IMG/VR virus record: IMGVR_UViG_3300008113_001129 | Coordinates: 1 to 26,414 of that record | Source: a virus | Direction: 5' to 3' (one strand) | Length of the DNA: 26,414 bases | Shown: positions 1-26,414 of the stretch, piece by piece | How the letters are laid out: each line of letters opens with the position of its first letter | Position numbering within the stretch: position 1 is the first letter of the stretch | Program-made: the position numbers and the translations under genes | The notes under the pieces: model-generated | The model's input: the letters and a program-made list of their open reading frames with translations, nothing else | Database searches by the model: none | Told to the model about the DNA's origin: nothing

Positions 1-1
1 A

Positions 2-205
2 GATGATTTTGACGATGCAGTTACTGCTACACTTGAATTCCGTAAAGCAGGATTCCGAGGTCATGTTTATCTAATGCCTGTAGGTGGTGTAGAAAGTGTC
101 TATGCATTAAACAATCGTACAGTGGCAGACTTAGCTATGAAGCATGGGCTACGCTACAGTGATAGATTGCAAGTGCCGTTGTTTAAAAACGAGTGGGGTA
201 CCTAA
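2..205 (+). CDS. queE: 7-carboxy-7-deazaguanine synthase QueE, C-terminal part
   Basis: The left edge cuts this gene, so only the last 67 residues are visible and the radical-SAM cysteine cluster lies outside the window. The visible part reads FRKAGFRGHVYLMPVGG, then LAMKHGLRYSDRLQVPLF, and ends KNEWGT. From family knowledge, an LMP(V/E)G strand and a tail of the type RYSPRLHV-x-GN-x-(W/R)G(T/V) are characteristic of the QueE C-terminus. QueE converts carboxy-tetrahydropterin to 7-carboxy-7-deazaguanine, the precursor of preQ0. In phages this pathway supplies 7-deazaguanine bases for DNA modification or queuosine for tRNA. No queC, queD, folE or dpdA-like transferase is visible here. The stop TAA overlaps the next ATG (TAATG), so the two genes are probably translationally coupled. 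Identification rests on the tail only. Confidence 0.78.
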   Translation, partial: DDFDDAVTATLEFRKAGFRGHVYLMPVGGVESVYALNNRTVADLAMKHGLRYSDRLQVPLFKNEWGT

Positions 206-495
206 TGACACTATGGCAAAAAGTTAAAGATTTTTGGATTCGTAGTTATACTAGCGACCGTCGTGCATTTTATTACGAGACAATTGCCAGTGTCTGTGTA
301 TTTGTTTCAATGACCTGGATTAGTGTTACTGCTCAACACCCGCCGATGCAGTTGATCTACCCTATTAGTTTTACAGGTGCAGTTTTTAGTATACTGGCAT
401 TTGTTAGGAGAGGAGCAGGTTGGCCGCTAGTTATGACCTGTTATTTTGCCTGCTTACATGTATTTGGTTTTGGAAGAGCTATGGGATGGTATTAA
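205..495 (+). CDS. small three-helix membrane protein, function unknown
   Basis: This encodes 96 residues. I chose the ATG at 205, which overlaps the QueE stop, over an upstream GTG at 193. Three hydrophobic segments are visible at about residues 24-43, 48-67 and 73-90. A basic, tryptophan-rich N-terminus (WQKVKDFWIRSYTSDRR) precedes them, and an Arg-Arg pair follows the second. No signal-peptide cleavage site is obvious. The size and three-helix layout recall half-transporters such as SemiSWEET or fragments of PnuC-type permeases, but I see no diagnostic motif and do not assign it. Coupling to queE would fit a role around precursor uptake, but that is only inference. A phage inner-membrane protein of unknown role is the safe call. 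Confidence 0.7.
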   Translation: MTLWQKVKDFWIRSYTSDRRAFYYETIASVCVFVSMTWISVTAQHPPMQLIYPISFTGAVFSILAFVRRGAGWPLVMTCYFACLHVFGFGRAMGWY

Positions 496-496
496 T

Positions 497-613
497 ATGA
501 AAAATTTTATTAAAAAATTATTTGGTATTGCCGAAATGGAAGAAGCGTTAGCTGAAACTAAAAAAAAGATTGCTGAAGCGGAGGCACAAGTTACTAAAGC
601 CAAAGATTTTTGA
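497..613 (+). CDS. N-terminal fragment of a frameshift-split small phage protein
   Basis: This 38-residue frame starts at ATG 497, two bases after the previous stop. It encodes a short amphipathic start (MKNFIKKLFGIAEMEE) followed by an Ala/Glu/Lys-rich stretch (ETKKKIAEAEAQVTKA) that should form a coiled coil. It stops at TGA 611-613 directly after a TTT codon. Reading on one base later (+1) at TTT-T-GAG continues without a break into the downstream frame as F-ELDWND. From memory of T4-like cyanophage proteins, a Lys/Ala-rich N-terminus joined to an ELDWND-type domain forms one polypeptide. So this is probably the first part of a single 105-residue product, not a free peptide. A one-base insertion in the run of five T's at 607-611 would look the same. 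Confidence 0.55.
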   Translation: MKNFIKKLFGIAEMEEALAETKKKIAEAEAQVTKAKDF

Positions 614-815
614 GCTTGACTGGAATGATCTTTTTATAGTACAATTGAAACAAGCCGGTTATGGATTCGACGGTGATCCAGAAGAAGAAATTGTAGATCG
701 TTGGTTTAGAGATATTGTAAGAAATATGCTAGCCGATGAAGGTATGGATACTGGTCGAGGTGCTGGTTATATAAATGTAATTCCAATTAACAAAAATCAA
801 TCAGAGGTTTCATGA
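570..815 (+). CDS. conserved small phage protein (ELDWND domain), C-terminal part of split gene
   Basis: The frame is open from a TTG at 570, but no Shine-Dalgarno precedes it and its first 14 codons overlap the 38-residue upstream frame. The meaningful part begins at GAG 612 (FELDWNDLFIVQLKQAGYG). It continues through an acidic helix EEEIVDRWFRDIVRNML and ends RGAGYINV...NQSEVS. I recognise this as the type of small protein found next to the exonuclease gene in T4-like cyanophages, where it is fused to a coiled-coil N-terminus, but I know no function for it. The only in-frame methionines are late, which argues against independent initiation. The stop overlaps the exonuclease start (ATGA), so normal translation of this frame probably matters for coupling. 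Confidence 0.6.
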   Translation: MLKRRHKLLKPKIFELDWNDLFIVQLKQAGYGFDGDPEEEIVDRWFRDIVRNMLADEGMDTGRGAGYINVIPINKNQSEVS

Positions 816-1798
816 ACTATATTCTCGTAGATACTGCTAACACATTCTTTCGTGCTAGACATGTAATTAGAGGAGATGCTGACACTAAACTAGGTATGGC
901 TCTTCATATTACCTTTAACAGTATCAAAAAGGCATGGCAAGACTTCGGCGGTAGTCATGTAGTGTTCTGCCTCGAAGGTCGTAGCTGGCGCAAGGACTTT
1001 TATAAGCCTTATAAAGCTAATCGAGCAGAAACTCGTGCGGCTATGACTGTTAAAGAACAAGAAGAAGACAAACTGTTCTGGGAAACGTTTGATACGTTTA
1101 AAGATTTTGTTATTAACAAAACAAACTGTACAGTATTACAAAATGGACAATTAGAAGCAGATGATTTGATTGCAGGCTTCATTCAAACGCACCCTAACGA
1201 TAACCATATTATTATTTCAACAGACAGTGATTTTTATCAGCTGATTGCTCCTAATGTGCGACAATACAACGGTGTAATGGAAACTACTATTACACACGAA
1301 GGTATTTTTGACAAGAAAAATAAGAGTGTACTAGATAAAAAAACTAAAGAACCTGTAGGTGCTCCTAATCCAGAATGGTTATTGTTTGAGAAATGTATGC
1401 GTGGCGACAGCTCAGACAATGTATTCTCGGCATATCCCGGTGTGCGTGTTAAGGGTACTAAGACTAAAGTTGGCTTGCAAGAAGCATTTGAGGATCGTAA
1501 CAAGAAAGGATATTCTTGGAATAATCTCATGTTACAACGTTGGGTTGATCACGAAGGTGCCGAACATAGAGTATTAGATGACTACGAACGTAATCGCACA
1601 CTTATTGATCTTGCCGCACAACCCGAAACTGTTAAAGAACTAATTGCTACTACTATTAGACAGGCTACTAGTGAACCTAAAAACATTAGTCAAGTTGGTA
1701 TTAGACTATTAAAATTTTGTAATCTATATGATATGCAAAAGATTTCAGATAACATTCAGCAGTATGCTGAACCCTTTCAAGCGAGATACACACAATGA
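812..1798 (+). CDS. 5'-3' exonuclease / RNase H of the FEN superfamily
   Basis: This encodes 328 residues. The acidic metal-site motifs of the FEN/PIN-like nucleases appear in order: ILVD with D7, an arch region EGRSWRKDFYKPYKANR at about 55-71, EADD at 115-118, TDSD at 137-140 and MRGDSSDN at 196-203. The last is followed by YPGVRVKGTKTK, the start of the helix-3-turn-helix DNA-binding region. This order matches T4 RNase H and the 5'-nuclease domain of DNA polymerase I. Such enzymes remove RNA primers and 5' flaps during phage lagging-strand synthesis. A Shine-Dalgarno-like AGAGG lies at 803-807. The ATG overlaps the preceding stop, and the last codons overlap the next ATG (1795). All key acidic residues are present, so it should be active. 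Confidence 0.93.
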   Translation: MNYILVDTANTFFRARHVIRGDADTKLGMALHITFNSIKKAWQDFGGSHVVFCLEGRSWRKDFYKPYKANRAETRAAMTVKEQEEDKLFWETFDTFKDFVINKTNCTVLQNGQLEADDLIAGFIQTHPNDNHIIISTDSDFYQLIAPNVRQYNGVMETTITHEGIFDKKNKSVLDKKTKEPVGAPNPEWLLFEKCMRGDSSDNVFSAYPGVRVKGTKTKVGLQEAFEDRNKKGYSWNNLMLQRWVDHEGAEHRVLDDYERNRTLIDLAAQPETVKELIATTIRQATSEPKNISQVGIRLLKFCNLYDMQKISDNIQQYAEPFQARYTQ

Positions 1799-2271
1799 AT
1801 ATTAAAGCCAAACCTGTTGTAGACGGTAAATTTTGGATTATTGAGGACGACGGTGAAAAGGTTGCTATTCTACACAAAAAAGAAGGCAACAAATACATGA
1901 TAAGTAGCAGTAAAGGTGATACGTATTTTACCAAAAAAGACGAGTTACTTAAAACATTTGGTAGAGACTTTTTTCAAGTTGGTGAAAAGACTACTATTAC
2001 CGTAGATGATTCTAGAGACGTCTACGGATACCCTACTAGTTGTAAGCCGTATAATCCGCTGTTCAACGTACAGCGTAAACTACCATTGTTTACTAAAAGC
2101 AGTGCCAGCAAGAGTTTATATTGTGCTGGCTACTACACTATTAAATTTGACAAAGGCTGGGTAAAAAGCTTTTGTCCAAAACTAATTACCATCGAACGGT
2201 ATCCTTACAAAGGACCGTTTAAAGATGAATTAGAAATGAAACAGGTGCTAAGTAATGCCAAGTCCGATTAA
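1795..2271 (+). CDS. conserved phage protein of unknown function
   Basis: This encodes 158 residues and starts inside the exonuclease stop (ATGA). The N-terminus (KPVVDGKFWIIEDDGEKVAIL) looks like a small beta-barrel or SH3-like fold. The most distinctive part is the C-terminal half: GYPTSCKPYNP, RKLPLFTKSSASKSLYCAGYY and FDKGWVKSFCPKLITIERYP. I associate this combination with an uncharacterised protein lying next to the exonuclease in T4-like cyanophages, but I know no role for it. Three cysteines (in TSCKP, LYCAG and SFCPK) are too scattered to call a zinc site. There is no signal peptide or membrane segment. Position suggests early or middle expression with the DNA-metabolism genes. Confidence 0.75.
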   Translation: MNIKAKPVVDGKFWIIEDDGEKVAILHKKEGNKYMISSSKGDTYFTKKDELLKTFGRDFFQVGEKTTITVDDSRDVYGYPTSCKPYNPLFNVQRKLPLFTKSSASKSLYCAGYYTIKFDKGWVKSFCPKLITIERYPYKGPFKDELEMKQVLSNAKSD

Positions 2272-2497
2272 TACTAATCCTATACAGCAGTTTTTACAAC
2301 AGGTAAAGGCTGCTGATCTTTCACAACAAAGAGAGATCAAAATGGATATTAAAACAGCTAAAGCACTGGCCTACTGTCTAGGCGAAGTTAGTGCTAAACT
2401 TCTAGAAGATTACGATACTATACTTAAAAAGCTAGAATCGAGCACAGGAGCGTCTGTAACAGTTAGTATGGATGGGGGTGGCTTCGGGTCAAATTGA
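2255..2497 (+). CDS. small conserved phage protein, helical, unknown function
   Basis: This encodes 80 residues and overlaps the upstream gene by 17 bases. The N-terminus (MPSPINTNPIQQFLQQVKAAD) leads into a long helix rich in Lys, Leu and Glu (KTAKALAYCLGEVSAKLLEDYDTILKKLE). It ends in a short glycine-rich tail (VSMDGGGFGSN). The helical centre could be a coiled-coil dimerisation element. I recognise the general look of small T4-like phage proteins but no named family. The reading frame is supported by tight overlap with its neighbour and by the candidate promoter and ribosome site that follow its end. Confidence 0.65.
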   Translation: MPSPINTNPIQQFLQQVKAADLSQQREIKMDIKTAKALAYCLGEVSAKLLEDYDTILKKLESSTGASVTVSMDGGGFGSN

Positions 2498-2503
2498 TAA
2501 ATA
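2496..2503 (+). promoter_or_regulatory. candidate phage late promoter -10 element (GATAAATA)
   Basis: GATAAATA matches seven of eight positions of the T4 late promoter element TATAAATA, the site read by the gp55-type phage sigma factor. It overlaps the stop of the previous gene, 24 bases before the ATG at 2527. T4-type late promoters have no -35 box, and none is seen. A phage late sigma factor is not in this window, so its use is inferred. Confidence 0.4.
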
Positions 2504-2528
2504 TATGCGTAGATAATAGGACGCATAT
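2503..2528 (+). other. inverted repeat enclosing a ribosome binding site
   Basis: ATATGCGT at 2503-2510 and ACGCATAT at 2521-2528 form a perfect 8-bp inverted repeat with a 10-base loop. The loop ends in AGG, so the Shine-Dalgarno AGGA (2518-2521) sits at the loop edge. The 3' arm runs into the ATG at 2527. In a read-through transcript this hairpin could hide the start codon. A transcript starting just downstream of the GATAAATA element would lack most of the 5' arm and be free. Confidence 0.5.
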
Positions 2529-2811
2529 GAGCAGACCCAAGCCAAAAGTACTGTTAGAGCACATTAATAAGAAAAATTATAAATGTGAACAAATTCTAGA
2601 AGCTGACGCTATCTGGGCAGTGTTCTATAAGAACGAACCTTTCAATCTAAAATCTTCTAGTGCAGTTACTAGCTATCCCGGACCAAAGTATAAAAAGGTC
2701 AGTTTTTCTAATCCTGGCCATGCTCATAATCTAGCCAAAAAACTCAACCAAATGTTTAACTGTTCTGACTTCCAGGTAGTTAAACTTACCAGCGGTGAAA
2801 TTATTAAATGA
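2527..2811 (+). CDS. small phage protein of unknown function
   Basis: This encodes 94 residues from the ATG at 2527. I prefer that start over a TTG at 2494 because AGGA at 2518-2521 stands five bases before it and because the TTG falls inside the preceding gene and the candidate promoter. The sequence MSRPKPKVLLEHINKKNYKCEQILEAD is followed by WAVFYKNEPFNLKS, KYKKVSFSNPGHAHNLAKKLN and FQVVKLTSGE. The mix of short beta strands and one basic helix suggests a small alpha/beta protein, but I recognise no family. The stop overlaps the next ATG (ATGA). Confidence 0.65.
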   Translation: MSRPKPKVLLEHINKKNYKCEQILEADAIWAVFYKNEPFNLKSSSAVTSYPGPKYKKVSFSNPGHAHNLAKKLNQMFNCSDFQVVKLTSGEIIK

Positions 2812-3233
2812 TTTCAAAAGAGACTTATACCAAAATATTTCTACAACAAAAAGACCGCTCAACTGATCCTGCTAATGTAAAGTTACACCTATTCAAATGG
2901 TGGCAAAGTCATCGCTCAAAAGACATAGGCGGATTGAGACTAAGCGACGACGGATTTGAGTTCTTGCAAAAAGAACTGGAACTACAATGCTACGAAATTC
3001 CGTTTACTGAGCCAATCGATTTGAGTCCTCAAACTATCATATTTTTTGATAGAAGCATGGACAGTCCATACTACTTAACAAACCAAAGTATTACTGTATT
3101 CTCTGAACGCAAGAGTTTTGAGCTAATGTTGTTTTCTGACGACATTCGTAAATATGGACTAATTAAGGCTATGAATAAGCAGGATAGCCAAAATGACAAA
3201 ATAGAAGAAAATACTGTTGACAGCGACGACTAA
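2808..3233 (+). CDS. conserved phage protein of unknown function
   Basis: This encodes 141 residues, coupled to the preceding gene by an ATGA overlap. Notable stretches are KETYTKIFLQQKDRS, VKLHLFKWWQSHRSKDIGGLRLSDDGFEF, IIFFDRSMDSPYYL, FELMLFSDDIRKYGL and a hydrophilic acidic tail that ends ENTVDSDD. The pattern YTKIFL...LHLFKWW...GGLRL...FE occurs in uncharacterised T4-like cyanophage proteins as I remember them, and no activity is known to me. No membrane segment or catalytic motif is visible. The end of this gene carries the -35 box of the promoter for the downstream AAA+ gene. Confidence 0.72.
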   Translation: MISKETYTKIFLQQKDRSTDPANVKLHLFKWWQSHRSKDIGGLRLSDDGFEFLQKELELQCYEIPFTEPIDLSPQTIIFFDRSMDSPYYLTNQSITVFSERKSFELMLFSDDIRKYGLIKAMNKQDSQNDKIEENTVDSDD

Positions 3234-3245
3234 TGACACTATAAT
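3217..3245 (+). promoter_or_regulatory. consensus sigma-70 promoter of the MoxR-like gene
   Basis: TTGACA at 3217-3222 and TATAAT at 3240-3245 are separated by exactly 17 bases, a perfect match to the bacterial housekeeping consensus. The -35 box lies in the last codons of the preceding gene. Transcription should start near 3252, about 40 bases before the ATG at 3292, which has AGGAG at 3282-3286. Host RNA polymerase should read it without phage factors. Confidence 0.85.
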
Positions 3246-3291
3246 AGACACATAGATAGTTAATTCAACCGCTTGTTTTACAGGAGATTAT

Positions 3292-4383
3292 ATGAGCGAA
3301 ATTAGTTCACGTACCGTTGGCCCTAAGGCAGCTAAAAAATCTTTGCGCCGTGCTTTTAAAGCCAATCGTCCTTTGTTCCTTTGGGGTCCTCCAGGTATCG
3401 GTAAATCCGATATCGTTAAGCAAATGGGTGAAGAACTCAATGCTCACGTAATTGACATTCGCCTGTCACTATGGGAACCTACTGATATTAAAGGTATTCC
3501 GTATTTTGATAGCAACGCTAACCGCATGAACTGGGCTCCGCCTATTGAGTTGCCCGATGCTGAAATGGCTGCTCAGCATGACAAGATCATCTTGTTTATG
3601 GACGAAATGAACTCTGCGGCTCCTAGCGTACAGGCAGCGGCTTATCAGCTGGTTTTGAATCGTCGTGTTGGTACTTATCGCTTGCCCGACAACGTGCTCA
3701 TCGTTGCCGCTGGTAACCGTGAAACTGACAAAGGTGTTACTTACCGTATGCCTGCTCCGTTGGCTAACCGTTTTGTTCACTTGGAAATGAAAGTTGACTG
3801 GGACGACTACTTTGGTTGGGCTGTTGACAATCGTATTCACAAAGACGTAGTCGGCTTCTTAACATTCTCTAAGAAGGACTTATACGACTTTGATCCTAAG
3901 AGTGCATCACGTGCCTTTGCTACTCCTCGTTCTTGGACGTTTGTGTCTGAGTTGTTGTTTGATGACGAAGAAGATACAGATACATTGACCGATTTGATCT
4001 CGGGTGCAGTTGGTGAGGGTTTGGCTGTTAAGTTTATGGCTCACCGTAAAGTTTCTTCTAAGCTTCCTAATCCTACAGACATTCTTAAGGGCAAGGTTAA
4101 GAAAATGGACACTAAGGAAATTAGTGCCATGTACTCTTTGACTGTGTCGTTATGCTATGAGCTCAAAGATGCTAGCGATAAGAATGCCAAAGACTGGAAC
4201 GATCAAGTTAACTGCTTCTTTGAGTTTATGATGACTAACTTCGAAACTGAGTTAGTTGTTATGGGTACCAAACTTGCATTGACTCAATATCAGTTGCCTT
4301 TGGATCCAGACGAGATCAAGTGTTTCGACGACTTCCATGCCAAATACGGCAAGTATATTGCGGCTGCTACTGAAAAGAAATAA
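3292..4383 (+). CDS. MoxR-type AAA+ ATPase
   Basis: This encodes 363 residues. Walker A is GPPGIGKS (32-39), Walker B is ILFMDEMN (100-107), sensor 1 is AAGNRETD (139-146), and the arginine-finger region PAPLANRFVHLE follows at about 154-164. The order and wording fit the MoxR branch of AAA+ proteins. In bacteria, MoxR ATPases work with VWA-domain partners to remodel or activate target proteins. RavA-ViaA and the MoxR/CoxE pairs are examples. Such a partner is encoded next door at 4456. The gene has its own perfect promoter and AGGAG at 3282-3286. All 16 arginine codons are CGT or CGC, while neighbouring genes use AGA freely, which points to high expression or a different origin. The C-terminal third (YSLTVSLCYELKDAS onward) carries no motif that I recognise. 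Confidence 0.9.
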   Translation: MSEISSRTVGPKAAKKSLRRAFKANRPLFLWGPPGIGKSDIVKQMGEELNAHVIDIRLSLWEPTDIKGIPYFDSNANRMNWAPPIELPDAEMAAQHDKIILFMDEMNSAAPSVQAAAYQLVLNRRVGTYRLPDNVLIVAAGNRETDKGVTYRMPAPLANRFVHLEMKVDWDDYFGWAVDNRIHKDVVGFLTFSKKDLYDFDPKSASRAFATPRSWTFVSELLFDDEEDTDTLTDLISGAVGEGLAVKFMAHRKVSSKLPNPTDILKGKVKKMDTKEISAMYSLTVSLCYELKDASDKNAKDWNDQVNCFFEFMMTNFETELVVMGTKLALTQYQLPLDPDEIKCFDDFHAKYGKYIAAATEKK

Positions 4384-4400
4384 TTTGGCAAATAAGCCGT

Positions 4401-4429
4401 TTGACAGGGTCTTCGGACCCTGTTATAAT
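4401..4429 (+). promoter_or_regulatory. consensus sigma-70 promoter with a palindromic spacer
   Basis: TTGACA at 4401-4406 and TATAAT at 4424-4429 are again exactly 17 bases apart. The whole spacer is occupied by an inverted repeat (4404-4423). Transcription should start near 4436, some 20 bases before the ATG at 4456, with AGGAG at 4445-4449 between them. It lies in the 72-base gap between the MoxR-like and VWA genes, so the second gene can be transcribed on its own. Confidence 0.85.
4404..4423 (+). terminator. UUCG-capped hairpin after the MoxR-like gene
   Basis: ACAGGGTC at 4404-4411 pairs perfectly with GACCCTGT at 4416-4423 around the very stable tetraloop TTCG (4412-4415). It begins 21 bases after the MoxR-like stop codon. 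The following bases (TATAATATATAC) are AT-rich but not a T tract, so it may be a weak terminator, a 3'-end stabiliser of the MoxR mRNA, or a processing site. Its arms also overlap the last half of the -35 box. Confidence 0.6.
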
Positions 4430-4455
4430 ATATACTATATAAACAGGAGCAAAAT

Positions 4456-5625
4456 ATGAGCAATCTCGATCCTATTGTAGATAAAATTGTAATCGCCCGG
4501 GTTGGACTGTTACTTCGTCATCCGTTTTTTGGTAACATGGCTACTCGTCTTAAAATTGTAGAAGCTAGCGAGTGGTGCGCTACTGCCGCAACAGACGGAC
4601 GTCATCTATATTATAGCAAAGACTTCTTTCAAGACCTTACAGTTAAACAGGTTGAGTTTGTTGTAGCACACGAAATCCTACACAATGTTTTTGAGCATAT
4701 GCTCCGAGTAGAAGGTCGTGATCGTAGTATTTGGAATGCCGCGGCAGACTATAGTGTTAACGGTACTCTTGTACGTGACAAGATTGGCGAAGTTCCCCCT
4801 AAGATCAAAATCTTCCACGATACCAAACACTACGGTAAAAGCACTGAACAAATCTATGACGAAATTTACAACGACATGGATGAGCAAGAATTGAGTGCGT
4901 TGGGTCAATTGCTCGACGAACACATTGACTGGGAAAAGGACGGAAAAGGTAATCGTCCACAGTACAGCAAAGAAGAACTCAAACAGATTCGTGACGAGAT
5001 CAAAGAACAAATGATGGCGGCTGCTCAGGCGGCAGGTGCAGGTAATACTCCTGCCGAGATCCAACGTATGATCCGTGAACTCACTGAGCCTAAGATGAAC
5101 TGGCGTGAAATTCTGCGCCAGCAAATTCAAAGCACTATTAAAAACGATTATACCTTTATGCGTCCTAACCGCAAGGCTTGGCACATGAACGCTATTCTTC
5201 CAGGTACTAACTTTGATGAAACTATTGACATCTGTGTTGCTATTGATATGTCAGGTTCTATCGGAGACGATCAAGCTAAAGACTTTATTTCAGAAGTCAA
5301 AGGCATTATGGACGAGTACAAAGAATACAAGATTAAATTGTGGTGCTTTGATACTAGAGTTTATAACGAACAAGACTTTGACGGCTACGGTGCCGACATT
5401 ATGGAGTATGAAGTAATGGGCGGTGGTGGTACTGAGTTTATGGCTAATTGGGACTACATGAAAGAGAATGATATTAGTCCTAAAAAGTTCATTATGTTCA
5501 CCGACGGTTATCCATACGGTTCATGGGGTGACGAAAACTACTGTGACACATTCTTTGTGATCCACGGTAACAATACTATTGTGCCTCCATTCGGTGCTCA
5601 CGCATACTATGAATTTAAAGATTGA
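4456..5625 (+). CDS. putative metallopeptidase with C-terminal VWA domain, MoxR partner
   Basis: This encodes 389 residues in two domains. The N-terminal half carries the zinc-peptidase motif HEILH (72-76) in FVVAHEILHNVFEHM, followed by WNAAADYSVN (93-102), whose Asp may be a further ligand. A charged linker lies at about 140-240. The C-terminal half is a von Willebrand A domain with a full metal-ion-dependent adhesion site: DMSGS (264-268), GGGGT (322-326) and FTDG (348-351). This arrangement corresponds to the pairing of a putative metallopeptidase domain with a VWA-like domain known from bacterial DUF2201 proteins, which often sit beside MoxR ATPases. The neighbouring ATPase probably drives or regulates it. 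Whether the peptidase is active or the motif is structural cannot be told from sequence. It ends 17 bases inside the next gene. Confidence 0.88.
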   Translation: MSNLDPIVDKIVIARVGLLLRHPFFGNMATRLKIVEASEWCATAATDGRHLYYSKDFFQDLTVKQVEFVVAHEILHNVFEHMLRVEGRDRSIWNAAADYSVNGTLVRDKIGEVPPKIKIFHDTKHYGKSTEQIYDEIYNDMDEQELSALGQLLDEHIDWEKDGKGNRPQYSKEELKQIRDEIKEQMMAAAQAAGAGNTPAEIQRMIRELTEPKMNWREILRQQIQSTIKNDYTFMRPNRKAWHMNAILPGTNFDETIDICVAIDMSGSIGDDQAKDFISEVKGIMDEYKEYKIKLWCFDTRVYNEQDFDGYGADIMEYEVMGGGGTEFMANWDYMKENDISPKKFIMFTDGYPYGSWGDENYCDTFFVIHGNNTIVPPFGAHAYYEFKD

Positions 5626-6166
5626 TAGTGATGCATTTTCAGCAGGTCAAATAGAAAGTAAAATTTGGGCGGCTGAAGAACTAGAACGTATTTCTGCCCA
5701 TATCAACATCTTGCGTATTAGTATGCTAGGCGGTTGGTATGGGCTTTTTCATTTTATACTTAAGACTCGTGGACGACAGCAAGTAGAATGGTGTCGTAGT
5801 TACGATTTAGATGCGAGTGCGTGTTCTGTGGCAAATACTGTTAATAACACCTGGAGTCATGAATGGCAGTTTAGAGCTATGCCTAAAGATGCTAATGAAC
5901 TCAACTTTAACGACGGCACTAACTGTATTGTAAATACTTCTACAGAACATTTTGGCAGCAACGAATGGTTTGATCATATTCCAGAAGGTTACCTATGTGT
6001 ACTACAAGGCAACGATCTAAAAATTGATGATCATATTAACTGTCCAAAAAATTTAGAAGATTTTAAAAAGAAGTATCCGCTTTCAACAATGTTGTTTGAA
6101 GGTACTAAACATTTCAATTTTGAAACAAATCCCTATACTAGATATATGATTATAGGTCACAAATAA
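5609..6166 (+). CDS. SAM-dependent methyltransferase-like protein
   Basis: This encodes 185 residues from the ATG at 5609. The frame is open from a TTG at 5579, but that start lies deeper in the VWA gene. MLGGWYGLFHFIL (39-51) resembles the glycine loop of a Rossmann-type methyltransferase. WCRSYDLDASACSVANTVN (61-79) fits the acidic motif that binds the ribose of S-adenosylmethionine, and NCIVNTSTEHF (105-115) fits motif IV with the NEWFDHIPEG segment after it. This wording is familiar to me from a phage family annotated only as class I methyltransferase. The substrate is unknown. The glycine loop is shorter than the usual GxGxG, so binding of another cofactor is possible. No target-recognition domain is visible. 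Confidence 0.6.
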   Translation: MNLKIDSDAFSAGQIESKIWAAEELERISAHINILRISMLGGWYGLFHFILKTRGRQQVEWCRSYDLDASACSVANTVNNTWSHEWQFRAMPKDANELNFNDGTNCIVNTSTEHFGSNEWFDHIPEGYLCVLQGNDLKIDDHINCPKNLEDFKKKYPLSTMLFEGTKHFNFETNPYTRYMIIGHK

Positions 6167-6444
6167 TGGCTTTAAAAAACGGCAAGGTAAACAAACTTAA
6201 TACTCTGGGGCTTAGAAAAGTTACTTTCCCAGCACATCATTTTCATTATACTAATATTGCAAAATTTACCCCTAGCTATCTTAAACGTATAGATACATGG
6301 ATTTATAATAATCTAAATCATAGATATTATATAGGACAAGGCGTTGATCTAATAGATAACACTATTGTCTTTGTTACTAAAATCGGATTTGAACAAGAAA
6401 AAGAATTAAGTTTCTTCAAACTTGCATGTCCTGATTTAACTTAA
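6166..6444 (+). CDS. small basic phage protein, unknown function
   Basis: This encodes 92 residues and starts in the stop of the preceding gene (TAATG). The N-terminus is basic (MALKNGKVNKLNTLGLRKVTFP). Then come AHHFHYTNIAKFTPSYLKRIDTWIYNNL, HRYYIGQGVDLIDNTIVFVTKIGFE and a final EKELSFFKLACPDL. Its wording resembles unnamed T4-like phage proteins. The histidines HHFH are clustered but there is no second ligand cluster to support a metal site. A 41-base gap follows, with no convincing promoter that I can see, before the well-marked ribosome site of the next gene. Confidence 0.65.
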   Translation: MALKNGKVNKLNTLGLRKVTFPAHHFHYTNIAKFTPSYLKRIDTWIYNNLNHRYYIGQGVDLIDNTIVFVTKIGFEQEKELSFFKLACPDLT

Positions 6445-6485
6445 ATGATAACTATATGCATACTTAATCCATTTAAGGAGATCAT

Positions 6486-6707
6486 ATGACCGAAGAAACA
6501 GTACAAGAAACTACGCAACAACCAGCAACTACTCAAGAATCTACAGAGTTAACGCTTAACGATTTAGCGGCAATGAAGATGATTATTGATATTGCTGCTC
6601 AACGAGGTTCTTTTAAACCAAACGAAATGATACTAGTAGGACAAACTTACACTAAACTTGCTACATTTTTAGAATCAGTTTCTAAACAACCTAAACAAGG
6701 ACAATAA
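6486..6707 (+). CDS. small conserved phage protein, unknown function
   Basis: This encodes 73 residues with a strong AAGGAG at 6475-6480, five bases before the ATG. The first 22 residues are a disordered Gln/Thr/Glu run (MTEETVQETTQQPATTQES). Then follows a compact helical domain, LTLNDLAAMKMIIDIAAQRG, FKPNEMILVGQTYTKLATFLES. I associate this domain with small proteins of T4-like cyanophages encoded beside structural genes, but I know no function. The clean ribosome site and 41-base leader suggest it may head a transcription unit that runs to thyX. Confidence 0.7.
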   Translation: MTEETVQETTQQPATTQESTELTLNDLAAMKMIIDIAAQRGSFKPNEMILVGQTYTKLATFLESVSKQPKQGQ

Positions 6708-6710
6708 GCT

Positions 6711-7352
6711 ATGGCTACTAATTTAAAACATGTAGGAAGAATTAAATCTACAGGTCGACGTTGCATGGTTGTTTTTAGAACACTACCCAACGATGCTTTT
6801 AACTGTCTTATTATACAATCAGAAAGCTTAGAACCAGATTATCACGACCAACTAATTAGTCTAGTTGAATCGCCTGCGGCACAGAACGCTAATGAATTTA
6901 GTGAAGTTCTTGCTCGCTCAATGTTTTCTGATGGTAGCACTATGTTACCTAGTTTACATGTCAAAGGACTATTAACTAAGGTTGCAACAGATCAAGTTGA
7001 ATTAGTTCCAAATATGCAAACTACTATTTTGCTCTCAGACCTTAATCAAGCCATTGCAGAACAACAGGGTGTTAGTGTTCAAGATTTAGCCATGAGAGGT
7101 AGTCCTAAAGAAGCTGCCGAAGTTCAAGAAATTGCTAAAGTACAGAAAGTTCCGCCTGCAACTCCAGAACTAGACGAAGGTCGTACAACTAGTAGTTCTG
7201 TTAATCAACAAGATCAAACGTTTGAAACACCAGAGTCAGAAGCCAAGTATTATCGTAGTCAAGCAGATAAGCTAGCCAAACAAGCTGCCGATTTGCGTAG
7301 ACGTGCAGAAGAACTTGTACCTACTAAGAAGAAAACCGCTGTAACGTCGTGA
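6711..7352 (+). CDS. conserved phage protein with C-terminal coiled coil, unknown function
   Basis: This encodes 213 residues, three bases after the previous gene, with AAGGA about nine bases before the ATG. The N-terminal domain (about 1-130) reads LKHVGRIKSTGRRCMVVFRTLPNDAFNCLI, then SYHDQL-like YHDQLISLVES, FSEVLARSMFSDGS and NMQTTILLSDLNQAI. This wording matches an uncharacterised protein family that I remember from T4-like cyanophages. Residues 131-175 are a low-complexity linker rich in Pro, Glu and Thr. Residues 178-205 (KYYRSQADKLAKQAADLRRR) form a clear amphipathic coiled coil before a basic tail. An assembly or scaffold role would fit that layout but is speculation. Confidence 0.72.
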   Translation: MATNLKHVGRIKSTGRRCMVVFRTLPNDAFNCLIIQSESLEPDYHDQLISLVESPAAQNANEFSEVLARSMFSDGSTMLPSLHVKGLLTKVATDQVELVPNMQTTILLSDLNQAIAEQQGVSVQDLAMRGSPKEAAEVQEIAKVQKVPPATPELDEGRTTSSSVNQQDQTFETPESEAKYYRSQADKLAKQAADLRRRAEELVPTKKKTAVTS

Positions 7353-7669
7353 CCAAGGGGAAGAAGTTCCCCGACGAAATCATAGAACATTGGCCTGAAG
7401 TTTTCGGCGATATAACTCTGAACGTTGTTCCTATACAATATTTAGAATCTATTACTGTAAATTTTAAAAACAAAAAAGTCTGGGAAATAAAGATTAATAA
7501 TAGTCAAATTAAGGCCGATTGGGAATCTTTTGAGTCTAATCTTAAACAGATGTTAGCTACTTACGAAAGTGATATAGAAAATGTTGATTTTAAGTTAGAT
7601 ACTACTAAGATTAAAAAAGACATGATTAAAGACACTAATAGATTTCTAAAAAGAAAAAAATTAAGGTAA
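7349..7669 (+). CDS. conserved phage protein of unknown function
   Basis: This encodes 106 residues from a GTG at 7349 that overlaps the preceding stop (GTGA). It begins MTKGKKFPDEIIEHWPEVFGDI and continues VVPIQYLESITVNFKNKKVWEI, WESFESNLKQMLATYESDIENV and DTTKIKKDMIKDTNRFLKRKK. The alternation of beta strands and a basic C-terminal helix suggests a small alpha/beta fold. The signature FPDEII-x-WPEVF and the ending KDTNRFLK are familiar from T4-like cyanophages, where the protein is unnamed. The highly basic C-terminus could bind nucleic acid. Confidence 0.72.
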   Translation: MTKGKKFPDEIIEHWPEVFGDITLNVVPIQYLESITVNFKNKKVWEIKINNSQIKADWESFESNLKQMLATYESDIENVDFKLDTTKIKKDMIKDTNRFLKRKKLR

Positions 7670-8268
7670 TGAACGGTGAACTTCATCCATTATTTCCTAT
7701 ACCAGTCTACAAAGAAAAACTTAGACTGTTATCTAAAGATGAATTAATTTTCCTAAACAACTTAGAAGTATGTGAACAAACATTAGGAAATAAATCATCT
7801 GTCAACACTCATGTACTCGATAGTTTAGAACTTTGTTATATTAAAAAACTAATAGAAGAAAAAATAACCGAGTACTGGAAGTCTTTTTTATTAATTGACA
7901 CAGACATATACATTACAAATAGTTGGATTAACACAAACGATGCTAACCAACAACACTTCCTCCATAATCATAATAATAGCATCTTGTCTGGTGTATATTA
8001 TATCGATGTCGAAGATAGTTTACCTTTAATCACTTTTAACAAAATGCAATTGCCATTTCTGTTGAATTTTATACCTAAAGAGTTTACAATGTTTAACTCA
8101 ACAGAATGGAGCATACCAGTTGAAAATGGTTCGTTAGTCATTTTTCCTAGTACGCTCTATCATTATGTCAAACCAAATACTTCTAACAAAACAAGACTAA
8201 GTTTAGCATTCAATACGTTTGTTAAAGGTAACATTGGTTTTAACCAAGGATCAGAATTAATATTATGA
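7669..8268 (+). CDS. 2-oxoglutarate/Fe(II)-dependent oxygenase-like protein
   Basis: This encodes 199 residues. The start overlaps the previous stop (TAATG). The N-terminus HPLFPIPVYKEKL is the usual opening of phage 2OG-Fe(II) oxygenases of the PF13759 type. The core is SWINTNDANQQHFLHNHNNSILSGVYYID (85-113), which supplies the proximal histidines. GSLVIFPSTLYHYVKPNTSNKTRLSLAFN (154-182) supplies the distal histidine H165 and the 2-oxoglutarate-binding arginine R176. These enzymes are common in T4-like phages and hydroxylate protein or nucleic-acid targets, but the substrate is generally unknown. The family usually spans about 200 residues, so it is full length. It is coupled to thyX by ATGA. 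Confidence 0.82.
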   Translation: MNGELHPLFPIPVYKEKLRLLSKDELIFLNNLEVCEQTLGNKSSVNTHVLDSLELCYIKKLIEEKITEYWKSFLLIDTDIYITNSWINTNDANQQHFLHNHNNSILSGVYYIDVEDSLPLITFNKMQLPFLLNFIPKEFTMFNSTEWSIPVENGSLVIFPSTLYHYVKPNTSNKTRLSLAFNTFVKGNIGFNQGSELIL

Positions 8269-8948
8269 ATGTCAAACTTTTATCCTATTCACAGCCAACA
8301 GAAGAATTTACAAACTTAGGAATTGCTGACGCTCAAGAACTTGTTGCTTACTGTGCTAGAGTTTCAAATCCGAGTAATCAACTTAATACCGAAACTTCAG
8401 AAAAGCTTATTCGCTATCTTATTAAACACCAGCACTGGAGTCCGTTAGAAATGGTGTCGGCTTGTTTAGAGATTACAACAACAAGGGACATTGCAAGGCA
8501 GATTCTACGCCATCGTAGTTTTAGTTTTCAAGAGTTTAGTCAACGATACGCAGACCCTACAAAGGACCTTAGCTTTGTTACAAGAGAAGCTAGGTTACAA
8601 GACACAAAAAATAGACAAAACAGTATAGAAATTGATCGTCTAAATGAAGAACATACTGCTATCGAGTGTGAATGGTACGAACGTCAAATAGATTTAATTG
8701 AATACGTTCGAGATACGTATACTTGGGCTGTTGCTAACGGTATTGCTAAAGAACAAGCCCGAGCTGTATTACCAGAAGGATTAATGGAAAGTCGTTTATA
8801 TATGAACGGTACACTACGTAGCTGGATTCATTTTATTGAATTACGTAGCGGCAACGGTACACAAAAAGAACATCAGGAAGTAGCAAGAGCTTGTGCTTCT
8901 GTAATAGCTTCAGTATTCCCGTTAACTTTAGATTTAGTTTCTTCTTGA
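8265..8948 (+). CDS. thyX: flavin-dependent thymidylate synthase ThyX
   Basis: This encodes 227 residues. The family signature is present as RHRSFSFQEFSQRY (82-95). It is preceded by KHQHWSPLEM (54-63), which corresponds to the conserved His-rich segment. ARAVLPEGL (165-173) and LRSWIHFIELRSGNGTQKEHQEVA (184-207) complete the FAD/dUMP site. ThyX makes dTMP from dUMP using FAD, NADPH and methylene-tetrahydrofolate, and phages use it to supply thymidine for AT-rich DNA. It starts within the stop of the oxygenase gene. The last 76 bases overlap the 3' end of the opposing gene. The hairpins at 8970-9002 and 9028-9060 could end its transcript. Confidence 0.95.
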   Translation: MNVKLLSYSQPTEEFTNLGIADAQELVAYCARVSNPSNQLNTETSEKLIRYLIKHQHWSPLEMVSACLEITTTRDIARQILRHRSFSFQEFSQRYADPTKDLSFVTREARLQDTKNRQNSIEIDRLNEEHTAIECEWYERQIDLIEYVRDTYTWAVANGIAKEQARAVLPEGLMESRLYMNGTLRSWIHFIELRSGNGTQKEHQEVARACASVIASVFPLTLDLVSS

Positions 8949-10009
8949 TCTAAAAACATTTCTGGAGGAAACAATTTGATGTGTGCCTCAAATTGTTCTT
9001 TTAACCAGTTGTAATCATTAATCATAGCAAGGGCGTTTTTATCGCCCTTGTATGTTTTTCCGTACCATTCCCCTGCGCTGGCGCCACCTTTTACGTATTC
9101 ACCTAAGGGTCGATTTCCACCTCGTGATGTCCAAGCTAACAGACGTTCATCTGTTTCTGTTTGTATTTGTCTATCAATAACGCCCGATGCTAGTTTAACA
9201 CATTCTCTAAATGCACTGCGCCATGCATTTAAAGGACTAGTTGCAAAATTATTAATATTTGAAGAAATTTCATTCATTATTTTAATTTTTGCACCGATAC
9301 TAGTAGTAATGTCGACTGCTGTTGTTTCATCTGCGTTTAAAATTAAATGTTTAGGAATTAATTTGATTCCACCGTAACCGTATTCTAACATGTTGATGAG
9401 ATTAACACTTTTCCATATATGTACTACATCAAAATCCCATTCAGGAACTCTATAATTAAAATCAAAAGAATCTAACACTGTTGCATCAGCATCAATAACC
9501 CAGAAAAAATCTGTACTAGATTGTTTTGCAGCCGCTAAATGTGCATTAAAAATTCCCTTAACACCTTGAATATGTTTAGTATCAGGCCGCTTTTCTTTTA
9601 GATATTGTAAATTTTTGTCTGCAATACTTTCGTCAAACGATAGGAAAAATACATCATAGTGCCTAAATACTAAATTAGATACACTAATAACTTTTTTATT
9701 TTCAATTGTAGTGCTAGTACCTAGATCTACGTTCTTAGGAATTAGATAAATTTCAGCAGTGATAGATTTAAATACATGTACAACTGATTGATCCCAGGTT
9801 TCAATATTATACGTTAGTAGGGTATCATAACCGGCAATATCAACATCTATTAACCAGAAAAAATTTGTCTTAGAAGTTGCCTTAACTTTATTAACTAATT
9901 CTACAATATTGCTTACACATTTTTCAAATTTTGCATGTGGAAATCTTTCCGATAAATGAGCAATAACTTCGTCATTTTTCTTCTTATAGTAAAATATGAT
10001 ATCTTTCAT
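8873..10009 (-). CDS. glycosyltransferase-like protein with internal duplication
   Basis: This encodes 378 residues. Two copies of a module are visible. Residues 3-92 contain FFWLIDVDIAGYD, VVHVFKS and YLIPK. Residues 118-220 contain FFWVIDADATVLD, VVHIWKS, GYGGIKLIPK and, before these, the opening DVFFLSFDESIADKN and GVKGIFNAH. The DxD motif (DVD 55-57, DAD 173-175) is the metal and sugar-nucleotide site of GT-A glycosyltransferases. After the second module, SPLNAWRSAFRECVKLAS (258-275) matches the same segment of the neighbour at 10006. I recall related T4-like cyanophage proteins of unproven activity. The first module lacks the GYGG segment and may be non-catalytic. The C-terminus lies antisense to thyX. 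It is coupled to the upstream gene by ATGA. Confidence 0.68.
   Translation of the reverse strand: MKDIIFYYKKKNDEVIAHLSERFPHAKFEKCVSNIVELVNKVKATSKTNFFWLIDVDIAGYDTLLTYNIETWDQSVVHVFKSITAEIYLIPKNVDLGTSTTIENKKVISVSNLVFRHYDVFFLSFDESIADKNLQYLKEKRPDTKHIQGVKGIFNAHLAAAKQSSTDFFWVIDADATVLDSFDFNYRVPEWDFDVVHIWKSVNLINMLEYGYGGIKLIPKHLILNADETTAVDITTSIGAKIKIMNEISSNINNFATSPLNAWRSAFRECVKLASGVIDRQIQTETDERLLAWTSRGGNRPLGEYVKGGASAGEWYGKTYKGDKNALAMINDYNWLKEQFEAHIKLFPPEMFLDQEETKSKVNGNTEAITEAQALATS
8970..9002 (+). terminator. candidate terminator of thyX (first hairpin)
   Basis: AACAATTTGA (8970-8979) and TCAAATTGTT (8988-8997) are a perfect 10-bp inverted repeat with an 8-base loop, followed by C and four T's. It starts 22 bases after the thyX stop. 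The stem is AT-rich, so it would be moderate in strength. It lies within the coding sequence of the opposing gene. Confidence 0.5.
9028..9060 (+). terminator. candidate terminator downstream of thyX (second hairpin)
   Basis: CAAGGGCG (9028-9035) and CGCCCTTG (9043-9050) form a perfect GC-rich 8-bp stem with the loop TTTTTAT. TATGTTTTTC follows, which gives a T tract. Read on the + strand it looks like an intrinsic terminator about 80 bases after the thyX stop. Read on the - strand it codes for part of the glycosyltransferase-like protein. Confidence 0.6.
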
Positions 10010-10923
10010 TCTTTATCCAAAAATCCATTACCGGTTCTATATTGTTGTAAATGTACTGCTTTAAAAAATTTACTAGCATCTGCATCAAGGTCAGCTATCT
10101 CGAGATCTAGAAAATTTTGTAATTCTTTTCCTAACCAATTAATTCGATAACTCAAATCAGTTGCAGGTCCATATCCTTTATCTTGCCAATGATTTGCTAG
10201 CCAGTCAAAATCTCGAACATTAACATAATCCCAATTAGTGCAGTTGGTCATATAGCAACCTTCTCGAGCGCCTAGTATTGCCCAATCTCCGTTTGATACA
10301 TCTTTGCCCACGTTAAGCCATACTAACAATCGTTGCAAATTTTTCCAGTGAATTTCTCGTTTAAATTCTTTGTTAGCAGTCTTGACTCCGCGGTCTAATG
10401 ACATCTTAACACCTTCACGGAATCCTGCTCGCCATGCTTGAAATGGACTGGCATTGTTATAAACATCTGAGAAACAACTGTTCATTTGAATATATTCTGC
10501 GTCCCAGCAAAAGTCAACTTGTGCATTAGGATCATCGGCGGGTGCGTTTTCATGTGTTTTCATGTCTAGCACATACTGTTTAGGCCATAATTTTAATCCA
10601 CCATTGCCATACATTAGACCGTTAACTACATTATAACCTGCCCATGAAATTACACATTTTGATAAATCTTTGTGTTCGTCAAAATCTAATTCTTGATTTA
10701 AAAAATCTTCTCGCACAATATTATCGCCATCTACAGTAACAAATCGATCTGTTTCGCTCAACCGAGCACAAGCCTTGTGTGCTTCATCGCTGCCTTTAAC
10801 ACCATGCACACGCTTTGCCCAAGGTACTTTAGTTAATAAATCAGCATAGTTTTTCTCAGCATTAGGTTCGTCGTAGCTAAGGTAGATAATATCGTAATCT
10901 AAAATTTTAAATTTCTGTGTCAT
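10006..10923 (-). CDS. glycosyltransferase-like protein, paralogue of its downstream neighbour
   Basis: This encodes 305 residues. It opens with DIIYLSYDEPNAEKNYADLL (11-30), then VHGVKGSDEAHKACARLS (39-56) and FVTVDGDNIVREDF (61-74). The DGD motif at 65-67 sits where the neighbour has DAD. NGLMYGNGGLKLWPKQYVLD (101-120) and SPFQAWRAGFREGVKMS (159-175) also match the neighbour's second half block by block. The two genes are thus tandem duplicates, joined by an ATGA overlap. The GT-A-like DxD suggests sugar transfer from a nucleotide sugar, but acceptor and donor are unknown. It begins 17 bases inside the upstream gene. The C-terminal part (from about 190) diverges and holds a tryptophan-rich segment WDYVNVRDFDWLANHW. 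Confidence 0.68.
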   Translation of the reverse strand: MTQKFKILDYDIIYLSYDEPNAEKNYADLLTKVPWAKRVHGVKGSDEAHKACARLSETDRFVTVDGDNIVREDFLNQELDFDEHKDLSKCVISWAGYNVVNGLMYGNGGLKLWPKQYVLDMKTHENAPADDPNAQVDFCWDAEYIQMNSCFSDVYNNASPFQAWRAGFREGVKMSLDRGVKTANKEFKREIHWKNLQRLLVWLNVGKDVSNGDWAILGAREGCYMTNCTNWDYVNVRDFDWLANHWQDKGYGPATDLSYRINWLGKELQNFLDLEIADLDADASKFFKAVHLQQYRTGNGFLDKE

Positions 10924-11530
10924 ACAATGTTTGATATCCAGTGGTTGAAAAAAACTTTTTTACAAAAATTTTCTTGTTACTAAGTTCACTATCTGAATTG
11001 AATTCTACATAAAATTTATCATTATAAAGCAAATCTGATAGCTGAACTTTTATTGCTCTAATCAATAAATTAAAATTATCAGGATTAACTATAAAAATTT
11101 CAACTAATGTACTTAGATTATATTTTTTAAAAATTTCTTTTTGGTCTGGTCGTAACTGAAAACCCCATTTTTTTAACAATGGATAATTTTCTATAGTAAG
11201 AGTGTTATCCCAATGAGTAACTTCTTCAACTTCTTCAATCATGATTATATCAACATCTTCCGTGTTTTTATTCACGATTGCTGGCGTAGTTTGATCTATA
11301 AAAATAACTTTATGATCATTGATAGATTTATTTTTTATAAAAAAATCTTTGACTAGGTCGTATTCTAATTCGATAGAATTCGTGTATTCAAAACTTTCTT
11401 CATTAGTAATCGATAATATATTACCAGTTTCTTTATCAAAGTAAACTTTATATAAAGGCGGAACATTACTGATTTGTAATGCTGCCTGTAGTAATTCATA
11501 AGGAATAATATCTTCTTCTGGATTATACAT
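10907..11530 (-). CDS. protein of unknown function within the glycosyltransferase cluster
   Basis: This encodes 207 residues that I do not recognise. The N-terminal region contains VPPLYKVYFDKETGNILSIT and an acidic middle (EDVDIIMIEEVEEVTHWDN). The remainder is rich in Ile, Asn, Lys and Phe. The DKETGNILSITNEE wording resembles short beta-rich modules in phage virion proteins, but this is weak. There is no DxD, membrane segment or signal peptide. It overlaps both neighbours (8 bases upstream, 17 bases downstream), so it belongs to the same transcript. Compared with its neighbours it is particularly AT-rich, which may reflect recent acquisition or weak constraint. Confidence 0.6.
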   Translation of the reverse strand: MYNPEEDIIPYELLQAALQISNVPPLYKVYFDKETGNILSITNEESFEYTNSIELEYDLVKDFFIKNKSINDHKVIFIDQTTPAIVNKNTEDVDIIMIEEVEEVTHWDNTLTIENYPLLKKWGFQLRPDQKEIFKKYNLSTLVEIFIVNPDNFNLLIRAIKVQLSDLLYNDKFYVEFNSDSELSNKKIFVKKFFSTTGYQTLYDTEI

Positions 11531-12347
11531 TTAGATTCTCTATAATTCTGTCAGTAAGAAACTTATCTTCAACGTAATGCATTATTCCATGTTGTCTAAT
11601 GTTGTTAAAATAAAGTTCACTTTTTTTATTAAAATTTATTAATGTTTGACTAAGATAAGATTCTGGTATAGGATCCCATCCTTGTATAGCTGGTTTCATG
11701 TGAGTAAAAACAAACGGTGAGTTGACATTTGTAATTTCAGTATCTATACCTAAAATCTTTGCGGCAATGGCAACACTAACGTCCATACTATACCATTTTT
11801 GAGTATGTTTTGGTGTAATCTCGTAATAAATTTTTTGCCAGTTATATGTAATAAACTCTAATACTTTAAAAAACTCTAAAGACTTATCTGACTTTTTAAA
11901 ATAGTAAAGTCCCGAATATAGATTTGGTAATTCATTTTCAATAAATGTTTTTCTATATGTTGTATCAACAACTGTTCGATGTTTATAATCAACAACTTTT
12001 GATGTAAAAAATAAATCTCGACCGTTTGCATATGTCCATAAAGACTCCATGTTTTCTAAAAATAACATGTCGGCATCAAGAACTATAGTTTCGTCGTACG
12101 GTGTGGCATGATATAGTTTCCACCTGTTTTCAACTTTCCACTGGCTATCAACAGCATGATCACCAAATGGAATTGAAATAATTTTATCAAAAACTAATTT
12201 GTATTCGTCTGGTACAACGTCATTAGTTACTAAACTAATATTATTAATAGTTGGTTGAAATTTCTTAATACTTAAAGCAAGAGCATACGCTTGCCTAATA
12301 TAATTTATGTCACTGTTTTGTGCTAAAACTACGTACCCTTTTGTCAT
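11523..12347 (-). CDS. GT-A-type glycosyltransferase-like protein (GT8-like)
   Basis: This encodes 274 residues. It begins KGYVVLAQNSDINYIRQAYALALSI (3-27), the first beta-alpha unit of a nucleotide-sugar fold. The line SLVTNDVVP and FDKIISIPFG follow, then WKLYHATPYDETIVLDADMLFLEN (76-99) with the metal-binding DxD (DAD 91-93). NLYSGLYYFKKSD and MDVSVAIAAKILG follow, as in GT8-type enzymes, where a serine or asparagine pocket and a helix cap the sugar. Near the end, VFTHMKPAIQGW and GIMHYVEDKF offer histidines typical of the second metal contact. It probably transfers a hexose to an unknown acceptor. It is a tandem paralogue of the gene at 12344 and overlaps its stop (ATGA). Confidence 0.75.
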   Translation of the reverse strand: MTKGYVVLAQNSDINYIRQAYALALSIKKFQPTINNISLVTNDVVPDEYKLVFDKIISIPFGDHAVDSQWKVENRWKLYHATPYDETIVLDADMLFLENMESLWTYANGRDLFFTSKVVDYKHRTVVDTTYRKTFIENELPNLYSGLYYFKKSDKSLEFFKVLEFITYNWQKIYYEITPKHTQKWYSMDVSVAIAAKILGIDTEITNVNSPFVFTHMKPAIQGWDPIPESYLSQTLINFNKKSELYFNNIRQHGIMHYVEDKFLTDRIIENLNV

Positions 12348-13180
12348 TGTAGAACTCCATCTACAATTCTAGTTAAACTATATTTGTTCATAACATGAAC
12401 ATCAATGTTTGAAGTTTTTGTTGCTATGTACTCGCCTGCGTAGCTTTTCTTTTCTACTAGAAATTTTAATGAAGAGTCCTTAATGTCAACTAAAATATCC
12501 TTATCTAAGATATAGTTCATTTTGCCAGGCAAGTTTCCAACAAACTCATTTCCCATCATATTGATAGCTATTGAAAAGGCAAAATCATTTCTGAATGCTG
12601 TAGAGTCAATATTATACAATGCTCTATAATAACTCCAATTATGTTGTATTTGTTTTATAATTTGAAAAAATGCTTTTGTATAAGAAGACTTTTTAAAATA
12701 AAAAGCAGTGGCCCAATAAAACGGAACAGATAATTGATTAATATATCTAAAACTACGATCATCTCGCCACTGGGCAATATCAAAACTATCTTTGTAAATT
12801 AAAAAATCAAACTTATTATCCCATATGTTTAACAAAGTTTTGCTCGAAATAATATAATCAGTATCAATTACTAATGTCTCATCGTATGGGGATAGATCGA
12901 AACAATCTGCTCTAGAAAGATTTTTCCATGTTAAAATCTTAGAAGCTAATGTGCCGTCATGAAATCGTTTTGTTTGATTTGTTTCTGAACTAATAGGAAT
13001 AATTTTATCAAACAATGTTTGAGCTGTTGGTTGGCTATTTAACAACCAATCTTTACTATCTGTAACAATGCTTACAGGTACATTTAAATATTGTTTAACT
13101 CGAGTGGCTGCAAATACTGCTAATTTATTATAGTCAATATCTGAATTATTTTGAGCAAAAAGTAATACGCCTCGGGTCAT
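12344..13180 (-). CDS. GT-A-type glycosyltransferase-like protein, paralogue of 11523-12347
   Basis: This encodes 278 residues. The order of blocks matches its downstream neighbour: RGVLLFAQNNSDIDYNKLAV (3-22), VSIVTDSKDW, FDKIIPIS, LSPYDETLVIDTDYIIS (96-112, DTD at 106-108), FYWATAFYFKKSSYTKAFF and FAFSIAINMMG. A final DVHVMNKYSLTRIVDGVL corresponds to the neighbour's MHYVEDKFLTDRIIENL. The shared architecture shows a tandem duplication with strong divergence. One Ser/Thr-rich insertion (SSETNQTKRFHDGTLASKI) replaces the neighbour's WKVEN region, which may change specificity. The gene is coupled to its upstream neighbour by ATGA. Confidence 0.72.
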   Translation of the reverse strand: MTRGVLLFAQNNSDIDYNKLAVFAATRVKQYLNVPVSIVTDSKDWLLNSQPTAQTLFDKIIPISSETNQTKRFHDGTLASKILTWKNLSRADCFDLSPYDETLVIDTDYIISSKTLLNIWDNKFDFLIYKDSFDIAQWRDDRSFRYINQLSVPFYWATAFYFKKSSYTKAFFQIIKQIQHNWSYYRALYNIDSTAFRNDFAFSIAINMMGNEFVGNLPGKMNYILDKDILVDIKDSSLKFLVEKKSYAGEYIATKTSNIDVHVMNKYSLTRIVDGVLQ

Positions 13181-13524
13181 AGCTCAACTAAAGCCTCTAC
13201 CTTTCTTTTTGTTTTTAAATCTGCATATTTTAAAAGATAATCGTTAGTTGCTTCGGCGTATATATTTAAAATCTTTGTAAGAAATTCTTGAAGATTTGTT
13301 ATATTAACTGGAATATTATTATCATCTAAAATAATAGACTCAGTGTTACCGATGTCAATTAAGACTTTAACAAAAGAAATAAGTTCTTGATTTATTGTGA
13401 ACGTAGCACCTTGTGTATAATACACTAATTGTTGATTAAATTCTTCTAAAATTACTCGTCTTAAATTAGACAAGCTAGCCATATAGTTGGCTGTTTGAAA
13501 CGCTTTTTCGAGTCTTTCATCCAT
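13177..13524 (-). CDS. small conserved phage protein, probably structure-related
   Basis: This encodes 115 residues from the ATG at 13524. A GTG at 13530 is in frame, but AGGAG at 13530-13534 overlaps that codon and stands five bases before the ATG, which decides the start. The sequence is MDERLEKAFQTANYMASLSN, then RRVILEEFNQQLVYYTQGATFTIN and ISFVKVLIDIGN. DDNNIPVNITNLQEFLTKIL follows, then a helical end. I remember a closely similar small protein beside tail genes in T4-like cyanophages, with no assigned function. A mostly helical, perhaps dimeric protein is likely. A hairpin directly precedes its ribosome site. Confidence 0.75.
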   Translation of the reverse strand: MDERLEKAFQTANYMASLSNLRRVILEEFNQQLVYYTQGATFTINQELISFVKVLIDIGNTESIILDDNNIPVNITNLQEFLTKILNIYAEATNDYLLKYADLKTKRKVEALVEL

Positions 13525-13533
13525 AGACACTCC

Positions 13534-13565
13534 TAGACATTACTGGTAATACAGTAATTAGTCTA
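13534..13565 (-). other. intergenic hairpin between structural gene and small gene
   Basis: On the + strand TAGACATTACTG (13534-13545) and CAGTAATTAGTCTA (13552-13565) pair over 12 bp with a two-base bulge and a 6-base loop. In the - strand mRNA this hairpin falls between the stop at 13582 and the AGGAG of the next gene, whose first base it touches. No T tract follows, so attenuation, mRNA processing or protection of the 3' end is more likely than full termination. Confidence 0.5.
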
Positions 13566-13581
13566 AGAGGCGATTAGTATG

Positions 13582-14496
13582 TTATAATCCTGACTGCGAA
13601 GCAGTGGGTGTAGCTACAGAAACATTTGACCCGGAAGGTCTATTTTGAGCTACTGTGCTAGTAAGTGTTGGCTGGACATCTTCGTCAAAGTTTGGATCAC
13701 CAGCGTCGTTATCTCTAAACTCAATTTGAAAAATTACTTGCGTATTATCTGCACTTTTTCTAGCATAGATATAATAGATATTTTCAGCATATGCGCCGGC
13801 TGGTGCTAGTTTTTCTCCAACTAATTGATTAGAAGTTGTTAGATCTTCAAAACCGATCGCAGAACCTGTTGCACTTGAACCAGTGTATGTAGTAGAAGTA
13901 TAGTTCATAACAAATGTTCCCATTTGTGTAAACATAGTATTCCATGCATTATTTTTTGCTGTGCCGGTTGTAATACTTGCTGAGATTCTGAGTGTTCCGC
14001 CAGCATTAAAGAAATAACGTAAATTAGAAGCAGATCCGTCGCCTGAAGTTGCTCCAGTAATAGTTACTGTATGAGTTAATGTGCCGTTCCATGCAGACCC
14101 TCTTGTACCGGTAATTAACGTTTCTAAAGAAAGCTGGCCGCCTACATTATCTGTGTCTACACTGTATCTATTACTCTGTATTGTAGAAGCCATATTAGCA
14201 AATTGTGACCGCAATGCTTCAGTAATTTGTGATCCACTAGCTGGCAGGACTAAATTTCGACCGTCAGTTGCTGTACTTGTACCAACAGCACTACCAATTT
14301 GGTGTTGCCTAGCTTTAACCATATCAGTTCTAAGATTTAACCACTGAGCAGCAGTAATAGTATTACCCACAGACACATCTGAAGAACTTAATGCTTGTCC
14401 GTATCCGTTTGTATTCTGACCCATAACTGAGCTTACTGTAGCCCTAATTGAATTAAAGTCAGTATTTTGAATTAATTGACCTACACCAGCTGCCAT
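13582..14496 (-). CDS. virion structural protein, probably tail or fibre component
   Basis: This encodes 304 residues. The N-terminal region reads MAAGVGQLIQNTDFNSIRATVSSVMG, then GYGQALSSSDVSVGNTITAAQWLNLRTDMVKARQHQ. I recognise this type as a conserved structural protein of T4-like cyanophages and relatives. The remainder is Thr/Ser/Gly-rich beta structure (ETLITGTRGSAWNGTLTHTVTITGA, STTYTGSSATGSAIG) and ends in a low-complexity tail with SVATPTASQSGL. There is no signal peptide. AAGGA precedes the ATG by about six bases, and the gene starts nine bases after the previous stop. Its exact virion location cannot be read from sequence. The composition and neighbours fit the distal tail. Confidence 0.75.
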   Translation of the reverse strand: MAAGVGQLIQNTDFNSIRATVSSVMGQNTNGYGQALSSSDVSVGNTITAAQWLNLRTDMVKARQHQIGSAVGTSTATDGRNLVLPASGSQITEALRSQFANMASTIQSNRYSVDTDNVGGQLSLETLITGTRGSAWNGTLTHTVTITGATSGDGSASNLRYFFNAGGTLRISASITTGTAKNNAWNTMFTQMGTFVMNYTSTTYTGSSATGSAIGFEDLTTSNQLVGEKLAPAGAYAENIYYIYARKSADNTQVIFQIEFRDNDAGDPNFDEDVQPTLTSTVAQNRPSGSNVSVATPTASQSGL

Positions 14497-14505
14497 GACT
14501 TATCC

Positions 14506-15639
14506 TTATAATATAATTGCTTCTACTAGTTTAACGCTTGTGTCACTAGAACTTTCTAGTGCAATAGCAAATACATCACTAGAATGATGAACTCCTACAA
14601 CAGCGCATCCATCATTAGCAGCTATCAAATTGTCGCCTTTGCGTACTGCTCCAACTACCTTGACAGGAACACGCCCTTTAAGAGCAACTGCTACTCCGCC
14701 TTCTAAATCTTTATTCATTAGATATGCAGGTTTTTCAGAAATAACGCCAATTGCTCTTTTGCCCCAAGCACTTAAAGTAATTTCTTTTTCGCCGCCTACT
14801 ATCATTACAGTACCAACTGTATATTCAGCATCTGGCAAATAATTTTCTGCCAAGTCAGCATACTTTGCACTAGATGCTACGCCTTGAAATACATTTGCAA
14901 ACAAGTCGCCAGCACCGTCTCTAGCAGCAACGGTATTTCCTGTTGCTGTAGTAGCCGCACTTCGATAAGATCCATCAACTTTAAGTTGATCTGTCTTCAA
15001 TGCATTACTAGCAGTGCCCCAAATTCTATGTGTAGAGCTAGTTACTCCGTCATTACCTGTGTTAATAAATGTAGTGCCTCTCTTAATAACACTAAAACCA
15101 ACAATAGGATTTAATCCAGAGTCAAGTGTAAACTCATCTGCACTAATAATAAAAACTGTTTCGTTATCAATGATTGCTTCAATGATAGCATGTAAGATAC
15201 CACCAGTGTCTCTTACAGACCGAGACTTCATTTGGGTAATGCCAAGACCTGATGCTGTTTCTGGACCAATTAAAACAAACTGTAAACCGTTCCATGCATA
15301 TAGCTGATCATTAACAGTGTCAAACCAAAAATCTCCAACACTTAATCCGGTAGGTGCAGTAGCACTAATCTCAGCGCCACCACTAGTACGCCATTTTGTA
15401 CCATCATAAAATTTTAATTTATTTGTAGCTGCATCAAACCAAATCTGTCCGCTAATAGGGCGGGGTGGCGCACTTGTGCCAGAAAAATTTTCTAGCAAAT
15501 GCACAAAATTCTCGTTTTGTACTTCACCGTACCCAGCGTAGTTTTTTCCGATTAACTTGAGATCTAAAGATGCATCAAGCGTTCCGTCCTCAACTACAGT
15601 AAGTGTTGTACCGTTCCATCTATCAATACTGTATGGCAT
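14506..15639 (-). CDS. tail fibre protein, shared N-terminus, C-terminal module A
   Basis: This encodes 377 residues. The N-terminal domain (about 1-130) has LKLIGKNYAGYGEVQNENFVHLLENF and ISGQIWFDAATNKLKFYDGTKW, then the repeat-like GDFWFDTVNDQLYAWNGLQFVLIGP. It is homologous to the first 130 residues of the genes at 15676 and 16758. The C-terminal domain (225-377: YRSAATTATGN, KYADLAENYLPDAEYTVGTV, KGRVPVKVVGAVRKGD) is homologous to nearly the whole protein encoded at 19548. The gene therefore looks like a fusion of an attachment domain to a distal module. The protein probably forms trimers at the tail. AGGGG about eight bases before the ATG is a good ribosome site. Confidence 0.82.
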   Translation of the reverse strand: MPYSIDRWNGTTLTVVEDGTLDASLDLKLIGKNYAGYGEVQNENFVHLLENFSGTSAPPRPISGQIWFDAATNKLKFYDGTKWRTSGGAEISATAPTGLSVGDFWFDTVNDQLYAWNGLQFVLIGPETASGLGITQMKSRSVRDTGGILHAIIEAIIDNETVFIISADEFTLDSGLNPIVGFSVIKRGTTFINTGNDGVTSSTHRIWGTASNALKTDQLKVDGSYRSAATTATGNTVAARDGAGDLFANVFQGVASSAKYADLAENYLPDAEYTVGTVMIVGGEKEITLSAWGKRAIGVISEKPAYLMNKDLEGGVAVALKGRVPVKVVGAVRKGDNLIAANDGCAVVGVHHSSDVFAIALESSSDTSVKLVEAIIL

Positions 15640-15661
15640 TACATATACCCCTTAACTATCA

Positions 15662-15669
15662 TATTTAGC
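15662..15669 (-). promoter_or_regulatory. weak candidate late promoter element (GCTAAATA)
   Basis: In the 36-base gap before the fibre gene at 14506-15639, the - strand reads GCTAAATATG, six of eight positions of the T4 late element. It is followed by AAGGGG and the ATG. The match is weak in AT-rich DNA. Only its intergenic position makes it notable. Confidence 0.22.
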
Positions 15670-15675
15670 TCAATC

Positions 15676-16758
15676 TTAATGTAAATCTACCCACACATTA
15701 TTTGCGTAGGCTTGTACTCTATTCACAGTAGAATTATAAATTAATTCTCCGTTTTCTGATGTTTTAGCATCTCTGTCACCTGTTGTATAAGTAGGCAACT
15801 TAAATGCAGATGATGCTCGTAAACTACCAGCAATATCTAGTGTATATTGCGGGTTAGGTTGAAAAATACCAACTCTTTCTGTTAAAGATTTAATTGTTAT
15901 AGCATCTTTAGTTATACCGCCACTATTTTTAATTCTTATAGCATAATCTTGACCTGTATTATTACTAGTCACTCTAAAAGATGATACATCAGCAGTGATT
16001 TCGTAATTCTGACTAGGACCTAATCTTAGTGGTAACGGGTTTGAAATTGTTATAGTACCGCTGGTATTTGTGTTCCCAGAAGTAGTCATAAAATCTTCTG
16101 CTGTTTTTATTTGTCCTAATGTGTTAACTAACGCATCAGACGATGTGGATCGCACATGAAATTTCATGCCTGCTAAGTTACCAGCATTAAACCCTGGTTT
16201 AATTACCCCAGTAAATCCTGGAATAGCTACCTTTGGTTGAAAGTCAAATGTATATTTGCTAAAAATACCCAATAATGTTTGAGCTACCCATAAGTAAACT
16301 ACTGTTCGAAGAGAGCCAGCAGAATCATATATTGATTCTACAGTAAATCCAGACAATCCTTGACTGTCTTTATATATAGGACCTGCTAACTGAAGATCTG
16401 TTCCGTCGTAAAAAAACAACTGATTCTCAGCACTATCGATCCATAAATCACCTTGAACAATGTTCAATGGTTGTGTTCCTGATACTATAGGACCACTACC
16501 TATTCTAAATCCGTTACCGTCATAAACTTTTAATCTATTTTGAGCACTATCAAACCAAATTTGACCCATTATAGGATTATTAGGTTCTGATGTACTAGCA
16601 AAATTTTCTAAAAGCTTAACAAAATTTTCATTTAGAAATTCACCGTAACCTGCTACATTTTTTCCAACTAGAGTTAAGTCACAAGCTACTTGATCAACAG
16701 TACTATCAACGACTTCGGCTAATAAAGAACCGTCTGTTTTGTTAATTTTATATGCCAT
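15676..16758 (-). CDS. tail fibre protein, shared N-terminus, distinct C-terminus
   Basis: This encodes 360 residues. The N-terminal part repeats the family pattern: LTLVGKNVAGYGEFLNENFV, KLLENFAST, IMGQIWFDSAQNRLKVYDG, GDLWIDSAENQLFFYDG. The middle (about 140-300) is unlike its two relatives and contains GLSGFTVESIYDSAG and SSDALVNTLGQIKTAEDF. The end, LPTYTTGDRDAKTSENGELIYN and VQAYANNVWVDLH, has the (T/A)xxDR-A-xxxx-G-xLIYN...xxxxx-W-xxL pattern common at the C-termini of phage fibre proteins. The start codon overlaps the stop of the gene at 16758 (TAATG). AGGAT precedes it by five bases. It probably binds a host surface component or links to another fibre protein. Confidence 0.82.
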   Translation of the reverse strand: MAYKINKTDGSLLAEVVDSTVDQVACDLTLVGKNVAGYGEFLNENFVKLLENFASTSEPNNPIMGQIWFDSAQNRLKVYDGNGFRIGSGPIVSGTQPLNIVQGDLWIDSAENQLFFYDGTDLQLAGPIYKDSQGLSGFTVESIYDSAGSLRTVVYLWVAQTLLGIFSKYTFDFQPKVAIPGFTGVIKPGFNAGNLAGMKFHVRSTSSDALVNTLGQIKTAEDFMTTSGNTNTSGTITISNPLPLRLGPSQNYEITADVSSFRVTSNNTGQDYAIRIKNSGGITKDAITIKSLTERVGIFQPNPQYTLDIAGSLRASSAFKLPTYTTGDRDAKTSENGELIYNSTVNRVQAYANNVWVDLH

Positions 16759-18890
16759 TATATAATCCTACCAGTATAAATTATGTAGTTTATTGTTATG
16801 TATGGATTCATAACGTCTAAAGGAACATCTACAGTAGGAGCTTCTACTTGTCCAGCATTTACTAACATTCTAGAAAATCCATTAGCCATTTGTACAGATC
16901 TTCCTACAGCGTCTACATCTGAAATACCTGTTGATCCTGTAACATCATCTGTAACTGCATAGAACTGCGTTCCATTTTCTCCAGTTAAATCGTGTGTATG
17001 TTCTGGAAGGTTAGCTACTAATATTTCTTTTTCTTGTGAACCATTTCCTAAACCTATTTCATCAGCAGTAATTGATGTTACACGATTAGCTGTAAAACTA
17101 GGATTACCGTCCTTATCCGTAGTAGTTGTTCCAAACGATACACCAGTAGGTGCTAATGGAACTTGAATTCCATTATTCATATTATCTGCTCCTAGAGCAA
17201 ATCTGCCTCTTAAGTCAGGTAATCTAAAAGTAGCAAGTCCAATATATGGATCCGGACCTTTATATGTATTTCCTATAACTGCATACAGTTCAGGGTACAA
17301 AGAAATTTGCACTTCGGCACCATCGCAAAACAGATATCCCTGTGGTGGAGTAAGGCCTGCAAAGCTTATAATTGACGCAATAGGTACTGTTGCTACGTTT
17401 GATAAGAAAGTTGTCTTTGATAATTTACGTAAACCTAATCCAATTCTATGTACAATTAATTCATCTGTTGTTAAGCTATCAAAAACTTCTGTTTTATTTG
17501 TAATAACGTTAGATGCTAAAGTTGTTGTAAATGTGGCAACGCCGCCATTATCTCCATCAAATGCAATTGTGTTACTAGAAACATCACCTGTTAAACTAAA
17601 ATTTGTTGCACTAGATAACTTAACTGCTGTTCCTGTTACAGAACCATTAAAAGCTCCGCTAAATTCACCAATAAATTGTGTAGTTAAATCTGGATTTCCA
17701 ACTGTATTAGCATAAATTCTTTTATATCTTAAACTATTTGTACCAACATCGGAAGCATTATTTGCTACAGGTGTAATGTTAGTAGTTGATGTATCACCAG
17801 ATATAAAAAGATTGCCGCCTACTCTTAAATTTTTAGTAATAGCAACACCACCTGAAGTAACAATACTACCGTTTGTTAAGTTTGTCGACTCGGTAGTATC
17901 TGTAACTATTATACCGTTACTAACTTTTATTTTTCCTGTTACGTCTAATGCTTGAACAGGATTTATATTATTAATTCCAACAAAGGATCCAGTAATAGTA
18001 AAAGCATCAACTAATGATCCGCCAGTGCTTGATTTAATAAAAATACTAGATCCATCAGTTTTGTTAGCTAGTACTACCGCGCCACTTGAAGTTGACAGAA
18101 CACCGTTAAGGTCTGAACCAAATGTTAATCCAGTATTATTCCTAACACTTAAACCAAAATTTGTTAAACTAGCTACATCACCTCTTAAAAAATTGTTTGC
18201 ATCTAAACCTTCGGGGTGTCCAGAAACTATTAATTTATTAGCTCGGTCTGCTGTACCCCAGAATTTATTATTAACGACGCCGTCGCCGTCAAAATCTTTT
18301 GTTGATATATTTAAACCCTGGTTAATTGAACTAAACCCTTCAATAACAACTTTAGGTATGAATGTGTCTTTACTAAAAATAGCAACAACTTCGCCACTAA
18401 CAATAAATTTAATAACTGTATGGCTGATGTTTAGTGTATCAAAGATAGCTTCAACTACAGGACCTGCTTGAGCGCCTTCACTAAACTGTGGACCAACTAG
18501 AATCCAGCTTGAGCCAGACCATAGGTATAATTGTTGATTAGCTGTGTCAACCCATAAATCACCGATCACTCCAGTTGTAGGTTGAACAGTTTTCTTTGTA
18601 ATATTACCAGCAGCTACCCACTTAGTACCATCCCATACTTTTAATTGAGGCTGTGCAGGATTATTTGTTATATTTGTGTCGTACCATAACTGTCCTATAA
18701 TAGGATTTGATGGTGCAGATGCCGCAGCAAAATTTTCTAATAAATGTAAAAAGTTTTCTGCAATACTTTTGGCGTAACCTGTATAATTTTTTCCAACAAA
18801 ATCTAAACTTGTTTCTTGATTGACTGACTGGTCAGCAACTACAATACTTCCGTAATTAATTTTATCAGTGCGGTCGATTTCATATGACAT
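16758..18890 (-). CDS. large tail fibre protein with C-terminal tail-collar domain
   Basis: This encodes 710 residues. Residues 1-135 hold the shared attachment domain (LDFVGKNYTGYAKSIAENFL, IIGQLWYD, LKVWDGTKWVAAG, GDLWVDTANQQLYLWSGSSW). The centre (150-500) is beta-rich and contains KNLRVGGNLFISGDTSTTN and NNASDVGTNSLRYKRIYANT, which is typical of long fibre shafts. Residues 503-565 match the tail-collar domain (PF07484): IISFAGLTPPQGYLFCDGAEV, YPELYAVIGNTYKG, FRLPDLRGRFALGADN. LPEHTHDLTG and the ending MNPYITINYIIYTGRII are also typical of that family, which forms the receptor-facing tip in many tailed phages. GAGG stands seven bases before the ATG, and the gene overlaps the upstream stop by one base. 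Confidence 0.9.
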   Translation of the reverse strand: MSYEIDRTDKINYGSIVVADQSVNQETSLDFVGKNYTGYAKSIAENFLHLLENFAAASAPSNPIIGQLWYDTNITNNPAQPQLKVWDGTKWVAAGNITKKTVQPTTGVIGDLWVDTANQQLYLWSGSSWILVGPQFSEGAQAGPVVEAIFDTLNISHTVIKFIVSGEVVAIFSKDTFIPKVVIEGFSSINQGLNISTKDFDGDGVVNNKFWGTADRANKLIVSGHPEGLDANNFLRGDVASLTNFGLSVRNNTGLTFGSDLNGVLSTSSGAVVLANKTDGSSIFIKSSTGGSLVDAFTITGSFVGINNINPVQALDVTGKIKVSNGIIVTDTTESTNLTNGSIVTSGGVAITKNLRVGGNLFISGDTSTTNITPVANNASDVGTNSLRYKRIYANTVGNPDLTTQFIGEFSGAFNGSVTGTAVKLSSATNFSLTGDVSSNTIAFDGDNGGVATFTTTLASNVITNKTEVFDSLTTDELIVHRIGLGLRKLSKTTFLSNVATVPIASIISFAGLTPPQGYLFCDGAEVQISLYPELYAVIGNTYKGPDPYIGLATFRLPDLRGRFALGADNMNNGIQVPLAPTGVSFGTTTTDKDGNPSFTANRVTSITADEIGLGNGSQEKEILVANLPEHTHDLTGENGTQFYAVTDDVTGSTGISDVDAVGRSVQMANGFSRMLVNAGQVEAPTVDVPLDVMNPYITINYIIYTGRII

Positions 18891-19501
18891 TATTGAACCT
18901 CACTTAAACCAGTTAAACTTTGAATTCGTACAGTATAATCAATTTGAATCAAACGATTTAAACTTTTTTGTACTGGATGAAAAATTACATGAGTTAATAA
19001 TCGACTAGTCCCAGAAGTACTGTACGATTTAAGACCAAGTTCATCAAAGATAAAAGTGCTATCAGCATTGTTGGCATTGTCAAATGCATCTTGTGTACTA
19101 GGCTCACCGTAATCTAATAAACATGTTACAAAAACATCTGTATAATTTGTACCAGTAACGTGTCTTGTTTCAATTTTGTTTCTTATAGGATCAGTATTAA
19201 CACTTGATCTATCATCAACTACTTTAGTATAAGTCTCGTTATACAAACTTGCGTTAGTTCCTGTACTATTAGGAGTTAAGTAAGTTATAATACCAGTTGG
19301 ATCTATAGTAGTTCCACCGTTACCAAACGCCATTTCATAGATAAATCCTTGGCCAGCATTGGCAATACTTTCTGCAAGAGAAATACTCATATTCTCATAA
19401 TGAATAGCATTACGTTTATTGATAGCGATTTCGCCCGTTTCAGGGTACCAAATTTTAATATGGCCTTCTATATGGATGCCCGATAAGTCTTTTCCTTGCA
19501 T
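18890..19501 (-). CDS. conserved tail-associated structural protein
   Basis: This encodes 203 residues from the ATG at 19501. An in-frame ATG at 19519 would add six residues, but GAGAG at 19507-19511 stands five bases before the second ATG and only a weak AGGT precedes the first. The sequence includes IEGHIKIWYPETGEIAINKRN, AIHYENMSISLAESIANAGQG and FIYEMAFGNGGTTIDPTGI. It continues with RNKIETRHVTGTNYTDVFV, LDYGEPSTQDAFDNAN, FDELGLKSYSTSG and THVIFHPVQKSLNRLIQIDYTVRIQSL. I remember this wording from T4-like cyanophage tail regions, where the protein is unnamed. The fold should be all beta. Its location just before the collar-type fibre suggests a connector or baseplate role. Confidence 0.78.
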   Translation of the reverse strand: MQGKDLSGIHIEGHIKIWYPETGEIAINKRNAIHYENMSISLAESIANAGQGFIYEMAFGNGGTTIDPTGIITYLTPNSTGTNASLYNETYTKVVDDRSSVNTDPIRNKIETRHVTGTNYTDVFVTCLLDYGEPSTQDAFDNANNADSTFIFDELGLKSYSTSGTSRLLTHVIFHPVQKSLNRLIQIDYTVRIQSLTGLSEVQ

Positions 19502-19518
19502 ATTTTCTCTCTTTAGCA

Positions 19519-19526
19519 TATTTACC
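19519..19526 (-). promoter_or_regulatory. weak candidate late promoter element (GGTAAATA)
   Basis: In the gap before the gene at 18890-19501, the - strand reads GGTAAATATG, with six of eight positions of the T4 late element. Its last bases overlap the upstream in-frame ATG (19519). If it is used, the transcript would begin near 19510, and translation could only start at the ATG at 19501. Confidence 0.22.
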
Positions 19527-19547
19527 TATAGTTATAAACTGTGTATA

Positions 19548-20135
19548 TTATAATACTACAGCATAAACTGTACCAGGTCCGGTTGAATCTTTATTTTCTA
19601 GGCTTTTAGCAAATACTGCGTTAGGAGAAAAATCACCGCTAGCAACTTCTGCATGGCCTGCTAGTTCTCCAGTAATTAGTAAATCTCCTTTTTGTACAGT
19701 ACCCACTACTTTAACTGGAACTTTTCCTCGTAAAGCAACAGCCTGTCCTTCTGACAAGCTATTCATAATATAAGCTGGATATTCTGAAATAACACCGGCT
19801 ACTCGAGTATCAGCTCTGTTTGTTGTCACAGTTATTTCTTTATCACCGCCAAAAACTACAACTGTAGCAGGTTCATAAATTTGGTCTGCTTCATATTTTT
19901 CTGCTACGTCAGCATACTGTGCGCTTGTGGCAACACCTCTAAAAACGTTTGCAAATAAATCAGCAGATCCGTCCCTAGCAGGTATTGTATTTGCAATAGC
20001 AGGAACTGATGCTGATCTATATGTATTGCTCACTAAAAGTGTGTCAGAATTTGCTGCTGCACCAGCAAGTGAATCACCGTCTTGTAATTCTTGTATTGTT
20101 GATCCGTTTAAAACCAAAGGGTATCGAGATGCCAT
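19548..20135 (-). CDS. short fibre-type protein, C-terminal module A alone
   Basis: This encodes 195 residues. After about 38 N-terminal residues (MASRYPLVLNGSTIQELQDGD), residues 39-195 are homologous to residues 225-377 of the fibre gene at 14506. Shared blocks are TYRSASVPAIANTIPARDGSADLFANVF, ATSAQYADVAEKYEADQIYEPATV, GGDKEITV, GVISEYPAYIMN, ALRGKVPVKVVGTVQKGDLL and an alanine/valine end. The module appears in this window once as a free protein and once fused to an attachment domain. AAGGA lies about seven bases before the ATG. It could trim or cap the fibre, but I know of no proven activity. Confidence 0.8.
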   Translation of the reverse strand: MASRYPLVLNGSTIQELQDGDSLAGAAANSDTLLVSNTYRSASVPAIANTIPARDGSADLFANVFRGVATSAQYADVAEKYEADQIYEPATVVVFGGDKEITVTTNRADTRVAGVISEYPAYIMNSLSEGQAVALRGKVPVKVVGTVQKGDLLITGELAGHAEVASGDFSPNAVFAKSLENKDSTGPGTVYAVVL

Positions 20136-20144
20136 GTTATTTCC

Positions 20145-20822
20145 TTAAGATATTAGAGATACGTTTGCAATTGTACCTTGTCTTGTTGTTACAGGTAAAA
20201 TACCTGTAGCTACATTGATATTGAGCACTGTACCTGCAGTTTGAGTAATAGGTAAAAAGTTATACGTAGTTGTCCAGTATGGTGCTGTTGAAGATGTGCC
20301 TGTTCCAGTTTGTGCTAAAAATTTCTTTACTGTAGTAATATTTCCAGGCAATAATGTAGTAACATTTGTAGTTAACTGATACGGAACTGAACCTAATGAT
20401 CCTCCAGAAATATTAGCAGTACTTACAGAAATTACACCATCAGTGTCAACTGTAACTCCTGCCCCAATTTTAACACCGCCTAGTGCTAAATTTGTAGCTT
20501 TAGGTAATTGATAGTTAACACTAAGCACACTTGTTTCACTGATTGATAACCCTGCTCCTACTCTTATACCGCCTAAGGTATCTGTTGTAGCAGGAGGCAA
20601 AACATATCCACTGTAATTTCTTACAGAAAGCACACCAGTGTCGCTGATTGATAGCCCGTTGCCTACACGAACAGCCCCTAATTTAGTTGAAGTAGCTTGT
20701 TCTACAATGTTTCTTTTAAGATCACCAAACGTGATCTTTTTTGTAATTGTGCCGTCACTGATCGGCACTACGTCTCTCTCTGCAGGTACTTCTATCTTAG
20801 ATAAATCTGAAATTCTTGCCAT
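20145..20822 (-). CDS. fibre protein with three tandem glycine-rich repeats
   Basis: This encodes 225 residues from the ATG at 20822. A TTG at 20831 is in frame but lies one base after GGAG, which is too close. Three copies of a motif are visible at 47-67, 82-102 and 113-133: LGAVRVGNGLSIS...GVLSV, LGGIRVGAGLSIS...SVLSV and LGGVKIGAGVTVD...GVISV, spaced 35 and 31 residues apart. The LGG(V/I)+VGxGL pattern is typical of phage fibre and head-fibre shafts. The N-terminus (ARISDLSKIEVP) and the C-terminal half (YQLTTNVTTLLPGNITTVKKF, then beta strands) are less specific. The ATG begins two bases after the stop of the reading frame at 20824-21066, so it is probably coupled to the giant gene upstream. 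Confidence 0.8.
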   Translation of the reverse strand: MARISDLSKIEVPAERDVVPISDGTITKKITFGDLKRNIVEQATSTKLGAVRVGNGLSISDTGVLSVRNYSGYVLPPATTDTLGGIRVGAGLSISETSVLSVNYQLPKATNLALGGVKIGAGVTVDTDGVISVSTANISGGSLGSVPYQLTTNVTTLLPGNITTVKKFLAQTGTGTSSTAPYWTTTYNFLPITQTAGTVLNINVATGILPVTTRQGTIANVSLIS

Positions 20823-20823
20823 T

Positions 20824-21066
20824 TTAATCAAGCTCCAATGGTTCGCCGCCTTCGGTCATAAGTGTTGTGCCGTCGTCTGTAGCTAACACATATTGATATT
20901 TATCCACCAAGTACTGTGAGAAAATAGCCTCAGTGTTACGAATAAACCTAGGAATATCACCATTATGATAGGTTAAATCTGTTCCATCAGGATGCCATAA
21001 GCTACCCTGACGCTTAACTACTACTATCTTTGTATCTGCTGGAACTTCTGCTGAGTTCCATTTACA
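20824..21066 (-). CDS. C-terminal fragment of the giant tail protein, frame-shifted
   Basis: The frame is open from 21066 to a TAA at 20824-20826 but has no plausible start codon. It encodes WNSAEVPADTKIVVVKRQGS, LWHPDGTDLTYHNGDIPRFIRN, a helix with IFSQYLVDKYQYVLATDDG and a final EGGEPLELD. A -1 shift in the overlap with the upstream frame joins SVNGT to SAEVPADTKIVVVKRQG without a break. From memory, T4-like structural proteins have such a VxxGTxIxVxRRxG segment after SVNGT, so this is very likely the true C-terminus of the gene at 21024. The next gene's ATG lies two bases after the stop, which supports this frame as coding. The 192 bases from 20832 to 21023 would otherwise be empty. Confidence 0.65.
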   Translation of the reverse strand, partial: CKWNSAEVPADTKIVVVKRQGSLWHPDGTDLTYHNGDIPRFIRNTEAIFSQYLVDKYQYVLATDDGTTLMTEGGEPLELD

Positions 21067-23714
21067 CTAAATTCAGCTTCATACTGACTATCTCCCTCTG
21101 GGCTATATGGGTATCCGTTTGATTCTTCAAATAATTTATAGCTTGTTTTCTTTAATCTGTATCCACCTACAAATACTTCAAGTTCGTCAGAGCGTCCGTT
21201 ATTAGCTGGTATTGTTTCAGTATACCATGTTACAGCAGTCTTTTTAGGTAGATAGTTTAAAGGTATAATGTTTGTACTGCCATCACTGACTGTAGTTTCG
21301 ACTACCTGTCGATCAACATACGGAATAGTTTCCGAATGACCTATATCAATTACATTAGTACGCACCCTGTGTAAGTTAGGTACCCCAGTGCCTAATGTTC
21401 CTCGTCTCAATTGACTTAAGACGTTTCCTGTTTTAACATAGTATTCTATTCTTTCGCCGTTTATTTCAATTATGCCTGGTAAATTAAGAGCAGGATTGCC
21501 TGGACTTAATCTTGATCCGTCAACAACGTGTATTTCTCTGTCGGTTTGTAATAGATCTCTAGCCAATCGAGTAGTCTTAACTTTGCTAATTCTCTTATAA
21601 TGAGTTCTGTTAAGCATATCTTTAAATTGCATATATGCCCAACTGTGATTAACAACACGATCACTTAAAATAATAGCATGAATTTCTACATCCGATGGTG
21701 TAAATGGATTTGCTAGCTTGATAGTTTTTAAATCACTGTCAAGATAATAATCAATGCTATGAGCTAACATTTGATTATTTTTTACAATCCATACATAGTC
21801 ATCTGAAGCTACCATCTTAGGTAATTTGAACTGTCCGCCTTTTAGATCTTTAATTGTATAAAACTCATACATACTAGGATTAGTTAAAAATTCTAGTTGA
21901 GTAAATTCTAAAGTTCTTTCTATTTCTAAAACATCATGATCATAGAAAGTATAAACTCTAATTCTCCATCCTGGTTGTGGAGTAACTGTTACAGTTATTT
22001 GGCCATTTTGAACCTTGTACTGTGCTTGAGTGTAATTTGTTACTGTTAATCGAGCGCCTTCTTTATATATTGTATCTACTAAAACTACATTAACACCACT
22101 GTTGTCAAAATAATACTGACTTCCGTAAGTTAATTTTACTCCGTCAAGATAAACTTCAAAATCTGCAGGGTTAGCTCTAAATGCTTGAACCTTAGCTTTG
22201 CTCAACGGATAGATTAAATTGTTATTTGATAAATCAAAGTATTCTGACGAGCCTGAATACTGAATTAAATCATTAATTAAAACAATTACACTATTAGAAT
22301 GTGGCTCATTAACTCCGACTGGATTATCTAATGTAAATGTCTTAGTGGAACCGTCTCCTATAAATTCTTGCATCTTAGTAGTAGATGTTTTTTGATTGTT
22401 ATTTGCAGTAATTAGATAGGTAATTAAATCATCAGATGTGAATCCTTCTGCAAATCTTAAACCAACTTTTCCTGGAGACTCATATCCATCATCAGTTCTA
22501 AACACTACATGATTTACAGGTTCGCCATTTAATAAAACTACTGAGCCCATATTTTCAATATAGGATGCATTTGTAATATATTCAGTAGTACTACCATCTG
22601 CAATAAAATAATTTGTATCTAAAATTTCTTGCCCAGCAACTCCTAATGTGATTACACTTACTATTTTCTTAGATGTTGGTATCGATGTTAGTGTTATATT
22701 TTGTAATTTCCAATTAATTGTATAATCAACACCTTGAGCTAATACACGCCCGTCTAACCTAACAAAGACACTAGGTTTATTTGCTGGAATTTGAGGCAAA
22801 CTATATTCAGCTGTTATTCCATCAGCAATATAATTTAAATATGATACTTTAGCTGAAGCAGATGTTGGCAACTGGAATACTTTAATTGCTAGAGTATCTG
22901 TTATTTGTCCAGGTACTATTTCTTCTGGAGCGTGGCTAGTCATAGGCGTAACAAATTTGTCACCGTCTAATATAATATCATCTGGTGCTAGACCCGTAGC
23001 AGTTGAGTATATTAGATCTCCACCACTAAGTTGTGTATCATATTCTCCTGGAAGAGGAGCAACACTACCGTCACTAGTCTGTCTACGGAATATAATTTTA
23101 TCCCCAGTATTAATGTCCAACTGCGGAGTATTAGTTAAGTTTGGTAAACTAAAAGTATCTGTTACACCGTCGCCGGTAATTGTACTCATTACTGTTCCAG
23201 CAGGTGCTATTGTTCTGCCGTTAGGTTGAACCGTGCTTCCGTCATATAAGTTAAAGTAAGGATCGTCTATTCTAGTTCCATTAACGTAAACATTAATTTT
23301 TTCGCCAGCTGCTGGTTTATATGGTAATGTAAATGTATATGTACTATCACCAACAACAACAATATAGTCATCAAACGAGGCATCAAACCCGTCCCAGCTG
23401 TCAGTGAACCAAGGTAAACTATCCCATCCTCCACTAATATTAAACCCTAAACCAGTAATATTAACACCGCCGTAATCAATACCAGTCATTAATTGTGCTA
23501 GATCTTTACCGTACATTCCAGTTGTTGGATTATAATAAAAATTAATTCTATCAGCAGCAGATAAATGATGGAAATTCTTTTTGTATGTAATCTCTATAAC
23601 ATCTCCAGCTGCTGGTGCTGTGGTTAAAGTTAATATACCAGAATAGCTAGTAAATCCTTTAGTTGTTGATTTTTTAGTTGTTAAACACATAGTAAGTTCT
23701 TGTGATTCTATCAA
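21024..23714 (-). CDS. giant tail/adhesin-type structural protein, central part
   Basis: This frame has 896 codons. It opens at a TTG (23714) with no ribosome site and overlaps the upstream frame by 41 bases, so it is probably a continuation and not a separate gene. Recognisable parts are YNPTTGMYGKDLAQLMTGIDYGGVNI, WDSLPWFTDSWDGFD, VNGTRIDDPYF and NGRTIAPAGT. Later parts are DDIILDGDKFVTPMTSHAPEEIVPG and RTHYKRISKVKTTRLARDLL with GIIEINGERIEYY. Several loosely repeated modules of the type GDGxTxxFxLP...VxVxLNG occur along it. I recognise this as the large tail-associated structural protein of T4-like cyanophages and pelagiphages, whose exact role is unknown to me. Its stop at 21024 comes after a -1 shift relative to the fragment at 20824-21066. 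Confidence 0.72.
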   Translation of the reverse strand: MIESQELTMCLTTKKSTTKGFTSYSGILTLTTAPAAGDVIEITYKKNFHHLSAADRINFYYNPTTGMYGKDLAQLMTGIDYGGVNITGLGFNISGGWDSLPWFTDSWDGFDASFDDYIVVVGDSTYTFTLPYKPAAGEKINVYVNGTRIDDPYFNLYDGSTVQPNGRTIAPAGTVMSTITGDGVTDTFSLPNLTNTPQLDINTGDKIIFRRQTSDGSVAPLPGEYDTQLSGGDLIYSTATGLAPDDIILDGDKFVTPMTSHAPEEIVPGQITDTLAIKVFQLPTSASAKVSYLNYIADGITAEYSLPQIPANKPSVFVRLDGRVLAQGVDYTINWKLQNITLTSIPTSKKIVSVITLGVAGQEILDTNYFIADGSTTEYITNASYIENMGSVVLLNGEPVNHVVFRTDDGYESPGKVGLRFAEGFTSDDLITYLITANNNQKTSTTKMQEFIGDGSTKTFTLDNPVGVNEPHSNSVIVLINDLIQYSGSSEYFDLSNNNLIYPLSKAKVQAFRANPADFEVYLDGVKLTYGSQYYFDNSGVNVVLVDTIYKEGARLTVTNYTQAQYKVQNGQITVTVTPQPGWRIRVYTFYDHDVLEIERTLEFTQLEFLTNPSMYEFYTIKDLKGGQFKLPKMVASDDYVWIVKNNQMLAHSIDYYLDSDLKTIKLANPFTPSDVEIHAIILSDRVVNHSWAYMQFKDMLNRTHYKRISKVKTTRLARDLLQTDREIHVVDGSRLSPGNPALNLPGIIEINGERIEYYVKTGNVLSQLRRGTLGTGVPNLHRVRTNVIDIGHSETIPYVDRQVVETTVSDGSTNIIPLNYLPKKTAVTWYTETIPANNGRSDELEVFVGGYRLKKTSYKLFEESNGYPYSPEGDSQYEAEFSVNGTQQKFQQIQR
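23658..23682. repeat. 10-bp direct repeat at the frame junction
   Basis: TTTAGTTGTT occurs at 23658-23667 and again at 23673-23682, 15 bases apart start to start. On the - strand these are two copies of AACAACTAAA. The first copy read on the - strand contains the stop codon of the upstream frame. A direct repeat at this exact point could favour slippage during replication or sequencing. Confidence 0.6.
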
Positions 23715-26414
23715 ATTTTATTGCAATTTTATTAGCTCTGACTACTTCAGATTCTATAATAGCTACAGCTCTAGCTGCGGTTCCTTCAACGCTAAGTCCG
23801 CCGTCAACAATAATTGTAGGAGCTTTTAAGTATCCAGTACCAGGTTTAATTAATTGTATTCTATTAACTTTTCCATTAGCAATGTATGCTTTTGCTTCTG
23901 CGCCTGCACCGTAGCCGCCTTCAATTCGTATTACAGGATTATCTATGTATCCACTACCGCCATCAACTAACTCAATATTAATAATTGTAAAGCCAACATT
24001 ATCATACCAATGTTTCCAAGGATATGTTGTTAACTCATTATCAGAGTATACAAGACCACCCTGGCCATCTAATCGAATACCCAACGGACTTACAGCAAAT
24101 CCTTCATTAATTACAGGTAATAAATCAAAATCAGTAACCGATGATTGTGAAAGATCTAATTTTGAATAAGAGCTCACATACTCTCGGATTTGAGTTCTGT
24201 AAGGCTTAACTTCTTTTACATAATCTTCGTAATTTTCTAAATTGTCGCTGTTATAGTTAACTTTTTGTTTTAAACTACCGACATTATGCGTAGCTTTTAC
24301 AAAACTAGTTTTCATTATCCAATCAACAAACACCTGTTCATGCAATACATATCTCAAACTTGCAAAAAATAATTTTAAGTATTCAACACGCAACTCATCA
24401 ACAAACAATTTATTTTTAATTGTATCAATAATAATTCTTAATTCTGTTTCAGCTAAATTATCGTAAATAGACGTATCGAATAAAGCACTATCATATCCAA
24501 TGTCACTAAAATCATATAGATTAGAATTAAATTGAATAGTGCCGTTGTTTCTACCTACAACAGAGAAGTTAAGAGTATAGTCAATTGTAGTTAAATTATT
24601 ATATTTTTGTAATAGTAACCAACCACCAGAACCCACATTGTTAACTTTTACTATATCTCCAATATTAGATTCTAACACTGCTAACTCGTAAGTATTATCA
24701 ACAATATGATTAACTTGAGTAAACTGACTGTATCCGTTAGCATACCAATCAATGTAGCGCCAGTAGTTTCTTACATCGTAAGATTGACCTTTTAATCTAT
24801 TCCACTGTAATGATTCTACATCCCAGTGATATGTACTCCATTTATTAAAAGTATTGCTATCACTTGATACTAATACCGTAAATGGTCTAATAGTAAATGT
24901 TGTATTGTTAGTATATCCTTCGCCTTTTTCTACAACAGTAACTCCTGTTACTTGACCGTTTTGATTGATAACAGTCTTAACAACAGCTCCTCTTCCAGTA
25001 TTAGAAATTGTTATGTACGGAGCATTAATGTATCCTTGTCCTGGATTTGCAATATATGCGCCAATAATTCTACCATTTTCAATAACAGGTTCTAATCTAG
25101 CTTGAATTAATGTTGCTGTTCCGACAAATCTTAATTCAGACTCCGTGTCAATTTTTAAATCCCATGTCCCAGACATAGCAGAAGGCGGATCGTTAAATTT
25201 TAACAAATCGCTAAGATCGTAATCGTCAGCAACAAGTTTTAATTTTAGTACATTATTAACACGCTCAATAAATTGTTTTAACGCCTCAATTCTATTAACA
25301 AACATACTTTGTCTAGGTCTAAATGCAATACCATAACGTTGTTTTACTTGCAACTTGATATCAGGCACTGGTCTGTCATTTAGATCTTTACCAATCAAAC
25401 TGTGTATCCACTTAGTTTCAATTTCTGGCGGTATTACTGTGTTCGGGTGTTCGCTTAGTATCTTCCACTGACTGTGGGCATTAGTTTCAACAAAGTTTAA
25501 ATTTACATTCCAATATTGTACTAATAAATTATGATCAGAAGATGATATTAATCTTTCAACATTAACAAGACTAAAAGAGTTACTACCTGTCAAAGCTAGG
25601 CAGGTATATCCTTCAGATGCAGGATCAGAAATAAGTCTTGAAACACTATATGCTGATAATTTTCTATTTGGGTGATTTGGCATTACTGTAGGATTCTTTA
25701 CCCAGTAATAATATATGTTCTTAAAAGTTTTAGAAATTTTATCATAATTTTTCTTTATACTATAAGCACTGTCGCCATATTTTGTTAAGCCTGTGATACC
25801 TAAAATGCTTCCTCTATCACTAGAAGATATTTCGTCCCACTCAGAAGGCTTATATTTGCTTTCTACCCATTCATAGATATCAATGGATGCTGTTTCGTAT
25901 AATCGATTCCATGTAGTGTTTCTATAAACTACATCACCAGCTCCGTTTTCTAAGAATTTAGCCTTAGTTAAATCCCACCATAAGGTACCGACTTGTAAGT
26001 TAGTCCATTGCATACCTTCGTCAACATTTAAGCCTGTTGTTCCTAAAGAATATGTTGCAGGGTCAAAGAAAGTTTTGTAACTAAGTTCTTGCTCAGCCGG
26101 GCCTGCAATCTTTCCTTGCAACGGATCGACAAGATCGAGATATGCTGTTAGTTGATTTTCTTTCCTACTATAGATATAAGCTTTTTTAATATTTTCTATA
26201 TTTGGTCTTAATGCTTCTTCGTGATATACAGACCACGCTGATGATTGATGAGGTTTAGAGTATGCATAAACTTTACCTTCCTTAGCATACATTCCTGTTT
26301 CGTTAGGAGCACCAATCATAATGTTGTTACTGTTAACAGCTATTGAATGTCCAAATAAATCTAATTGATCGTTCGATGTTGACGAAGGTATGCAATGGAC
26401 TAACTTACAAGTCG
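23674..26414 (-). CDS. giant tail/adhesin-type structural protein, N-terminal part (cut by window edge)
   Basis: The frame stays open from the stop at 23674 to the right edge, so no start is visible; the ATG at 26319 is internal. The edge region LFGHSIAVNSNNIMIGAP with GKVYAYS matches the FG-GAP repeat of beta-propeller adhesins. Residues from the internal ATG include HEEALRPNIENIKKAYIYS, WTNLQVGTLWWDLTKAKF and YKPSEWDEI. Four GxGY modules follow: PGQGYINAPYITI, KGEGYTNN, GGSGYIDNPVIRI and PGTGYLKAPTIIV. YVKEVKPYRTQIREY lies between the pairs. It ends AIKFDRITRTYYVFNN, after which the same protein probably continues in the frame of 21024-23714. The complete protein would exceed 1,800 residues, probably a tail or baseplate adhesin. 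Confidence 0.72.
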   Translation of the reverse strand, partial: TCKLVHCIPSSTSNDQLDLFGHSIAVNSNNIMIGAPNETGMYAKEGKVYAYSKPHQSSAWSVYHEEALRPNIENIKKAYIYSRKENQLTAYLDLVDPLQGKIAGPAEQELSYKTFFDPATYSLGTTGLNVDEGMQWTNLQVGTLWWDLTKAKFLENGAGDVVYRNTTWNRLYETASIDIYEWVESKYKPSEWDEISSSDRGSILGITGLTKYGDSAYSIKKNYDKISKTFKNIYYYWVKNPTVMPNHPNRKLSAYSVSRLISDPASEGYTCLALTGSNSFSLVNVERLISSSDHNLLVQYWNVNLNFVETNAHSQWKILSEHPNTVIPPEIETKWIHSLIGKDLNDRPVPDIKLQVKQRYGIAFRPRQSMFVNRIEALKQFIERVNNVLKLKLVADDYDLSDLLKFNDPPSAMSGTWDLKIDTESELRFVGTATLIQARLEPVIENGRIIGAYIANPGQGYINAPYITISNTGRGAVVKTVINQNGQVTGVTVVEKGEGYTNNTTFTIRPFTVLVSSDSNTFNKWSTYHWDVESLQWNRLKGQSYDVRNYWRYIDWYANGYSQFTQVNHIVDNTYELAVLESNIGDIVKVNNVGSGGWLLLQKYNNLTTIDYTLNFSVVGRNNGTIQFNSNLYDFSDIGYDSALFDTSIYDNLAETELRIIIDTIKNKLFVDELRVEYLKLFFASLRYVLHEQVFVDWIMKTSFVKATHNVGSLKQKVNYNSDNLENYEDYVKEVKPYRTQIREYVSSYSKLDLSQSSVTDFDLLPVINEGFAVSPLGIRLDGQGGLVYSDNELTTYPWKHWYDNVGFTIINIELVDGGSGYIDNPVIRIEGGYGAGAEAKAYIANGKVNRIQLIKPGTGYLKAPTIIVDGGLSVEGTAARAVAIIESEVVRANKIAIKFDRITRTYYVFNN

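Follow-up and report, generated by a model that had tools for sequence, protein, structure and literature searches.

In several jumbo phages (PA5oct, Atu_ph07, CBB, GAP32, RaK2, 121Q, phage G and others), the gene encoding a MoxR-like ATPase is followed by a terminator with a GC-rich hairpin located just past the stop codon. The element considered here lies at positions 4401-4429 of the window, i.e., the whole stretch of 26,414 nucleotides that was analysed; its source record, IMGVR_UViG_3300008113_001129, is a 26.4 kb virus fragment. It follows the same gene at the same place and also contains a GC-rich hairpin. However, the jumbo-phage terminators possess a T run and no internal promoter, whereas the tail of the element is a -10 region and its hairpin fills a promoter spacer. 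Among the T4-like phages, UUCG-capped intergenic terminators are present in Gaprivervirus VR26 and SP18, Morganella phage MP1 and Mosigvirus ESCO47, where stems of the GGACC-UUCG-GGUCC type stand right past stop codons. These resemble the element but are followed by U-tracts (TTTATAAT in ESCO47), and no -35 box overlies their stems.

Among promoters, the closest are consensus sigma-70 phage promoters, which combine TTGACA-N17 with a TATAAT-like -10 box and precede gp32 of cyanophages P-SSM5 and DSL-LC02 and the MoxR gene of the family studied here. The P-SSM5 and DSL-LC02 gp32 promoters and the MoxR promoter carry no hairpin, whereas the promoters of the same kind of gene, gp32, at three loci of the viral collection (L175, L187 and L252) do. 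Promoters of the phage N4 virion RNA polymerase are single-stranded DNA hairpins that are read by the phage polymerase and lack TTGACA and TATAAT. The element shares with them a hairpin within a promoter and differs in that both of its sigma-70 boxes are perfect. The MoxR/VWA gene pair of RaK2 is annotated as N4 gp24/gp25-like.

A further parallel is provided by polymerase reinitiation, in which the same polymerase is more readily reused when a terminator and a promoter are close together (PMC6978380, PMC6978322, PMC11347151). In the portions of these studies considered here, the terminator and the promoter are separate neighbours and sharing of bases is not described; such reuse at the present element would be hypothetical. 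A limited search of the open-access literature found no published description of a terminator hairpin inside the spacer between a -35 and a -10 box.

Results

Anatomy and folding of the element

The element, its two flanking genes and the MoxR promoter are on the + strand. The element has the form TTGACA-N17-TATAAT, with the -35 hexamer at 4401-4406 and the -10 hexamer at 4424-4429. A sigma-70 promoter is defined by TTGACA, TATAAT and a spacer of 16-18 bases; the element contains both hexamers exactly, with a spacer of 17, as an earlier note on this DNA had claimed. Two exact TTGACA-N17-TATAAT sites were found in the window, compared with 0.01 expected from dinucleotide shuffles.

The same earlier note described a perfect 8-bp, TTCG-capped stem partly covering the -35 box, and this description proved to be accurate. 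The stem is formed by the 5' arm ACAGGGTC (4404-4411) and the 3' arm GACCCTGT (4416-4423), which enclose the TTCG loop at 4412-4415. It begins within the -35 box, and its final base adjoins the -10 box. The outermost three pairs join the ACA of the -35 box to the TGT of the extended -10 sequence (TGn; 4421-4423), which is part of the 3' arm. In RNA, the loop reads C(UUCG)G, a YNMG tetraloop closed by a C-G pair on the RNA strand, and the stem is lengthened by the pairs G4403-U4424 and U4402-A4425. The minimum free energy of the element RNA was -16.5 kcal/mol, and none of 200 shuffled sequences was equally stable. The window yielded no Rfam match at the gathering score, and no tRNAs were found in it.

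The upstream gene (3292-4383) encodes a MoxR-like AAA ATPase (Pfam AAA/AAA_3/AAA_5; PHROG 1297, ATPase) and ends with TAA at 4381-4383. A stable GC-rich RNA hairpin, as expected of an intrinsic terminator, is predicted 17 nt past this stop codon. The downstream gene (4456-5625) encodes a protein assigned by Pfam and PHROG as a putative metallopeptidase (DUF2201_N) with a VWA-like domain (DUF2201). Its ATG at 4456 is preceded by a ribosome-binding-like AGGAG region (4446-4450), the GGAG of which is conserved in relatives. The earlier note placed the start of the element 18 bases past the MoxR stop and its end 26 bases short of the next ATG, and these distances were confirmed. PHROGs and several records call the family of the downstream protein "HNH endonuclease"; Pfam finds only the DUF2201_N metallopeptidase and VWA-like domains in it, and the label is probably wrong.

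No named phage was found with a MoxR-like or VWA protein above 60% identity; the best matches came from jumbo phages, PA5oct and Phosso among them, and a megablast search of the whole window against named phages gave no match.

Conservation and covariation in the MoxR-VWA family

Loci were selected solely on the basis of protein similarity to the MoxR-like and VWA proteins, and the intergenic region was inspected afterwards. The element was found at the MoxR/VWA junction in 153 of the 154 loci among the matches listed; the counts from the viral collection are samples, and loci within the family are related to one another. At the sole exception (L122), another coding sequence precedes the VWA gene, and the element is located farther upstream on the same contig (L215). 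On this contig, IMGVR_UViG_3300012665_000179, the coding insert separates the element from the VWA gene, and the element remains beside MoxR. The earlier note had named a gene pair kept without its stem as one observation that would speak against it; the stem was retained along with the pair at these 153 loci.

Among the 153 loci, there are 76 distinct versions, with 34 distinct 29-mers. In all 76 versions, TTGACA and the spacer length of 17 bases were invariant, and the -10 box was TATAAT in 62, TATACT in 13 and TACAAT in one. Eight perfect Watson-Crick pairs were present in 33 of the 34 distinct elements, and one pair was missing in the remaining element. The arm sequences fall into eight types and covary. 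In an alignment of 34 loci, 99.6% of the 272 cells were paired and 54 double changes were counted, so the compensatory changes that had been proposed as a check on the stem were found. The covariation score was 0.491, compared with 0.122 for shuffled data, and was destroyed when the partners were slid by one column. A tree of 61 VWA proteins required at least 24 arm changes and at least 25 loop changes; these counts are rough because the tree was a quick one and the phages recombine.

Within the family, no G-U intermediates were detected in the 34 aligned loci. Such a lack is atypical of RNA stems and counts against a simple RNA story; copying of one arm from the other by template switching could be the cause. 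Replication template switching that corrects quasipalindromes is documented (PMC7202029, PMC8604942, in the parts considered) and might keep an old palindrome perfect with no selection on RNA. The arm changes, always concerted and with no one-sided intermediates, fit such a mutational by-product. However, template switching would explain neither the fixed 17-base spacing nor the prevalence of one class of loops, and it would leave unexplained both the recurrence of the design after stop codons in other phages and the lack of a hairpin in the neighbouring MoxR promoter (see below). As an account of the element, it was considered extremely unlikely.

Loop classes and strand asymmetry

YNMG tetraloops form a stable class in RNA. 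Loops of this class capped 69 of the 76 distinct versions, whereas 1 in 16 would be expected by chance. The most frequent were TTCG (32), TGCG (10), TACG (7), TTAG (7), CTAG (3) and CACG (3), and the rarer ones were CTCG (2), CGCG (2), TCAG, TAAG and TCCG (one each). The other loops were TTTG (3), CTTG, TCTG, TTTA and one GNRA loop (GCAA); GNRA-capped versions of the element are also present in other phages. Among the matches listed from the whole viral collection, the reverse-complement loop (CCGAAG) in the same promoter frame was found in only 18 contigs, and none of 13 distinct sites had the stem on the antisense loop CGAA. Since the loops are of the RNA type on one strand only, it may be concluded that the strand on which the structure is read is the one that would be transcribed along with the flanking genes.

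These data bear on a device acting at the DNA level, i.e., either an operator palindrome bound by a dimeric regulator or a cruciform modulating promoter opening. A perfect dyad between the -35 and -10 boxes occupies the classic operator position, and the lack of G-U pairs in the family would agree with such a function. However, eight arm sequences in one family leave no fixed recognition sequence, the tetraloops are strand-asymmetric, with the complementary loop absent from such stems at the sites listed, and G-U pairs do occur in elements outside the family (L187, L195, L200, L228, L531 and, twice, L206). An operator or a cruciform is therefore very unlikely, and both were rejected on account of arm variation and loop asymmetry.

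The MoxR promoter as an internal control

The second perfect promoter, that of the MoxR gene itself (3217-3245), overlaps the end of the preceding gene; it has a 17-base spacer and no hairpin. In 27 family loci, it was kept as TTGAC(A/G/T)-N17-TATAAT (TACAAT in one case), with a freely variable spacer. The mean folding energy of the spacer was -2.7 kcal/mol for the MoxR promoter versus -16.0 kcal/mol for the element on the VWA side. By inspection, the other exact promoters in 20 large family contigs also lacked such a hairpin, with one clear exception in contig G004 (GCATGGTAAAACCATGC). Because the MoxR promoter and, with that exception, the other exact promoters inspected are devoid of the hairpin, it can be concluded that the hairpin is tied to the MoxR/VWA junction and not to promoters generally. 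A similar start region (ACATA..CAGT) was noted a few bases past the -10 box of both family promoters, i.e., downstream of 3245 and of 4429.

Terminators after MoxR in distant relatives

Of 15 distant phages that encode a MoxR homologue, 12 (PA5oct, Atu_ph07, CBB, XbC2, SCTP-2, Phosso, GAP32, 121Q, RaK2, G, XaC1 and SNUABM_49) were found to carry a canonical intrinsic terminator, i.e., a hairpin followed by a T run, immediately past the stop codon of that gene. Of the other three, phiFa had a weak terminator, and Vibrio phage 2.275 and S-TIM5 had none. The hairpin in the window occupies the position held by the terminator in these distant relatives. In Sinorhizobium phage Phosso, the terminator is followed approximately 35 nt on by a TTGACA site, which may be a separate promoter.

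The element itself is a poor match to the canonical form. The terminator scan of the window did not call it, and a U-tract, taken as at least 5 T in the 8 bases directly after the stem, was lacking, the tail being TATAATAT. The tail TATAATATATA consists entirely of A and T but is a poor U-tract, with three T in TATAAT; it comprises the -10 hexamer and the remaining ATATA at 4430-4434. In most family versions, the tail is nearly all A/T. A d'Aubenton-Carafa-type score, computed with approximate constants, was weakly positive, with a family median of 4.7 (74 of 76 versions above zero) compared with 20-51 for the twelve canonical terminators. Elsewhere in the window, hairpins were observed at 8970-8997 (10 bp) and 9028-9050 (8-9 bp, GC-rich stem), near the point where + strand genes ending at 8948 converge with - strand genes running from 8873; the scan called the hairpin at 9028-9050 a terminator.

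The weak U-tract raises the question of whether the hairpin only protects or delimits an RNA 3' end. In that case, polymerase would read through into VWA, a nuclease would cut the A/U-rich RNA after the stem, the MoxR mRNA would be shielded from 3' exonucleases, and the promoter would supply additional VWA mRNA. The very stable UUCG and GNRA caps suit this function, and the RNA-level signature described above would be expected equally. However, true U-tract terminators occupy the same place in the twelve distant relatives, most versions have a tail made up almost entirely of A and T, and in the lineage with clamp-loader-like genes (see below), the tail continues with a T-rich stretch (TATAATTTTATTTTA). 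A processed, protected end of the MoxR RNA is thus less likely than termination, and protection with no termination was regarded as unlikely.

Occurrence of the design in other phages

The hairpin-promoter design was also found outside the family, among the matches listed. With genes named by tblastn, it preceded clamp-loader-like genes (L162, L177, L200, L228 and L244), in whose lineage the tail continues as the T-rich stretch just mentioned, and gp32-like single-stranded DNA-binding protein genes at the three loci introduced above. Other junctions with the design were L172, L194, L195, L197, L206, L207, L240, L550, L577, L638, L639, L644, L650 and L651. The earlier note had remarked that no standard phage promoter of this design was known; the design in fact recurs in several phage lineages. 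The gp32 promoters of P-SSM5 and DSL-LC02, which are of the same type but hairpin-free, suggest that the hairpin was added onto existing promoters. In phages DLP6, Melnitz-3 and Bellamy, no such element was present upstream of the clamp-loader genes.

A co-directional stop codon was located within 30 nt upstream of 34 of 41 hairpin promoters outside the family, compared with 85 of 215 promoters of this type that lack the hairpin (among the matches listed; p = 3e-7, with sites that are not fully independent). A chance origin of the pairing was rejected because full pairing was present at only 6 of 133 viral TTGACA-N14-TGTTATAAT sites among the matches listed, and in two of these six the loop was AT-rich. 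The TTCG-loop pattern gave 87 matches in cellular genomes (257 Gb), and an 8-bp stem was absent from all of them; for this pattern, use of the design by bacteria was rejected.

Short-sequence searches revealed no exact copy of the element in named phages among the matches listed, and one related variant was found in Microcystis phage MaMV-DC (KF356199, 40013-40045; L690). This variant, TTGACAGGGCCCCCGCCCTGTGCTATAAT, has a 17-base spacer with a 7-bp stem that is shifted by two bases, and it is preceded by a partial duplicate, TTGACAGGGC.

In three records (L828, G030:328000-347900; L829, G021; L830, G026), early-gene-like arrays carry perfect sigma-70 promoters at intervals of a few hundred bases. 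Many of the spacers form hairpins that differ in size and loop, with a GGTAAAACC core recurring among them, and a genome-wide hairpin-promoter architecture is possible in these records. Spacers in early arrays folded more stably than shuffled sequences in G030 (-4.9 versus -2.0 kcal/mol, sd 0.3), G021 (-6.0 versus -2.2, sd 0.4), G026 (-4.4 versus -2.1, sd 0.35) and G025 (-4.4 versus -2.2, sd 0.5); the early-gene array of G027 showed no significant excess of spacer folding over shuffles. Strong spacer hairpins in the early arrays lay near an upstream stop codon in 20 of 25 cases, versus 36 of 69 (p = 0.02), and the stop codon was sometimes the TGA within TTGACA.

Discussion

The element is probably a terminator, or another former of RNA 3' ends, of the MoxR gene fused into the promoter of the VWA gene. 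The earlier note had offered several interpretations side by side; the one in which the element ends the MoxR transcript and starts the VWA transcript is best supported, by the conservation at the junction and the compensatory changes, and the operator and cruciform interpretations are disfavoured. The sequence evidence pointing to a fused terminator-promoter comprises conservation, covariation, the loops, the hairpin-free MoxR promoter, the terminators of distant relatives, the proximity to stop codons and the early arrays. The poor U-tract, the failure of the scan to flag the element, the absence of G-U intermediates in the family and the three of 15 relatives with no clear canonical terminator count against it.

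The fused element would work as follows. Polymerase leaving the MoxR gene would transcribe the stem, and the RNA would fold into a UUCG-capped hairpin of 8-10 bp. The polymerase would then be on the A/T-only tail, where the RNA-DNA hybrid would be weak and consist entirely of A and U, and the MoxR transcript would end there, with a predicted 3' end at approximately 4430-4434, the -10 region taking the place of a U-tract. In duplex form, the element would present the sigma-70 holoenzyme with a perfect promoter that includes an extended -10 sequence, and the VWA transcript would start at approximately 4437, an A located 8 nt past the last -10 base according to standard sigma-70 spacing. Since this start is downstream of the hairpin, VWA mRNA from this promoter would lack it. 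Both functions fit into 29 bp because the ACA of the consensus -35 box and the TGT of the extended -10 sequence are complementary at the distance set by an 8-bp stem and a 4-base loop. We infer termination and initiation at the element, as well as their efficiency, from sequence features.

A bolder extension, which we consider doubtful, is that the fused element acts as a terminate-and-restart switch, at which the polymerase releasing the MoxR RNA would stop on the promoter, keep or re-bind sigma and start VWA without leaving the DNA. Such switches would have evolved repeatedly in phages that use the host polymerase, relaying it between small units. With the predicted 3' end and start, the active site of the released polymerase would be only a few bases upstream of the VWA start. 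In vitro, E. coli polymerase remains on the DNA after intrinsic termination and restarts at nearby promoters, according to the sections considered of PMC6978380 and PMC6978322. In the part considered of PMC11347151, polymerase retention is argued to be of little benefit to lytic phages producing a polymerase of their own; a phage depending on the host enzyme might differ in this respect.

Terminators and promoters are usually treated as separate parts. Here, in several phage lineages, 29 bases appear to be common to both and to stand under two sets of constraints, those of duplex DNA for sigma-70 and those of RNA folding. If confirmed, the element would offer synthetic biology a very compact insulated part. 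It would also give phage annotation a searchable motif showing where one transcript ends and the next begins, and it would be a natural system for testing polymerase recycling after termination in cells.
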